NCBI RefSeq assembly: GCF_000230675.1
Contig: NZ_AGIK01000005.1
Coordinates: forward strand, 1-64,000
Direction of reading: 5' to 3'
From: Synechococcus sp. WH 8016
Lineage (GTDB): Bacteria > Cyanobacteriota > Cyanobacteriia > PCC-6307 > Cyanobiaceae
DNA length: 64,000 nt
This document shows, one piece after another, positions 1-64,000 of this stretch; the stretch's first letter is position 1, and each line of letters begins with the position of its first letter. The translations under genes and the position numbers were made by a program. The notes under the pieces were generated by a model that had not been told where the DNA came from, searched no databases, and saw nothing but the letters and a program-made list of their open reading frames with translations.

Positions 1-170
1 GTTGAGACTGTTGGAGCAGGGACCGTGAAGTCAGCTTGCTTCTGCTGATAACTCAGGTGGAGTGTCGTCTGTCAAAGCGCCTCCGATCTCGATGCCCATA
101 GTTTGCGGCAGCCGTGCAGCGTTGCCATCGGTGTAAAGGCGCATTGCCTTCACAGCAGAAACCACCGAAA

Positions 171-905
171 TTAGGAATGGCGTGCCTCATCAGCAGGGGG
201 CGGTGGATTTTGAACCTGCTGCCAACGGCTCCATAGATCTGGCCGACGCTCCTGGGTGCGCTGCTCGCGCTGCTGCTGACGCCACAGCGCAACAGCACCA
301 TGATCCCCACTGCGCAGCACATCGGGCACGGTCATGCCACGGAAATCCGCCGGGCGCGTGTAATGCGAATGCTCAAGCAACAGATCGCTATGACTTTCCT
401 CCACTAAGGATTCCGGCGTTCCCACCGTGCCTGGCAGCAAGCGCACCACCCCATTGATGATCGTCATCGCCGGGAGTTCACCGCCCGTGAGCACGAAATC
501 CCCGATGGACACCTCCTCATCAGCCAAGGAACGGATCCGTTCATCAAACCCTTCGTAGTGCCCACAGAGAAACACCAACTGGTCGTAATCCTTGGACCAG
601 CGTTGTAAATCAACCTGACGCAATGGTTGCCCCTGGGGGGACATCAACAGCACCCGCCGTCGTGGGCAAACCGGTAGCGACTCAAAGGCCGCAAACACTG
701 GTTCCGGCTTCAGAACCATGCCGGCCCCACCCCCATAAGGCAGATCGTCCACCTTGCGGTAACGGTCGATGGCGTAATCGCGAGGATTGTGAAGGTGCAG
801 CTCCGCAATCTCGGCCCCAAAGGCACGACCAATCACCCCAACCTCCAGCAATGGCGCAAAGGCCTGCGGCGCCAAGCTGATCACATCGAGGCGATAGGGA
901 GCCAT
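171..905 (-). CDS. trmD: tRNA (guanine-N1)-methyltransferase TrmD
   Basis: This enzyme methylates N1 of G37 in tRNAs using S-adenosylmethionine, which prevents +1 frameshifting. The 244-residue product has the TrmD hallmarks of the SPOUT fold: LMSPQGQ near residue 87, GHYEGFDER at 115-123, GDFVLTGGE at 135-143, HYTRP near 181 and PDVLRSGDH at 194-202. Length is normal for the family. It is the last gene of a tight minus-strand run era, lyase, trmD, with only 6 bp to the lyase stop, so co-transcription is likely. Nothing looks damaged. Confidence 0.97.
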   Translation of the reverse strand: MAPYRLDVISLAPQAFAPLLEVGVIGRAFGAEIAELHLHNPRDYAIDRYRKVDDLPYGGGAGMVLKPEPVFAAFESLPVCPRRRVLLMSPQGQPLRQVDLQRWSKDYDQLVFLCGHYEGFDERIRSLADEEVSIGDFVLTGGELPAMTIINGVVRLLPGTVGTPESLVEESHSDLLLEHSHYTRPADFRGMTVPDVLRSGDHGAVALWRQQQREQRTQERRPDLWSRWQQVQNPPPPADEARHS

Positions 906-911
906 CAGATC

Positions 912-1379
912 TCAGCTCTGCGGACGACTGACGCGCCTGATCTCCGAGCAAAAACTGCCCTGCCTGGGCTGGCCATCCTCACCAACCGCCGTGGTGCTGC
1001 GCAGGCGCAAATTGGGTTTGGTGAACCAAATACGCTCCAGCACCTGGTCGCCATTCTTGGCTTGGACGCGGAGCTCGAGACTGGCATCAGGAAGCAGCTG
1101 CCAACGCCCGGTCTGCTCGGTGCCGCCTGCCTCGATCGCAAGACACCCATCGGCTTGAAACGCGAGGGTGCTCTTGCCACCCTCGGCGGGCGTCACGTCC
1201 AAACAGGGCACGCCAGAGGCAACGGAAGCCGACACCTCAACCTCGCCCCGTTCGCTGCTATGCCATTCCTGCTCGGAGGCATTGATCAGAAAACGGCTAC
1301 GCAAGCTCATCCAACGGCCCACGCAGAGGGCAAGAAAACCGTCGAGATCTGACGGAGGGAACGGAGTTTGATCGCTCAT
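912..1379 (-). CDS. CpeS/CpcS-like phycobiliprotein lyase family protein
   Basis: This is a lipocalin-like protein of the CpcS/CpeS/CpeU family, whose members attach bilins to phycobiliprotein cysteines. Visible family features are the opening CVGRWMSLRSRF, the ERIWFTKPNLRLR strand with R-S-T-T, and the terminal SEIRRV. The start at ATG 1379 gives about 155 residues; ATG 1388 and GTG 1412 (directly after the era stop) are alternatives in the same frame. It lies between era and trmD in one apparent operon. Which bilin and subunit it serves cannot be read from the sequence, and some divergent family members may not be lyases. Confidence 0.78.
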   Translation of the reverse strand: MSDQTPFPPSDLDGFLALCVGRWMSLRSRFLINASEQEWHSSERGEVEVSASVASGVPCLDVTPAEGGKSTLAFQADGCLAIEAGGTEQTGRWQLLPDASLELRVQAKNGDQVLERIWFTKPNLRLRSTTAVGEDGQPRQGSFCSEIRRVSRPQS

Positions 1380-1412
1380 GCTTTGCATCTTCGCAGGCGC
1401 AGCAACCAGCAC

Positions 1413-2366
1413 TTAATCGCCCACGTATCCCAACTCCGCCAGTCGGGCCGGCTTGCTTCGCCAATCGGGAACCACTTTCACGAACAGCTCCAGATACACC
1501 GGACCATCGATCAAGGTTTGCATCTGCAAGCGAGCGCCCTGGCCGATCGTTTTGAGCATGGCTCCCCCTTTGCCAATCAGGATTCCCTTCTGGCTTTTGC
1601 GCTCCACCAACACCGTTGCCAACACAGCCGTTCGCCCAGAGCCCTTGCCCTTGGAAGGCATCTCCTCAATCCGATCAATGCTCACGGCAACGCTGTGGGG
1701 CACCTCTTCGCGCGTATTCAGCAACACCTGTTCACGGATCAACTCTCCCATCAGCAAGCGTTCGGGCTGATCGCTCACCATGTCCGATGGATACAGCTGG
1801 GGCCCCTCGGGCATCAACGAACTGATCGCTTTCACCAACTCGGGGCAGCCGTCTCCGCTGAGAGCACTACAGCGATGCACCGGCCAATCGGTGTCAGCCA
1901 ACAGCTCTCGATAGGCCGCATCGGCCGCATCCTTCTGCTCCAGTGGGACCAGATCCCACTTATTGAGCAGCACCTGCACCGGCAAGGATTGCTGACGCAG
2001 CAGTTGGACGATGAAGGCATCACCCCGTCCTGGGGCCTCGTTTCCCTCCAGCAAGAGCAGCACCTGATCCACCTCTCCAATCGCTGAGCGGGCACTGCGA
2101 ACAAGCCGCTCCCCCAGGAGGTGATGGGGCTTATGAATGCCGGGGGTATCCACCAGAATCAGCTGGGCCTCATCGGTTGTGAGGATCGCTCGCAGGCGAT
2201 TGCGCGTGGTTTGAGCCACGGGCGAGGTGATCGCAATCTTGTCGCCGATGAGCTGGTTCACCAGCGTGGACTTCCCCACATTGGGCCGGCCGATCAGGGC
2301 CACAAAACCAGAGCGAAATCCCTCAGGCGCACTGCTTGTGAACGAACGAAAGGAAGACTCAACCAT
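1413..2366 (-). CDS. era: GTPase Era
   Basis: Era binds the 3' end of 16S rRNA and assists 30S maturation at the membrane. The 317-residue product carries G1 GRPNVGKST (26-34), G3 DTPG (73-76), G4 NKWD (135-138), a G5-like SALSGDG (168-173) and a C-terminal KH domain with the loop IGKGGAM (264-270). Length is normal with a slightly long N terminus. It heads a minus-strand run with the phycobilin-lyase-like gene and trmD. Confidence 0.97.
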   Translation of the reverse strand: MVESSFRSFTSSAPEGFRSGFVALIGRPNVGKSTLVNQLIGDKIAITSPVAQTTRNRLRAILTTDEAQLILVDTPGIHKPHHLLGERLVRSARSAIGEVDQVLLLLEGNEAPGRGDAFIVQLLRQQSLPVQVLLNKWDLVPLEQKDAADAAYRELLADTDWPVHRCSALSGDGCPELVKAISSLMPEGPQLYPSDMVSDQPERLLMGELIREQVLLNTREEVPHSVAVSIDRIEEMPSKGKGSGRTAVLATVLVERKSQKGILIGKGGAMLKTIGQGARLQMQTLIDGPVYLELFVKVVPDWRSKPARLAELGYVGD

Positions 2367-2383
2367 GGATCAAGTCTGCGCTG

Positions 2384-3232
2384 TCATCGGCTCACACCTT
2401 CGGCTTGATGAAGTTCCTCACTGATATCTCGCGAAAGATCAGCCTCAAGAAATTGCTTGGTTTCTGGAAGCGCCAACCGGAGATTCGATTGAAAGTCCAG
2501 TTCAACGTTCAACGAATCCGCTTTCACATCCAAGACATGACCACCGCTGCCGTGATCGTCGGATAAAAAATGAAAGTGATAGCCAGGGATGTTCAAGCTG
2601 GTGGTATGCGCAGGACTCCAAAACCCCACCCGCGTTCCAGACACCTTTTCCAGGCGGACCATGGCTTGGTTTTTGGAAGCCTCGAGCAGACCCATCCCTT
2701 CAGGCACCCTCGACACCGTTCGCATTTTCACCTGTTCAAACAAGCCTTGGATTTTGATCGCCACGAACAAGTTGGCGCCAGGGCGAACCGGATCGATGCG
2801 GCCGCCGAGATCCTCAATGCTGCCGATGTCCGATACACGCATCTGATGCTCAGCCTGAAAATGGGTCGCCACCCAAAAAGGAATGGCCTCCTCAGGCGGG
2901 GCCTGGCTCAGGCTGCCATCGCCTCTCGCCTGCCAACAGACGCCATCGAGAAGAATCCCTTCGCCATCGAGTTGTTCAAAAGTTCCCAGACCAAAGTCGC
3001 CGTGGTCGATCAGGTCTTTCACTTGGAGGGCACCGCCAAAAACCCCTTCCACCACGGCCGTTGAGGTGGAGAGCTGCCAAAGAGTCTGATGGTCGAGGTC
3101 GAGGTAATCGGCCAACGCTTTGCGAACCACCGCGCTTAGTGTCTCGCCGCTTTGCTGACAATGACGCTGCAAAGCCTGCCAATGCCCAGCAGGCAGCCTG
3201 AGATTCAGATCATGACCTTGTTGCTCTTCCAC
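2384..3232 (-). CDS. budA: Alpha-acetolactate decarboxylase with N-terminal ribbon-helix-helix-like extension
   Basis: The enzyme converts acetolactate to acetoin. Residues from about 58 on match the family: EGVFGGAL, DHGDFGLGTFEQLDGEG (77-92), VGFWSP (202-207) and GYHFHFLSDD (217-226) followed by GGH; His219, His221 and His232 fit the three zinc ligands. Residues 7-45 are extra and look like a ribbon-helix-helix module (LNLRLPAGHW... then a basic helix), as in antitoxins and small DNA-binding proteins. The gene ends 17 bp before era starts and is divergent from the gene at 3325. The enzymatic assignment is firm; a DNA-binding role for the N terminus is inference. Confidence 0.9.
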   Translation of the reverse strand: MEEQQGHDLNLRLPAGHWQALQRHCQQSGETLSAVVRKALADYLDLDHQTLWQLSTSTAVVEGVFGGALQVKDLIDHGDFGLGTFEQLDGEGILLDGVCWQARGDGSLSQAPPEEAIPFWVATHFQAEHQMRVSDIGSIEDLGGRIDPVRPGANLFVAIKIQGLFEQVKMRTVSRVPEGMGLLEASKNQAMVRLEKVSGTRVGFWSPAHTTSLNIPGYHFHFLSDDHGSGGHVLDVKADSLNVELDFQSNLRLALPETKQFLEADLSRDISEELHQAEGVSR

Positions 3233-3324
3233 TCTTCATCAGCGGCTTGTCCTTACTTTGGCGAGAAGGAACGTCTGCACAAGCCTTGTCTTCCTAATCT
3301 GCTGAAAGCTCTCACCTCCGCACC

Positions 3325-3894
3325 ATGACTGATCAGGACTCGACTGTTCCGTCAGAAACCGAGCCACACGTTTCGGATTCCGTGCCAGCGCCCAGCTTTC
3401 AACAAGCGATGGAGATCGCCGCTGTCTGGCTCCAGCAATGGGATCAAGAAGAGATCAGTGATGAAGTGATTGCCGATCGGGTCGGGGAGCTTGTGGCCAG
3501 TCGCGATGGAGCGCGGGGCTTTTTTGTGGTCAGCCTGGCTGGAGACAGTGCCTTGATGGATCGATTGCCCGAAGCCCTTGTGGGCAAACTGCGTTCCTGT
3601 GGTGAAGGAGTGGTCGATCTCACCGCTCGCAATCTCGCCATGAGCGCCGCGATGGTGGTGCACCACCGCAAGCAATCGGATGACTTGCAAGCTGCAGGTT
3701 CGGAGCGCGTCAACCTGCGCTGCACCGAGTTGCTACGCCAACTCGAACCCCACAGCGTCAAGGCACGCTTAGAAACCTTGTTGGCAGCAGCAAGCCACGA
3801 TCAAGGACAGGATGTGGCTTTTCTCAATCGCTGGGGATACGACGCAAACCAAAAGAAAGCGATTGCACGGGCGATTGAAGCGGTCGCCGACTAA
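3325..3894 (+). CDS. Conserved cyanobacterial hypothetical protein
   Basis: I do not recognise a named domain. The 189-residue product is soluble, with an acidic Thr/Ser-rich first 25 residues and a predicted all-helical remainder. There is no signal peptide or membrane segment. It stands alone, divergent from the acetolactate decarboxylase gene. Base composition matches the surrounding core genes, so it is probably an ordinary picocyanobacterial gene of unknown function. Confidence 0.75.
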   Translation: MTDQDSTVPSETEPHVSDSVPAPSFQQAMEIAAVWLQQWDQEEISDEVIADRVGELVASRDGARGFFVVSLAGDSALMDRLPEALVGKLRSCGEGVVDLTARNLAMSAAMVVHHRKQSDDLQAAGSERVNLRCTELLRQLEPHSVKARLETLLAAASHDQGQDVAFLNRWGYDANQKKAIARAIEAVAD

Positions 3895-3938
3895 GTCGTG
3901 ACGTGTAAATGCGTGCCGTTAAATGCGTGACGTTTAAA

Positions 3939-5306
3939 TCAGAACAAGAAAGACATTTGCATCCCCAACACCAACGCATCCGGCACCGAACCCGTCCCTG
4001 AAGGATTGAACACCCATTGAAGGTTTGGCTGAAGGGTCACGTTGTCACCTAAAGCAACCTGATACCCCAATTCAACAATTGATTCCCAAACCTGATCTGT
4101 CGGCACCGATGGACTCCAGCTGGCATGGGAGAAGCCCAGCACCACCGTGTCATCGGGGCGATTCCGAAATAATCCTTTCCCAACCCAACCACCGGCATAA
4201 AACATCGGAATCTGCTGCACATCGGAATTCAATCCAAGCGATGCATTCGCCCAAAGCTGTCCGTCCAACACCAAGTTGTTGAGGGTCATGGGCACCGACA
4301 CCAGTCCATAAACGCCATTGTTGTCCTTAGAGATTTGGAGCGGATCCTTCACAAGAGGAAAATCCCATCGCCCTAACCAACCACCCAACTGCAGCCCGGG
4401 GGTCGGGAGGCCCGACACATAATCGAAATCCTTCTCATCCTCAGGAACACTTTCTAAATGACCATTTTCTAATTTTTTAACCGGAATGGAGGATCGCTTT
4501 GCAAAGGGAATATCAACCTATAGAGACTGAGCAAGACCATTGGCAGACGGTGAAATCTGCAAGTCAGCACCATGATATCCAGGCTCAAATCCTTTCGGAT
4601 TAATTTGATAAATTCCATAGCGCAAGGTATGACGCTCCTTATCACCTAAATGGAGCACCGCTCCATACTGATTAGCGGGATAAGCCGCCACGGGGAGTGA
4701 ATTAGGGACACCCCAGATTTAGCCACAAAAGCCATTATTGCTGTAGTAACAAAGCAGCGGTGATGAAGCAAAGTCATCAAATGTTGCCATTTTTCCAAGC
4801 TTTACTTTGAGCAAGCCTGGTTCGCTTTGATTGCGCTCAACCCAAAGACCAGCGAGTCGGAACGTTTGCCCATCGCCAAAAATTTGCTGAACAGACTGCG
4901 CATTCGGGATCTTTTCAGACAGGCTTGTACCGGAACGTTGAGACGCATTGATCACCAACTTCCATGCATCAAATTCATCCCATTCAGATTCTGGGCGACG
5001 AAACCCAGAGGAAAAGCTTGTGTTTAAAGAAAGATTGTGCGTGTAGGTAGCGCTCTGCTGCAAACCTCCGGAAGGATTGCCATTGATTTCATTGACATAT
5101 CCCAACGAGATCGAAACCCAGTCAGGGAGATCCAACCAGTGATGCAACAACGGTTGAGGCCTCACTTGCCAGACTTCATCCGTGGAGTTTTTAGGCTCTT
5201 CCGCCCAGAAAAGCTGAGGTTCCAGGGGAGACAGCAGTGCCAAGGCAGCCACGAGAAACGCTCTACCAAAACCTGTGAAACCACGCAAAGCCAAAGGAAC
5301 CCTCAT
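3939..5306 (-). pseudogene. OprB-type carbohydrate porin interrupted by two in-frame stops
   Basis: The reading frame starts at 5306 with a signal peptide, continues through beta-strand-rich sequence with aromatic/Gly girdle patterns typical of OprB porins, and ends in the classic outer-membrane terminal Phe (QMSFLF). It is broken by TAA at 4719-4721 and TAG at 4518-4520. I translated across both: the frame stays open and porin-like on either side, so the lesions are pure nonsense changes with no indel. The 17-bp gap to the upstream sugar transporter implies one operon for sugar passage through the outer and then the inner membrane. Intact function is unlikely without readthrough. Confidence 0.8.
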
Positions 5307-5323
5307 CCAAAAGACAAAACCGG

Positions 5324-6772
5324 TCAGACCATATCCTCCAGTTCCCGGCCCTTGGTTTCCCGCACCATGAATAGAACAAAGAAAAACGAAATCGCCGCAG
5401 CCGTGGCATACAGGCCATAGGCCAGGGAGGGGCCTGACGACTCAAGGAAGACAGGGAAGGTGGTGGAGATCACAAAATTGGCCAACCAATTCACGGTGGC
5501 AGACAACCCCAGAGCGAGGGCACGAATGCGGTTATTGAACATCTCTCCCAAGAGAACCCACATCACCGGTCCCCAAGAGAAGCCAAAAGCAAAGACGAAA
5601 ACGTTGGCTGAAATCAAGGCCACCCATGAGGAAGCCCCTGAAAGCACAGGCGCACCATTCACAATCGGAGCTCCAGCAAACGCCCAACTCATCAGCCCCA
5701 AGCTGATCGTGATCACGACGGACCCCATTAACAACAGGGGACGCCGCCCCAATCGATCAATCGTAAGGATCGCCAGGAATGTCGTCACGACATTCGTGAC
5801 TGAAGTAATCACCGTGATAATCAAGCTATCTGTGGTACTGAAACCCACCGACTTCCACAAGGTGCTTGAGTAATAAAAGATGACATTAATTCCCACAAAC
5901 TGCTGAAACATCGCCAGCAATATCCCTGTCCAAATAATCGGTAAAAACAATGTTCACCTGGAAAAAAGATCAGCAATGGAGCTCCCTTCATGGTTGCCAA
6001 GACTCAACTGAATCCGATCAATGACTGGCTGCGTTGGCTCACCGAGGGTTTTGCAAATCACTACACGGGCCTGCTCAATTCGACCTTTTTGCACCAGATA
6101 GCGAGGACTTTCTGGTATCTGCAACACCATGGCTCCATAAATCACAGCAGGAACCAGCTCTGAGATCAACATCCATCTCCACGCCGCCATCGGCCCCAAA
6201 TTCGACAGGGGGTTCTGATCCGGAGTGGCGAGGACCAATAAATAGTCACTGAGAAGCGCGATAAAAATCCCCAGCACAATCGCCAATTGCTGCAAAGAGC
6301 CGGTGCGGCCCCGCATCTCCGCTGGAGAGATCTCAGCGATGTAGGCCGGCGCAAGCACACTCGCAAAACCCACCGCCACCCCGCCAATCACGCGCCATGC
6401 CACCAGATCAAGCAATCGGGGCGCCAAGGCAGAGCCCAGGGCACTCACCACAAACAAAATCGCCGCAAGCCACATGCTTCGGCGACGTCCAATCCCATCC
6501 GCCAGCCAACCAGCACCCAAAGCACCGGCTGCAGACCCCAGCAGTGCTGACGACACGGCAAGTCCAAGATTCACCGCCGACGCATTGAAGGTGGACTGAA
6601 TGGCAGACACCGCCCCATTGATCACGGCCGTGTCATAACCAAACAAAAAGCCGCCTAAGGCGGCAGCAATGGCGATTCGCAGAATGAATTGGACCCGTGG
6701 ATTCCCCTGATGATTCCCTTGATCATGCTGGGTTGGCTCAGCACTGTTGTTGCGCATGAATGGGCTCGCCAA
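5324..6772 (-). pseudogene. MFS sugar-porter transporter interrupted by one in-frame stop
   Basis: The product belongs to the XylE/GLUT-like sugar porter family of 12-helix H+ or Na+ symporters. N-terminal half motifs are GYDTAVINGA, DGIGRRRS, PAYIAEISPAEMRGR and PESPRYL. C-terminal half motifs are FQQFVGINVIFYYS, DRLGRRPLL, NRIRA and ETKGRELED. A TGA at 5954-5956 interrupts the central loop between helices 6 and 7. The frame is unchanged across it (SR, stop, TLFLPIIW). It lies upstream of, and probably co-transcribed with, the porin pseudogene, so both parts of one uptake route carry nonsense codons. Sequencing error cannot be excluded but would need three independent events. Confidence 0.82.
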
Positions 6773-6844
6773 GCTCGAACTCTCAATAGAGCAAAGGGGC
6801 GTTCGCGGCGCCTTGATTCCTTACAGGCCGACACACACTGTCCA

Positions 6845-6871
6845 TAAAAAAATCCCGGACGAGGCCGGGAT
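6845..6871 (-). terminator. Rho-independent terminator of the Bax-inhibitor-like gene
   Basis: On the minus strand a GC-rich stem ATCCCGG / CCGGGAT with a 6-base loop is followed by a run of seven T. It lies about 45 bp after the stop of the gene at 6914-7645 and would stop read-through toward the sugar transporter pseudogene. Confidence 0.8.
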
Positions 6872-6913
6872 GAAACAAACAGCGTGAAATGACCCTTGAT
6901 CAGTCAAGCCCAA

Positions 6914-7645
6914 TCAGTCGCGACGACCACCACCCTGAAGGGCAATGATCAGGCGCAAGATGAAGATGAACAGGTTGATGTAGGTGAGATACATTCCCAA
7001 GGCACCTGCGAGATATTGATCGTCGCTGTAGGTGCGGGGCATTGTGTAGAAGTCCACGAAGGCCATTCCCACAAACAGCACCGTTCCAAATCCTGCAATC
7101 GCAAGATTGGTGGCTGCAAAGATCCCCGGGATGAAGAAGCCAGCGACAAAAATGCCGACCATGGCGATCAAAAGGCCGATCAAGCCAAGACCCACCACTG
7201 CCGACAACGCTTGACCAACGCTGTCGCTCATGCGCCGGCCGACGACGGAGGCAATCGCAAAGGTGAGGCCCGTGGCGAGAGCAGCGATGCCAATCGAAGC
7301 CACACCGGCCACCGCAACGGCTTGCACCACCAGACCGGTGAGCGTGAAGCCCGTGAGCAAACTAAAAGCAGCCATCAACGGCAAAGCAGTGCCGTTATTG
7401 CCTTTTTTGGCTGCATTCTGTGCAACGAAGAACAGAATGAACCAAGGAATAATCGCCACCATCGACAGCCCATTAAAGGCTGGACCCATGGCGGCCATGG
7501 TGGACATGCCACCAAGAACACCTGCGGCGGTGAGAACCATGCCACCGCCTACATAAGGCAGGGCTTTATTGACAACATTGGGGCCAACAAGAGCACTGGA
7601 TTGTGCCTCGCGGATGGCCTCTTGAAAATTACTGCTGGCTGGCAT
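6914..7645 (-). CDS. Bax inhibitor-1/YccA family membrane protein
   Basis: A multi-helix inner-membrane protein of the BI-1/TMBIM family, often linked to calcium leak or membrane stress, though bacterial roles are poorly defined. Seven hydrophobic segments are visible, ending with a GMAFVDFY stretch and a last helix followed by a short basic tail GGGRRD. The frame is open to 7744, but I chose ATG 7645 (MPASSNFQEAIRE) because the extra 33 residues look like untranslated leader and family members start at this point. A clear terminator follows. It is downstream of the ffh-rpsP-phoH run. Confidence 0.85.
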   Translation of the reverse strand: MPASSNFQEAIREAQSSALVGPNVVNKALPYVGGGMVLTAAGVLGGMSTMAAMGPAFNGLSMVAIIPWFILFFVAQNAAKKGNNGTALPLMAAFSLLTGFTLTGLVVQAVAVAGVASIGIAALATGLTFAIASVVGRRMSDSVGQALSAVVGLGLIGLLIAMVGIFVAGFFIPGIFAATNLAIAGFGTVLFVGMAFVDFYTMPRTYSDDQYLAGALGMYLTYINLFIFILRLIIALQGGGRRD

Positions 7646-7765
7646 GCCTTTCACTGAAGACTCCCTATATCTTGCCAGCGAGAAAAGGGAATGGCCTGCT
7701 GCAGAAGTGTGGATCCCCCTATCAATTCCAAACAGGTGGGACAAACAACCTGCCGTTGCTGATCC

Positions 7766-8785
7766 CTACTCAGGGCCCTCGAGCGGGCTCAAATCAGCGC
7801 CTCTTTGTGGGTGAGATTGTTCATCAAAGCTGGCATAGGCCTCCACCACGCGTTGCACCAACGGGTGGCGCACCACATCAGCCGCGGTGAGATGGCAAAC
7901 GGCAACACCAGGCACCCCATCCATCACCTGGGCCGCTTCCACCAAGCCACTCAACTGCCCAGACGGTAAATCCTGCTGCGTGACATCACCTGTCACCACC
8001 ATGCGTGAGCGCTCCCCTAAACGCGTGAGCACCATGCGCATCTGGGCCGGTGTGGTGTTTTGAGCCTCATCAAGAATCACAAACGCGCCGGCGAGGGTGC
8101 GGCCTCGCATATAAGCCAAAGGAGCCACTTCGATCACACCTCTCTCGAGCAGAGAGGTGGTTTTTTCAGGTCCAAGCAGGGCATGCAGGGAGTCGTAGAG
8201 GGGCCTGAGATAGGGGTCAATTTTTTGCTGCAAGTCGCCTGGAAGAAAGCCAAGACGCTCACCAGCCTCCACCGCTGGCCGGGTCAGAATCAAGCGCTCA
8301 ACCTTGCGCTCCGTGAGCATGCGCACGGCCAACACGGCGGCGAGAAACGTTTTTCCCGTACCAGCTGGACCGAGCGCAAAGGTGAGGTCGTGGCGCTCCA
8401 TCGCATCCACATACTTCTTCTGACGCAAGGTGCGCGGACGCAGAAGGTTGCCCTTTTGGTTTCGGGCAAGCACCTGATCGCCCATCGTGACGTGATCCTC
8501 GCCTTGGCCCGTGTTTAAAGCACCGAGAGCGGACTGCAAATCAATCTGAGACACCGCCTGCCCGTCCTGCCAAATCGGGCGGACCAACTCAACCACCGCG
8601 GCGGCGCGTTCGATCTGGACGAGATGGCCAGACATTTCAAGTTGAAGACCCCGCATCACGAGGGACGCACCGGTGAGGGCCTCCAATTGATGCAGGGTCT
8701 GTTCAGCCGATCCTGCTAACGCAAGAGCGGCTTCAGAGTGGGGTAGATCAAGGACGAAGCGACCTGTTGCGGCAGCTTCGGGCAT
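7766..8785 (-). CDS. phoH: PhoH-like ATPase
   Basis: A cytosolic P-loop ATPase of the PhoH family, of uncertain role in RNA metabolism or phosphate stress. In the 339-residue product, Walker A is GPAGTGKT (139-146), Walker B is VILDEAQN and the arginine-rich VVTGDVTQ motif follows. Residues 1-100 hold the extra N-terminal region common in bacterial PhoH. The start lies 8 bp after the rpsP stop, suggesting co-transcription with the ribosomal protein. It is the host-type PhoH rather than the short cyanophage form. Confidence 0.93.
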   Translation of the reverse strand: MPEAAATGRFVLDLPHSEAALALAGSAEQTLHQLEALTGASLVMRGLQLEMSGHLVQIERAAAVVELVRPIWQDGQAVSQIDLQSALGALNTGQGEDHVTMGDQVLARNQKGNLLRPRTLRQKKYVDAMERHDLTFALGPAGTGKTFLAAVLAVRMLTERKVERLILTRPAVEAGERLGFLPGDLQQKIDPYLRPLYDSLHALLGPEKTTSLLERGVIEVAPLAYMRGRTLAGAFVILDEAQNTTPAQMRMVLTRLGERSRMVVTGDVTQQDLPSGQLSGLVEAAQVMDGVPGVAVCHLTAADVVRHPLVQRVVEAYASFDEQSHPQRGADLSPLEGPE

Positions 8786-8793
8786 GGGTTTGA

Positions 8794-9189
8794 TCAGCTT
8801 TCGGTTGATTCGGTAGCTGAATCATCAGCTTCACTGGCCGCTGCTGCCTCTGCAGCCTTGGCTTCTGCCGCATCTTTGGCAGCCTGCTTCACAGCCGCTT
8901 CGCGAGCAGCAGCTTGCTTCAACTTGCCGATGGTCTCAGCAGGTCGCACAGACTTTTCGAGCAGTCCACCCTTCTCGAGCAAAAAGCGAACGGCATCGGT
9001 GGGCTGTGCACCCTGGCTAAGGCGCACACGAAGAGCCTCGGCGTCTAGACGGGTCTCCTTGGTGCGTGGGTTGTAAAAACCCAGCTCCTGCAGGGGGCGG
9101 CCATCTCGGCGTGACGTGCTGTTGCAGGCCACGAGGCGGAAACTCGCTTCCCGCTTCTTACCGAACCGCTTCAGGCGGAGCTTGATCAT
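8794..9189 (-). CDS. rpsP: 30S ribosomal protein S16
   Basis: S16 binds 16S rRNA early in 30S assembly. The first 80 residues are canonical ([12 protein letters not shown], then [15 protein letters not shown] and the [15 protein letters not shown] region). Residues 85-131 form a low-complexity Ala/Lys/Glu tail ending in Ser/Thr/Glu, longer than the E. coli protein of about 82 residues but usual in picocyanobacteria. It sits between ffh and phoH, 75 bp downstream of ffh. Confidence 0.98.
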
Positions 9190-9264
9190 CGTGGCGCTTG
9201 CTTAATGGTGGAATTCAGCGCAGCAAAAAGTTGCCCTGAGCAACCAACTTACCGTGCCGTGGAC

Positions 9265-10755
9265 TCAAAGCTGACCAAACCCCTTCTTCTTCTTGTAAGG
9301 GCGCTGCCGGCGGGGAGCAGCTCCAGGCTGCCCAGCGGGCATTCCACCACCCATCCCAGGCATTCCTGGCATTCCTGGCATTCCTGGCATGCCTGGCATC
9401 CCTCCACCCATTCCGGGAAAACCACCTCCACCCATTCCTGGCATTCCGGGCATCCCGCCCCCTTTGGTCATCTGTTGCATCACCCCGCGCATCTTTTGGA
9501 AATCAGCGAGCACTTTGTCGACATCAGCCGCTTGATAGCCACAGCCGGAGGCAATCCGTCGGCGCCTTGAGGGCTGGGCGGCCAGCAACTCGGGCTGCGT
9601 GCGTTCCGCCTCTGTCATCGAACCGATCATCGCTTCGATTTTCTTGAGCTGCTGCTCTCCCTGCTTAAGCATGCCATCGTCGATTTTGTTCATTCCCGGG
9701 ATCATTTTCATCAGCCCCCCCAGGGAGCCCATGCGCTTGATCAAGCGCATTTGCTGCACGAAGTCGGAAAAATCAAACGACGCCTCCTGCAGCTTTTTCT
9801 GCATTTTTTCAACGTCTGCGAGTTCAACCTCTTTCTGCGCCTTCTCCACCAGCGTGAGCACATCCCCCATCCCGAGGATGCGACTCGCCATCCGCTCAGG
9901 GTGGAAAGGCTGGAGAGCCTCCACTTTTTCGCCCGTGCCGATGAATTTGATCGGCTGACCGCTCACCTTGCGAATCGATAGCGCCGCACCACCGCGGGAA
10001 TCACCATCGAGCTTGGTGAGCACGGCGCCGGTGATCCCCACCTGATCATGGAAGGCGCGGGTGAGCTCGGCCGCCTCCTGGCCGATCATCGAATCCACCA
10101 CCAACAGCACCTCATCGGGCTGCACGGCGCCGCGAATCCGGACCATCTCCTCCATCATCTCGGAGTCGATTTGCAGACGGCCAGCGGTATCGACCAACAG
10201 GGTGTCGTACCCCTCCTGTTTCGCCTTCGCCAAGCCGGCCGCAGCGATGTCCTCAGGCTTGGCCTCGATCCCGAGACTGAAGACATCCACACCGATCTGA
10301 CCGCCGAGGGTCTTCAACTGCTCAATGGCAGCAGGGCGGTACACATCCGCCCCCACCATCAGGGCCTTGCGTCCCTGATCCTTTAAATGAAGCCCCAACT
10401 TGGCCGTCGCCGTGGTTTTGCCTGCCCCCTGCAAGCCAGCCATCAACACCACCGTGGGCGCTTGGTCGGCCTTCGCGAGCGGAGCATTGCCGCCGCCCAT
10501 CACGTCGACCAGCTGCTCATGCACAACCTGAATGAACTTCTGGTCGGGCGTTACACCACGAACAACCTCAGCGCCAACTGCTTTCTCGCGGACTTCAGAG
10601 ACAAAATCCTTGACCACCGGCAGACTCACGTCCGCATCAAGAAGCGCCCGACGGACCTCCTTCAGCGCCCCCTCCACATTCGTTTCAGAGATGGAGTCCT
10701 GGCCTCTCAGACCTTTGACGGCATCTTCAAAACGGGCTGAAAGCTCGTCAAACAT
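9265..10755 (-). CDS. ffh: Signal recognition particle GTPase Ffh
   Basis: Ffh binds signal sequences and the small SRP RNA and delivers nascent membrane proteins to FtsY; the RNA partner ffs is also in this window at 44.2 kb. The N domain covers residues 1-90. The G domain has GLQGAGKTT (107-115), DTAGR (189-193) and TKLDGDSRGG (247-256). The methionine-rich M domain runs from about 330 to 435. The C-terminal 50 residues are repeated Gly-Met-Pro units followed by a basic tail. Length 496 is near normal, and the repeat tail is discussed under findings. Confidence 0.97.
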   Translation of the reverse strand: MFDELSARFEDAVKGLRGQDSISETNVEGALKEVRRALLDADVSLPVVKDFVSEVREKAVGAEVVRGVTPDQKFIQVVHEQLVDVMGGGNAPLAKADQAPTVVLMAGLQGAGKTTATAKLGLHLKDQGRKALMVGADVYRPAAIEQLKTLGGQIGVDVFSLGIEAKPEDIAAAGLAKAKQEGYDTLLVDTAGRLQIDSEMMEEMVRIRGAVQPDEVLLVVDSMIGQEAAELTRAFHDQVGITGAVLTKLDGDSRGGAALSIRKVSGQPIKFIGTGEKVEALQPFHPERMASRILGMGDVLTLVEKAQKEVELADVEKMQKKLQEASFDFSDFVQQMRLIKRMGSLGGLMKMIPGMNKIDDGMLKQGEQQLKKIEAMIGSMTEAERTQPELLAAQPSRRRRIASGCGYQAADVDKVLADFQKMRGVMQQMTKGGGMPGMPGMGGGGFPGMGGGMPGMPGMPGMPGMPGMGGGMPAGQPGAAPRRQRPYKKKKGFGQL

Positions 10756-10848
10756 GGAGGGCGTCCGCGCAGCACTTCAACCAACTGTAAAAGTCCTTCT
10801 TCTTGGATGAAAGTGCAGGGTTGAAAGTGAAGGGCTGAAGGGAAAGGG

Positions 10849-13014
10849 TTAGCCAGGGATGTAGGCCTGCAAACGCCAGCCATCAGGATCTCGGCCAAGG
10901 ATGTACGTCACCGGCAAGTTGCCTGCTGGAGTCTCATCCACCACTTCCCCCTGATCGTTCATGGTCTGATCGCGATAGGTGAGTTGTGCCCTCACTTCAA
11001 TGCGAGATGGCGTTGAACTCACCGTCTGAATCGAGGTGATCGACGCTTGAACCTTTTGGACGAGGCCATCCCTTGATAAGGCGGCTTGCTGATCACGCAC
11101 GCGACCGACAAGGACAGGACGGGCCACCTCTGCCAGGGATTCCGTCCCCCCCTCTTGGAGCAACGCCGTCGCTTTGAGATCCAGCCATGCCTGGAGGAGA
11201 GCTTGCAACTGAACCTCACTGGGAGTTTTCACATCCAGGGGCGCCATCAGCGCATTGGCCTTAGGGGTCTCCTGCTTGAGGGTGGCCTTCGGTTGAGAAG
11301 ACAGCGCATCAGAAGACAGCGCATCTGCGGTGGGAGTTGCTGTTGGGCTGGATGCCGTCTCCTGCTGGGCCTCCCGCCTCAGCCCCACCAGGCTGAATCC
11401 CACCACCATGAGCACCGCAACCACCCCGGAGCCGATCAACACAGAACGCCTGGATTCGATCAATGAGTGTCTCTTCACCGACAGCCGAGAAAGCGAGAGC
11501 TGGGGCAGCGACAGCCGAGACATGGAAAGCCGTGACATCGACAAACGAGACATCGACAAACGCGATAGGGACGGGCGGCGGAGCTTCAGGTTTGTCCAGG
11601 CCACGGGAATCATCCGGCGCAACCCACGCCCCCTTGTCTCCTCCTCCCCGAGATTTCCGCTGTCCTCCGAGAAGGGTTCCGCGTCCCCGAGTGAAAGGGG
11701 CATGGTGCCCTCAGGATCAAGCCCGAGTGGAGGGAGATTGCCAAAGTTCCAATCCGTGTCTGCGTCCGTTGCTGCAGGCGGATCGGGCGTTAGGGGGCTT
11801 CTCCCCTCCTTGCGCTCAAGGCGCTCCACATAGGCCTGCACATCGCGATCGGCAAACCACGCCTCCAGGTCAACAACCTGGGCATCCACATCGCGATAGC
11901 CGGGGAGTACATCCCGGCCAAGCCAACTGCGGCAGTAATCGAACAGGGCCGCGAGATCGTCACTGGGGTGGTTCTCCAGCCATTCCTGCAACTCCACATC
12001 AGGACTGGCATGCACGTGCTCCAACGCCCGCTCCACATCACCGAGCAGGAGATCCATGCAACCCAGCATTGGATTGAGATCTAAACCCACGAGAACCAAG
12101 GCTTGAAGTTTTCCGCGTGCGTCCTGAACCCGCTCAGGCTTGCGCTGGGAAAATCCAGCGGCGGCCAAGGCCATCACGGAAAGGAAGCTGGCATCAGAAG
12201 AGCCAAGCCGCTCCCAACGTCCATACAAATCAACTTGTTCTTGAACCGTGAGAAAGCGTCGAATCTGCTGAAAAAACAGCTCAAAACTGCCCTGGTCCAT
12301 GCCAGACGTTGTGAATTCAGCAGCCCCCCCCTCCAGGCCACCGCGATTTTGGACAAAGGTTTCCAACATCACCAGTCCCTCTTGCCGGGCTGATTGCTCC
12401 GCCAGATCACGGCTCAGCAGATCCAGAATTCGATAAGGAGTGAGCTGCTCTAAGTCCGTTTCAAGCCGCCGCCTTTGATCGGGAAGCTTGCCCATGCGCT
12501 GGAGCAACTGCAGTCCCTCGGTGAGAAGGCCGGCGGCGGATTCATAGCGGCGCTGGTCCTGGTCTTGGCGAGCTGCATCACGGCAAGACAAGGCCGCCAA
12601 TAGGGCCAGGTCCGATTCTCGACCACTACCCAGGGCGGGTGCCTGCGGAGGTTGCAGCACCTGGCGAGTGAGCTGAAAGGTTTCGTGCGGGGCGTGGGCC
12701 TCCCAGAGCAACATCAAACCGGCAACCTCACGGCTGGAAGGCATTTCCAGACCCGCCGTCTCCTCGGGATGCTCACGACTCAATTTGAGCAGGGTGCTCT
12801 CGTAGTCCTGCCGTCGCGCCGCATCGCTTAAGAGGTCGGCAGAGAGCCTCAACAATTCAGCCCTCTGCATGAGGACCTCATGGGTGAAGCCCTGATCGGG
12901 GCAGCGATCAAGACGCAACTGCAGCGTCCGCAACACCGACTCGGTTTCGGCTGAAGGGCTCACCCCCAACAGGCGGAAATGATCGATGGGCAATTCCACC
13001 AGCGTTGCGCTCAT
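10849..13014 (-). CDS. zipN: ARC6-like cell division protein ZipN/Ftn2
   Basis: ZipN anchors FtsZ rings at the cyanobacterial inner membrane and recruits other divisome proteins. The N terminus has the J-like domain (IDHFRLLGVSP, RRQDYE) followed by helical repeats. A Ser/Arg/Leu pentapeptide repeat precedes a single transmembrane helix (about residues 521-544 from the chosen start). The periplasmic C-terminal IMS-type domain ends in DGWRLQAYIPG. I preferred ATG 13014 (MSATLVELPIDHF) over the longer frame from 13065. The gene is divergent from pdhA with an 85-bp gap. Confidence 0.88.
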   Translation of the reverse strand: MSATLVELPIDHFRLLGVSPSAETESVLRTLQLRLDRCPDQGFTHEVLMQRAELLRLSADLLSDAARRQDYESTLLKLSREHPEETAGLEMPSSREVAGLMLLWEAHAPHETFQLTRQVLQPPQAPALGSGRESDLALLAALSCRDAARQDQDQRRYESAAGLLTEGLQLLQRMGKLPDQRRRLETDLEQLTPYRILDLLSRDLAEQSARQEGLVMLETFVQNRGGLEGGAAEFTTSGMDQGSFELFFQQIRRFLTVQEQVDLYGRWERLGSSDASFLSVMALAAAGFSQRKPERVQDARGKLQALVLVGLDLNPMLGCMDLLLGDVERALEHVHASPDVELQEWLENHPSDDLAALFDYCRSWLGRDVLPGYRDVDAQVVDLEAWFADRDVQAYVERLERKEGRSPLTPDPPAATDADTDWNFGNLPPLGLDPEGTMPLSLGDAEPFSEDSGNLGEEETRGRGLRRMIPVAWTNLKLRRPSLSRLSMSRLSMSRLSMSRLSLPQLSLSRLSVKRHSLIESRRSVLIGSGVVAVLMVVGFSLVGLRREAQQETASSPTATPTADALSSDALSSQPKATLKQETPKANALMAPLDVKTPSEVQLQALLQAWLDLKATALLQEGGTESLAEVARPVLVGRVRDQQAALSRDGLVQKVQASITSIQTVSSTPSRIEVRAQLTYRDQTMNDQGEVVDETPAGNLPVTYILGRDPDGWRLQAYIPG

Positions 13015-13099
13015 TAGCAGAGAAACTTTAGGCAGTGAAAGGGGTTTTGCCCATTGCCTCAACATGGCCCCTTAAAGTTCGTCTCAAATAGGTGGTGCC

Positions 13100-14206
13100 A
13101 TGAGTCAGGACATCGCAGTAGGCGCAGCGGCAGGCATCGATCAAAAGCTTGCAAATGGGGCGTCCCCGATGGGAGCGCACGCCGAGCGCTTGTCGTCTCT
13201 GGTGACGACCAAAAGAGCCAGCGTGGACCGCGAGACGGGCCTGAGGCTCTACCGGGACATGACCCTGGGTCGCCGTTTTGAGGACAAGTGCGCGGAGATG
13301 TACTACCGCGGCAAGATGTTTGGTTTCGTTCACCTCTATAACGGCCAAGAAGCGGTGAGTACAGGCGTGATCGGCGCCATGAAGCGTCAGCACGATTGGT
13401 TTTGCAGCACCTACCGCGATCACGTGCATGCCTTGAGCGCAGGCGTCCCAGCCCGCGAGGTGATGAGTGAGCTCTTTGGCAAAGAAACCGGCTGCAGCAA
13501 AGGGCGTGGCGGCTCGATGCACCTGTTTTCCAAAGCCCATCACCTCTTGGGCGGCTTTGCCTTTATCGGCGAGGGAATTCCCGTGGCCCTAGGCGCTGCC
13601 TTCACCAGCCGCTACAAGCGTGATGCCATGGGTGATTCCAGTAGCGACTCCGTCACTGCAGCCTTTTTCGGGGATGGAACCTGCAACAACGGGCAATTCT
13701 TTGAATGCCTAAACATGGCCCAGCTTTGGAAGCTGCCGATCTTGTTTGTGGTGGAGAACAACAAATGGGCGATCGGCATGGCCCATGACCGCGCCACCAG
13801 CGATCCAGAAATCTGGCGCAAAGCGGCTGCCTTCGGCATGGCTGGAGAAGAGGTGGATGGCATGGATGTGCTCGCCGTTCGGGCCGCTGCAGAACGGGCC
13901 ATCGAACGGGCACGGGCTGGGGAAGGGCCAACCGTTCTCGAATGCCTCACCTATCGCTTCAGGGGCCACTCATTGGCCGACCCTGATGAGCTCCGCGCCG
14001 AGGAGGAAAAGCAATTCTGGGCCAAGCGCGATCCGCTCAAAGCCTTCGAACGCGATCTTGTTGGCGAAGGATTGGTGAGCGCTGATGAACTTCGCGCGAT
14101 CGAAAAAGAGATCGATGCAGAAGTTCAGGACTGTGTGGAGTTTGCCCTCAATGCCCCCGAGCCCGATAGCTCAGAGCTGACGCGCTACATCTGGGCCGAA
14201 GACTGA
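13100..14206 (+). CDS. pdhA: Pyruvate dehydrogenase E1 component, alpha subunit
   Basis: This subunit of the heterotetrameric E1 decarboxylates pyruvate with thiamine diphosphate. The 368-residue product has the TPP motif beginning [12 protein letters not shown] (about 191) and closing at [11 protein letters not shown], and the phosphorylation-loop-like region [15 protein letters not shown]. Length is typical. The E3 partner, dihydrolipoamide dehydrogenase, is also in the window at 26-27.5 kb; E1 beta and E2 are not. Confidence 0.97.
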
Positions 14207-14224
14207 AAGCTGATGCCCATGGCC

Positions 14225-15139
14225 CTAAAGACCATGCAATCTCGCCTGGTCGGCAGCAGCCCGAAACACCAGTGAATGACGCCTCACCAGAGGGTCAAGA
14301 TCGTCGTAGCCACCGCCAATCACGCTGGCGACGGGGATCTGTCGCCTTAGACAGGCATCAAACACGAGGTGATCGCGTTGCAATAGGCCCATATCGGACA
14401 AGCAAAGTCTTCCGAGGCGATCGTCTCGATGCGGATCCACGCCAGCGTTGTAGAGCACCAGCTCAGGTTTGAAGCGGTCGAGGAGTGAAGGAAGCACCTC
14501 ACCAACGGCAGCCAGATACCCCTGATCCTCAACGCCATCCTCGAATGGCAGGTCACAATCGCTGCTCTGCTTCCGAGACGGAAAGTTGGAAGCAGCATGA
14601 GCAGAAAACGTGAAAACCCGTGGGTCGTCAGCAAAGATCACAGCAGTGGCATCGCCTTGATGCACATCTAGATCCACAATCATCAAGCGCTCCAGGCGCC
14701 CCTCATCCAAAAGAACCCTGGCTGACACGGCAATGTCATTGAAGATGCAAAAGCCACTGCCGTAATCGGAGAAGGCATGGTGTGTGCCACCCGCGAGATG
14801 GCAGGCCACACCATGCTCAAGAGCCAACCTGGCCGTGAGCAACGTTCCCCCCACCGCTAACCAGGTGCGTTGCACCAAGGGTGTGGTGGCGGGAAGACCA
14901 ATCCTGCGTTGCGCTTGCCGATCAAGCCTGCCCCTCGCAAAGGCCTCGTGATAGCGACGCTGATGCACTGTTTCGAGCCAGCGGCGAGGAATCGGAAGAG
15001 GAGCGTGAATCTGATTGGATTCGGCTAAGCCCAAAGCGTTGAGAGCCGAAAACAACATCTTGAACTTCGCCATCGGGAAGCGATGGCTCGAGGGCAGAGG
15101 TGCGCTGTAGGCCTGGTGATAAACGAGGGGGATAGCCAC
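14225..15139 (-). CDS. Histone-deacetylase-family hydrolase
   Basis: This is a zinc-dependent deacetylase of the class II/AcuC-HdaH-like group, which in bacteria acts on acetylated lysines, polyamines or small amides. Visible active-site features in the 304-residue product are HRFPM near the N terminus, GGTHHAF (118-123, the His pair), DLDVHQGDAT (156-165, with Asp and His zinc ligands) and NAGVDPHRDD (231-240, the third ligand Asp). It is convergent with pdhA (18-bp gap). The physiological substrate cannot be inferred here. Confidence 0.9.
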   Translation of the reverse strand: MAIPLVYHQAYSAPLPSSHRFPMAKFKMLFSALNALGLAESNQIHAPLPIPRRWLETVHQRRYHEAFARGRLDRQAQRRIGLPATTPLVQRTWLAVGGTLLTARLALEHGVACHLAGGTHHAFSDYGSGFCIFNDIAVSARVLLDEGRLERLMIVDLDVHQGDATAVIFADDPRVFTFSAHAASNFPSRKQSSDCDLPFEDGVEDQGYLAAVGEVLPSLLDRFKPELVLYNAGVDPHRDDRLGRLCLSDMGLLQRDHLVFDACLRRQIPVASVIGGGYDDLDPLVRRHSLVFRAAADQARLHGL

Positions 15140-15243
15140 TAACTTTCAAATCTTCTCAATATTTTTTGATTGAAATCAAACAACCGTATCAACCAACTGT
15201 GTTGTAGCTAAGAGTGGATGAAGATAGCTTGATTGGATGCCTG

Positions 15244-15669
15244 ATGCGCACTCTTCTCTTCGTAGCACTGAGCCTATCGTCGATCGCCTCAACGATGACT
15301 GCAAATGCTTCGATGCAGGCACAAGTTCAGAGCTACGCAGAGATGGTTTGCGGGACAAATCTGAAAACAGGCAATGCTGAAAAACCTTCAGCGAAGAAGC
15401 GCTGTATCTCTGGATTAATGAAGTTAGGCAAAAATGCTTTTAAGCTCGCTGCACCAAGCATCCAAAAATGCAAGCAAGAAACTAATTTCCTTTCATGCAT
15501 CAAAGGACACACAACAGATAGAGCCGGGATCAAGCAAGCAGCTAGGGAGCATGGACAGGAAATCAAAACCATGTCTACGACCCCTCACCATCTCGACAGT
15601 ACGAGACTTAAAAAGCTAGGGGGAAGCAATCCAACAAGTCCTTGGGCAAAGATCTATTCTTTGGTCTAA
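15244..15669 (+). CDS. Exported hypothetical protein, probably the 5' half of a frameshifted gene
   Basis: From ATG 15244 (MRTLLFVALSLSS) there is a clear signal peptide with a likely cleavage after ANA-S. The mature part has five cysteines (VCGTN, RCISG, KCKQE, SCIKG among them) and no domain I know. The last 15 codons after the G5 run at 15619-15623 look like out-of-frame sequence. Removing one G from that run joins this frame to the open frame that contains the HEGWH motif of the next entry, giving a 271-residue product. Either this is the N-terminal half of a broken gene or the shift is regulated. Confidence 0.6.
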   Translation: MRTLLFVALSLSSIASTMTANASMQAQVQSYAEMVCGTNLKTGNAEKPSAKKRCISGLMKLGKNAFKLAAPSIQKCKQETNFLSCIKGHTTDRAGIKQAAREHGQEIKTMSTTPHHLDSTRLKKLGGSNPTSPWAKIYSLV

Positions 15670-15739
15670 TAACTCTAAAACCTGGGGATGCAAAGGCAGA
15701 AGCTTATATGGATATTACCGAATTAAAAACGAATTAGTC

Positions 15740-16060
15740 GTGATGTACCAGGGGTTTCACAATGGTGATCTTGTTGAATTAATTGACACCCTTAAGCACG
15801 AGGGATGGCATGCAGTACAACACCGTTGCCGCAATGGAGCACCCTATCTTGATGATCAGCAAATCGCAGAACGCCTTCCACAAAGTGATGCCATCAATGT
15901 ACACAACTATCACCCGAAACAAAGACGATTGGAAAGCGAGGCAAGGGTGATGGCAAAAATCAATGATGCACAGTGGATTCAATTAGCGAAAGATCAATGC
16001 AAAGGGAAAGAGAAAAGACCATATAAGCCTGACCCAGGCTTTCCCTACTCAACATTTTAA
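15740..16060 (+). CDS. HEGWH-motif protein, probably the 3' half of the frameshifted exported protein
   Basis: The 106 codons from GTG 15740 contain LKHEGWHAVQ (HExxH pattern, possible zinc-binding/zincin motif). The same frame is open back to the TAG at 15617-15619 and that upstream stretch also looks coding (for example WGCKGRSLYGYYR). This suggests translation originally came from the gene starting at 15244. No ribosome-binding site is obvious at 15740. The C terminus is basic and Pro-rich. I see an HExxH signature but no further metallopeptidase ligands that I can assign, so protease activity is a guess. Confidence 0.5.
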   Translation: MMYQGFHNGDLVELIDTLKHEGWHAVQHRCRNGAPYLDDQQIAERLPQSDAINVHNYHPKQRRLESEARVMAKINDAQWIQLAKDQCKGKEKRPYKPDPGFPYSTF

Positions 16061-16135
16061 ACACCAAAAGCAGCGGAAAAAATCAATACAATCGACATTA
16101 ATAGAATATCAGCAATCAATGAACACCTATAAAAA

Positions 16136-16303
16136 TTATGAGGTGAGCGAATCAACGATCTGCTCTTTAAAGAGCCGAATGGTCACGACTTTGTCCAGCC
16201 CTTCATGGGCGCAGCTTGAGCAGACAGCCGTTTTTACACGTTTGAAATGCAGAGGGATGGGAACAGGTGTTGAGCAGATGCGACAGGGGAGTTGATCTCT
16301 CAT
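16136..16303 (-). CDS. Small protein with paired CxxC motifs
   Basis: From ATG 16303 a 55-residue basic protein has CRIC near residue 7 and CSSC near residue 29, a spacing compatible with a small zinc ribbon. The frame extends upstream to a GTG at 16342 inside the previous gene, so the start is uncertain. It is the last gene of a minus-strand trio (16853, 16686, 16303). Function unknown. Confidence 0.5.
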   Translation of the reverse strand: MRDQLPCRICSTPVPIPLHFKRVKTAVCSSCAHEGLDKVVTIRLFKEQIVDSLTS

Positions 16304-16320
16304 GACAAGAATATTTTCTT

Positions 16321-16686
16321 TCAGCTGAACTTTGAAATCCACATTCCTTCGATGAGGTCGTCATCTAGATCACAGTGCTGACGCACGAACTCCTCAGCCT
16401 CACTCCTGGTGGGCTCTATCTCTAGTCGCCTGTTCGCCAGCATCAACAAATTGGAGGCCAAGTGGCTAACGAGAGAGTCTCTCGATTCGGCATACCCATC
16501 AGCATTGCTGGGTTTCATGCCATTTTGGTATTCCTGTTTGATCTGGAACCGCAGGTTCCTGTCAAAGACAAGCTCTGAAGCTTCACGCCAAGCCGCGGTG
16601 CTTTTGCTCGGAGCACGTCGCTGTCTGAATTGAGCAATCAGATACGCAAGAGCTGCCGAAAAGACAAGACACGCAAGAGCACTCAT
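16321..16686 (-). CDS. Hypothetical membrane-anchored protein
   Basis: The 121-residue product begins with one hydrophobic helix (about residues 2-19) followed by a basic cytosolic-looking stretch and an acidic helical C terminus. I recognise no domain. Its ATG overlaps the stop of the upstream small gene as ATGA (16684-16688), indicating translational coupling. The downstream CxxC protein is probably in the same transcript. Confidence 0.55.
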   Translation of the reverse strand: MSALACLVFSAALAYLIAQFRQRRAPSKSTAAWREASELVFDRNLRFQIKQEYQNGMKPSNADGYAESRDSLVSHLASNLLMLANRRLEIEPTRSEAEEFVRQHCDLDDDLIEGMWISKFS

Positions 16687-16853
16687 CAGATCCCCGCGTC
16701 ACCACCAATGTGATCAACTTCTTGATCAGTTTCAGTCTTGAAGGACTGCTCCAGATGCTCGACAGAGCGCTCAAATAGATCCTTTCGGCGCTGTAGATTT
16801 AGCTCTTGCTGATGGGTGACATCATCCATTTGTTGCTGACCACCATTCATCAT
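16686..16853 (-). CDS. Hypothetical small coiled-coil protein
   Basis: From the double ATG at 16853 the product is about 55 residues, Gln/Glu-rich and helical. The frame is open to 17006, but the extra N-terminal residues look poorly coding. The stop is coupled by ATGA to the membrane protein at 16321-16686. No known domain; the gene is supported mainly by this coupling. Confidence 0.4.
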   Translation of the reverse strand: MMNGGQQQMDDVTHQQELNLQRRKDLFERSVEHLEQSFKTETDQEVDHIGGDAGI

Positions 16854-17164
16854 TTCCGTATAAGTGAGCGCTCTGGGCTTTTTGGGCTGATTGGGTTCGT
16901 TCAAATGCTTCTTAGAGATACGAGTCAGTAATGTCCGAAAGATTATTCCTTGATGAGTGGATCCGGAAACACTCCCGCAGGTACTGATGCCTGAATAAGT
17001 AGCCAAAGAGACTCTCTCAAAATCCCCTCTTCAAAGCCCCTACACGCTCAAAAGATTGCCTTAGATAGTGCGATAGCGGTTAGCTCTGAAACCGGGTCAG
17101 ACAAGGGCATTCCAACACTGAGTTGCATCGACCCAGTTTTGGAACTCATCAACCAATCAACAAA

Positions 17165-18106
17165 TCAAAACGTCGGAGACATCCGACGGGTGAGATTGCG
17201 CAGCTTGCGCAGCGACTTCAATTCAACCTGACGGACGCGTTCACGCGAGACATCGAGCAAACGACCAATTTGAGCCAGGGTGTGACGCTCGTTGCCGTTT
17301 AAACCAAATCGCAAGGTAAGCACGTGTTGCTCCTGCTCACTGAGATGGCTCAACCAGCGACCAAGTTGCTCGTGGTGAATGCGCTGCTCAACCTTGTCGA
17401 GTGGCTCCTCTGCAGAAGAATCAGCAATCAGATCGCCAAGGAAGCTGCGGCCATCCTCTCCATTTACAGGAGCATCCAGACTGCTGGTAGTGAGAGCCTG
17501 CCGAAGCAGGGAGTCGAGCTCTTCCACAGGCATGTCCAGCGCTTCCGAAATCTCGAGGCGGCTGGGCATCGCACCAAGCTTGTGGGCAAGGTCCAAACTC
17601 ACTTTGCGGATGGTGGTGAGACGTTCGCTCAAGTGCACCGGCAAGCGAATGGTGCGGGACTGACAAGCAATCGCCCGGGTCATGCTTTGGCGAATCCACC
17701 AAAAGGCGTAGGTGGAAAATTTGTAGCCGCGGGTGGGGTCAAATTTCTCAACCGCCCGTTCCAAGCCCAGGGATCCCTCTTGGATGAGATCGAGAAGCTC
17801 AAGGCCTTTGCCTTGATATTTCTTCGCGACACTCACCACCAAACGGAGGTTGGCCTTCATCATCCGCTGCTTGGCACGCTGGCCAACGCGAATCATGCGC
17901 CGATCCTTGGAACTGAACTCTTCGCTGTCAGCAGAGACCGAACCGTCCTGCGTCAGCTCCATGAACTTCTGAACCTGGTTGCCAAGCTCGATTTCCTCAG
18001 CCGCCGTTAGCAGGGGTATTCGGCCGATGGTCGCCAAATACCAACTAATCGGATCACTGCTTCTACGTCTCTGAGTCTCGGAGGTCCGAGCTGTTGAGGA
18101 AACCAT
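17165..18106 (-). CDS. RNA polymerase sigma factor, sigma-70 family (group 2)
   Basis: A 313-residue sigma factor lacking region 1.1, as in cyanobacterial group 2 factors. Region 1.2 starts at DPISWYLATIG. Regions 2.1-2.4 include DLIQEGSLGLERAVEKF and FSTYAFWWIRQSMTRAI, region 3 follows LPVHLSERL, and region 4.2 is the helix-turn-helix TLAQIGRLLDVSRERVRQVE. The identity of the DNA-recognition residues with the housekeeping factor suggests recognition of similar -10 elements. Upstream lies about 150 bp of AT-rich sequence before the next gene, likely holding its promoter. Confidence 0.92.
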   Translation of the reverse strand: MVSSTARTSETQRRRSSDPISWYLATIGRIPLLTAAEEIELGNQVQKFMELTQDGSVSADSEEFSSKDRRMIRVGQRAKQRMMKANLRLVVSVAKKYQGKGLELLDLIQEGSLGLERAVEKFDPTRGYKFSTYAFWWIRQSMTRAIACQSRTIRLPVHLSERLTTIRKVSLDLAHKLGAMPSRLEISEALDMPVEELDSLLRQALTTSSLDAPVNGEDGRSFLGDLIADSSAEEPLDKVEQRIHHEQLGRWLSHLSEQEQHVLTLRFGLNGNERHTLAQIGRLLDVSRERVRQVELKSLRKLRNLTRRMSPTF

Positions 18107-18258
18107 GGCAACTCGTCTCTTGGGCGTGGGGAGACTTTCCTATGAAAAAACGATAAACCCAAATGTTTTCAGCAACCCTTCAGATTCGTGAAAGGAAAAC
18201 GACACATTGGCGCGTTTTGAATTGTGTGCATTTTAAAACTTCATCAATTTTTTAATAA

Positions 18259-19812
18259 TTAATTTCCGCAAATCCGCCGGGTGAGCTCAGCAAGGGTTTT
18301 CGCAATCTCACTGGCATCACTGGCATTTTCAGTGGTTCGTGACGCCTCGGCATGCAGCAAAGCAGCGGCGGCAAGAGCTTGTCCCTGCGGCTGCTCTCCA
18401 CAAGCCAGATAGCGCGCTCCCCAGCCAAGAGCAAATCCAGCCAACAGGTCTCCCAAGCCCGTACGAGCCACCTGCACCGATGTATCCACAAGTTGATGCA
18501 CCACACCCTTCGGATCGGCAATGACCGAGTGGGCACCCTTGAGCAACACAACGGCTCCGCTCTCTGCTGCAGCCCCTTGGGCGCTCTCAAGCGGTTCCCG
18601 CCCACTGAAATCAGGAAACAGCCTTTCAAATTCACTCTGATGCGGGGTGATCCAGGTTGGAAACGCACGCTGGCAAAGCCAGCGCCAGCCTTGCTTTGAA
18701 GCGGCCAAAGCGTTGAGCCCATCGGCATCCAGCACAAGCAGTCCTTCGAAGGACAGCAAGGGCTCTGCCCAGGCCTCCCACGGCGCGCTGAACCCTCCAA
18801 TCCCAGGCCCCAGCAACAGCGCATCCAAACGGGACAGGTCTGCCTGAGCCAGCCATGGTCCCCAAGCCAATCCTCCCGATGCGGTCGCTGGCAACCCAGC
18901 CGACAGCACCAACTCGGGAATCCATTGCCAGATGCGCTCGGCCACGGCCTCTGTCAACGCGGCTTTCAGGCTTCCCACACCACTTGCCATGGCCCCTTGT
19001 GCGGCCAGGAGTGCTGCACCGCGATAGCGCTCGCTGCCGGCGAGCAGCATGACGCGGCCACGCTGATATTTCATTGCCGTTGGCGGGTCTTGAGGAACCG
19101 GCAAGGTCGCTAAATCCTTTGCCATCACCCGCAAGACAACAGGTGCCGCCAGTGCATCGATCGACTGGTGAGGAACGCCAGGATCCAAGCGATGCAAACA
19201 ACCCACGTTGGCGAGGGCTGCGTCCTGTACCAACCCGCGTTTCACCAGACCCACGCACAACGTGTCGGAAGCCACCGCCCCACCTCCGGCCTGCATCCGT
19301 CCGTGATTGGAATGCATCCCTGCAGGCACATCCAGACTGATCAGCCGACCTGGCTGAACACGCTCGCGTTCGCCGAGCAACAGCGCCAAACCTTCAGGAA
19401 GAGGCCGATGTTGTCCCAACCCAAACAGAGCTTCCACCCAGAGAGCGGAATCCTCCGGATCCGGATCCGTCTCCAGAACCGTTGCCCCAAGCCACTCGAG
19501 ATGACGCCAATGCTCTTGGGTGAGCGCTTGCCGAATCGGCAGAGGGGCCCACAGCCTCACCTCCACTCCGGCATGCATCAGCCGTCTTGCTACCACCAAC
19601 CCATCACCACCGTTGTGGCCGGGTCCCACCAACACCAACACGCCCTGCTCCAGACGCTTCCGGCGCTGAAGACACCAATCAGCCATCGCCTGACCGACGG
19701 CCTCCATCAAGGCAGCAACGGGCAAACCACTCGTCAGCCATTCCTGCTCCAAGGCCAGCATTTGCTCTGCACTGACAAGCCAGTGCTCCGCATCAAAAGG
19801 AGGCCAGACCAA
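18259..19812 (-). CDS. nnr: Bifunctional NAD(P)H-hydrate epimerase/dehydratase
   Basis: This enzyme repairs hydrated NAD(P)H. Residues 1 to about 220 are the YjeF N-terminal epimerase domain ([16 protein letters not shown] near 63-78). Residues from about 240 on form the ribokinase-like ADP/ATP-dependent dehydratase domain, with the nucleotide/catalytic loop GLGDLLAG near the C terminus. Length 517 is normal for the fused protein. It is divergent from mnmA with a 50-bp gap. Confidence 0.93.
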
Positions 19813-19862
19813 GCCAAAAACACCCGGGCCCTCACTATGGAGTCAGACAGCGATGCCCGCCC

Positions 19863-21038
19863 ATGTCGGCCGAGGCCAAGATGACCACCCTCACAGCAAC
19901 CCCAGCCGGTGCCGAGGCCCTAGAGCGATTGCGCCAATGGCCCGGTGAGCATCGTGTGGCCGTCGGCCTTTCGGGTGGTGTAGACAGCTCCCTCACCGCA
20001 GCCCTGATGGTGGAGGCCGGCTGGGAGGTGGAGGGCCTCACGCTCTGGCTGATGAGTGGGAAAGGGGCGTGTTGCGCCGAAGGCTTGGTGGATGCTGCCG
20101 GAATCTGTGAACAGCTCGGCGTGCCCCACCACGTGGTGGATTCAAGAGACACCTTCGTTCGTGAAATCGTTCAAGGCTTGGTTGACGGCTACCGGGCAGG
20201 CATCACACCTCTGCCCTGCTCCAAGTGCAACCGGTCGGTTAAATTCGGGCCGATGCTCGCCTGGGCCGAACGGGAACGCCATCTCCCCAGGATCGCAACT
20301 GGCCATTACGCCCGCATCCGTCTGGACGGAGATGACGGTCGCTGGAAGCTGCTGCGAGGCCTGGACAGCCGCAAAGACCAGAGTTACTTCCTCTATGACC
20401 TCCCCCAGGACGTTTTGGCGCGCGTGGTCTTCCCACTCGGCGAACTCAACAAGGCCGACACCCGTCTTGAGGCTGCCCGCCACGGATTACGCACGGCAGA
20501 CAAGCCAGAAAGTCAGGACCTCTGCCTGGCCGATCACCACGGCTCCATGCGCGCTTTCCTCGATGCCTACCTTCCCCCACGGGACGGTGAAATCGTGCTG
20601 CAAGACGGAACGGTGGTTGGACAGCACGACGGCATCGAACACTTCACCATCGGCCAGCGCAAAGGATTAGGCATTGCCTGGAGTGAGCCGCTCCACGTGG
20701 TGAAACTCGATGCCGCCATGAACCAGGTTGTCGTCGCCACTAGGGCAGAAGCCGGTCGTACTGGCTGCGAGGTGGGCGCTGTGAATTGGGTCTCGATCCC
20801 CCCGCCCCCACTCGGTTCAGCCATGGAGGTGGAGGTGCAAGTGCGTTATCGCAGCGAACCCGTGGCGGCCTATCTCACCTGTATCGAAGCCAACGCCGCC
20901 GATCGGGCCGGAGAGCGCCCTCATCGCTGCAAGCTCAGCTTTCAAGAGCCACAGTTTTCGATCACTCCTGGTCAAGGGGCGGTGTTTTACGACGGCGAGG
21001 TCGTGCTGGGCGGAGGCCTGATCGACTCGCCGATCTGA
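19863..21038 (+). CDS. mnmA: tRNA-specific 2-thiouridylase MnmA
   Basis: MnmA makes 2-thiouridine at position 34 of Lys, Glu and Gln tRNAs. The 391-residue product has the PP-loop GLSGGVDSS (35-43), the first active-site cysteine in PCSKCNR (about 118-124), the second in ESQDLC (about 212-217) and the C-terminal beta-barrel. The final 77 bases overlap the 3' end of the convergent lnt gene. Confidence 0.96.
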
Positions 21039-22479
21039 CCAACAGCAGCGACGACACGCCGACCATCAACCACAGAGGCGCCTCTCCCCAGCGCACGTAT
21101 CCCGTCAAACCCTTGCGAGGTTGCAACGGCACCAGCAAAAGACCTGGATCAAACGCGGCCAGGCGTTCTGCGATCTGACCGTCAGCTCGAATCATGGCCG
21201 TTGGCCCTGTATTCGCCGTTGACAAGAGCGGTCTGGCCGATTCCAAACTGCGCAGCTGGGCCAAAGCCAAATACTGCTGCTGAAGGAGGCTTGGGTAGGG
21301 GTCCAGGTTGGCTGCTGCAAGGATCCACTCCGCCCCTTCAGCAACGGCGCGAGCCAAGGCCGCTCCGTTGCTGATCTCGTAGCAGATGGCCACAGCAGCG
21401 GGTGGACCGCCCCAGCGCCAAAGCCGGGAGGGCTCACCCGCCTCCAGGCCACCGATGGCAGAGAGGCCGCTGAGACCTGGCCAGGCCGGCACCCACTCCC
21501 CCAATGGCACCAAGCGATGCTTATCAAGCGAGGACACCGGAGTGGTGCCGCCAGCCTCCACCAAAACCATGGCGCTGTGCTGACGTCCCCGCGACCAGCG
21601 AAACCCTCCACTCATCAGTGGAATCGGGGCCGGTGCCATTAGAGAAACATGAAGTGGCAACGTGCCCTCAGGTGCCATCAGCCAGTCCGCACCAGCGGCA
21701 TCGGCCTCTTGAAGCGCCGCTTGAAGCCGTTTGGGCAAATCCCGTTGGCGTTGCGCAGAAAATTTTTCGCGGGTGGGAATCGCCGGTTGCCATAGGCCAA
21801 CACTGAACTCTGCTCGATCGGATTCGGCACCCAGCCTGACTGGGTTCTGCAGCAGCCAGGCCCCCAGCCCATGCAGAACCAACAGGCTCAGCACGCCGCC
21901 GGCCAACAGTCTCGGCCAACCCGACTCGCGCCGGGACAGCGTCAGCAAACGCCACAGCCACCAGCCGAGCAGCAGTTGCAGGGCCGCCAGTCCGCCCTCA
22001 CCGATCCAGCGACTCAGGGCAGCCAACGGGGCGTCGGCCGGGAGCACGCTGCCACCGACACCGATCCAAAACACAGGACTTTGCGATAGGGCTACTTCCA
22101 CCAATCCCCACACAGCCGCGGCCAAGACGGCATCGATGAAGCTGCCTCGCAAGGGCAGGCGACTAACAAGCCCACTCCAACAGGCCAGCAGCAGGGCTGC
22201 CAACAGGGCGCAGGCCAACCAGATCCCAACCGCCACCGGCAGGCTGAGCCAAGCGGGAACACCGATCCACATCAGGGGGTGTAACGCCAGCAACCAGCGG
22301 TGACTCACCAGGACAGCCACTCCACCCCAGATCGCTGAGGCGAGAGAGCTGCGGGACGCAGCCCAGAGCAGCGCCAGGGCCGGCACCATCCACCAAGGGC
22401 CCGACAGGGTGAGGGCAACCCCTGCAAGCAGTCCCCCCAACAGCCCCTGCAGAAGCACCAGGGATCGGTCATTGCCCAT
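20962..22479 (-). CDS. lnt: Apolipoprotein N-acyltransferase
   Basis: Lnt adds the third acyl chain to lipoproteins at the periplasmic face of the inner membrane. The N-terminal half has about seven hydrophobic helices. The nitrilase-like domain carries the Glu-Lys-Cys triad in [19 protein letters not shown] and [10 protein letters not shown] chose ATG 22479 ([12 protein letters not shown]) instead of the open frame to 22584, because the longer N terminus is antisense to the neighbouring gene's leader. The basic C-terminal tail is encoded in the overlap with mnmA. Confidence 0.9.
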
Positions 22480-22531
22480 GGTCAGTGGCGGGAGATCAAG
22501 CCATCCTGAATCGGAATGCACCCGTACGGCT

Positions 22532-22861
22532 ATGGATACCGCTAATCCCCTGCAACAGCTACTTCTTCGCGGGCTCGGCACCACTACCCTGGTTGCCGAT
22601 CGGCTCCGTTACGTCACCCAGGAATGGGTCAGCAGCGGCCGCCTTGATTCAACCCATGCCTCGGCCTTAGTGGACGATGTGCTGAAGGCTTTGCGCGGCG
22701 AGACCCCAGAACTCGAACAGCAGATGGGCCGCAACCTTGAACGCAACCGCGACCACATCATTCAAGACCTCGGCTTAGCCAGTCAGCGAGAACTGGATGA
22801 GCTGCGGGGACGAATCGATCGCCTTGAGCAGCAGTTGCGCCAAAAAGAGCGCGAGGAATGA
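22532..22861 (+). CDS. Phasin-like conserved cyanobacterial protein
   Basis: From ATG 22532 ([11 protein letters not shown]) the product is 109 residues, fully helical, ending in a coiled coil ([18 protein letters not shown]). This layout resembles the polyhydroxyalkanoate granule/phasin-like family widespread in cyanobacteria, but no catalytic features exist and a granule role is not established. The FKBP gene follows within 40 bp and is probably co-transcribed. Confidence 0.7.
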
Positions 22862-22895
22862 ACTGCCAGACTTGGATTCAATCGAGCAAAAATCT

Positions 22896-23510
22896 GTGCG
22901 CGAGATCTTGATCAGCACCGCTGTGTTTGTGTCCTGTCTGATGGTGGCGTTCATCAGTCAACTGGTGTCGCCCTCCACGGTGATCGCGGCAACGCCATCC
23001 ACCATGGCCAGCAGCAATGCGACGAATGTCCAAGCGGCTGTCGTTCAGGCCGTGGCCAATCCGATGGAACTCGACCCCGACAACCCCAACCCCACCTTGT
23101 TTGCGATGGCTCCCGATACCAACATCGCTGATGCCTCAGCGCTCGGCGGACCGATGGAAGCCGAGAAGCCTCAAGTCACCGCCAGTGGCCTGAAAATCAC
23201 CGACCTCGTTGTAGGAACTGGTGATGTGGCGAGCTCGGGACAGAACGTGGTGGTGAACTACCGCGGCACCCTCGAAGACGGCACACAATTTGATGCCAGC
23301 TACGACCGCGGCACCCCGTTTGAGTTTCCGCTGGGGGCCGGCCGGGTGATTAAGGGTTGGGATGAGGGCGTCCAAGGCATGAAAGTGGGAGGAAAGCGCA
23401 AGCTGGTCATTCCCCCTGATCTCGGCTACGGCAAGCGTGGTGCAGGTCGCGTGATTCCTCCGAACGCAACTCTGATTTTTGAAGTCGAGCTACTGGACAT
23501 CAAAAGGTGA
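22896..23510 (+). CDS. FKBP-type peptidyl-prolyl cis-trans isomerase, exported
   Basis: The C-terminal 110 residues are a complete FKBP domain ([21 protein letters not shown], then [14 protein letters not shown] and [24 protein letters not shown] in pieces), catalysing prolyl isomerisation. The start GTG 22896 gives an N-terminal signal or anchor segment ([18 protein letters not shown]) followed by a Pro/Ala/Asn-rich linker, so it should act in the periplasm or thylakoid lumen. The frame is open from 22797, but that part overlaps the upstream gene. Confidence 0.88.
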
Positions 23511-23569
23511 GCCATTGGACGGTGATCCATAGGTAGGCTTGTCGAACCGAAAATTCTGTTTCAAACCCG

Positions 23570-24043
23570 ATGCTTCGCTCGGCTCTATCAGCGATCGTTC
23601 GCTCCTTGCCCGCCTCCACCGTTGAAGCCCACTGCGACGGACCCTGCGGCGTCTATGACCCTGCTTCAGCTCGTGTTGCCGCTGAAGCGGTGCTCTCGAT
23701 GACCAAAAAGCTCAAAGCGTTGGAAGCCCCTGCTGCTGGAAATGCGGCAGCTCTTGCCACCTACAACAACACCTTCTCCCGCTTCGTTGCCATCAAGGAA
23801 GAAGAGGCACAGAAGACCAAGAAAGAACTCTTGATCCTTTGGACCGACTACTTCAAGCCTGAGCACCTGGCGACATTCCCCGACCTTCACGACACCTTCT
23901 GGAAAGCAGCAAAGCTCTGCAGCGCCTGCAAGGTGCACATCGATCAAGGCAAGACTGAGGAGTTGATGGCCGCTGTTGAGAAAATCCACGGCATGTTCTG
24001 GCAGTCCAAAGGCCGTACGGACGCTTGGGTCACCGCCTCCTGA
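23570..24043 (+). CDS. sodN: Nickel superoxide dismutase
   Basis: Ni-SOD dismutates superoxide with nickel bound by the N-terminal hook. After a 20-residue propeptide the hook HCDGPCGVYD begins at His21, with Cys22 and Cys26 as thiolate ligands. The remaining four-helix bundle includes LLILWTDYFKPEH and HDTFWKAAKLCS. Length 157 is standard. The propeptide needs cleavage by SodX, whose gene overlaps the 3' end. Many marine Synechococcus use Ni-SOD rather than Fe-SOD. Confidence 0.97.
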   Translation: MLRSALSAIVRSLPASTVEAHCDGPCGVYDPASARVAAEAVLSMTKKLKALEAPAAGNAAALATYNNTFSRFVAIKEEEAQKTKKELLILWTDYFKPEHLATFPDLHDTFWKAAKLCSACKVHIDQGKTEELMAAVEKIHGMFWQSKGRTDAWVTAS

Positions 24044-24441
24044 GACGGGCTCTGAGCTTTTCATCAGAGCTTCAACAACCCCTAGCAGCAGTTGGTCTTC
24101 TCGACCTACTGCTGCTTTTTTGTGGGCGTCGACGGGTGATGCAAGTGGAGGGATATTCGATGTGGCCAACGCTGAAGCCCAAGGACCGCGTCATCGTGCG
24201 GCCCCTCGCTCAGCACGCAGCCTTCCCCGCCATCGGTGCCATCGTCGTCTGCCTTCATCCGCAGCAGCCCTCACGCCAGGTGATCAAACGCTTGCACGCT
24301 GTGGAGGACACCCAGCTCAGCATCCTTGGTGACTGCCCAGATGCCAGCACAGACAGCCGGCAATGGGGAGGTGTTCCTAAGGAGTGCTTGGTCGGAGAAG
24401 TGGTGGCACTCGTGACCACAGCATCAGAACAAGACCGCTGA
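24025..24441 (+). CDS. sodX: SodX, Ni-SOD maturation protease (S26 signal-peptidase family)
   Basis: SodX removes the Ni-SOD propeptide to expose the nickel-binding His. It is a signal-peptidase-like protein with the serine motif GYSMWPTL (Ser45) and the general-base lysine in VIKRLHAVE (Lys88). A hydrophobic segment LAAVGLLDLLLLF precedes the catalytic part. The start overlaps the sodN stop by 19 bp, indicating coupling; a later start would remove the hydrophobic helix. The gene ends convergently inside the neighbouring permease gene. Confidence 0.88.
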   Translation: MGHRLLRRALSFSSELQQPLAAVGLLDLLLLFCGRRRVMQVEGYSMWPTLKPKDRVIVRPLAQHAAFPAIGAIVVCLHPQQPSRQVIKRLHAVEDTQLSILGDCPDASTDSRQWGGVPKECLVGEVVALVTTASEQDR

Positions 24442-25092
24442 TGTTTTTTGGAGCCAAATCGCTCCGGTCACGATCGACAGCCCGCCGGTGCAGCCCACCA
24501 AAAGCGGCAGAAAACGGGCGCTGCTCCGCATCGTGAGCATGGAGACTGAGCTCACCACAGCGAGCATGGCGCCCATCGATCCGCACAAATAGGCCAGCAA
24601 ATACAGAATCGCCCCATGAACCGGCAAGGCAAGCGCTGGGATCACGGCCAACAGATGCCCGGCACCCGCCAGTCCATGGAGCAATCCAAGGCCCGATGCC
24701 GCATGCGCATGGAGGCGATGGTTGTTCTGACCGCGGAGGTGCAGATGAAGATGGCGATGCAAGGCCGAACCATCATGGTGATGGTCATGGGTGTGCAACT
24801 CCAAGCCAAACGCGGTTCGAATGGCAAGAGCGCCAATCACAAGCAACGACACCCCCACTAAAAATTCAGCCCATGCCGACATGCTTTCGACGTGGATCAG
24901 ATCTTTAAAAAAAATCGCAACAACGCCGAGCAACACCACTCCAAGGGAATGGCCTCCGCCCCAAGCCATTCCTGACTTCACGGCCTGCAACGGACGCCTC
25001 AGCGAAAAGGGGGCCATCGCGACCAGATGATCAGCACCACCAACCACGTGCACAGCACCTGCCGCGAAGCCCGTCAGAACACTGATCAGCAA
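24424..25092 (-). CDS. Probable nickel permease (HupE/UreJ/NicO-like)
   Basis: A polytopic membrane protein of about six helices with an N-terminal HVVGGADHLVAMAP motif, GGGHSLG in the second helix, and a long His-rich loop (HTHDHHHDG, HRHLHLHLRG, HRLHAHAA) typical of nickel/cobalt transporters. Convergent 18-bp overlap with sodX places it beside the Ni-SOD genes, supporting nickel supply as its role. Cobalt cannot be excluded. Confidence 0.8.
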   Translation of the reverse strand: MLISVLTGFAAGAVHVVGGADHLVAMAPFSLRRPLQAVKSGMAWGGGHSLGVVLLGVVAIFFKDLIHVESMSAWAEFLVGVSLLVIGALAIRTAFGLELHTHDHHHDGSALHRHLHLHLRGQNNHRLHAHAASGLGLLHGLAGAGHLLAVIPALALPVHGAILYLLAYLCGSMGAMLAVVSSVSMLTMRSSARFLPLLVGCTGGLSIVTGAIWLQKTSAVLF

Positions 25093-25167
25093 GTCGCGAC
25101 CCCAAGATCTAGCAATTCTACCGGACGGAGATCGGGGGCAACCGATTCACGGATGGCTGGTGCTGAT

Positions 25168-26055
25168 TCAACCATGGATCAGCGCTTGGAGTGCTGCCTC
25201 CACATCCGCTTGGCGCATCAGGGCTTCACCCACCAAAACAGCCTGGGCTCCAGCGGTTTGAACCCGATCGAGATCAGCGCGATGGAACAGTCCAGATTCA
25301 CTCACTAACAGGATCTGCTGCTCCGCCAGTTGCGCAGAGAACTGGGCCGTGAGCGTTTCGGTGGTCGCCAAATCGGTTTCAAAACTGGCGAGATCCCGAT
25401 TGTTAATTCCAATCAAAGGGAATCCACCTAGGGCCAGCACCCGCTGCAACTCTTCCGCGTCATGCACCTCCACCAAAACCGTGAGACCAAGGGCTGCGGC
25501 CACCTTGGAGAAGTAGGCCAGATCTTGATCGGACAGGATCGCTGCAATCAGAAGGGCGGCATCGGCTCCCGCCGCCCGCGCCTGATACAGCTGATAAGGG
25601 CTAAGGATGAAGTCCTTACAAAGCAGGGGAAGGTCCACGGCATCGCGCACCTCAATCAACACATTGAAACCACCCTGAAAGAAGGCTTTATCAGTGAGCA
25701 CCGAAAGACAGCTCGCCCCACCGGCGGCATAAGCCTTGGCAATCGCCACTGGATCGAAATCCTCTCGAATCACCCCTTTGCTGGGACTGGCTTTTTTCAC
25801 CTCCGCAATCACGGCAGGCGTGACGGCTGCAGTCCTTAAAGCGGCCAGGAAATCACGGGCTGGCGGCAATTCAGCCACCTTGCGGCGCAACTGCTCCAAG
25901 GGCATGCGCTCACGGGCAATAGCGATCTCGCGATCTTTTTCCCAGACGATTTTTTCCAGGATGTTGCGGGGTTCGCCGTCCTGATCAGGAACGGCGTACT
26001 CCAGATGCGCCACTTGCACCTTGGGATTGGGCGGACGACGACGGATCTCCATCAC
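25168..26055 (-). CDS. trpC: Indole-3-glycerol-phosphate synthase
   Basis: TrpC closes the indole ring in tryptophan synthesis. The 295-residue TIM-barrel protein has [10 protein letters not shown] with the catalytic lysines, [30 protein letters not shown] and VSESG near the C terminus. An N-terminal extension of about 35 residues is common in cyanobacteria. The gene follows lpdA with no gap (26055/26056), so the two are one transcript. Confidence 0.96.
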
Positions 26056-27498
26056 TCAGGCCCCCACCGCTGAAGCCGCCTGCTTGTAGGCCACTTCCAC
26101 CACTTCACTCAGCGTTGGATGCGTGTGCACCTCATTGGCGAGTTGGGTCACGCTTTGACGGCGGGACACCGCATTCGCAATCTCCTGGATCAAATCAGCG
26201 GCATGCAAACCGTAGATATGCGCCCCCAGGACCTCCCCGCTGGTTTTGTTGAACAGCAACTTCATCAGGCCATCACTTTCCAATTCGGCAAGCGCTTTGG
26301 AATTGGCTTTGAAATAGCTGCGAACCGTGCCCAGCTCAAAGCCTTCCTCTCCTGCAAGCTCCTTGGCATCGGCTTCCGATAAGCCCACAGAACTGATCTC
26401 AGGGTGCGTGAAGGTCGCGGCCGGGATGCTGCGGTAATCGATTTGTCTGGGATGCCCAAGAATGTTGTCGACAGCCACCGAGCCTTGTGCAGCGGCCGTG
26501 TGAGCGAGCATCAACTTGCCGGTGACATCACCAACGGCCCAGAGGTGGGCCTGCGGAGCACCATTCACCAACACGCGCATGCTGTCGTCCACGGGAATAA
26601 ACCCCCGATTGGTCTCCACTCCCACGGATTCGAGATTGAGATGCTTGCTGCTGGGCACACGCCCTGTCGCCACGAGCACCGCATCCACTTCCAAGGTCTC
26701 AACCGGCTCTCTGGTTTTCATATCAACCAGCTCAATTTGCACGGGGGATCCGGGTTGAATTGATTTCGCCAAAACCCCAGAGCGCGCATCAATATCGCGG
26801 CCATCGATCAATTTGCGGGCTGCAATCTTGGCGATATCAGGATCAAAGGTGGGCATCACCCGATCCAAGGCCTCGATCATCGTGACTTCACAGCCCAAAG
26901 CTGTGTAGACATCGGCAAATTCCAGTCCGATATAGCCACTACCAATAATGGCAATCCAACGCGGCAGCCATTCCAGATTGACCGCCTCGTCGCTGGTGAA
27001 CACGCTGCGCCCATCCGTTTCGATGCCCGGGGGGACAAACGGATCCGAGCCCGTAGCCAAGATCACATCCCGTGCCGTTAAGACCCGGTCCACCCCGCTG
27101 AGCTCACGCACCCCAACGCGTTGAGGTCCCTCAAGCCGACCTTGACCACGAAGGATGGTGACCCCTGCCCTCTCCAAGGTTTTGGTGAGATTGGCCCGAA
27201 TCGTGGCCACCAATTGGTTGGCGTGATCAGCAATCTTCTTGCGCTCAAAACGCACGGGAGCCGCATGGATGCCAAACCCTGCGAGATGCTCAGCATCCGC
27301 CAGCTCGCGCACGCGACCACTGGCTGCCAACAGGGCTTTTGAGGGAACACAGCCACGATTCACGCAGGTGCCTCCCATGTCGCGGGATTCAAGGACGGCC
27401 ACCTTGAGGCCATGATCGGCTGCATGTTTAGCTGCATCAAAGCCGCCATATCCGGCGCCAATGACAATCACATCGAAGTCGAAACTGGCGTCGCTCAC
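26056..27498 (-). CDS. lpdA: Dihydrolipoamide dehydrogenase (E3)
   Basis: This flavoprotein reoxidises lipoyl groups of pyruvate dehydrogenase (and glycine cleavage). Features in the 480-residue product are the FAD fold VIGAGYGG, the redox disulfide GGTCVNRGCVPSK, the NAD fold IGSGYIGLEFA, and the C-terminal dimer motif HTHPTLSE with the active-site His and Glu. The start overlaps the upstream methyltransferase by 4 bp and trpC follows without a gap. Confidence 0.96.
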   Translation of the reverse strand: MSDASFDFDVIVIGAGYGGFDAAKHAADHGLKVAVLESRDMGGTCVNRGCVPSKALLAASGRVRELADAEHLAGFGIHAAPVRFERKKIADHANQLVATIRANLTKTLERAGVTILRGQGRLEGPQRVGVRELSGVDRVLTARDVILATGSDPFVPPGIETDGRSVFTSDEAVNLEWLPRWIAIIGSGYIGLEFADVYTALGCEVTMIEALDRVMPTFDPDIAKIAARKLIDGRDIDARSGVLAKSIQPGSPVQIELVDMKTREPVETLEVDAVLVATGRVPSSKHLNLESVGVETNRGFIPVDDSMRVLVNGAPQAHLWAVGDVTGKLMLAHTAAAQGSVAVDNILGHPRQIDYRSIPAATFTHPEISSVGLSEADAKELAGEEGFELGTVRSYFKANSKALAELESDGLMKLLFNKTSGEVLGAHIYGLHAADLIQEIANAVSRRQSVTQLANEVHTHPTLSEVVEVAYKQAASAVGA

Positions 27499-28367
27499 CC
27501 GATCTTCTGCGTTGAAGGCGTCATTCTCGCCCGTCGCCTCTCCAAAAGCAGAGGGACCGCAGCAGCCGCCACATTGAGAGATTCCACAGCGGCGCTGTGG
27601 GGCAGGGTCACACCAGCGGAGCAGCAGTCCTGTAACAACGGGTCCAGACCGGCTCCTTCGTTGCCGAGCAGGAGCACCGTGGGCAGCGTCCAGTCCAGCT
27701 CCCAGTAGGGCTGAACGCGTCGGTCTGCCGCCGCATCTGGCACCAAAGTGGCCACGATTTGAAGTCCTGCATCGCGCGCTTGCCTCAGTCGTTCCGCGAG
27801 TTGAACGACGCCTTCCGTCGGATCAGGGCCAAAGCGCTCGACCGGCAAGCTCAAGATTGCACCAGCCGAGGATCGCACCACCTTTGGGGCCAAAGGATCA
27901 GCACCGGAGGCACACCAAACCTGCTGGATGTCGGCGGCCCGTGCAGTGCGCAGCAGGGTTCCGAGGTTGCCTGGATCCTGAATGCGATCCAGCGCCAGCA
28001 CAAACTCGGGAGCGGCTACTGCTGAAGGCAAGCAAGACAACGGCAGCAAACAGGCCACACCATCGGGCTGAACCGTTGTTAAGCCCGCTTGCAGGGCTTC
28101 AGCACTGATCCGCTGCACACGCACAGATCCAGGCAAAGAGCGAATCAAGCCGGCATGAGTGTTCAACCAAACGGGAGTGGCCACAACATCAAGGTCAACA
28201 GAATCCGGCCAAACATGGGTCCGAAGTTCTTGTATTTGATGCGTTCCCTCCAGCAAGACAACACCATGTTCCTCTCGCCCTGAACGGGAGGACAACGAAC
28301 GAAGTCGTCGCACCAAAGGATTGCGGCGACTTGTGATCAGCTCCTCTGACTGATCGTCAAAAGACAC
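27495..28367 (-). CDS. SpoU/TrmH-family RNA 2'-O-methyltransferase
   Basis: The 290-residue product has the SPOUT motifs of the SpoU family: QDPGNLGTLLRTA (motif 1), VLLLGNEGAGL (motif 2) and LPHSAAVESLNVAAA (motif 3), preceded by an N-terminal substrate-binding domain. It methylates 2'-OH of rRNA or tRNA, but the target nucleotide is unknown. It lies between an 82-residue protein and lpdA in an apparent four-gene operon. Confidence 0.9.
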   Translation of the reverse strand: MSFDDQSEELITSRRNPLVRRLRSLSSRSGREEHGVVLLEGTHQIQELRTHVWPDSVDLDVVATPVWLNTHAGLIRSLPGSVRVQRISAEALQAGLTTVQPDGVACLLPLSCLPSAVAAPEFVLALDRIQDPGNLGTLLRTARAADIQQVWCASGADPLAPKVVRSSAGAILSLPVERFGPDPTEGVVQLAERLRQARDAGLQIVATLVPDAAADRRVQPYWELDWTLPTVLLLGNEGAGLDPLLQDCCSAGVTLPHSAAVESLNVAAAAVPLLLERRRARMTPSTQKIG

Positions 28368-28371
28368 GGAA

Positions 28372-28620
28372 TCAGAAGCTGGTGTGCTTACGCACTTTCA
28401 TTCCATCGTGAAGATTCAGATCATTGCCGTTGAGGTCAATGCCTTGAACCGCAGCGATCTCCCCCTTAATCCCTTCAGCCGCCAAATTCTCAACCAACTT
28501 CTTAATAACTTGGTCTTCCACCGTGGATTGATCCACGGAATCTGGAGTCAAAAGTTCGATGAACTTGCCAACTTTGGAAGCCACTACCTCCGATGAGTTG
28601 GAGATCTTGAGCACAATCAT
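28372..28620 (-). CDS. Small conserved hypothetical protein
   Basis: The 82-residue product is acidic and probably a compact alpha/beta protein (MIVLKISNSSE at the start, DGMKVRKHTSF at the end). No named domain is recognised. It precedes the SpoU methyltransferase by 4 bp and so probably leads the methyltransferase-lpdA-trpC operon. Base use matches the core. Confidence 0.7.
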   Translation of the reverse strand: MIVLKISNSSEVVASKVGKFIELLTPDSVDQSTVEDQVIKKLVENLAAEGIKGEIAAVQGIDLNGNDLNLHDGMKVRKHTSF

Positions 28621-28655
28621 GAAGGAGTTGGGAGTCCTGACCCAATCACGTTAAT

Positions 28656-28736
28656 GCGGTTAGGGAGACTTGAACTCCCACGTCCGAAGACACATGTACC
28701 TGAAACATGCGCGTCTACCAATTCCGCCACAACCGC
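28656..28736 (-). tRNA. tRNA-Leu (anticodon CAG)
   Basis: On the minus strand an 81-nt cloverleaf starts GCGGTTG and ends CAACCGC-like with paired acceptor ends. It has the type II D-arm GCGGAATTGGTAGACGC, an anticodon arm CATGT-TTCAGGT-ACATG with CAG at positions 34-36, a long variable arm and the T-loop TTCAAGT. No CCA is encoded. Confidence 0.95.
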
Positions 28737-28859
28737 TGGCGTCACAAACGTGACCTGAAGACCATACGACATCAGCTTTGGAGTGACAGACACGATCTGG
28801 GCTCTACAGAACCAGTTTGAGGGCCGGCCGTCTAGACGGTCTCATCCTTGATGGTCAAG

Positions 28860-30182
28860 ATGGTCGTAAATTTAGTAACCACGGGCATGAAGGCAGCGGC
28901 TCTTGCGTCTCAAGACATTCTCAAGCCGCACCTCGTGATCGACGGTGGAGAAAAGTTGGGTGGAGAGCTCCGCGTCAGCGGTGCGAAAAATTCAGCTCTC
29001 GTGCTGATGACAGCTTCACTCCTCACCGAAGAGCCCCTCACCCTCCGCAACGTTCCACCGCTCACCGATATCGGCGGGATGACGGACATTCTCTCTTCTT
29101 TGGGCGTGAACGTTCAACGGAGCGGAGAGGTGGTGCATCTTCATGCCAATCAGATAACAGGAGCAGAGCCTCCCTACGAATTGGTGAACGGCCTGCGCGC
29201 CAGCTTTTTTGCGATCGGCCCACTGCTCGCCCGCATGGGAAACGCGCGAGTGCCCTTGCCAGGGGGATGCCGCATTGGTGCTCGTCCGGTTGTGGAGCAC
29301 GTCCGTGGGTTGAAGGCCCTAGGTGCCGTGGTGAACGTGGAGCACGGCATCATTGCCGCCTCGATCCCAGGCGTGGAACAACGCCTCAAAGGGGCTGAGA
29401 TTGTTTTGGATTGCCCCAGCGTGGGCGCAACAGAAACGATTTTGATGGCCGCAGCCTTGGCGAAAGGCACGAGCGTGATTTCCAATGCCGCTCAAGAACC
29501 AGAGGTTCAGGATCTCGCCAACTTGCTGATTGCCATGGGGGCCAAGATCAGCGGAGCCGGCGGACCCACCATCACCGTGGAAGGTGTGGATCAACTCCAC
29601 GGTTGCGAATACACGGTGATTCCCGACCGCATTGAGGCCGGAACCTTCCTGCTCGCTGCTGCCATCACCCGCTCAAAACTGAGAGTGGCTCCTGTCATCC
29701 CCGACCATCTCAGTGCCGTTCTGCAAAAGCTGCGCGACTGCGGCTGCAAACTCGACATCGATGACGAAGGGATCACGATCACACCCGGCGACATCCGGGG
29801 CATCGACATCACCACCCAACCGTTCCCTGGTTTTCCCACCGATCTACAAGCACCGTTCATGGCCTTACTGGCCACAGCACAGGGAACCAGTGTGATTACG
29901 GAGAAGATCTATGAGAACCGTATGCAGCACGTCGCAGAGCTGCAGCGCATGGGTGCCTCCATCAGGGTTCAAAGCAACACTGCCGTGGTGGAAGGGGTCT
30001 CAACTCTCAGCGGCGCTCCAGTGAATGGAACCGATCTCAGAGCTTCAGCCGCCATGGTGTTGGCAGCGCTCGTGGCGAAGGGGACGTCTCAAGTGAGCGG
30101 ACTTGAGCACCTCGACCGTGGGTATGCCGATATCGAAGCCAAGCTGGGCCGGGCTGGAGCCAAATTGACCAGGCGCTCATAG
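28860..30182 (+). CDS. murA: UDP-N-acetylglucosamine 1-carboxyvinyltransferase
   Basis: MurA commits UDP-GlcNAc to peptidoglycan by enolpyruvyl transfer. The product of about 440 residues has the [10 protein letters not shown] motif at the start of the fold and the active-site cysteine in [12 protein letters not shown], the site attacked by fosfomycin. The start is ambiguous: ATG 28848, 28860 and 28887 are all in frame ahead of the conserved ILKPHL. I chose 28860. A tRNA-Leu gene follows on the same strand 80 bp downstream. Confidence 0.94.
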
Positions 30183-30262
30183 GGCCTAGGGGCAAAACGT
30201 GTAGGGTATTAAGGAAGTCCTCAATCCCTTGAAGGACCTTGAGCGTCAGGAGACGCGAACTA

Positions 30263-30343
30263 GCAGGTGTGGCGGAATTGGTAGACGCACCGCACTCAAA
30301 ATGCGGCGGGGCAACCCTTGTCGGTTCAAGTCCGACCACCTGT
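30263..30343 (+). tRNA. tRNA-Leu (anticodon CAA)
   Basis: This 81-nt type II tRNA begins GCAGGTGTGGCGGAATTGG and has an anticodon arm CCGCA-CTCAAAA-TGCGG with CAA at 34-36, a long variable arm and a T-loop GGTTCAAGTCC. The acceptor stem closes with CACCTGT, giving one G-U pair at the end. It lies between murA and argD. Confidence 0.95.
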
Positions 30344-30402
30344 ATGAATGAAGCGGTCAGCTTCAATAGAAGCGCGAAGCCACGGGTCAACCGTCGGGCG
30401 AA

Positions 30403-31644
30403 ATGGTAAGAACTCCCCCCCAAACCACTGGCATCACTGAGCCGCTTCCCACTGCCGTGATGGGGACCTACAACCGCTACCCGCTCACCCTGGTGCGTGG
30501 GAAAGGCTGTTGGGTAAGTGACCACAAAGGCGATCGCTACCTCGATGCCGTCGCTGGAATTGCCACCTGCACCCTCGGCCATAGCAACCGCGCCATGCGC
30601 CGGGCATTGAAGGATCAGCTCAGCCGCCTGCAGCACGTCTCCAATCTCTATCAGATTCCTGAGCAGGAAGAGCTAGCCCGCTGGCTTGTGAACAACAGCT
30701 GCGCCGACAGTGTGTTCTTCTGCAATTCCGGGGCGGAAGCCAATGAAGCCGCCATCAAATTGGCACGCAAACATGGCCATCAACGGCGGGGGATCGAGCG
30801 GCCCGTCATCCTCACGGCGGCAGCAAGCTTCCATGGCCGCACGTTGGCAGCGGTAAGCGCCACTGGACAACCTCGCTACCACGTGGGGTTTGAGCCGATG
30901 GTGGAGGGTTTTGAGACCTTCACCTACAACGACATCCAGAGCTTTGAACAGCTTCTAAACCGCCTGGAGGCCCATGGCCCACGGGTTTGCGCTGTGCTGA
31001 TCGAACCGCTCCAAGGCGAGGGCGGTGTGAATCCTGGCGATCCCGATGTCTTCCGTGCGATTCGTCGCCACTGCGATGAACGCAACATCCTGTTGATCTT
31101 TGACGAAGTTCAAGTGGGAATGGGTCGTAGCGGCCGGCTCTGGGGCTACGAGCAACTGAATGTCCAACCCGATGTGATCACCTTGGCGAAGGGGCTCGGG
31201 GGTGGCCATGCGATCGGGGCCCTGCTGACCAGCCAACACGCCGACCTGTTCGCACCTGGAGATCACGCCAGCACGTTTGGAGGCAACCCCTTTGCTTGTC
31301 GCGCTGGCCTCACCGTCGCCCGCGAATTGGAACGGAGGCAGCTGCTGCGCAACGTGTCAGAACGGGGCGAGCAATTAAGCGCCGGACTCCACCAGCTCAT
31401 TCAACGCTTTCCTCAGCAACTCCAGGACGCCCGAGGGTGGGGCTTGCTGCAGGGTTTGGTCCTTCGAGAAGACTGCGATCTCACTGCTGCTGACGTAGTC
31501 AAAGCAGCGTTAGCTCAAAAACTGTTGCTCGTTCCAGCTGGAGCGAAAGTGGTGCGGATGGTTCCTCCCCTCGTGATCGATCGCCGGGAGGTGAACGCGC
31601 TGCTCTCCCGCCTGGAACGCACGCTGGAACTGTTGAACGCGTGA
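30403..31644 (+). CDS. argD: Acetylornithine aminotransferase
   Basis: ArgD is a PLP-dependent class III aminotransferase of arginine synthesis. The 413-residue product shows FCNSGAEANEAAIKLAR, the FHGRTLAA region, LIFDEVQVGMGRSG and the Schiff-base lysine in TLAKGLGGGHAIGA (near residue 262). The stop overlaps the folC start by 4 bp (30403-31644 with 31641), so the two are translationally coupled. Confidence 0.95.
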   Translation: MVRTPPQTTGITEPLPTAVMGTYNRYPLTLVRGKGCWVSDHKGDRYLDAVAGIATCTLGHSNRAMRRALKDQLSRLQHVSNLYQIPEQEELARWLVNNSCADSVFFCNSGAEANEAAIKLARKHGHQRRGIERPVILTAAASFHGRTLAAVSATGQPRYHVGFEPMVEGFETFTYNDIQSFEQLLNRLEAHGPRVCAVLIEPLQGEGGVNPGDPDVFRAIRRHCDERNILLIFDEVQVGMGRSGRLWGYEQLNVQPDVITLAKGLGGGHAIGALLTSQHADLFAPGDHASTFGGNPFACRAGLTVARELERRQLLRNVSERGEQLSAGLHQLIQRFPQQLQDARGWGLLQGLVLREDCDLTAADVVKAALAQKLLLVPAGAKVVRMVPPLVIDRREVNALLSRLERTLELLNA

Positions 31645-32906
31645 CCCGCTCCAAGGCTGATCTCAAAGCTGATCCCAACACTGATCCCATCGATGAGTTA
31701 GCGGACCTGATCTCCCCCTTTGAGCAGCGGGGCATGGATCTATCCCTTGAGCGAATGCAGAGGGCAGTTGCTGATCTAGCCACCCCCTGCGCTGATGTTC
31801 CCGCCGTTCAGGTGGTGGGCACCAATGGCAAAGGCTCAATCGCCTGCATGATTCACAGCGGCCTAACAGCAGCAGGTCTGAACTCTGGCCTCACCACCTC
31901 TCCCCATCTGATCAGTTGGTGTGAACGGATTTGCATCAACAAGCAGCCGATTGAACTCCCCCAACTGCGCCAACGTTTAAAACAACTCCAAGCGTTGGCG
32001 CGGCAGCACAACCTGACCCCGTTCGAGCAGCTGATCACTGCGGCCTTGGTCCACTTTGAAGCCAACGCCCTCGATTGGCTCGTCCTGGAAGCAGGTCTTG
32101 GAGGGCGGCTGGATGCCACAACGGCCCATCCCAATCGACCTCTGATCGCCATTGGCTCGATCGGCATGGATCACTGCGAGCATCTCGGACACTCCTTAAC
32201 GGCAATCAGCAGCGAAAAAGCAGCGGTGATCGGTCCTGGGGCCCACGTGGTCAGTGCCCCTCAACACGAGGCGGTCGCCCAGGTCTTGGAGGCACGCAGC
32301 CAAGAGATGGGCGCAACCCTGGAGTGGGTGGAGCCCCTCTCCGAGGAGTGGGAACTGGGGCTGGCTGGACACCTGCAACGGCGAAACGGAGCCGTGGCCC
32401 GCGCAGCGCTGCGACGCATGAATGTGCTTGGCAGCTCAATTTCAGAGGAGCAGATCCGGCGGGGGCTGGCCCAAGCCCGTTGGCCTGGTCGGCTTCAAAC
32501 GCTGCAGTGGAAGCACCACTCCGTGCGTGTGGATGGGGCCCACAACCCCGATGCCGCTCAGCAGCTCGCGCTCGAGCGCGGTGGCTGGAGCCCGCCAGGG
32601 CAGCAGATCTGGATTCTTGGCATTCAACGCCACAAGCAAGCTCCAGAGATGCTCAACCTGTTGTTGGAACCAGACGATGAAGCCTGGATCGTGCCGGTGC
32701 CAGGGCATGTGAGCTGGACAACCGACACATTGAGCGAGATCTGCCCAAGGCATGCGCAGCAACTAAGGAGCGCCTCAAGCGTGGAGGACGTGCTCATCAG
32801 CCTGTCGAAGAAGACTGCAGACAGGCCGATGCCAACGCCTGTGATTGCAGGCTCCTTGTATTTGATTGGCGCGTTGTTGGCGGAAGGGGTGCTGAAAGAG
32901 CCCTAG
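31641..32906 (+). CDS. folC: Folylpolyglutamate/dihydrofolate synthase
   Basis: A Mur-ligase-family ATP-dependent enzyme that adds glutamate to (dihydro)folate. The 421-residue product has the P-loop VVGTNGKGSIA, the SIGMDHCEHLGHS metal/substrate loop with SSEKAAVI, and VDGAHNPDAA in the C-terminal domain. It has a 4-bp overlap with argD, the usual coupling of neighbouring genes rather than a pathway link. Confidence 0.93.
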   Translation: MTRSKADLKADPNTDPIDELADLISPFEQRGMDLSLERMQRAVADLATPCADVPAVQVVGTNGKGSIACMIHSGLTAAGLNSGLTTSPHLISWCERICINKQPIELPQLRQRLKQLQALARQHNLTPFEQLITAALVHFEANALDWLVLEAGLGGRLDATTAHPNRPLIAIGSIGMDHCEHLGHSLTAISSEKAAVIGPGAHVVSAPQHEAVAQVLEARSQEMGATLEWVEPLSEEWELGLAGHLQRRNGAVARAALRRMNVLGSSISEEQIRRGLAQARWPGRLQTLQWKHHSVRVDGAHNPDAAQQLALERGGWSPPGQQIWILGIQRHKQAPEMLNLLLEPDDEAWIVPVPGHVSWTTDTLSEICPRHAQQLRSASSVEDVLISLSKKTADRPMPTPVIAGSLYLIGALLAEGVLKEP

Positions 32907-32974
32907 AGGTTCAGGGCTCGCTTCAGAACGAACGGAGGAACGGCAGAGTGAGGTCAGCTTTCGATGCACCCGTC

Positions 32975-33508
32975 ATGCGCCACCAGATTCTGGGCTCCCT
33001 CTTCGCGCTTGCTCTCCTGGCGCTCATGACAGCTCTGCCTTTCCCTGTGATCGCTCTCGACACCTCCACCGGTGTGGGGCTTCAGGATCGAGCGCTCTTT
33101 CAAGAGAGGGTGGATTACACCCTGACCAACCAGAGCGGCGGTGACTTCCACGGGCAGAACCTCGTCAACACATCCTTCGCCGGTGCGACGGGCAGGGGGG
33201 CTGATTTCAGCGACGCCAATCTCCAGGGAACGATCTTTACGCAAGCGGAATTCCCAGAAGCCAATTTCCATGGCGCCAATCTCAGCGATGCACTGATGGA
33301 TCGTGCCGATTTCTCCAAAACGGATCTTCGCGATGCCTTGCTCCAGGGCGTGATTGCTGCCGGGAGCAGCTTTGCCGGCGCAGACATCGAAGGGGCTGAT
33401 TTCACCGATGCCTTGTTGGATCGGGAAGATCAGCGCCGCCTCTGTCAGGACGCTGATGGCGTCAATCCCAGCAGCGGTGTCGCCACCCGCGACAGCCTGG
33501 ACTGCTGA
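32975..33508 (+). CDS. Exported pentapeptide-repeat protein
   Basis: From ATG 32975 (MRHQILGSL) there is a signal peptide ending near VIA-LD. The mature chain has about 15 pentapeptide repeats of the A(D/N)LxX type (GADFSDANLQGT, EANFHGANLSDA, RADFSKTDLRDA), which form a right-handed quadrilateral helix, and a Cys pair near the C terminus (RRLCQD, DSLDC). Such proteins in cyanobacteria often reside in the thylakoid lumen; the function is unknown. The stop abuts the convergent oxidase gene at 33509. Confidence 0.85.
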   Translation: MRHQILGSLFALALLALMTALPFPVIALDTSTGVGLQDRALFQERVDYTLTNQSGGDFHGQNLVNTSFAGATGRGADFSDANLQGTIFTQAEFPEANFHGANLSDALMDRADFSKTDLRDALLQGVIAAGSSFAGADIEGADFTDALLDREDQRRLCQDADGVNPSSGVATRDSLDC

Positions 33509-34840
33509 TCATGCGGGAAAACCACCAAGCTTTCCCGGGTTGAGCAAGCCATCAGGATCGTGACGGTGCTTCGCTGCGACCTGATCGCCATCAATCACAC
33601 CCAGGCCGCCTCCCTCCACGGTGATCACATGGGGGTTGAACACAAACGCCCCCTGGGCCAGACAGTGATCGATTAAATCCTGAAGAGCCTGCGCTCCTCT
33701 CCAATAGACCAACGGCAAAGCCGCCAATCGAAAGGCCCCCTGCTGACGCACGGCCTCGAGATGCCACACGAGATCATCTCCCCAGCGCTTCTGGAGCGCC
33801 TCCATACAGCCCAGTTCAGGCTGGGGCAAAAGCATCTGCAGATAGGTCCAATTCGGATCGTGATTGCGCAGATGCAGGGTTGTGTGATTCCAGCTCAACT
33901 CCCGCAGACCATTGCCCTGATGGTCGTCCTCTTGGCCAAGCACGTGCATCTCCGCCTGAACAGAGCGCGCCAGGCGTTCAATCGTGCTCACCCCATCGGG
34001 GGCGACTAACAACAGCAGCCGGTGCTGTCCCCGCGGGGAACCACTCCACGAGGGCAGATGCTCGACGATGGACGACTGCAACACAGTGCAGAGGTTCAAC
34101 TCAACGGCCGCTCGACCGCAACGCTGGGCCAGCTCCACCGCCGTCGTCCAGTCGGCACAATCCACCACAACTTCCTGCCACGCCACCCGCGCCGCCGAGG
34201 AGAGGGTGAGCGCCGTGATGATGCCATTGGTGCCGTAGGCGTGATTCAAGGCTTCCGCCTCCGCGGCTTCCAGTTGCAACAGCCGTGGCGAGGCCTCCAT
34301 CGTCACCACCTCCAGGCCGAGGAGGTGGCCAGGATCGCGCAAAAATCCCCAGCGCACCGAACCGATCCCCCCGGATCCGCCGCCGATAAAGCCACCGATC
34401 GTGGCACTGCGCCAGGTGCTTGGAAACAGCCTTAATTGCCGGCCATGAACGGCCAAGGCGCGGTCGAGGTCACGCATCAAACAACCGCATTCCACCGTCA
34501 CCACACCCGAAACCGGATCGATGGAACGCACCTCGCGCAAGGAATCCATCAAGAGCACCACGCCCCCTTTCAGGGGCACGCTTTGGCCGTAATTCCCCGT
34601 GCCCGCTCCACGCAAGGTCAACGGCACGCCATGGCGATGGCACGCCGCGGCCACCGCTTGCACCGCCTGCACGGAAGCCGCACTGGCAACGAGATCGGCG
34701 CGGCATTGGCTGAGCTGTTCCCGCAGCACCGGTGAGTAGTCGTAGGCGTCACGGGAATAGCGATCTAAATCCGCTGGGCTGATCAGCAAGCTGAGATCGG
34801 CAATGGCTGCCAGCTCGTGGTGCAAAGCATCGAAACCCAT
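33509..34840 (-). CDS. FAD-linked oxidase of the GlcD/D-lactate dehydrogenase type
   Basis: The 443-residue flavoprotein has the FAD-binding PP-loop (GVPLTLRGAGTGNYGQSVP), ECGCLMRDLDRAL, a GGFIGGGSGGIGSVRWG segment and the terminal GLLNPGKLGGF typical of VAO-family 2-hydroxyacid oxidases. Substrate is unknown; glycolate and D-lactate are the usual ones. It begins a minus-strand stretch of catabolic-looking genes (amidohydrolase, DUF1611 protein, epimerase), although gaps and a plus-strand tRNA-His interrupt that run. Confidence 0.85.
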   Translation of the reverse strand: MGFDALHHELAAIADLSLLISPADLDRYSRDAYDYSPVLREQLSQCRADLVASAASVQAVQAVAAACHRHGVPLTLRGAGTGNYGQSVPLKGGVVLLMDSLREVRSIDPVSGVVTVECGCLMRDLDRALAVHGRQLRLFPSTWRSATIGGFIGGGSGGIGSVRWGFLRDPGHLLGLEVVTMEASPRLLQLEAAEAEALNHAYGTNGIITALTLSSAARVAWQEVVVDCADWTTAVELAQRCGRAAVELNLCTVLQSSIVEHLPSWSGSPRGQHRLLLLVAPDGVSTIERLARSVQAEMHVLGQEDDHQGNGLRELSWNHTTLHLRNHDPNWTYLQMLLPQPELGCMEALQKRWGDDLVWHLEAVRQQGAFRLAALPLVYWRGAQALQDLIDHCLAQGAFVFNPHVITVEGGGLGVIDGDQVAAKHRHDPDGLLNPGKLGGFPA

Positions 34841-34925
34841 GGCGATTCAGAACTGGCTTGGAATGAGAGAGGGGCTGTTGCTCAAGAAAACTGCTGTGCT
34901 GGAGGGTAGTGAATTGTCCTTAGCT

Positions 34926-36182
34926 TCAATCCTGCACCCACACCCCACGCACCAACAGCCGGCGCTGCGGAGGTGCCGCCAAGGCTTCGGCCCAGCTTTG
35001 AACGGGGAGCTGCATCGCATCAGCAGGGGCACCCGCCCGGATCACCCCATCCCACTCCATCTGCATCAATCGGGCTGCCGCCGTTGTGAAGGGCGAAAGC
35101 CCCAAGCGCTCCCAAGGCGCCAGCTGGGCCTGGGCCAAGCTCGCTGAGATCAACGCCAAGGGGTCGAAGTTGCCAGCCGGGAACCATGGATCCTGCACGT
35201 TGTCACCGCCGACAGCCACACACACACCCGCCCGCTGCAACTGACGAATTGGAGCCAATGGTCGCCGCAGAGGCGTCGCGAAATCCTGCCGACCCAATAA
35301 CCAGCCATTGGTCAAGGGGAGAGCCACCACTTGAACGTTGTGATGCGCCATCCGTTCAGCAAGCCGCTGCAAGACAGGGGCTCTTAGGAGCGACAGGCTG
35401 CTGGCATGGCTACAGGTGATCGGCACGGAAACGGTCATCCGCTTGAGCACGCGCATCAGCTGAAACAAGCCGGCAGCCGGCTCAGAACTGGCTTCGTCGA
35501 TATGCAAATCCACCCCACATCCATGCCGATCAGCAAGCGCCAAGAGGTTGCGGAGCTCCTGGCGAGGCGCACGCCCCGAGCAGGGGGGGCTGATCACACC
35601 ACCCAGCAAGCCACCGGCCGCAGCCACCCGAGCCGCCAACTGTTTCCCTTCTGTGCTGCCCCAATGCTCCACCGGAACCAGCGCCACCGGCTGAACCGTG
35701 ACCCGATCTTGCCAACGTGACGCTCCTTCAAGAATGGCGTCCCAGCTGCACTCAGCTCCAGGCCCAAGGCTGTCGATGTGGGTTCGCACAGCGCGCAGAC
35801 CATGGCGCCAAACCAGTGACATGGCGCGCTCAAAGCGCTCTTGAACCACCTCCAGGGTGCGGCTCTGATGTTCCCTGAGATTGGCCGCCATCGCTCCGGC
35901 GTAGGTGCCACTGAGGTTGGGGTAGCCGCTCCAGCTAAAGGCTTTATCAAGGTGTGCATGTGGTTCCAGCAGACGGGGAAGCAACATCCCCTCCGGTTCC
36001 GCTGACCCGTCAACAAGCGGCTGCACTTGCACAATCCGCCCTTCACGCCAGGACACCTGCAAGGCACACAGGCCATCGGCGCGCGTAATCGGTGCTGGCG
36101 TCCCAACGCCCTCATGATCCAGTTCGACCAGTCCCCTTGGAATCCAGGCACGGAGCGTGCCATCTCCAAAACGAGGAATCAT
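34926..36182 (-). CDS. Amidohydrolase-superfamily protein, cytosine-deaminase-like
   Basis: The 418-residue product has the metal motif EPHAHLDK, the second-strand HIDE (DLHIDEASSE), CSHASSL and the terminal Asp in GGDNVQDPW. These match the cytosine deaminase/NtcDA branch of metal-dependent hydrolases. Substrate unknown. Its start overlaps the stop of the upstream DUF4359-like gene by 4 bp (36179-36182), so the two are coupled. Confidence 0.85.
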   Translation of the reverse strand: MIPRFGDGTLRAWIPRGLVELDHEGVGTPAPITRADGLCALQVSWREGRIVQVQPLVDGSAEPEGMLLPRLLEPHAHLDKAFSWSGYPNLSGTYAGAMAANLREHQSRTLEVVQERFERAMSLVWRHGLRAVRTHIDSLGPGAECSWDAILEGASRWQDRVTVQPVALVPVEHWGSTEGKQLAARVAAAGGLLGGVISPPCSGRAPRQELRNLLALADRHGCGVDLHIDEASSEPAAGLFQLMRVLKRMTVSVPITCSHASSLSLLRAPVLQRLAERMAHHNVQVVALPLTNGWLLGRQDFATPLRRPLAPIRQLQRAGVCVAVGGDNVQDPWFPAGNFDPLALISASLAQAQLAPWERLGLSPFTTAAARLMQMEWDGVIRAGAPADAMQLPVQSWAEALAAPPQRRLLVRGVWVQD

Positions 36183-36565
36183 TCGATCTTGCCATCGTCA
36201 CTGCTGGAGTGAAGGATGACAAATTGCCCGGCGATTCCGAGGGTCGTGACCGAATACTCAGGAAGTCGCAAGGTGGGGAGCAAGTCCTGTCCACCAAGCT
36301 CGGTGGTGTAGACGCTGGCCAGGCCAAGGTTGAGACGACGGCTGAATTGACCCGCAAGCTCCGCCAACGCCGGCTCCTGATCACGAATCAAGCGGGGGCA
36401 ATCTTTCACCCAAAGCTGCAGCACCATCGGCAGTGCACCACCACATAACTCGTCGCTGATCACGGAGACGAGTTGAGCTCCTGCATAGCTCTTGAACTCT
36501 TCTGAAGAGGGGTTGGATAGGGCGAGTGCCACGCCAGAGGCGGCGAATGCGAGAACGGCTGCCAC
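36179..36565 (-). CDS. DUF4359-like small exported or anchored protein
   Basis: The frame carries a hydrophobic N-terminal segment (VAAVLAFAASGVALALSNPS) followed by a SEEFKSYAGAQL motif that resembles the cyanobacterial DUF4359 family. The open frame reaches 36694, but bases 36648-36720 are tRNA-His on the plus strand, so translation must begin further in. The GTG at 36565 is the last plausible start; others such as CTG near 36605 cannot be excluded. The gene is coupled to the amidohydrolase by a 4-bp overlap. Confidence 0.55.
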   Translation of the reverse strand: MAAVLAFAASGVALALSNPSSEEFKSYAGAQLVSVISDELCGGALPMVLQLWVKDCPRLIRDQEPALAELAGQFSRRLNLGLASVYTTELGGQDLLPTLRLPEYSVTTLGIAGQFVILHSSSDDGKIE

Positions 36566-36647
36566 TGCATTGGCCGATGGCTTGCGGAAAGGGCCGATGA
36601 GCGTCTCCAGAACGGTTTGGGTGAATTGGTAGATTCTTACCCGACAC

Positions 36648-36720
36648 GGCGGGTGTCGCCAAGTGGTTAAGGCAGCGGCTTGTGGTGCCGCCATCCGGGG
36701 GTTCGAATCCCCTCATCCGC
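36648..36720 (+). tRNA. tRNA-His (anticodon GTG)
   Basis: The 73-nt gene begins with the extra G(-1) before GCGGGTG and ends in C73. The D-arm is GCCAAGTGGTTAAGGC, the anticodon arm is GCGGC-TTGTGGT-GCCGC with GTG at 34-36, and the T-arm is GGGGGTTCGAATCCCCT. G(-1) paired with C73 is the tRNA-His identity element. It lies between the DUF1611 and DUF4359-like genes on the opposite strand. Confidence 0.95.
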
Positions 36721-36722
36721 CC

Positions 36723-37802
36723 TCAACGCTTCAAAAACACCTTGAGCAGACCATCTGCCTGATGGCGAATGGGATCGTCGCAGGGAAGGCCTAGGGCCTG
36801 TTCACAAGCCTGGATCGATCGCTGCGCCTCCTCTGGCGATAACTCAGCTGTATTAAGAGCAACGGCTTGGACTTTCGGTGGGGGGCCTGAGCCTCGCGGG
36901 CGGGCGACCGCCGCCAACGACTCACAAAGGCTGATGCACTCCTTCAACGGGGGCAGGAGCACTTCAGGCAAACGCCCGATCGTGGACTGACCCGCCCGAT
37001 GCACCATCAGCAACGCCGTTGGCTGACTGCCGCGCATCAAAGGAAGCGTGGCACTCGAGCCTGGGTGACAGAGGGAACCTTGCCCTTCCACCACCAACAA
37101 ATCCTGCGCTGACAAACCCGACCCGGCTTCAAGAACAGCCGCTTCCACCGCACCGGCCGCATAGTCGACCCGCACCGCATCCAAAGGCACACCGCGACCG
37201 CTGATCAAAATTCCAGCCTGACCGGTTCCCACAAAACGGCACTCCAGCGTCTGGCGTTCTGCCGCCGCTTGAAGGGCCAAACAGGCACTCATCTTTCCCA
37301 CCGCCATATCGGTTCCCACGGCTAAAACGCGCTGGCAGGAAAGCGCGGCAGCGCGTGCCTGCCCCACCTGCAGGCTGGGGGGCTCCTGGCGTAAATCCCA
37401 GATCCATTGGCCGGCATGACAGGCCGCCTTGAAGTCCGGATCCTCTGCCAACTGCGTGTGCAAACCACTGGCCAGGCTTAACCCGGCCTGCAGCGCGGCC
37501 AAGGCATCCCGTCGCACCGGGTCGGGCAACACTCCACCGGAGGGAGCCAAGCCCACCACGGCAACCGCGGGACGATAAGGCAAGGCCGCAGCCAGGTCGC
37601 GCACAATCGGTACCTTGCGCGCAATCCCTGTGATCTCTTCAAGGGAGCCGTTGGCATGGTCAGCATCAATGACCGCTGCGATCGGCCCCCGTCGATGTCG
37701 CAACATGGCAAGGCCTGTCTTGCCGGTGAGGGACGACAGACCACCGTGCTGAAGAAGCAGCACAGGCAACTGTTCAAACCCCTCAGGACAGTGCTGATTC
37801 AC
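36723..37802 (-). CDS. DUF1611 family protein (DgcN-like)
   Basis: The 359-residue protein has the DUF1611 layout: an N-terminal Rossmann-like part (AAVIDADHANGS) and a P-loop-like second part (VGTDMAVGKMSACLALQ, VVEGQGSLCHPGSSATLPLMRG). In marine bacteria the related DgcN acetylates D-glutamate and is encoded beside DgcA, an enolase-superfamily racemase. Here the next gene upstream is exactly such an enolase-superfamily protein, so the DgcN/DgcA pair is a reasonable hypothesis; a role in D-amino-acid salvage is inference. Confidence 0.8.
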   Translation of the reverse strand: MNQHCPEGFEQLPVLLLQHGGLSSLTGKTGLAMLRHRRGPIAAVIDADHANGSLEEITGIARKVPIVRDLAAALPYRPAVAVVGLAPSGGVLPDPVRRDALAALQAGLSLASGLHTQLAEDPDFKAACHAGQWIWDLRQEPPSLQVGQARAAALSCQRVLAVGTDMAVGKMSACLALQAAAERQTLECRFVGTGQAGILISGRGVPLDAVRVDYAAGAVEAAVLEAGSGLSAQDLLVVEGQGSLCHPGSSATLPLMRGSQPTALLMVHRAGQSTIGRLPEVLLPPLKECISLCESLAAVARPRGSGPPPKVQAVALNTAELSPEEAQRSIQACEQALGLPCDDPIRHQADGLLKVFLKR

Positions 37803-37951
37803 GCCAATTCCGTTGCCATGACGACCAGAGTTGAGCAGAACAAAGCTGCCAACTCTTGCTTACGCCTTTAGCAAGACTTTGCAGCAACAACGCACAACTG
37901 AGGGGTTTAAAACGCGGCTTTAAGAGCAGGTTTAAGAAGACGTGCTTGTTG

Positions 37952-39028
37952 TCATGAGGCGCGGCTGATCCCCAACCCAGCCGCCGCTGGCGCTCGCAGT
38001 TGATCTCCTACGAGATCGAGCCCCTGATAGGGGTCATCCACAAGATTGAGATGGCTGTCGAGATCGGGCCAGCGGATCAAGGGCAGCAGCTGGGCGGCCG
38101 CTCCATTGAGCAAAACGCTGTCGGAATAACAGCCAATCATCAGATCCAGATCCAAGCGCTGAGCCACCTGAGCCATCAGCCACGCCTCACTGAGCCCGCC
38201 ACTTTTCAGCAACTTGAGATTCACGCCATCCACGTGGGGGGCAAGGCGCAACAAATCCTGTAAGTCCCAACAGCTTTCATCGGCCACAAGGGCCATGGCG
38301 CAATGGGGCTTGAGCGCCGCAAAAGCAGCCGTATCTCGATCGGGATCGAGCATGGCCGCCATCGGCTGCTCCAGCAACACCACCCCTGCCTGGTGCAGAG
38401 ATGTCTGCATCGCCTTTGCCTGATCGAGAGTCCAGCCCCCGTTGGCATCCACTTGAAGCTCCATCGGCTGCTGCTGCTGTTGAGCCTGCTCCTGCAGGGC
38501 CTGGGCCACAGCCTCCAACAGAGCTCGATCGTGTTCGCAGCCATCAGCACTGCCAAGTTTGAGCTTGATGCGTGTTGCCGGTAGCTGCCGCCACCAACGC
38601 TGAAGGCGGCTGAGAACCGCATCGACCGAACCAAGCCCCAAGGTCACGCTGGTGGCCACAGGGCGATGGCCATCGAGACCGAACAGGCGCCAAACCGGTT
38701 GTTCGAGCCGTTGGCCCCACCAATCCCAAAGGGCGAGATCCACCGCACAACGAGCCGGGGGCGACAACGGCTGCAGCAAAGGTGCGAGTTGCTGGCGATC
38801 AGCAGGGTCCACATCTCCCAGTTTTGGCAGCAAAGCCTCAAGCTCCAAGGCCAGCTGATCGGTGCTGAAGGCCCGATGCCCCGTATCAAATCCCCCCGTT
38901 TCGCCGCGGCCGCTATTGCCATCCATGCTGAAGGTGAGCTCGAGGTGCTCCACCTGGGCTGTGGTTCCGCGGCTAATCGCGAGAGGTACCGCTTTGGTGA
39001 GAGAAAAGCGCCGAAGAGACCAGCCCAT
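37952..39028 (-). CDS. Enolase-superfamily dipeptide epimerase / N-acyl-amino-acid racemase (DgcA-like)
   Basis: The protein belongs to the muconate-lactonizing subgroup of the enolase superfamily, which includes L-Ala-D/L-Glu epimerases. The second-strand Lys motif TRIKLKLGS, metal-ligand Asp in QVDANGGW, the Glu in LEQPM, the Asp in VADESC and the terminal Lys in [10 protein letters not shown] are all present, so it should be catalytic. I chose ATG 39028 ([10 protein letters not shown]); the frame is open to 39079. The adjacent DUF1611 gene suggests a common substrate, probably D-glutamate or a murein-derived dipeptide. Confidence 0.82.
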
Positions 39029-39125
39029 CGCCCGAATACGCCAATCCCCAAGCTGGCACAAGCTGGCCGTGGCCCACACTAAAAGAAGATTTCACCGTCG
39101 TCGGTCTCCAGGATCGCCACCCGCT

Positions 39126-40544
39126 TTGGCCCTCTCCAGTCCCGTCAGCCCCAGTCTTGCCAAGACCCCTGCATCCTCCACTCGGGACGAGCAGCAACGC
39201 GGCAGCTACTGGATCACCACGTTTGGCTGCCAGATGAACAAGGCCGATTCCGAGCGGATGGCAGGAATCCTGGAAACCATGGGCTACCAGGAAGCCGATG
39301 CTGAACTCGACGCTGATCTCGTTCTTTACAACACCTGCACCATTCGCGACAACGCCGAACAGAAGGTTTACAGCTACTTAGGCCGTCAAGCCATCCGCAA
39401 GCGGACCAATCCGAATCTCACCTTGATCGTGGCTGGCTGCGTCGCGCAACAAGAGGGCGAATCCCTGCTGCGCCGAGTGCCAGAGCTGGATTTGGTCATG
39501 GGACCCCAGCATGCCAATCGCCTCGAGACCCTGCTCACGCAAGTCCAGACGGGACAACAGGTGGTCGCGACTGAAGAGCATCACATCCTTGAAGACCTCA
39601 CCACCGCCAGGCGCGACAGCAGCACCTGCGCTTGGGTGAATGTGATTTACGGCTGCAACGAACGTTGCACCTATTGCGTGGTGCCCTCGGTTCGTGGCAA
39701 GGAGCAATCCCGGCTGCCGAACTCGATCATTTTGGAGATGGAGGGCTTGGCCGCGCGTGGGTTCAAAGAGATCACCCTGCTCGGCCAAAACATCGATGCC
39801 TATGGCCGCGATCTACCGGGCATCACCGCCGAGGGCCGTCGCCAACACACCCTCACAGATCTCCTCTACCAGGTGCACGACGTGGAGGGCATCGAACGCC
39901 TGCGCTTTGCCACGAGTCACCCGAGATATTTCACCGAGCGCTTGATTGATGCCTGCGCTGAGCTGCCGAAAGTATGCGAACACTTTCATATCCCCTTCCA
40001 AAGCGGTGATAACGAGCTTCTAAAAGCGATGGCCCGGGGGTACACCGTTGAGCGTTACCGGCGCATCATTGATCGCATTCGCGAACGCATGCCCGATGCC
40101 GCCATCAGTGCGGATGTGATCGTGGCGTTCCCCGGAGAAACCGATGCGCAATACAGACGCACCCTGGCGTTAATTGAAGAGATTGGCTTCGACCAAGTGA
40201 ACACAGCCGCCTATTCACCAAGACCCAACACACCAGCGGCGGACTGGAACAACCAGCTCTCGGAAGACGTCAAAGTGGCACGCCTACAAGAGATCAATGC
40301 GCTTGTGGAATCCACGGCAAAAGAGCGGAACGCTCGCTACGCCGGTCGGATCGAGCAAGTGCTGGCCGAGGGAATCAATCCAAAAGATCCCAGCCAACTG
40401 ATGGGGCGGACGCGCACCAACAGGCTGACCTTTTTCTCCGCTGAATCCGCCAATGGCATCACGCATCGTGCAGGAGATCTGGTCGATGTCCGCATCGATC
40501 AAGTTCGCTCGTTCTCCCTCACTGGCACACCGGTGAGCAACTGA
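39126..40544 (+). CDS. miaB: tRNA-2-methylthio-N6-dimethylallyladenosine synthase MiaB
   Basis: This radical-SAM enzyme adds a methylthio group to i6A37 of tRNA. N-terminal cysteines for the auxiliary cluster occur in [27 protein letters not shown] and AGCVAQQEG. The radical-SAM cluster motif is [12 protein letters not shown], and a TRAM domain forms the C terminus. I selected TTG 39126 (472 residues); the open frame extends to 38862 but that part overlaps the divergent epimerase. The gene is divergent from the epimerase and is followed by ddl. Confidence 0.95.
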
Positions 40545-40582
40545 TACCTTTCGGGTTCATTTGTTGAATGAACGGCCACACC

Positions 40583-41644
40583 ATGCCCTCGTCTCCCCTT
40601 CGCATTGGTGTGGTGTTCGGAGGAGCATCCGGTGAGCATGCCGTGTCGATTCGCTCGGCCATCACGGTGATCAACGCCCTTCAAGCGGGGGGCAATCGAG
40701 ATCACTTTGAAGTGGTTCCGCTGTACATCGATCAGGCGGGACGTTGGTGGGCCGAGCGCATTGCCCTCAGCGTTCTTGAGCAAAAGCAAGCACCTGCAGA
40801 GGAAAGCCTTCCCCAGCCCTTACCGCCAGCGGGCTTCCGTTCCCTGCCGATCGACAACGATCGCGTGGATGTTTGGTACCCGGTGCTGCATGGTCCCAAT
40901 GGAGAAGACGGCACCGTGCAAGGGTTGTTCACCCTGATGGGGCAGCCCTATGTGGGCTCCGGCGTGCTCGGTTCAGCCGTTGGAATGGACAAACTGGCGA
41001 TGAAAGCCGCTTTTGCCGCCGCAGGCCTCCCCCAAGTCCCCTACGTGGGTCTGAACGCTGCAGACCTCCATCACCCTGAACAGCAAACCAAGCTGGTCGC
41101 CAGGATCGAAGCGGAATTGGGATACCCGTGTTTTGTCAAACCAGCAAACATGGGCTCATCGGTAGGGATCAGCAAAGCCCGTGATCGAGACCAACTGCTT
41201 GAAGGCTTGCGGGAGGCGGCACGCCATGACAGCCGACTCGTCGTGGAGCGTGGCGTCTCCGCTCGAGAGCTGGAATGCGCCGTCCTCGGACGGCAACAGC
41301 TCAAGGCTTCCGTGGTGGGCGAAATCAGCTTTGAGGCCGATTGGTATGACTACGACACCAAATACACCGAGGGCTGCAGCCAAACGCTGATTCCAGCCCC
41401 ACTTCCCGACCAGGTGAGCGCTCAAATTCAAGCGATTGCCCTGCAAGCCTGTACGGCTGTTCACGCCTATGGCTTGGCACGCGTGGATGTTTTTTACGAC
41501 GAACGCACCGGTGAGGTCTGGCTCAACGAGATCAACACCCTGCCTGGATTCACCTCCCAAAGCATGTACCCCATGCTTTGGGAGGCCAGTGGTGTCGCTT
41601 TACCCGACCTAGTGGCCCAGCTGGTCCACACAGCGCGAGAATGA
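40583..41644 (+). CDS. ddl: D-alanine--D-alanine ligase
   Basis: This ATP-grasp enzyme makes the D-Ala-D-Ala dipeptide for peptidoglycan. It has [39 protein letters not shown] and [17 protein letters not shown]. Chosen start ATG 40583 (MPSSPLRIG); ATG 40568 is also possible. It leads the division/cell-wall string ddl, hypothetical membrane protein, ftsQ, ftsZ. Confidence 0.95.
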
Positions 41645-41663
41645 ATCAACATCCAGACAAGCG

Positions 41664-42074
41664 ATGATTGAAGGTCTGCTCTGGCTTCCGCTGCTCGTCG
41701 CCTTTGTGCTGCTTGTAGCACTGGGGTGGCTGGAGCGCCGTCGTCAAAATCTGTTCCGAACCTGGAGCGAAGGGTCGGAGTTAGCCAAACTTGATGGCTG
41801 CGGCGCAGCACTTCTCAAGGATGGAGAACTGCGCTGGAGCAGCTTCAGTGCTGGATCTTTTCAAGAGGAGGGGCACTTTGTGATCAAGGGCCTTGAATTG
41901 GTCGAATTAATGGCCTTGGCCTCAGGGGAGGCCCCGCTGGCCAGCGAATCGCAAGGACGCTGCCGTCTCAGGCTGATTGGGGATGGTCGTCAGCTCGACG
42001 TGCCCTTTGCAGATGCCGATCGTGCCCGACGTTGGATGGATCAGCTCATGTCTCGTGCACGCTGCGACTTGTGA
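41664..42074 (+). CDS. Small membrane-anchored hypothetical protein between ddl and ftsQ
   Basis: The 136-residue product has a single N-terminal transmembrane helix (LLWLPLLVAFVLLVALGW) and a cytosolic domain of mixed strands with no known name. It sits in the conserved ddl-ftsQ interval, so a link to cell division is plausible but not shown. Its stop overlaps the ftsQ GTG start by 4 bp (GTGA at 42071-42074), indicating coupling. Confidence 0.7.
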   Translation: MIEGLLWLPLLVAFVLLVALGWLERRRQNLFRTWSEGSELAKLDGCGAALLKDGELRWSSFSAGSFQEEGHFVIKGLELVELMALASGEAPLASESQGRCRLRLIGDGRQLDVPFADADRARRWMDQLMSRARCDL

Positions 42075-42922
42075 GCCCAGACGCTTCCAGAAAGAAAGGC
42101 TTCAAGCTCGGCAAACGCAACAGCCAAGGCCCCCTTCCCCCTGGCGTGGAACGGCGTCGAAGGCTGCATCAGGAGCGCCGGCAAGAACGCCTGATTCAAT
42201 TGTGGAGACTTGTTTTTTTTCTCCTCACCGCCACGGGATTGAGTTGGTTATTGCTGACCCTGGGCTGGAGCCTGCGATCCGCGACGCAAATCCAGATCAG
42301 CGGAAGCGCGCGGATGAACGAAAACGTGGTGGTGAAGGCTGCAGGCCTTTCCTTTCCTCAATCACTGCTAAGCCTCGAGCCGCGTCAGATCGAGACCAAA
42401 TTGATGCAGGAGCTTCCCGTGCAGGAGGTGTCCGTTCAGCGGCGTCTTCTCCCTCCAGGCCTCGACATCCAACTCGTTGAACGCCGCCCCATCGCCGCTG
42501 CCACCCGCGTGGGCCCCGATGGAATCGAGCGGGGAATGGTGGACCTGGAGGCTCAGTGGATGCCGATGGACATGGCCAGGCAGGGAGAGAAGCCTGCAAG
42601 CGCTGTGAAAGTCGAAGGCTGGATTTCCAATCGACGGGCCGTCATCGCCCGCATCCTTCAACAACGAGACCAACTCGGTCGACCACTGAAAACAATTGTT
42701 GTAGAGCCCGCCGGTGGCGTCAGTCTGCGCATTGAGACCCTTGGCCTTGTTTATCTCGGCGCCAATGACGCCCTCTTAGATCAGCAATTCAAAACCATTG
42801 CCCAACTCACGCAAAGCCTTCCTCCCAGCCTGGGCGGCGTTTCAAGCGAAGGGCTGGATCTCAGTGACCCAAGCCAACCTGAACTGAAGTTACGGCCGAA
42901 GCCCAAACCTGCAGCTCCGTAA
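42071..42922 (+). CDS. ftsQ: Cell division protein FtsQ
   Basis: FtsQ links cytoplasmic and periplasmic divisome parts. The 283-residue product has a basic cytosolic tail, one transmembrane helix (FFLLTATGLSWLLLTLGW), a POTRA domain starting at ISGSARMN and the FtsQ/DivIB domain. The start GTG 42071 overlaps the upstream stop and removes 13 improbable residues of the longer frame. The intergenic region before ftsZ contains a strong palindrome. Confidence 0.88.
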   Translation: MSPDASRKKGFKLGKRNSQGPLPPGVERRRRLHQERRQERLIQLWRLVFFLLTATGLSWLLLTLGWSLRSATQIQISGSARMNENVVVKAAGLSFPQSLLSLEPRQIETKLMQELPVQEVSVQRRLLPPGLDIQLVERRPIAAATRVGPDGIERGMVDLEAQWMPMDMARQGEKPASAVKVEGWISNRRAVIARILQQRDQLGRPLKTIVVEPAGGVSLRIETLGLVYLGANDALLDQQFKTIAQLTQSLPPSLGGVSSEGLDLSDPSQPELKLRPKPKPAAP

Positions 42923-42979
42923 AAAGTCAGCGTTCGTTGACCTGATCGGGCCAAAAATGATGGTGACAATCAAGTTCCT

Positions 42980-43007
42980 GTATCGCTTTTGTCGGCAAAA
43001 GCGATAC
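42980..43007. promoter_or_regulatory. 11-bp perfect inverted repeat upstream of ftsZ
   Basis: The arms GTATCGCTTTT (42980-42990) and AAAAGCGATAC (42997-43007) are exact complements around a 6-base loop GTCGGC. It lies between ftsQ and ftsZ, 65 bp upstream of the likely ftsZ start. It could be an operator for a dimeric regulator or a hairpin in the mRNA leader; no T tract follows on either strand, so termination is unlikely. Confidence 0.6.
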
Positions 43008-43072
43008 ACAGCCCCATAATGCAACCGATTACAGCGGTTCAAGCTCGGATAATGGAGATTGTGAGCAGTGAG

Positions 43073-44182
43073 ATGTCCTCAGCCATGAACCCAGAGGGCA
43101 TCTCGCCTAGCCAATCAGCCCGCATCGAAGTGATCGGTGTTGGAGGGGGTGGCAGCAACGCTGTTAATCGCATGATTTTGAGCGATCTGGAAGGGGTTGC
43201 TTACCGGGTCTTAAACACCGATGCTCAAGCGCTGATTCAATCGGCTGCTGACAACCGGGTCCAGCTGGGCCAAACCCTTACCCGCGGTCTTGGAGCGGGC
43301 GGAAATCCAAGCATTGGCCAAAAAGCGGCGGAAGAGTCGCGTGCTGATCTTCAACAGGCGCTCCAAGGCGCAGATCTGGTCTTCATCGCTGCAGGGATGG
43401 GTGGAGGCACCGGGACGGGTGCTGCTCCTGTGGTTGCAGAAGTTGCCAAAGAAAGCGGCGCTCTCACCGTTGGCATCGTCACAAAACCCTTCAGTTTCGA
43501 AGGTCGCCGCAGGATGCGTCAGGCCGATGAAGGCATCGCCCGCCTGGCAGAGCACGTGGACACCTTGATCGTGATCCCCAACGATCGGCTTCGCGATGCC
43601 ATCGCTGGAGCCCCCCTTCAGGAAGCGTTCCGCAGCGCCGATGACGTTCTGCGCATGGGAGTGAAGGGAATCAGCGACATCATTACCCTCCCTGGCCTTG
43701 TCAACGTTGACTTCGCTGACGTTCGCTCCGTCATGACCGAAGCCGGCACCGCCTTGCTCGGGATCGGTGTGGGCTCAGGCCGATCACGGGCGGTTGAAGC
43801 AGCACAAACCGCGATTAATAGCCCCTTGCTCGAGGCCGCGCGCATCGATGGTGCCAATGGCTGCGTGATCAACATCAGCGGTGGCCGGGACATGACCCTG
43901 GAGGACATGACCACCGCATCTGAGGTGATTTACGACGTCGTGGATCCAGAAGCCAACATCATTGTTGGTGCTGTGGTAGATGAACGCCTTGAGGAAGAGA
44001 TCCACGTGACCGTGATTGCCACAGGCTTTGAAGACGGCAACCCTTACCGCTCAGAGCGCAGCACGCTTCGCCCCGCTGTTTCAGCCTTCGAGCCCAGGAC
44101 ACCGACCAACATCGCCCCTGAAAGCGGAGCACGGATTCCCGACTTCCTCAGGCAGCGTCAACAACGCCAGAGCGACAGCTAG
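43073..44182 (+). CDS. ftsZ: Cell division GTPase FtsZ
   Basis: FtsZ polymerises into the division ring. The GTP-binding signature [12 protein letters not shown], the Gly-rich [12 protein letters not shown] and the T7-loop region [11 protein letters not shown] are intact. The C-terminal conserved peptide is PDFLRQRQQ, which binds ZipN/FtsA-type anchors. The open frame begins at 42989 within the palindrome, but ATG 43073 gives 369 residues, the usual length; 43052 and 43019 are alternatives. ZipN, its membrane tether, is encoded at 10.8-13.0 kb. Confidence 0.96.
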
Positions 44183-44186
44183 AGGT

Positions 44187-44279
44187 TGGTGACCCGGAGT
44201 CCACGCCTGCCCAGAGCATCCCGTGTGGCTGCTCCCTTCCGGTTCTGACCAGGTTTGGGCGTCTGGACCGCATGGATCC
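44187..44279 (-). ncRNA. ffs: Bacterial small SRP RNA (4.5S type)
   Basis: The minus strand contains the universal SRP Alu-less apical loop: CCTGGTCAGAACCGGAAGGGAGCAGCC in pieces, with the GGAA tetraloop-adjacent AGCAGCC internal loop. The flanking arms GTCCAGACGCCC and GGGCAGGCGTGGAC pair to form the long helix. It partners Ffh (9.3-10.8 kb). The ends are approximate by about 5 nt. It lies between ftsZ and panB in antisense orientation. Confidence 0.9.
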
Positions 44280-44327
44280 GAATCGACGTCATGCTAGCAA
44301 TGAACCTCTTTCACGGCGGAAGGGCGG

Positions 44328-45146
44328 ATGCGCCCAGCTGAATTGATTCGCTTCAAGCAATCAGGGAGAGCGATCACGATGCTCACCGCCTGGGATGGCC
44401 TCAGTGCTGCCCTGGTGGAAGAAGCCGGCGCCGACGTGGTCTTGGTGGGTGATTCGCTTGCGATGGTGGTTCTAGGCCATGCCACCACCCTTCCAGTCAC
44501 GCTGGAACAGATGCTGCATCACAGCCAGGCCGTCTGCCGCGGCCTAAACAAACCTCTTGCCGAGCGCCCGCTGGTGGTGTGCGATCTGCCATTTCTGAGT
44601 TATCAGTGCGGCCTCGATCGCGCCGTCGCCGCTGCAGGCACCATCCTCAAAGAGTCGGATGCCGCCGCCGTCAAGCTTGAAGGAGGCGAACCAGAGGTGG
44701 TTGCCGTTGTCGATCGCCTCGTGCGCATGGGCATCCCCGTCATGGGCCATCTCGGACTCACGCCTCAGGCGGTGCATCGACTCGGCTACCGGCGTCAAGC
44801 CATCGATCCGCGCAGCCAGGACAAACTGCACCGCCAAGCAAAGGCTTTAGAGGACGCTGGTTGTTTTTCACTGGTGGTGGAGCATGTCCCCGCCGAACTC
44901 GCCGGTCGGTTGCGACGCAACTTGTCGATCCCGGTGATCGGCATCGGCGCCGGATCCGATTGCGACGGACAGGTCAGCGTGACCGCGGACCTGCTGGGAC
45001 TGACGCCAAGCCAACCACCCTTCAGCCCGGCCCGGATGCAAGGCCGTGAACTCAGCATCAGTGCCCTCAAAAGCTGGCTGACGGAGCAACGGGATCAGGG
45101 AGCAACTCCCACCACTCCACCACCTCCACAAGCACCTGATTGCTAA
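44328..45146 (+). CDS. panB: 3-methyl-2-oxobutanoate hydroxymethyltransferase
   Basis: PanB makes ketopantoate for pantothenate and CoA. The 272-residue TIM-barrel product has [24 protein letters not shown] (Mg-binding Asp), [17 protein letters not shown] and [11 protein letters not shown]. The last 80 bases overlap the 3' end of convergent hemW. Confidence 0.95.
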
Positions 45147-46317
45147 CGGCCATTCCCTCGGGATCGCTGAGGCGCCAACGGCGGCCAAAACGTTCCATCA
45201 GACCCCTCTCTAAGAAGGGTTGCCAGCGCGCTTCTAGGGCAGGTAAGTCACGGCTGCAGCGACGTTCGTTCCAGCCGCAGCGTCTCGCAAGCTCCCACAG
45301 GTTTACGCCTTCGTAGCAGCGCAGCCCCACCAGCAGCCGATCGTCCAGAGGCAAGCTCTCGGCTGACCCTCGAATCAAACTCGAATCCAGTTTTGGACCC
45401 TGCTCCTTCAGCCAGGAGGCATAGGCCTCTCGGGTGCGAGGACGAGCCATCCGCTCCCCCCAGGGTGCACTGGTCGCGCCTAGACCAAAGGCCCACCATC
45501 CCGCACCACTCCAGTACACGCGGTTGTGCCTGGAGGCATGCCCTGGCCTAGCGAAATTGGAGATTTCGTAGCGGCAGTAACCGGCGCGGCGCAGCCTGCG
45601 GGTGGTGAAGGCGATCCGGTCGGCGGCAGCATCTTCCTCAGGGATCGCCAGCTCGCCTCGCTTCTCGCGCCAAGCAAACACCGTGACTGGCTCCACGCTG
45701 AGGTCGTAGATCGATAGGTGGGGAGCCTGCAGAACAACGGCCTGCTCCAGCTGCGCCTCCCATTCCTGATCCCCTTGGTCTGGAAGGTTTCGGATCAGAT
45801 CCAAGCTCCAGCTCTGCAGTCCACCAGCCTGCAAACACCCTTGGAGCCAATGGCAGGCCTCAAGCAAATCCTTTCGGCGATGTCGGCGCCCCAGGGCCGC
45901 GAGCCTGACATCGTCAAAACTTTGCCCTCCCAAACTCACGCGGGTCACGCCCGCAGCGACCAGGGCGTGAAGATCCCTGCGCTCAAACGTAGCTGGATCC
46001 ATCTCAAGGGTGATTTCAGCACCGTCCTGGAAGCCAAAGCGGCCTCTGAGCTGCTGCAGCAACGCTGCAAGTTGATCGGGCCTCAACAGGGATGGCGTAC
46101 CACCGCCGACATACACGGTGGCCAATGGAGGCCCTGGGGGAGAGAGGTGGATCTCTGCGCTGAGCTGCGCCAGGTAGGTCTCGATCGAACCGCTACCAGA
46201 CCCTCCATCCGCATCAGCCCGATCGCCGAGGGGCACCACCGCGAAGTCGCAATAAAAACAACGCCGATGGCAAAAAGGAATATGTAAATAGGCGCTGCGA
46301 GGTGCAGATGCGGTCAT
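45067..46317 (-). CDS. hemW: HemW-like radical-SAM heme chaperone
   Basis: HemW proteins are coproporphyrinogen-oxidase-like but act in heme transfer. The cluster motif is [14 protein letters not shown] (CxxxCxxC); HPGGGTPS-like VGGGTPSLL follows, and the [12 protein letters not shown] region marks the HemN/HemW fold. The 416-residue product lacks the N-terminal extension of true oxygen-independent HemN and so fits HemW. It overlaps panB by 80 bp at the 3' end and is divergent from the PIN/TRAM protein. Confidence 0.9.
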
Positions 46318-46388
46318 CTGCGCAGGCAGAGCGACGGAAGATGATGCATGCTGCCTTCATACGGAGTGAACGGCCACGACCGATTGCC

Positions 46389-47537
46389 ATGGTTGAAGTT
46401 CTCATCCTGGTCCTATTTCTGATCTCCGGTGGAGCCACCGGCTGGATGGGAGTTCATCTCCTTCCACAAGAGATGCTGGACGATGTCACCGATGTCCAAC
46501 GGGTGCGCCTCGGGCTCACCGGCCTTGGCACGGCCATAGGCCTCGTAGCAGGCCTCGTTTTCAAGCGGCTGCGTCTGCAACTGATGCAGCAGGTGCGCAC
46601 GATGCCCACCGATTTGTTGATCAGTCGATCGGTGGGACTGATTCTTGGTCTGCTGGTCGCCAACCTCTTGTTAGCGCCGATCCTGCTGCTCCCACTCGCC
46701 GGTGGCGTCACGCTGGTCAAACCGCTGGCTGCGGTGCTCAGCAATGTGTTTTTTGGCGTTCTGGGATACAACCTCGCCGAGGTGCACGGACGCACGCTTC
46801 TGCGCCTGTTCAACCCCACCAGCACGGAAGCGCTGCTGGTGGCAGACGGTGTGCTCACCCCTGCAACCCCGAAGATCCTCGATACCAGCGTGATCATTGA
46901 TGGGCGAATCCGCGGCATGTTGGCCTGCGGTTTGCTGGAAGGTCAGGCCATCGTTGCTCAAACGGTGATCGACGAGATGCAGCAATTGGCCGACTCCACC
47001 AACTTGGAGAAGCGAGCCAAGGGACGTCGTGGCCTGAAACTTCTGCGCGATCTACGCGACACCTACGGCCGTCGACTGGTGATCAACAGCACCCGTTATG
47101 AAGGAACGGGCACCGACGATCGCCTTCTCCTGCTTGCAGGCGACACGGGCGGCACGCTTGTGACCGCCGACTTCAACCTGGCCCAGGTCGCCGAAGTGAA
47201 GGAGATCAAGGTGATGAATCTGAGCGAATTGGTGATCGCCCTACGCCCTGAGGTGCAGCCCGGAGATGAGCTGTTGCTCAAGATCGTGCGCGAAGGCAAA
47301 GAGGAGAGTCAGGGAGTGGGCTACCTCGAAGACGGAACGATGGTGGTGGTTGAGGAGGGCCGGAGCTTGATCGGATCCCGTCAACCCGTTGTGGTGACCG
47401 GTGCACTGCAGACCCCAACAGGGCGCATGGTGTTTGCTCGCCGTGACAAAAACGGTGCGCGAAACAACCGCAGCAGCAAGAGCAGCAAGGGCAAGGCTGC
47501 ACGCACGGACAGCGCTGAAGAGCAGCCATCCTCGTGA
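46389..47537 (+). CDS. PIN/TRAM-domain membrane protein (YacL-like)
   Basis: From ATG 46389 (MVEVLILVLF) the protein has about four transmembrane helices, a PIN domain with acidic residues in LDTSVIIDGRI, QTVIDEMQ, DDRLL and VTADFN, and a C-terminal TRAM domain (GVGYLEDGTMVVVEEG). A basic Ser/Asn/Lys tail ends it. The layout matches YacL-type RNases or RNA-binding proteins; activity is unproven. It is followed at 40 bp by clpR. Confidence 0.88.
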   Translation: MVEVLILVLFLISGGATGWMGVHLLPQEMLDDVTDVQRVRLGLTGLGTAIGLVAGLVFKRLRLQLMQQVRTMPTDLLISRSVGLILGLLVANLLLAPILLLPLAGGVTLVKPLAAVLSNVFFGVLGYNLAEVHGRTLLRLFNPTSTEALLVADGVLTPATPKILDTSVIIDGRIRGMLACGLLEGQAIVAQTVIDEMQQLADSTNLEKRAKGRRGLKLLRDLRDTYGRRLVINSTRYEGTGTDDRLLLLAGDTGGTLVTADFNLAQVAEVKEIKVMNLSELVIALRPEVQPGDELLLKIVREGKEESQGVGYLEDGTMVVVEEGRSLIGSRQPVVVTGALQTPTGRMVFARRDKNGARNNRSSKSSKGKAARTDSAEEQPSS

Positions 47538-47576
47538 CCCCGCTAGGCTCCCTCCACGACAGGGATGCTCAGAGGA

Positions 47577-48242
47577 ATGACCACATCAGCGCCTTATTAC
47601 GGCGACTCAGGCGTGATGCGCACACCCCCGCCTGACCTGCCCTCTTTGATGCTCAAAGAGCGGATTGTGTATCTGGGCCTTCCGCTGTTTTCAGACGGAG
47701 ACACCAAGCGTCAGCTCGGCTTGGACGTGACCGAGCTGATCATTGCCCAGCTCCTCTTTTTGGAGTTCGACAACCCAGACAAGCCGATTTATTTCTATAT
47801 CAACTCCACGGGTACAAGTTGGTATTCGGGCGAGTCGATTGGCTTCGAGACAGAAGCCTTTGCCATCTGCGACACGCTTCGCTACGTGAAGCCACCGGTG
47901 CACACGATTTGCATCGGTCAGGCGATGGGAACGGCTGCCGTCATCCTTTCCGCTGGCACCAAAGGGCAAAGAGCGGCCCTACCCCATGCCTCGATCGTGT
48001 TGCATCAGCCCCGCAGCGGCGCGCGCGGCCAGGCCACGGACATTCAGATCCGCGCCAAAGAGGTGCTGCATAACAAGCGGGCCATGCTCGAAATCCTTTC
48101 GACCAACACCGGTCGCAGCGTGGAAGAACTCTCCGCCGATTCAGACAGAATGAGTTATCTCACCCCTCAAGAAGCCGTGTCCTACGGCCTGATTGACAGG
48201 GTTCTCGATAGCCGCAAGGACCTACCTGCAGCGGTGGGTTAA
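47577..48242 (+). CDS. clpR: ClpR, catalytically inactive ClpP-like subunit
   Basis: ClpR is a subunit of the mixed ClpR/ClpP3 core. The fold is ClpP-like (IYFYINSTG, PHASIVLHQP, DSDRMSYLTPQEAVSYGLID), but the catalytic serine position is Gly in CIGQAMGTAA, where ClpP has AASMG. The His is retained. ATG 47577 matches family starts; 47565 is also in frame. Together with the next gene it forms the cyanobacterial clpR-clpP3 operon. Confidence 0.93.
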   Translation: MTTSAPYYGDSGVMRTPPPDLPSLMLKERIVYLGLPLFSDGDTKRQLGLDVTELIIAQLLFLEFDNPDKPIYFYINSTGTSWYSGESIGFETEAFAICDTLRYVKPPVHTICIGQAMGTAAVILSAGTKGQRAALPHASIVLHQPRSGARGQATDIQIRAKEVLHNKRAMLEILSTNTGRSVEELSADSDRMSYLTPQEAVSYGLIDRVLDSRKDLPAAVG

Positions 48243-48350
48243 GGACCCATCCAGCATCAACCGCGCCTGTCATTGAAAACACAACGCTGTTGAACCAGCC
48301 GTGGTTGTCTAAACAGACCATTTTTTTTACTTCAACCCTTCCTAGGACCC

Positions 48351-48953
48351 ATGCCGATCGGTACCCCCAGCGTTCCCTACCGCCTCCCCGGCAGCCAAAT
48401 GGAGCGCTGGGTCGACATCTACACCCGTCTTGGCGTTGAGAGGATTTTGTTCCTCGGCTCTGATGTGAATGACGGGGTTGCGAACAGCCTCGTTGCCCAG
48501 ATGCTGTATCTCGATTCCGAAGACAGCAGCAAGCCCATCTACCTGTACATCAACTCCCCAGGTGGATCGGTCACCGCTGGCTTGGCGATCTACGACACCA
48601 TGCAATACGTGAAGAGTGACGTCGTCACCATCTGCGTCGGGCTGGCCGCATCGATGGGTGCCTTCTTGTTGACGGCAGGCACGAAAGGCAAGCGCCTGGC
48701 CTTGCCCCATAGCCGGATCATGATCCACCAGCCTCTTGGGGGAACGGCGCAACGTCAGGCGAGCGATATCGAAATCGAAGCCAGGGAAATCTTGCGGATG
48801 AAGGAAATGCTCAACCGCTCCATGGCCGATATGACAGGGCAGAGTTTTGAAAAAATCGAGAAAGACACCGACAGGGACTATTTCCTGAGTGCGGAAGAGG
48901 CCAAGGATTACGGCTTGATCGATCGGGTGATCTCCCACCCCAACGAAGCTTGA
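48351..48953 (+). CDS. clpP: ATP-dependent Clp protease proteolytic subunit (ClpP3 type)
   Basis: The 200-residue serine protease subunit has the active Ser in [14 protein letters not shown], the His in [10 protein letters not shown] and the Asp in EKDTDRDYF. It lies 108 bp after clpR and pairs with it in one heptameric ring in cyanobacteria. Length is normal. Confidence 0.95.
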
Positions 48954-48976
48954 GGGTCAATCCGGCCCATCCGTAA

Positions 48977-50005
<1,029 letters not shown>

Positions 50006-50022
50006 GCGATCCCTTTCTGCTT

Positions 50023-50997
50023 GTGATCGTCGCCGCAGGCCTTGACCTGCTGGTCGGCGATCCCCGCTGGAGCCCTCATCCAGTTGTCGCCATGGGGCGC
50101 GTGATCACTGGACTCCGCTACTGGGTCGAACGCTGGGCCGGAGACCGGCCCTTTCCACTGCGCGCCGGTGGGGCCCTGATCACGCTCGTTTTGGTGGTGG
50201 GCAGCGGCGGAACGGGCTGGCTGCTGGAACGGCTGATCTTGCCCCAGTCTCCGTTGCCCCATCCCTTAGCGGCAGTGTTGCTGGTTCTTGCCCTGGCGAG
50301 TGCTCTGGCAGCTCGCAGCCTTCGCGACAGCGTGCTGGCCGTCCTTCAGGCCCTCCCGGACCTCCCCTCGGCCAGGGATCGCCTCAGTTGGATTGTGGGC
50401 CGTGATGTGAGCCAATTGGATCAAGACGACATCCTCCGGGCCAGCGCGGAAACAGCCAGTGAAAATTCAGTGGATGGACTGTTTGCCCCGCTGTTTTGGA
50501 TGTTGATCGGAGCTGGCCTCTGGCAGGCGGGCTTCAGCCAAGGTCCAGGCCCCCTGGCCTTGGCGTGGGCGTTCAAAGCCAGCAGCACCCTTGATTCCAT
50601 GCTTGGGTATAAGCATGGACGCTTGCGTTGGCTCGGGACTGCTGGGGCCAGGCTCGACGACCTATTGACCTGGTTGCCCTGCCGGTTGGTGCTAATCACG
50701 CTTCCGCTTATGAGCTTGCCCTGGACCCAGTGGCCAACAACAGTGCGAGCCGCCGCCGCCGATGGGAGACCTGATCCCTCCCCCAACGCAGGACTCTCAG
50801 AATCAATTTTTGCCCATTGCGCCGATGTGCAGATGGGAGGGCTCAATCGCTACGGCAACACTTGGATCAGCAAACCAGTGCTTTCCGCCCAATCAGGCAA
50901 GGCCACAGCTGAAGGCGTGCGCAAGCTGCTGAACTTAAGCCTCAAACTTGAAGTGTCCTGGTTAGTGGCGGCAGCTGGCTGGTCGTTGCTTCAGTAG
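50023..50997 (+). CDS. cbiB: Adenosylcobinamide-phosphate synthase
   Basis: CbiB (CobD) attaches the aminopropanol linker in cobalamin synthesis. The membrane protein has DLLVGDPRWSPHPVVAMG at the N terminus, LVGRDVSQLD-like IVGRDVSQLDQDDI, ETASENSVDGLFAPLFW and KASSTLDSMLGYKH, all family motifs. It starts 17 bp after ilvC. The N terminus is a little short, and the true start may lie a few codons upstream. Confidence 0.93.
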   Translation: MIVAAGLDLLVGDPRWSPHPVVAMGRVITGLRYWVERWAGDRPFPLRAGGALITLVLVVGSGGTGWLLERLILPQSPLPHPLAAVLLVLALASALAARSLRDSVLAVLQALPDLPSARDRLSWIVGRDVSQLDQDDILRASAETASENSVDGLFAPLFWMLIGAGLWQAGFSQGPGPLALAWAFKASSTLDSMLGYKHGRLRWLGTAGARLDDLLTWLPCRLVLITLPLMSLPWTQWPTTVRAAAADGRPDPSPNAGLSESIFAHCADVQMGGLNRYGNTWISKPVLSAQSGKATAEGVRKLLNLSLKLEVSWLVAAAGWSLLQ

Positions 50998-51749
50998 GCA
51001 CCACGGTCCATGGGGAGCAGAAGAACTCCAAACGTGCGCAGGATGATCGCCAAATCAAGAAGGAAAGAGCGGCCTCTCGAGTAAGCCAAATCAAGCCTCA
51101 CCCGCTTGGGGTAGCTGAGATTGTTCCGACCACTCACCTGCCACAACCCCGTTAAGCCGGGCCGCACAGCCAACACCTCATCCATGAAGGGGCCGTAGCG
51201 CTCAATTTCCTTGTCCACAATCGGCCGTGGCCCAACCACACTCATCTCACCACGGAGGACATTCAGAAACTGAGGGAGTTCATCCAGGCTGGAACGCCTT
51301 AAGAAACGGCCAATCGGAGTGATGCGGGGGTCTTGGCGAAGCTTGAAATCTCGCTCAAATTCAGCGCGCATCTCTGGCGACTCAGCCAACACGCGTTGCA
51401 AAACAGCGTCGGCATCCGCGCGCATGGTGCGAAATTTGATGCATCCAAAATGCCGGTATCGACGACCAACGCGCTTCTGCACGTAAAACACAGGTCCGGG
51501 CGAACTCAAGCTCACCAGGGCCGCGATCAACAAAAAAACTGGTGATCCAAGCCCTAAGGCCAGCAACGAGAAAGCAATATCACCACTTCGCTTGAGTGAG
51601 CGTCCCAACCGGCTCTGCTTACGAACCAGTGCCACGGATGTGAGCACCGAGGGAGGGGCTGACAACAACTCGAGATGCCGCTTCGTCGCACGCCGACTCA
51701 GGCTGGATCCACCGGCCTGGAGCGACGTTCGACGCAGACTGACTTGCAT
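50991..51749 (-). CDS. Bacterial sugar transferase (polyprenyl-phosphate glycosyl-1-phosphate transferase)
   Basis: The protein initiates exopolysaccharide or O-antigen repeats on a lipid carrier. It has one hydrophobic helix after KRSGDIAFS, then PVFYVQKRVGR, FRTMR, SSLDELPQFLNVLRGEMS, VGPRP and RPGLTGLWQVSGR. It is of the WbaP/WcaJ C-terminal type without the large N-terminal membrane domain. ATG 51749 was chosen; the frame extends to 51839. It marks the last recognised core gene before the accessory region and ends inside the cbiB stop. Confidence 0.9.
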   Translation of the reverse strand: MQVSLRRTSLQAGGSSLSRRATKRHLELLSAPPSVLTSVALVRKQSRLGRSLKRSGDIAFSLLALGLGSPVFLLIAALVSLSSPGPVFYVQKRVGRRYRHFGCIKFRTMRADADAVLQRVLAESPEMRAEFERDFKLRQDPRITPIGRFLRRSSLDELPQFLNVLRGEMSVVGPRPIVDKEIERYGPFMDEVLAVRPGLTGLWQVSGRNNLSYPKRVRLDLAYSRGRSFLLDLAIILRTFGVLLLPMDRGAY

Positions 51750-51963
51750 CAAGTGTCCCTTGAGTCTCAACCTACTGAACCGCAACAGGACACAACCAAA
51801 AGGGTGAAAGGGCCACTCGCCGCAACGGCACAGGAACAACTGCTACCTCCCGACCTGCGCAGCAGCGAGCCGAAACGAGCAGATAACAGCATTTGCTGAC
51901 AGAAACAGGTCAAGAAGTCTCTCAGCCAATTGCAGCAAAAGACAAATATTCCGAAGCTGGGGC

Positions 51964-52221
51964 ATGACTTCCACCGACACATCCATCAGCGCCCTTCTCG
52001 AAGAAGCCCTCCAAGAACCCACGATTGGAGACACAGGGAGCTTTCGGTGGCACGCCACGGCGATTGGAATCGCAGCGCTGTGGATCGACGCGTCACCGCC
52101 TTCCACTCCACCGTTTGAGAAGGCTTTAAAGGAAGGATTGGAGATTGGCTTGGATCTAAGCCGAGAAGAACGAGAATTTCATCAAGTCAGTGAAGGACTT
52201 GTTCTTCTGTTTCACTCCTAA
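51964..52221 (+). CDS. Small hypothetical protein
   Basis: The 85-residue acidic product starts MTSTDTSISALLEEALQ and has no signal or membrane segment. I do not recognise it. It lies at the boundary where GC content drops, directly after the sugar transferase. The lack of a long competing frame and a normal codon use give modest support. Confidence 0.5.
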   Translation: MTSTDTSISALLEEALQEPTIGDTGSFRWHATAIGIAALWIDASPPSTPPFEKALKEGLEIGLDLSREEREFHQVSEGLVLLFHS

Positions 52222-52378
52222 TTTCCTCAACAAGCAAAGAAATCATCAAGAAAACCTGCCCAAAGCACACAAGCAACCCAATCACTTGAACAAACATCTG
52301 CTCACCGTTGCTAAATACTGGCTTGGAGGATTCACAGCTTTTATGCTTCTGTTTTACGCAATCATTTCCATCAAATAA
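52190..52378 (+). CDS. Possible small single-helix membrane protein
   Basis: A 62-codon frame overlaps the previous gene's end. Its C-terminal third is a convincing transmembrane helix (YWLGGFTAFMLLFYAIISI) after a basic, Asn/His-rich stretch. Translation could start at TTG 52286 rather than GTG 52190. The opposite strand also has an open frame, so the call is weak. Confidence 0.3.
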   Translation: MKDLFFCFTPNFLNKQRNHQENLPKAHKQPNHLNKHLLTVAKYWLGGFTAFMLLFYAIISIK

Positions 52379-52450
52379 AAAACCATTGACCAGCGCCCAT
52401 CCAAAGGAATCAAAGCGCATCTCAATCATTGAAATCAAATCCTTAAAAAA

Positions 52451-52843
52451 TTAATTGCTTTTTAATATTGCGCCAGTCCACAGGGGATGCGACAAGATCG
52501 CCATTAATTCATCGAGAAGCCTTGTCTGAGCTTCGTTTGTCCATCCACGGTCGATGACCTGAATCAAATATTCATGCTGGACACCATCACCGCGCTGGCG
52601 AGAGCAAACGATGACGACATCATCATAAGAAATTGGAAAATCAGCCGTTAAAATATGCCCAAGAATGCCTTCTGAGATGAATAATAAAAAATCACATACA
52701 ACCTGGCTCAAATACTCCTCTCCCTCAGCCAGATCTCCGCAGGCAATCATCTGCTCTTTCGTCTGTGGGGTGTAGGTCACAAACGAAAAAAAGAATGGGG
52801 CAGTCGTTTTCTGTAAATACAAGCCTTTGAATGGTCGATGCAT
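52451..52843 (-). CDS. Hypothetical protein of the island edge
   Basis: From ATG 52843 (MHRPFKGLYLQ) the product is about 130 residues, mixed alpha/beta, without signal peptide. The strand pattern FFFSFVTYTPQ, YDDVVIVCSRQ and HEYLIQVIDRGWT suggests a compact cytosolic fold, but no family is recognised. It stands alone with AT-rich flanks. Confidence 0.5.
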   Translation of the reverse strand: MHRPFKGLYLQKTTAPFFFSFVTYTPQTKEQMIACGDLAEGEEYLSQVVCDFLLFISEGILGHILTADFPISYDDVVIVCSRQRGDGVQHEYLIQVIDRGWTNEAQTRLLDELMAILSHPLWTGAILKSN

Positions 52844-52898
52844 CTTCACCACACCTTGAATGGCAATTTCTCTTCAGTCCTTAGAGACAATCAAAAAA

Positions 52899-53024
52899 AT
52901 GCAATCAATGATCGACCCTCCTGACACAGACAAAATCAAAAGGTTACCTCTGATTAACGCGAACTTTGAAGGCACTTTAGTCCTTACGAATCAAGGGCTC
53001 AAACCTTTGATCCCCGATGAGTGA
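52899..53024 (+). CDS. Possible 41-residue protein
   Basis: A short frame MQSMIDPPDTDK to LKPLIPDE stop has no strong ribosome-binding site and is too short for statistical support. The composition is protein-like. It is listed because the 52,853-53,600 stretch holds no larger gene. Confidence 0.28.
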   Translation: MQSMIDPPDTDKIKRLPLINANFEGTLVLTNQGLKPLIPDE

Positions 53025-53328
53025 TATCAATCGCAAACCGCAGCGACTTTTAGGAATGGAACGTTCAGCTCACAAGGACCAGAGGATCACATAGATCCTT
53101 GAAGCCTTCCCGATGATTAAAACGGAGAGGGTGGGAATACATATAGGTCTCAAAAAGACTTTATTACTTGCTTTAGGAGGAAACACAAGAGAAAGCAAGT
53201 ATTTCCAACAACACATCCAACAACACATTCACGGGACCACCTGAAACCTTCCTGAACCCATTTCCGGAAAACGATTTCACGAAGAGATTCCCTCTATACG
53301 ACTTCGATTCATGTGCCCGCCCAAGCGC

Positions 53329-53358
53329 AAAAAAAAGGAAGGTCTCCCCAGACCTCCC
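53329..53358 (-). terminator. Rho-independent terminator
   Basis: The minus-strand stem GGGAGGTCT / AGACCTTCC with a 4-base loop is followed by eight T. There is no intact gene directly upstream on that strand, consistent with decay of the gene it once served. Confidence 0.7.
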
Positions 53359-53460
53359 TCATGACGACGCATCCCCGCTTTCCAGGGACGAATGAATTGT
53401 TATGTATCGAGCGGAACCTATTTGTAGGGACAGGCACTAAACCACTGGCAAATACTGAGA
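53329..53460 (-). repeat. Gene-less copy of the DUF1651 3' region with terminator
   Basis: On the minus strand this roughly 130-bp stretch resembles the 3' untranslated region of the DUF1651 gene (53765-53875): both contain ATACATAA, ATTC(A/G)TTC-like sequence, then a GGGAGGT hairpin ending in T8 or T6. Here no coding frame precedes it. It is probably the remnant of a second DUF1651 copy. Confidence 0.5.
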
Positions 53461-53465
53461 CAAAG

Positions 53466-53498
53466 AAAAACCCCTGAGGTGCTCACTCCCCAGAGGTC
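53466..53498 (-). terminator. Probable Rho-independent terminator
   Basis: Minus-strand arms CCTCTGGGG and CCTCAGGGG pair over 9 bp with two G-U pairs, and TTTTT follows. It lies about 110 bp beyond the short minus-strand frame at 53606-53725. Confidence 0.55.
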
Positions 53499-53605
53499 TT
53501 TCCCGTCCGTTCATGACTTATTCACTCTCCTACTGACTCCTAGATACGGATATCAGGAGAACCGCCTGCCCTAGTAGTAAATACCCATCAACTCGCCCTT
53601 CTCTT

Positions 53606-53725
53606 TTAAGACGATGGAATCAAGTTGAACTTGACCTCATAGCGGTAGAAGTCGATGCCCTGTGCGATCTGAAGTGCTCTCCTGATTCGCTTGTCATCGT
53701 CCAAAGCGATGATCACGCCGCGCAC
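53606..53725 (-). CDS. Possible 39-residue protein or fragment
   Basis: From GTG 53725 the frame reads MRGVIIALDDDKRIRRAL, then a coding-like remainder ending YEVKFNLIPSS. It may be a complete small gene or the end of a longer one, since the frame upstream is closed after 4 codons by TGA. Two tandem terminator-like hairpins follow downstream on this strand. Confidence 0.35.
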   Translation of the reverse strand: MRGVIIALDDDKRIRRALQIAQGIDFYRYEVKFNLIPSS

Positions 53726-53764
53726 GACTTCAGTTCATGCGGGTTCAAAAGGTTCCTTCAGAAC

Positions 53765-53797
53765 ATAAAAAAGGAGGGTCTCTCACCTCCCTCCTTC
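53765..53797 (-). terminator. Rho-independent terminator of the DUF1651 gene
   Basis: The minus-strand stem AAGGAGGGAGGT / ACCCTCCTT with a short loop is followed by TTTTTT, 80 bp after the DUF1651 stop codon. Confidence 0.75.
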
Positions 53798-53874
53798 GTG
53801 CCGTGCAATCCCGTGTGAGGAATGAAAAGAGTTTTATGTATCCGCGTGAACTCTTCTGTAGGAACAAACACCTT

Positions 53875-54123
53875 TCAGGGTTCTGCGTCAACACCCCAAA
53901 CAGCAGGAACGTTTTCCCAACCCTTCCGCACTAAGTCCTTCCACATACCTTCTGCTCTTTCCCTCCTGAGGTGCTTACGAGTCTTCAAGAGAGCAGGAGA
54001 ACCATCAGGCATTGCACGACCCTTATCCACGAAGACACGGGGGTCGACGGACCAACTCTTCTCATCCCTCTGAAACCGATAGGTCCATCCGTCTTCGGGG
54101 TTCCGCAACCAACCGTCTCCCAT
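53875..54123 (-). CDS. DUF1651 family protein
   Basis: The 82-residue protein has the hallmark pattern of DUF1651: a GWLRNPEDGW start, DPRVFVDKGRAMPDGSPALLKTRKHLRR in pieces, and a Trp-rich end. To my knowledge the family is characteristic of marine Synechococcus and Prochlorococcus and often multicopy; its function is unknown. It is divergent from the serine recombinase across a 170-bp region rich in TTCGGAAA repeats, so the two may share regulatory DNA. Confidence 0.7.
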   Translation of the reverse strand: MGDGWLRNPEDGWTYRFQRDEKSWSVDPRVFVDKGRAMPDGSPALLKTRKHLRRERAEGMWKDLVRKGWENVPAVWGVDAEP

Positions 54124-54239
54124 AAAAACTACTCACCAATACATCTGTATTAGTCATAGCAGTGGATTGGTGTTCGGAAACTCTTGAGTTGCTCATTCAA
54201 AAACGAACAGATGACTTGACTGGGTTCTCAGGGGCGAAA

Positions 54240-54298
54240 ATCGTTCGGAAAGGCGTTCGGTTGGTAGAATCTAGAAACACTTACCCTTTCCGAACGAT
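54240..54298. promoter_or_regulatory. 13-bp perfect inverted repeat at the recombinase start
   Basis: The arms ATCGTTCGGAAAG (54240-54252) and CTTTCCGAACGAT (54286-54298) are perfect complements separated by 33 bp; the second reaches into the ATG of the recombinase. Further TTCGGAAA-like copies lie at 54173-54180 and 54256. Together these fit a res/crossover-type site or autoregulatory operator for the recombinase. Confidence 0.6.
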
Positions 54299-54872
54299 GG
54301 GACGGAAAATCGGATACGCAAGGTGCTCCACCACCCATCAATCCACCGACTCGCAGGTGGATGACCTCAAGGCAGATGGATGCGAAGAGGTCTTCTTTGA
54401 AAAGGTCTCAAGCACCACGACCCTGGAGCAACGACATCAACTGCGTGCCTGCCTATCTGTTCTCCGTGAAGGAGACCTGCTGTGTGTTGCCAAGTTGGAC
54501 CGCCTTGGAAGGAGTCAGGTCGAAGTCATCAACCGTCTGAACGATCTCCAGCAAGAGGGAATCCATGTGAGAACCCTGGATGGATTGATAGACACCAAGG
54601 CACTTGGGAAGATGGCACCTCTTGTCGTTGGACTCCTAACTGGACTTTCAGAAGTGGAAAGATCTCTTATCCAGGAGAGGAGCAGAGAGTCCGTAGAGCA
54701 CCGCAGGAAGACAGGAGGGAATCTTGGAGGGAGACCAAAGACCTCCAACAAGAAGGAGTCATTGGTCTTGCGTCTGCGTCAAGAAGGAGAGTCCTATAGG
54801 TCCATAAAGGATCAAACAGGTCTGGCACTCGCAACCATCACACGCATCATCAAAGAAGAAGAGGTGATGTGA
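54297..54872 (+). CDS. Small serine recombinase (resolvase/invertase family)
   Basis: From ATG 54297 (MGRKIGYARCST) the product is 191 residues. The catalytic Ser lies in YARCST (near 10), with Arg in LEQRHQLRACL, the AKLDRLGRS motif near 70 and ERSLIQERS in the E-helix; a C-terminal helix-turn-helix (SYRSIKDQTGLALATITRII) binds DNA. The open frame begins at 54162 but the upstream part covers the repeat region. It heads a chain of five genes whose starts overlap or touch the previous stops. Confidence 0.9.
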   Translation: MGRKIGYARCSTTHQSTDSQVDDLKADGCEEVFFEKVSSTTTLEQRHQLRACLSVLREGDLLCVAKLDRLGRSQVEVINRLNDLQQEGIHVRTLDGLIDTKALGKMAPLVVGLLTGLSEVERSLIQERSRESVEHRRKTGGNLGGRPKTSNKKESLVLRLRQEGESYRSIKDQTGLALATITRIIKEEEVM

Positions 54873-55054
54873 TGGTGAAGATCCTTATTGGGGTTGGTCT
54901 TGGGTTTCTGCTGTTCACTAACCCAGAAGCAAGGCAGATAACAGGAGACCTACTCCGCTCTGCTGGCGATGCCATTGCTCCCGCAAAAGAAGGAAAGACG
55001 ATCCAAAACAGAATGCAAGATGCAGTATTGGAAAAGGTCCAAGAAAAAATATGA
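54872..55054 (+). CDS. Small membrane-anchored protein, second gene of the recombinase operon
   Basis: The 60-residue product begins with a hydrophobic helix (ILIGVGLGFLLFTN) and continues as a charged helical tail. I have no name for it. ATG 54872 overlaps the recombinase stop by one base and follows a GAGG ribosome-binding site. Its stop overlaps the next ATG. Confidence 0.6.
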   Translation: MVKILIGVGLGFLLFTNPEARQITGDLLRSAGDAIAPAKEGKTIQNRMQDAVLEKVQEKI

Positions 55055-55365
55055 AGGCACTGCTACTCATGCTGCTTTTACCTGTGATGCCAGCGAAGGC
55101 AGAGCAACCAGACATCAAGTGCCCAGGGAACAACACCGTTGAGATGAGATGGTGCGCCTCCAAGAGTTTGGATGAGTCCAAGGCAGCACTTGAGAAGAAA
55201 CTCTCACCAGAGACCCTGAAGCAATGGAGAGAGGCAACCATGGAGGTCTGCTCTGCTGCCTATCGACCTTATTTACAAGGAACGATTTACCCACAACTGG
55301 TTGTTGGGTGTGATGACCGACTCAATCGCGTTCTGCTGAAAGAACTGAAAGGTCTAGCAGAATGA
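55051..55365 (+). CDS. Exported LprI/DUF1311-like protein
   Basis: The 104-residue product has a signal peptide cleaved after AKA-E and a mature part with four cysteines (KCPG, RWCAS, VCSAA, GCDDR). The arrangement CPGNNTVEMRWC resembles the lysozyme-inhibitor LprI N-terminal (DUF1311) fold. Target unknown. Starts and ends are ATGA overlaps with both neighbours. Confidence 0.65.
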   Translation: MKALLLMLLLPVMPAKAEQPDIKCPGNNTVEMRWCASKSLDESKAALEKKLSPETLKQWREATMEVCSAAYRPYLQGTIYPQLVVGCDDRLNRVLLKELKGLAE

Positions 55366-55865
55366 AAGCACTGCTGTTCCTGCTCACAGGGGTAATGAAT
55401 CCATTGATTGTTCCGCAGGACAACATCCTTCCTGTTTTTGGTTGTGGAACTTCCTGTCGGGTGGAAACAGAGCAGTTGTCCTTACCAGAGGTGATGAACG
55501 ACGGGTGGTTGAGAGTCAAGGTCAGGCAGCGAACCTGGATTCATACCTGCGATTGGGATACCAAGGAATGTAGACATGAACCAGCATCTGGCAGAGCAGG
55601 TCCTCCTGTAATCGACATCTGGTTGTTTGCTGACTGCGTTGGCGAGAGGTTCTCAACCAGCAAGAACGCTGACCGCACTGATTCCTGGGAACAGGATGTT
55701 TTCTACAGAGAGGGCGATGTCGCAGGACAACCCAAGTACCAGACCGTTCATGGGAATCCATTTATGCGATGGGCGAAGTTATGTCCTGCTGAAGGAGAGG
55801 ACGGGATGCGTTCTATCCAGGGGTCCTTTGACCGCTTCCGTAAAGCATTGGAGGAGATCAGATGA
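55362..55865 (+). CDS. Exported hypothetical protein with paired cysteines
   Basis: The 167-residue product starts MKALLFLLTGVMN, a weak signal sequence. The mature part has Cys pairs (GCGTSC, TCDWDTKEC) and several Trp. No domain recognised. It is the fourth gene of the operon; overlaps of 4 bp on both sides support a single transcript. Confidence 0.55.
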   Translation: MKALLFLLTGVMNPLIVPQDNILPVFGCGTSCRVETEQLSLPEVMNDGWLRVKVRQRTWIHTCDWDTKECRHEPASGRAGPPVIDIWLFADCVGERFSTSKNADRTDSWEQDVFYREGDVAGQPKYQTVHGNPFMRWAKLCPAEGEDGMRSIQGSFDRFRKALEEIR

Positions 55866-56086
55866 GGTTCCTACTCCCACTACTCCTTTCACTTGCACTA
55901 CCAGTGATGGCAGCACCCAAATACAAAATCCAAGTCAGAAACCAGTTCGGTGGATGGCAGCAGTATCAAACCGTTCATCACCTTCCCTCTGCCGCAAGGA
56001 CAGCACAAACAAGAGCAACTCAATCAGGCAAGCAATACAGGATTGTTGATGAGGATAGAAAACTTATGGATCTCTTCTATCCATAA
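55862..56086 (+). CDS. Small exported basic protein
   Basis: The 74-residue product has a clear signal peptide (FLLPLLLSLALPVMA-A) and a mature part of about 55 residues (VRNQFGGWQQYQTVHHLP). The C-terminal part resembles small surface or SPOR-like modules only vaguely. It is the last gene of the coupled operon and is followed by AT-rich sequence without an evident terminator. Confidence 0.55.
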   Translation: MRFLLPLLLSLALPVMAAPKYKIQVRNQFGGWQQYQTVHHLPSAARTAQTRATQSGKQYRIVDEDRKLMDLFYP

Positions 56087-56232
56087 AATTAATTCCGCAC
56101 TGTTATTCCTTTATTATGTTGTGTTGTTAACGTGCAGTTGAATGCAATATTGGAATATCGAGGGACTGCCTCTAAGCACTCCTAGACAATTTAACTCTAA
56201 CAAGATAGAATGAATATATTGTGGAAATTGTC

Positions 56233-56979
56233 ATGACTACTCCAAGGCATAAGAAGTTTGGATATGAATTGACTGACAAAGATAAATTTAGATACTTCTC
56301 TAAGATATTCGCGCTTTATGAGAGTGATATCAAAAGATACTGGGACAAAACACAGTCAGAAGACTGGGACGATGTCGAGGTATTACCTGAATCGTTCAGA
56401 CTTGACTATCTTGATAATCAGTTCGATCAAGATTATGAGGAGAACCGTAATGACGAAGATGAAGACGAAGATGTGCCATTTGAAATTGAACTGCACGGGA
56501 AAGACTTACTTAGTGATAATTACAAACGCATCCTTGATAGAGCGATCGAGGTCAGGAAGAAGGAACATCCTGATGAGGATGAAGAGACACTATTTGCCAA
56601 TACTATTGAGGAACTTGCAGAAGAGTATGGTCCTCCATGGTTGAAACTACACCCACCTGCCAACCAATTACCTGGCAAAAAGTACAAGACAATCACCGAC
56701 GCTCAACTAGCAGGATGGGAATGGGACGAAGACCATATGATTAATATCGAGATGCCTAAGAAATATCTCCTTGCCTGGTTTGACAATGTGGAGTTCGATG
56801 AAGATGAGGAAGATGACTTTTCCTTCGGTTTTGAGAAGTACGATAAAGATACACTTTTAATCACTGAATTCAATCCTGATTTCTGGACTAAATGCAGTCA
56901 GGAAGACTTTGAGCAAGCAGTCTTAGATAAACTTCATCTCAAGAAAGAGTGGATTGAAAGCATGACCGTTGACGGTTAA
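56233..56979 (+). CDS. Acidic hypothetical protein
   Basis: The roughly 248-residue soluble protein has two acidic runs (NDEDEDEDVPFE, DEDEEDDF) and no catalytic motif that I recognise. GTG 56221 is also in frame; ATG 56233 (MTTPRHKKFGYE) is preferred. The AT-rich codon use contrasts with the core and matches the neighbouring genes. Confidence 0.6.
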   Translation: MTTPRHKKFGYELTDKDKFRYFSKIFALYESDIKRYWDKTQSEDWDDVEVLPESFRLDYLDNQFDQDYEENRNDEDEDEDVPFEIELHGKDLLSDNYKRILDRAIEVRKKEHPDEDEETLFANTIEELAEEYGPPWLKLHPPANQLPGKKYKTITDAQLAGWEWDEDHMINIEMPKKYLLAWFDNVEFDEDEEDDFSFGFEKYDKDTLLITEFNPDFWTKCSQEDFEQAVLDKLHLKKEWIESMTVDG

Positions 56980-57087
56980 TAACTTATCACAATCCTTCCC
57001 TTTCTACGCGTTAAATTCTGCAAGTATAGTTGAAGCGTGTAATCATCTGAGTTATACTCGTGTCAATACGAGCATTAAGCATTAGCG

Positions 57088-57456
57088 ATGATTGGTTTAA
57101 TAATTATGGCGATAGGTTTTGTCAAAGCAGCATCCGATTATGGGATCCTACAAGGATTCGCATTTGCGGGACTCTGGTTTGTATTCGGATTATTTCTACT
57201 AGGTATACCGACTATTGTCGCAATGATGAGAACACTGGGGACATTTGAAGCAAAAGAATTTATTCAAGGGATACTTGCTCAATGCCTTCTAATTGCAATT
57301 CTTTACGGTATTCTTAACTTATTTGGCATGGAGGAGATGTTTAGTTGGTTTGTATTTGGGGGAATAATTATGGGTTTGACTGCTCCACAACAGGCACTCA
57401 ACCGAGACAGAGAGGATCGTATCAAGTTAAACCAAGAGCAGGATACTGAAAAATGA
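57088..57456 (+). CDS. Hypothetical integral membrane protein
   Basis: The 122-residue product has three hydrophobic helices (IMAIGFVKAA, LWFVFGLFLLGI, LLIAILYGIL) and a charged C-terminal tail. It is coupled by a 4-bp overlap to the next gene, so it belongs to the 57.1-58.1 kb membrane cluster. Function unknown. Confidence 0.55.
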   Translation: MIGLIIMAIGFVKAASDYGILQGFAFAGLWFVFGLFLLGIPTIVAMMRTLGTFEAKEFIQGILAQCLLIAILYGILNLFGMEEMFSWFVFGGIIMGLTAPQQALNRDREDRIKLNQEQDTEK

Positions 57457-57806
57457 AATTCGTAAATATTCTAATTTCAGCGACTGTAATGATTTCAGGT
57501 TTTGGGATAGCAAGATATTTCAGATACACCAAAACACTTTCTAGACCAGTAGAGATGGAATCAATCCCTGCTGGGTACTCATATGAAGGACGCTTTGGAC
57601 AGGGAAAAGATATTTACTCAAAGGAGGAGGATCGGACTGGCAGCATCGTTGAGATTTCTGGATATCGCATCAACAGACATGGAAAGGTGCGTAAGGATAT
57701 TCCCTATGCCTTGGACTGTGAACGCTCTTTAAGGAAATGGCAAGGCGAATGGGGACCCATTGAGGTTGACTCCCTAGCAGAAGCATTTGAGAAAAGGTAT
57801 TGTTGA
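57453..57806 (+). CDS. Hypothetical exported or anchored protein
   Basis: The 117-residue product starts with an N-terminal hydrophobic segment (NILISATVMISGFGI) then a soluble domain with many Arg/Tyr and a single late Cys. No family recognised. The start overlaps the upstream stop. Confidence 0.5.
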   Translation: MKFVNILISATVMISGFGIARYFRYTKTLSRPVEMESIPAGYSYEGRFGQGKDIYSKEEDRTGSIVEISGYRINRHGKVRKDIPYALDCERSLRKWQGEWGPIEVDSLAEAFEKRYC

Positions 57807-57825
57807 GATAAGACTGAGTTAAAAC

Positions 57826-58077
57826 ATGATCCCATTTCAAGGATTGATCGCCTCTATACTTGGAGTGATAGGTCTCATTGTCAATTGGAACAAAGAGTTA
57901 TACTTTTTCTTTTGGTTGCTTGTATTTCTTCTTCTGATGGACATGGTTCTAACAGATGCGCTACGCAATGTATTGAAAATAAAAGGTGATTGCAATACTG
58001 CTCGAATTACCGTCCTCATTGCCACAATCAATCAAATAACTATAATAATTTTTGGGATAGGGTCTTTTAGCACTTAA
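57826..58077 (+). CDS. Hypothetical small integral membrane protein
   Basis: The 83-residue product is almost entirely hydrophobic with three helices (LIASILGVIGLIV, YFFFWLLVFLLLMDMVL, VLIATINQITIIIFGI). It lies 19 bp after the previous gene. The opposite-strand frame is shadow. Function unknown. Confidence 0.5.
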   Translation: MIPFQGLIASILGVIGLIVNWNKELYFFFWLLVFLLLMDMVLTDALRNVLKIKGDCNTARITVLIATINQITIIIFGIGSFST

Positions 58078-58304
58078 CCTGTAGGAGATCCAAATAGATT
58101 CAAGGCAACGAGTATTTTAATTTCATACAAGCAAGCAATATCTGCATGACTCGTCTAAGCATCTATGCCACCCTTAAGTCGTACTCTTTTGATTGGTTTG
58201 TTTTGAGATGCATAGTTAGTAAATCACAATACTTATATCGTTCCGAGATAGAACTCGTAAGAGACTTACACTGATCTAAAGCATTGCCCGTTGCTGAGAT
58301 ACCA

Positions 58305-59333
58305 ATGGACTACAAACGCTTGGCAATTTCACTCGGTGCTGGCGTTGCAGGTGCTGTGGTCGTATCTGCAATAGGTGCTCAAAAGTCTTATGTACTTGCT
58401 GCTGCCTTAGTGATGGGTGCAGGAGGCACTTTGATACGGAGGCAATCATCACAAAAAAGAAATATGCAGATATCGACTAGCGATGATGCTAAAAATTACT
58501 TCGAAGAGGGTAAAGCAAATTCACTACTTGAGAAACACGAGCAGGCAATAGAATGTTTTTCCAAGGCGATATTAATTAATGCAAAAGATCCAACTTTCTT
58601 TTCGTCCCGTGCATCATCAAAAACAAAACTTAGACAATATGAAGAGGCATTAAAGGACTATGACTATGCCATCGAATTAAAACCTGACTGTCCCGAACAA
58701 TTCATTTGCCGTGGACGCATCAAAGAAATCTTATGCGATACATATGATGCGATTGAAGACTATTCTATTGCAATTAAGTTGGACTTTTCTTGTATGCAAG
58801 CATATGCCATGAGGGGTAAGGCGTATAAAGAATGCTTTGAGTTTGATGACGCAGAATCGGACTTAAATAAGGCAATTGAACTTGGCAGCAATGATATAGC
58901 AATTAGAAAAATGAGGGGTTATTTAAGAGAGAGAAAAGGAAATCTGAAAGGTGCTATCGAAGATTACACAATCACAGCAAATGCTAAAGAGACTTTTGAT
59001 AACTACCAATCCTTGGGAGATGCTCAATTTGCCCTTGGAGATTATGCTTCAGCAATCAAGTATTTTGAAAAAGCAATTCTGTTAGATGCAGATAATATAA
59101 GCGCCCACTTTTCTCTTGGGAACACCTATATGCGCCTGAAAAACTATTCAGATGCGTTGGTATGCTACACAAATGCATTGGAAAATTCACCTTCATTTGC
59201 AAGTGGATTCCTCAATCGTGGGATCGCCAATTACGCATTAAACCAATTGGTGGATGCTTGCTCAGACTGGATGAAAGCAAAAGAATTAGGAAGTGAAGAC
59301 GCTCAGGATCTTCTGGATAAACATTGCAATTAA
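58305..59333 (+). CDS. TPR-repeat protein with N-terminal membrane segment
   Basis: The product has an N-terminal hydrophobic helix (GAGVAGAVVVSAIG) and then about seven tetratricopeptide repeats of 34 residues with the usual Y/A/Y pattern (for example YEEALKDYDYAIELKPD). It is a likely protein-protein scaffold. The start ATG 58305 follows a 205-bp gap without other features. Its AT-rich codon use marks it as part of the island. Confidence 0.75.
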   Translation: MDYKRLAISLGAGVAGAVVVSAIGAQKSYVLAAALVMGAGGTLIRRQSSQKRNMQISTSDDAKNYFEEGKANSLLEKHEQAIECFSKAILINAKDPTFFSSRASSKTKLRQYEEALKDYDYAIELKPDCPEQFICRGRIKEILCDTYDAIEDYSIAIKLDFSCMQAYAMRGKAYKECFEFDDAESDLNKAIELGSNDIAIRKMRGYLRERKGNLKGAIEDYTITANAKETFDNYQSLGDAQFALGDYASAIKYFEKAILLDADNISAHFSLGNTYMRLKNYSDALVCYTNALENSPSFASGFLNRGIANYALNQLVDACSDWMKAKELGSEDAQDLLDKHCN

Positions 59334-59406
59334 CCCTTTAATGCCTATAACAAAATAACAAAATAACGGATTAACACACTGAAACTGAAAATTGTAAATT
59401 TCAGTT

Positions 59407-59574
59407 CTACGACCAGTGCTCATCCCACTCTTGTTGCAACTCAGCAGGGGTAAGTGAGTTGTAGAACCCGCGCCACTTCTTCTCTGAATTGGCATCAGAC
59501 GCAACTAGAGACACGAAGAGGTCAATTGCCTGTTGCTCGCTGAAAACACGCCCTGACGGAGATTTGAGTTCCAT
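59407..59574 (-). CDS. Small hypothetical protein, 55 residues
   Basis: The minus strand encodes MELKSPSGRVFSEQQ through WDEHWS stop. It is below the usual length cutoffs but has an intact frame, protein-like composition and a Trp/Glu-rich end. No similarity recognised. Confidence 0.45.
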   Translation of the reverse strand: MELKSPSGRVFSEQQAIDLFVSLVASDANSEKKWRGFYNSLTPAELQQEWDEHWS

Positions 59575-59619
59575 ATGCGGTCATCTTCGCCATCTAGGTC
59601 TTGGAGTAATCAAAATCGT

Positions 59620-59710
59620 CATACACCTCTGCGCGTCTCAGACACCCTTTAAGCGTCTTCTTTTGCGTATGTGAAAGATGAAAGCATATTCAATGCCTTC
59701 GCACCCCCCA
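59620..59710 (-). pseudogene. Degenerate partial copy of the 59801-60127 gene
   Basis: The minus-strand sequence matches the 3' end of the neighbouring phage-like gene (CTTTTGCG...AAGCATATTCAATG against CTTTTGCT...GGAGCATATTCAATC, with AGACGC and AAGCGTC shared) but contains stops. It looks like a diverged partial duplication. Confidence 0.5.
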
Positions 59711-59800
59711 AGGTGATGATTCATCTCTTCTATCCCTGGTCAGCAAACCTTGATAGATAGTTCTTCATTACCAACTACTCATAAAAAGTTTTAGGTGTGA

Positions 59801-60127
59801 TCAGTCAAGATCTGCATAGTTCCCATGAGCGTCCCAGACGCCCTTGAAGCGTCCTCTTTTGCTTGGGTTATAGCGAGGAGCATATTCAATCCTTCTACCG
59901 CCTGAGGGCGCTGTAGTGCTCTTTCCGTAGAACCTTCTGCTGGTCATAAATGAGACATCATCAAACCTCAATCCACGCTGCTTCCTGATGCTGGATGCTT
60001 TGCTCTTTGCTTGATCAAAACCTCTTGCTGTTCCAAGGACTGCTCTTGTCTTCTTGTTGTAAATAACGAACTCAGCATTCGGGTTGTAGTCCTCACACAG
60101 GTTCAAGAACTCTCTAAATGTAATCAT
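59801..60127 (-). CDS. Phage-like small hypothetical protein
   Basis: The 108-residue basic protein starts MITFREFLNLCEDY, a pattern reminiscent of short virion-associated proteins of T4-like cyanophages, and ends RGRFKGVWDAHGNYADLD. No domain is recognised. Its start overlaps the stop of the preceding 49-residue gene (ATGA). It is the second gene of the downstream copy of a repeated gene pair. Confidence 0.5.
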   Translation of the reverse strand: MITFREFLNLCEDYNPNAEFVIYNKKTRAVLGTARGFDQAKSKASSIRKQRGLRFDDVSFMTSRRFYGKSTTAPSGGRRIEYAPRYNPSKRGRFKGVWDAHGNYADLD

Positions 60128-60273
60128 GTCATTAACCTCTTATTTTGTTTCAGCAGTTTGAGGTCTGCTGCTGTCCTTGCTTCCAGATACTGCTCGTAAT
60201 CAAGAAAATCAGTCCTTGAAATGATCTGTTTAAGATTATTTTCTATATTTTTACTTGTAATCTTGACATTCAT
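60124..60273 (-). CDS. Small hypothetical protein, 49 residues
   Basis: From ATG 60273 the frame codes MNVKITSKNIENN, with a LKQIISRTDFLDYEQYLEA stretch that aligns with the LKQNIFEQDYLKYEQRLND part of the gene at 60565-60795. It overlaps the previous gene's end and its TGA overlaps the next ATG. It is the first gene of a gene pair repeated upstream. Confidence 0.5.
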   Translation of the reverse strand: MNVKITSKNIENNLKQIISRTDFLDYEQYLEARTAADLKLLKQNKRLMT

Positions 60274-60568
60274 ACCTATCTCTTCGCTTTACTGCGTCTA
60301 AAACTTTTCTTGCTGCTCTTTTGTTTCTGCTTTCAAAGACCCTGACACCTTGCTGAGGATCAACTGGATTGGGGTAATACTTTGATTTCCCTCTTTGCCT
60401 TGGATCTATTGCTCTTGGATTAATATTTTCCCAATCCTGAAGACCAGGGTCATCCTCTAGATCCTTTAGGTAGGAACCGTCTTTCATCTTGTCTCTTAGA
60501 CGCTTGATGATTTCACGATCTTCCAGATATGCCTTGTAGAGCAGTTCAACATAATCACGAAAAGTCAT
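60251..60568 (-). CDS. Phage-like small hypothetical protein, paralogous pair member
   Basis: The 105-residue product begins MTFRDYVELLYKAY and has a basic C-terminal portion (ESRNKRAARKVLDAVKRRDRYE). The opening resembles that of the gene at 59801. Its start overlaps the stop of the 76-residue gene by 4 bp (60565-60568). Confidence 0.5.
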   Translation of the reverse strand: MTFRDYVELLYKAYLEDREIIKRLRDKMKDGSYLKDLEDDPGLQDWENINPRAIDPRQRGKSKYYPNPVDPQQGVRVFESRNKRAARKVLDAVKRRDRYECQDYK

Positions 60569-60795
60569 TTGCTATTCCTTCCTATATTCAATACATCATT
60601 CAACCTTTGCTCATACTTTAAGTAGTCTTGCTCAAATATATTCTGTTTCAAGTGTTTGATTTCATCACTAATCCAGGCATAAGCAAGTTTGAGATCAGGA
60701 TCAATACGAAAACCTGAAGCATCTTCTATCTCCTGCCTTTTAGCAATTAGATAATTGATCTTTTGTTCATGTTGCTCTCGCATTGACTTATCCAT
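60565..60795 (-). CDS. Small helical hypothetical protein
   Basis: The 76-residue product is charged and helical (QEIEDASGF, ISDEIKHLKQNIFEQDYLKYEQ). It resembles the 49-residue protein at 60124. Coupled with the following gene. No function known. Confidence 0.5.
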   Translation of the reverse strand: MDKSMREQHEQKINYLIAKRQEIEDASGFRIDPDLKLAYAWISDEIKHLKQNIFEQDYLKYEQRLNDVLNIGRNSK

Positions 60796-60801
60796 CTTGT
60801 C

Positions 60802-61020
60802 TTAGAAACCAACTTGTGGCATTTTCAACATGGTGTAAGCATTACGAATAAGGTGCTTATGAAGATCACTTCTATTCATGCTGTAGTGATCCATCAACTC
60901 CTCCTCATATACCAAGAGATTTCTCTCTTTTTCTTTATAAGAAATATGGGTCTTAGAGGGGAGTAAGGACAACCTTGAATTAACTCTTTTATGTGGGTAT
61001 GTAAATGTGCTTCTGTTCAT
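60802..61020 (-). CDS. Small basic hypothetical protein
   Basis: From ATG 61020 (MNRSTFTYPHKRV) about 72 residues. The C-terminal part (LMDHYSMNRSDLHKHLIRNAY) resembles a short DNA-binding-like helix region seen in some phage proteins, but this is a loose resemblance. It is first in a minus-strand series downstream of two TATAAATA octamers. Confidence 0.45.
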   Translation of the reverse strand: MNRSTFTYPHKRVNSRLSLLPSKTHISYKEKERNLLVYEEELMDHYSMNRSDLHKHLIRNAYTMLKMPQVGF

Positions 61021-61073
61021 TTGATATCCAATTGATTTCAATATCTGGTCTGCTAAGGCAGCATTCCTAAAAC

Positions 61074-61081
61074 TATTTATA
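61074..61081 (-). promoter_or_regulatory. TATAAATA octamer (T4 late-promoter-like)
   Basis: The exact octamer occurs on the minus strand 54 bp before ATG 61020. It is the late-promoter consensus of T4-like phages, including cyanophages. Chance occurrence in AT-rich sequence is possible. Confidence 0.35.
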
Positions 61082-61174
61082 TCGCATTAAAAAGACAATG
61101 CGGAAACTCAAACGCCCCAAAAACACCCAAAGGACTCTTAAAGAACTAAAGGAATGTCTGAAAAACGCCAAGGT

Positions 61175-61182
61175 TATTTATA
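61175..61182 (-). promoter_or_regulatory. Second TATAAATA octamer on the minus strand
   Basis: An exact second copy about 100 bp upstream of the first, oriented toward the same minus-strand genes. Two exact copies in 110 bp strengthen the phage-promoter reading. Confidence 0.35.
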
Positions 61183-61311
61183 CACTTTAGATCCAATAAA
61201 TACATATAGTTAGCAAATTGACACAAATCTGTTAATGCGCAAGTGATGGGCATTTAGTTGACAATACTCAAAAATAATAGTAAAATACAATCAAGAAAAA
61301 GAATAACAGCG

Positions 61312-61968
61312 ATGGATCTTACTGATAAAGAAAGGCAGGCAATCACAGGAAAGCACAATCTCGCAGACCAAGAGAAGAGAGTAAAGATCAAACAATTAGA
61401 TCTTGAGGTATGGACAGCGTTTGCGCCAAAAAAAGCAGAGCACAACAACTCATCAATTGAATACCGTTGCTTCTGTCCTTACTGTGCGGAAGATTCAAAG
61501 AAGAAGCATAAGAAGGAAAGAGGTGGAGGTCATGACCTAACTGCGTGGGTCTTCCAGCACGCCAATGGAGATGGTCTGAGTTTCAAGTGCTTCGCCTGTG
61601 GGACAAAGCACGACAGAGTCTTTGAATTCTTAGGTGGTGCTGGTTCTACAGCAGCAGAGAACTACGCCTGGAAACGCTTTGCGATAGGTGCTGTAGGGCA
61701 TGGTTGGTATTGCCCTTACCCACAACGATGGAAGCAAGAACAAGAGCAAGCAAAGCGAGATAGAGCAACGCACCACAAGGCAAAAGACGAACGCCTCAAG
61801 AAGGAGCACCAGATCGCCTACGCACTGCGTGAACAGGAAGCACTCAAGGCAGCAGAACCCAGAACACCTTCACGCCCAAAGGGGTCATGTGGCGTCTCCA
61901 AGGAAGAAGCAGAAAGAGAGCGAGAACGCTTTGCCTCGAGACCCGTCAGGAGAAGTCAGGGATCGTGA
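61312..61968 (+). CDS. CHC2/primase-like zinc-finger protein
   Basis: From ATG 61312 (MDLTDKERQAIT) the product is 218 residues. The pattern CFCPYC ... FKCFACGTKHDRVFEFLG resembles the zinc-binding domain at the N terminus of DnaG-type primases, but no TOPRIM or polymerase domain follows; instead there is a Gln/Glu/Lys-rich helical tail. It may be a stand-alone DNA-binding finger of a mobile element. The frame starts at 61258, but the first residues look untranslated. Confidence 0.6.
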   Translation: MDLTDKERQAITGKHNLADQEKRVKIKQLDLEVWTAFAPKKAEHNNSSIEYRCFCPYCAEDSKKKHKKERGGGHDLTAWVFQHANGDGLSFKCFACGTKHDRVFEFLGGAGSTAAENYAWKRFAIGAVGHGWYCPYPQRWKQEQEQAKRDRATHHKAKDERLKKEHQIAYALREQEALKAAEPRTPSRPKGSCGVSKEEAERERERFASRPVRRSQGS

Positions 61969-62102
61969 AGTCCCCGCCTTCCTTCAACTCGCCACGGAGA
62001 CCGATGTAATCACAAAAACTTATACAGAGAGAAAGTTGATGGGTTTTCCAAAGAGAGAGACTACAGGAACTAACTTCGATTTCAGAGCGCACTCATTTCC
62101 TC

Positions 62103-62138
62103 AAAAAAAATCCCCCAGGATGTTTGAGATCCCAAGGG
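62103..62138 (-). terminator. Rho-independent terminator
   Basis: The minus-strand arms CCCTTGGGAT and ATCCTGGGGG pair over 10 positions with three wobbles, and TTTTTTTT follows. It ends the transcript of the gene at 62150-62488. Confidence 0.65.
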
Positions 62139-62149
62139 TTGAGCATCAA

Positions 62150-62488
62150 TCAATCTTGTGTGTCGTCGAATAGTTCCTCCAGTCTTCGATACATGCGGAT
62201 TCCATCTTCTACCTCCCAGTGCTTGTTAAAAGATGGACCACCGGGATACTCAAAGTGTGATTGCTCTTCATCGCAATAGTTTTCCCAAACTCCAGTCAAA
62301 ACTTGATTGACTTCACCACCACCTCGTTCTAGAAGGTCGCGGAACTCTCTGGATTGCTCCGTCATTCCAATGAGTTCGTCATGCGTAGCGTATAGAACAA
62401 CTGGTTCAGGATTCTCACCACCATTTGGGTAGGTCCAGTCCTCATGGAAGAACGAAATCTTCCATGGTTTTTCATCGGCAAGTGTCAT
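62150..62488 (-). CDS. Hypothetical acidic protein
   Basis: The 112-residue product starts MTLADEKPWKISFF and has several Trp and Glu/Asp; no domain recognised. A strong ribosome-binding site GGAGGG lies about 8 nt before ATG 62488. A Rho-independent terminator follows at 62103-62138. Confidence 0.6.
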   Translation of the reverse strand: MTLADEKPWKISFFHEDWTYPNGGENPEPVVLYATHDELIGMTEQSREFRDLLERGGGEVNQVLTGVWENYCDEEQSHFEYPGGPSFNKHWEVEDGIRMYRRLEELFDDTQD

Positions 62489-62512
62489 AAGTGTTTCCCT
62501 CCATTAGTAAGT

Positions 62513-62541
62513 GAATAAAGGGGAGTAGTTTCCTGCTCCCC
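62513..62541 (-). terminator. Rho-independent terminator
   Basis: The minus-strand stem GGGGAG / CTCCCC with a 10-base loop is followed by TTTATT, 14 bp after the stop of the gene at 62555-62899. Confidence 0.55.
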
Positions 62542-62554
62542 AGTCAGGTCAGAT

Positions 62555-62899
62555 TTACTCGCAACAACGGGAAACGAGTGTCAGCATCCATTCATCAAAA
62601 TGATTAGACATCTCATCCATTCGCAGTTGCTCTTCATCAGTCCGAGCAATAGTGCTGGTTCCCAATCCTTGCTCTACTTCATCTTTTAGAGCAAAAGCAC
62701 GAATAGCATCCCAGTAATAAAGCAAGACGTTTATGAGTTTGCGACAACCACTACCTTCATAAAAGTCATCATCATCTATCAAAGAATATAGATGTCCCTC
62801 GAACACCCTGACAGAACATCTGTCTTTAATTGCGTCTCGCCTGAGAGACGACCACATCTTCGAGATGTGTCTAACATCTGATGCTTTTGTAATAGACAT
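62555..62899 (-). CDS. Hypothetical acidic helical protein
   Basis: The 114-residue product begins MSITKASDVRHIS and has a helix-rich body with a terminal SRCCE. It is preceded by GGAGG 9 nt before the ATG. No family recognised. It lies upstream of the similarly spaced gene at 62150 with its own terminator, so the two are separate transcripts. Confidence 0.6.
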   Translation of the reverse strand: MSITKASDVRHISKMWSSLRRDAIKDRCSVRVFEGHLYSLIDDDDFYEGSGCRKLINVLLYYWDAIRAFALKDEVEQGLGTSTIARTDEEQLRMDEMSNHFDEWMLTLVSRCCE

Positions 62900-63059
62900 A
62901 AGAGATTTCCTCCATAGTTTTGTTTGTAAAAGTGAGAGTTATTACCTTTCTGTCTCCCGTATATCTCTCAGAACCGGGGTTTTACGAGGGTCAGAGGTCC
63001 TCGAAGAACTTATGTAATGAGAACCTTGGTGCGTCCTCCAAAAGGAGAGACCGCACAAA

Positions 63060-63254
63060 CTAATTCTGGTTTCCAACCACATAGTTCTGATAGTTCCTTC
63101 CAGGGGTCCAACAGAAAACAAATGATCTCTTCTGTCCCCCATAGGAAACAACACAGACGGGGTGTCCCGTCTTCTTACGCATATGGAAGGTTCCTTCATC
63201 AGCAAGGTCCCGCAGGAAGTCCTGAATCCTGCGATTGACCTGTGCTGAGTTCAT
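63060..63254 (-). CDS. Small basic protein, possibly truncated by an in-frame stop
   Basis: The 64-residue frame starts MNSAQVNRRIQDFLRD and contains KKTGHPVCVVSYGG and FVFCWTPG, a fold vaguely like HicA/YcfA dsRNA-binding toxins. The TAG stop at 63057-63059 is followed in the same frame by a coding-like stretch (VRSLLLEDAPRFSLHKFFEDL) ending at TGA. It starts 10 bp after the zinc-ribbon gene ends. Confidence 0.45.
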   Translation of the reverse strand: MNSAQVNRRIQDFLRDLADEGTFHMRKKTGHPVCVVSYGGQKRSFVFCWTPGRNYQNYVVGNQN

Positions 63255-63264
63255 GGGTCAGAAG

Positions 63265-63690
63265 TCAAGCGAATCCCTTTCCAGAAGGAACATAAGGATT
63301 TGCTTCTGGAAAGGTCGCAAAATCCACCAATGTCATATTGGGAGGAAGGAGTTTTGCTCTCGCAGGATTCACACGAGTCGCATCACATTCACTACAGCAA
63401 CGATGCGGGAGATTCTGTTCTTGCGCTTCCTTCGCATAGGTATGAGGAGCAAGAGGAGCAGGATTATGAGTGTCGTGAAGGGAAACCATTTCCTTACCGC
63501 ATAAGCAGCAGTTCATGGGTTGGTAATCCTTCTCATGAATCATGGTCGAACCAGGTTCATAGGAATTCTTGTTCCAGAGGTTCTTATAGAAGTTGTTGTA
63601 TTTGATTTGAGATTCGACATTTCCTTTAGTTCCTTCACGGAACCACTTCATAACCTGCTTTTGAGAAGGTTGCTGATGTTGTATAGACAT
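63265..63690 (-). CDS. Zinc-ribbon/HNH-like hypothetical protein
   Basis: From ATG 63690 (MSIQHQQPSQKQ) the protein has CCLCGKEM and CCSECDATRVNPARAKLL, paired CxxC motifs around HDTHNPAPL. I recall this arrangement from small cyanophage and picocyanobacterial proteins. No catalytic His-Asn is assigned with confidence. It lies between the partial gene at the right edge and the small basic protein. Confidence 0.6.
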   Translation of the reverse strand: MSIQHQQPSQKQVMKWFREGTKGNVESQIKYNNFYKNLWNKNSYEPGSTMIHEKDYQPMNCCLCGKEMVSLHDTHNPAPLAPHTYAKEAQEQNLPHRCCSECDATRVNPARAKLLPPNMTLVDFATFPEANPYVPSGKGFA

Positions 63691-63822
63691 TAGATTCACT
63701 CTAATAATGTGATTTACATGGGGTCTCTGCCTCCACTCCTAAGTGAAAGCAAAGCAGAGAGATTTGTTGTGAGGACTCAGGTGTTCAGGATTTTAGACTT
63801 ATTACTGCCTGATTACTTCTGA

Positions 63823-64000
63823 CTAAGTAGTGGTCAAAGATTCACCCTCAGAAAGGTCAGTTTTAACCACCTTTATAGTTCTATCTTGTTGATTAGCAAG
63901 GAGAGCAATCTGACCACAGAATGAATCCAGATCAGTGTCCTCTAATGAAGAGTCAGCAAGGACCTCAAAGAAGAGTTGCCAGGTCTTCTGCTTCTGTTCC
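63823..64000 (-). CDS. Partial hypothetical protein running off the right edge
   Basis: The minus-strand frame ends with TAG at 63823-63825 and is open to the window end. The visible C-terminal part of about 58 codons reads as an acidic helical sequence (KQKTWQLFFEVLADSS). It continues beyond base 64000, so no identity can be given. Confidence 0.55.
   Translation of the reverse strand, partial: EQKQKTWQLFFEVLADSSLEDTDLDSFCGQIALLANQQDRTIKVVKTDLSEGESLTTT

Follow-up and report, generated by a model that had tools for sequence, protein, structure and literature searches.

The closest known counterparts of the locus analysed here are the Tn3/gamma-delta resolvases with their res sites, together with the Gin and Hin recombinases. 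Tn3-type resolvases repress their own genes. At the level of whole elements, the points of comparison are the P4-like integrase/AlpA tRNA islands, the PICI/PICMI elements and the tycheposons, the last of which are defined by a distinct deep-branching tyrosine recombinase. Tycheposons are described, in the account of Hackl 2023 cited in PMC10187409, as tRNA-gene elements that drive island turnover in Prochlorococcus. PICMI elements carry int, alpA and a variable slot for defence genes (PMC10803314). In picocyanobacteria, island genes have been suggested to set resistance to phages and grazers (PMC2441476).

We analysed a window of 64,000 nucleotides, positions 1-64000 of contig C5 in a 2.69-Mb picocyanobacterial genome of the marine Synechococcus type. 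As judged from sequence comparison, a locus in this window appears to resemble a Tn3-type resolvase with its res site, placed at the head of a cargo operon in a tRNA island of the P4/AlpA type. Its recombinase shares with the resolvases and with Gin and Hin the catalytic family, the length and a putative C-terminal helix-turn-helix region, and, as in Tn3/gamma-delta, clustered half-sites lie directly upstream and overlap the putative promoter. Unlike the textbook res site, however, the array is laid out as site A, a tandem B1-B2 and an inverted C, and the recombinase gene stands first in an envelope-protein operon that is part of a tRNA-integrated element. No Tn3 transposase (TnpA) was found among the element proteins scanned with Pfam, and on this ground we rejected the identity of the element as a Tn3 transposon.

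The element shares with the P4/AlpA islands and PICI/PICMI an Arm-DNA-bind_3 integrase, an adjacent AlpA, att sites at a tRNA 3' end and a cargo slot, which carries restriction-like genes in a relative. In contrast to PICI/PICMI, its one primase-like match is short and confined to a zinc finger. No DUF3987/DUF5906 primase, capsid or terminase match was found among the element proteins scanned, and the missing primase match places the element outside the definition of PICMI. Like the tycheposons, it is a picocyanobacterial element at a tRNA gene, but its integrase matches the P4-like arm-binding type.

In marine cyanobacteria, the locus links a resolvase-like recombinase and its well-defined site array to small exported proteins that are conserved as a set within tRNA-Ser elements. 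It offers a regulatory hypothesis for the timing of island cargo expression, and it names four uncharacterised protein families as candidates for further study.

The operon and its integrative element

All five open reading frames of the operon were found at 54297-56086 on one strand with overlaps of 1-4 bp, exactly as the first-pass annotation had laid them out (Table 1). The recombinase and TM genes overlap by 4 bp if TM starts at GTG and by 1 bp if it starts at the next ATG; each of the later junctions is a 4-bp overlap. The Resolvase catalytic domain (PF00239) was matched in the recombinase at 107.2 bits (cut-off 23.3) and the C-terminal HTH_7 domain weakly, at 18.5 bits (cut-off 23.8). 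In sequence, the recombinase is equally close to Gin-type invertases and resolvases. For the recombinase, the integrase and the TM, LprI-like and Cys-rich proteins, IMG/VR scans turned up no viral relatives.

Table 1. Features of the operon and the element that surrounds it. Positions are those of the window unless prefixed with the contig (C5).
Feature	Position	Strand	Remarks
Window part of the integrative element	53121..64000	.	GC drop, att sites, Pfam AlpA and Phage_integrase
attL core, copy of the tRNA-Ser(CGA) 3' end; left end of the ~13.3-kb element	53121..53137	.	Identical to 66432-66448 over 16-17 bp; tRNA call
Integrase arm-type direct repeats TCCAACAACAC, two copies at attL	53204..53226	+	
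DUF1651 protein, divergent from the recombinase	53875..54123	-	PF07864, 94 bits; adjoins the recombinase in several element copies
Res-like array: A (54171), B1 (54242), B2 (54254), C (inverted, 54285-54298)	54171..54298	+	
Putative extended -10 TGGTAGAAT	about 54262		Between B2 and C
Small serine recombinase of the family that includes the Tn3/gamma-delta resolvases and Gin-type invertases	54297..54872	+	191 aa; PF00239, 107 bits; PDB matches Gin, Tn3, gamma-delta
TM protein: small, single N-terminal hydrophobic helix; conserved partner directly 3' of the recombinase	54869..55054	+	61 aa
LprI/DUF1311-like exported protein, four invariant Cys	55051..55365	+	104 aa
Cys-rich, probably exported protein, without family match	55362..55865	+	167 aa
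Small basic exported protein, last operon gene	55862..56086	+	74 aa; ~55-aa domain
AlpA	C5:64494-64709		Beyond the window end; Pfam
Tyrosine integrase with Arm-DNA-bind_3 domain	C5:64977-66248		Beyond the window end; Pfam Phage_integrase
attR / tRNA-Ser(CGA), right element end	C5:66433-66521		Beyond the window

The operon sits at the attL end of an element whose boundaries extend past the window. GC content falls from about 60% to 38-51% past 52 kb. An integrase is present, as is a duplicated tRNA 3' end at both boundaries, and the integrase and AlpA genes are adjacent to each other at the tRNA end of the element. The arm-type repeat found twice at attL occurs four times at attR. Five relatives (L115, L117, L122, L123 and L134) have an empty or near-empty site, where a few hundred bp separate the flanking DUF gene from the tRNA end. 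Given the att sites, the integrase, AlpA, the GC shift and these empty sites, we conclude that the operon belongs to the cargo of an integrative element at tRNA-Ser. The suggestion that the genes are mobile is therefore right at the level of the element, since the operon lies inside it.

Comparison with other genomes shows an element inserted by the tyrosine integrase with AlpA into the 3' end of tRNA-Ser(CGA), at an insertion hot spot of picocyanobacteria. Related integrases adjoin comEC in seven genomes (G012, G101, G123, G202, G083, G028 and G031). Cargo at the same site differs by genome, with type I restriction-like genes in G083 and a ~1000-aa protein in G101 and G012 (names given by inspection). 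The operon is a cargo module not described before, in an element of a familiar kind, and very probably not a gene-flipping switch.

Recombinase copies occur in various islands, beside type I restriction-like genes, the ~1000-aa protein or Rep-like genes, and in G123 the recombinase is 98% identical and the next gene ~68%. Such mosaicism would fit a recombinase and operon that form a cassette of their own, nested in the tRNA element and moved between islands by the serine recombinase. However, we found neither flanking direct repeats nor empty cassette sites, and homologous recombination between elements also predicts mosaicism; we regard a separate cassette as unlikely.

Several other genes of these elements were recorded. 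The DUF1651 gene adjoins the recombinase in G101, G123 and G056; in G012 it adjoins a different serine recombinase. That recombinase (L088, G012:C1:761735-762913) lies in an element at the same tRNA site, has 34% identity to the others, and has as neighbours DUF1651 and what is left of the last operon gene, now broken. A TPR-repeat protein at 58302-59333 has relatives of varying length in the elements of G028, G123, G044, G005 and G202. Inside the element, 61258-61968 matches the zinc-finger region of primase PHROG 47 (E 7e-7) and has no Pfam match.

A res-like array upstream of the recombinase

Three of the 11 genome copies of the half-site GTTCGGAAA fall inside a 124-bp stretch upstream of the recombinase, and one variant completes the array. 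In this exact 9-mer search, the only strong cluster of recombinase-type sites found in the genome was the one directly upstream of the recombinase. Sites B1 and C form a perfect 14-bp inverted repeat (54240-54253/54285-54298), and site C overlaps the recombinase start codon. In homologues, the A-B1 spacing is 61-62, 71-73 or 82 bp, so that the values differ by whole helical turns. A phase test at 10.5 bp gave R=0.94, with p about 0.001 when each distinct length is counted once; the homologues in it are not independent. The half-sites shift in concert between clades, from GTTCGGA to GTTCCAA to GTTTCAA, and the shift is most complete at A, B1 and C of L025.

A plain sigma-70 scan upstream of the recombinase found no promoter. 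Promoters were called by inspection and a simple extended -10 score, and by these means 14 of 15 loci were assigned a putative extended -10 between B2 and C, located at -34 to -42. The mean score was 6.2 out of 8, compared with 4.67 (sd 0.28) for shuffled sequences, and none of 500 shuffles reached it. Collectively, the conservation, concerted changes and phasing of the array support, but do not prove, binding and autorepression by the recombinase. Because the homologues share ancestry in their upstream DNA, the array could in part reflect conservation alone.

We favor, with moderate confidence, the reading that this is a cargo operon of the element, headed by a self-repressing resolvase-type recombinase with a res-like array. 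The recombinase most likely binds the A, B1, B2 and C sites upstream of and overlapping its own start, as conservation, concerted changes and helical phasing suggest. By analogy with the way Tn3-type resolvases repress theirs, binding would repress the whole operon, because the putative extended -10 lies between B2 and C. The catalytic role would most likely be resolution, at the array, of element copies joined in tandem or as dimers; we chose this role because a single site cluster speaks against inversion. Site A of the window copy has a weak right half, which makes an active crossover site uncertain. The palindrome score of site A looks significant in some homologues and does not in the window copy. 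With the least confidence, we propose that the downstream genes would yield, by coupled translation of one transcript, a helix anchored in the membrane together with two or three proteins of the periplasm. These may be envelope cargo of host-benefit or anti-phage function.

The recombinase might instead act today as a DNA-binding autoregulator of the operon that has lost its role in recombination. The overlap of the array with the start codon and putative promoter is consistent with such a role, as is the erosion of one half of site A in the window copy. Yet the catalytic domain is matched in full by both Pfam and PDB comparison, and its dN/dS of 0.04-0.08 shows strong purifying selection. A purely regulatory protein thus seems improbable to us.

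Products of the downstream genes

Signal-peptide and transmembrane calls were made by inspection. The LprI-like protein and the last protein each have a clear N-terminal hydrophobic, signal-like segment with an A-x-A-type site at its end, and the TM protein, with its single helix, looks membrane-anchored. The signal-like segment of the Cys-rich protein is weaker. Pfam and NCBIfam gave no family match for the TM, Cys-rich and last proteins and no function for the cargo, and PADLOC gave no convincing defence match for it. The predicted model of the Cys-rich protein was poor (pLDDT 65), and a fold search with it returned nothing usable.

The LprI-like protein matches PF07007 (LprI) below the Pfam cut-off (17.7 bits versus 22). 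Residues C24, C35, C67 and C87 are invariant in 11 homologues, and we take these four cysteines to correspond to those of LprI proteins. Like the LprI/DUF1311 proteins M. tuberculosis LprI and Salmonella ScwA, it is a small protein of periplasmic type with four conserved cysteines; unlike them, it falls below the Pfam cut-off and has no MliC match. The idea that the operon counters lysozyme or grazers is weak. It came from the LprI name, lysozyme inhibition has not been shown for the LprI domain, and the Salmonella LprI-domain protein that was tested did not affect lysozyme resistance (PMC7933661).

The predicted fold of the last protein (pLDDT 86) ranked T4 Dmd, RB69 Dmd and AcrIF9 highest, with Z scores of 5.2-6.8, a range that common arrangements also reach. 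Alignment of the model with Dmd gave a Z of 6.8 over 55 residues on a 57-residue chain, with an rmsd of 2.4 and a Foldseek E of 0.75. The likeness would lie in the predicted bb-a-bb fold, which spans nearly the whole domain, and in the occurrence of relatives in T4-like viral contigs. In contrast to Dmd, with which it shares ~6% sequence identity, the window protein appears to be exported. We treat this modeled likeness as a lead.

The domain is also found without a signal peptide, both directly after other recombinases and in 17 IMG/VR contigs. At least one of these contigs is T4-like, with a gp6 that is 71% identical to that of a Synechococcus phage. The family was absent from the isolated-phage collection searched. 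In some of the uncultivated viral contigs that carry the domain (L166-L182), it lies beside gp25/gp6-like baseplate genes.

In a bolder version of the proposal, the recombinase on its own res-like promoter array would set expression of the envelope operon, and the copy number or excision of the element would switch on exported proteins, one of them a Dmd/AcrIF9-like phage-type domain re-targeted to the periplasm as an anti-phage factor. We give this version only a slim chance.

Conservation of the gene order

A search for the same gene order, as the first-pass annotation had suggested, recovered it in other genomes. Genome G083 has the identical five-gene order with similar overlaps (7, 4, 4 and 4 bp). 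The Synechococcus single-cell genome AG-670-B23 has the five-gene order in a collinear 1.8 kb at 72.5% DNA identity; three of its operon genes look frameshifted. Four genes, recombinase-TM-LprI-Cys, lie near an integrase and tRNA-Ser(CGA) in L165, a contig whose recorded host is unlikely. The operon genes have dN/dS values of 0.04-0.19 wherever computable, that is, in comparisons with unsaturated synonymous sites, which excludes recombinase and TM versus G083. The recurrence of the order in G083, AG-670-B23 and L165, together with the low dN/dS, indicates a unit conserved by selection. The five genes are a real, conserved and probably co-transcribed unit.

Among 200 genomes of the order, homologues of the recombinase occur in 115 and of the LprI-like protein in 52. 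The family of the last gene is found in 33, TM in 18 and the Cys-rich protein in 12. Hence the recombinase stands mostly without the other genes (115 of 200 versus 12 of 200 for the Cys-rich protein), largely the situation that the first-pass annotation had said would count against it, but adjacency of recombinase and TM is recurrent. TM lies within 100 bp of a recombinase at 10 of its 23 places, with the recombinase upstream each time, and at nearly all places the adjacent partners are on the same strand and downstream of the recombinase. The description of a recombinase-led operon therefore holds as a recurrent arrangement.

That each gene is found apart from the others in most genomes would also suit a chance neighborhood of island genes without a joint function. 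Order and overlaps are nevertheless kept in distinct genomes, at ~70% DNA identity and with low dN/dS, and a chance neighborhood is quite improbable. Phase variation of the envelope proteins, with the recombinase acting as an invertase on a promoter or gene segment, is very improbable despite a sequence as near Gin-type invertases as resolvases. The site cluster is single genome-wide (exact 9-mer). Within 53.1-58.2 kb there is one perfect inverted-repeat pair and no other strong pair was found; its half-sites are just 31 bp apart around the putative promoter by the recombinase start. We rejected a switch for want of a second site or a segment-flanking inverted pair in these searches.

Other relatives of the recombinase lie in different surroundings. 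In genus g2, a single recombinase homologue, at ~40% identity, is present in many small genomes (1.5-1.8 Mb). In L008, L009, L011 and L012, a protein of ~220 aa (184 aa in L009) comes after the recombinase; an H-x-H stretch in its family suggests a possible likeness to HUH Rep proteins. Finally, L066 (G083:C2:980089-980535, minus strand) is an open 148-aa reading frame in which a tyrosine integrase, represented by its arm-binding N terminus, is fused in frame to the C-terminal helix-turn-helix of the serine recombinase. A second TM gene comes next, and the fusion was probably left by a deletion between two genes of the element.
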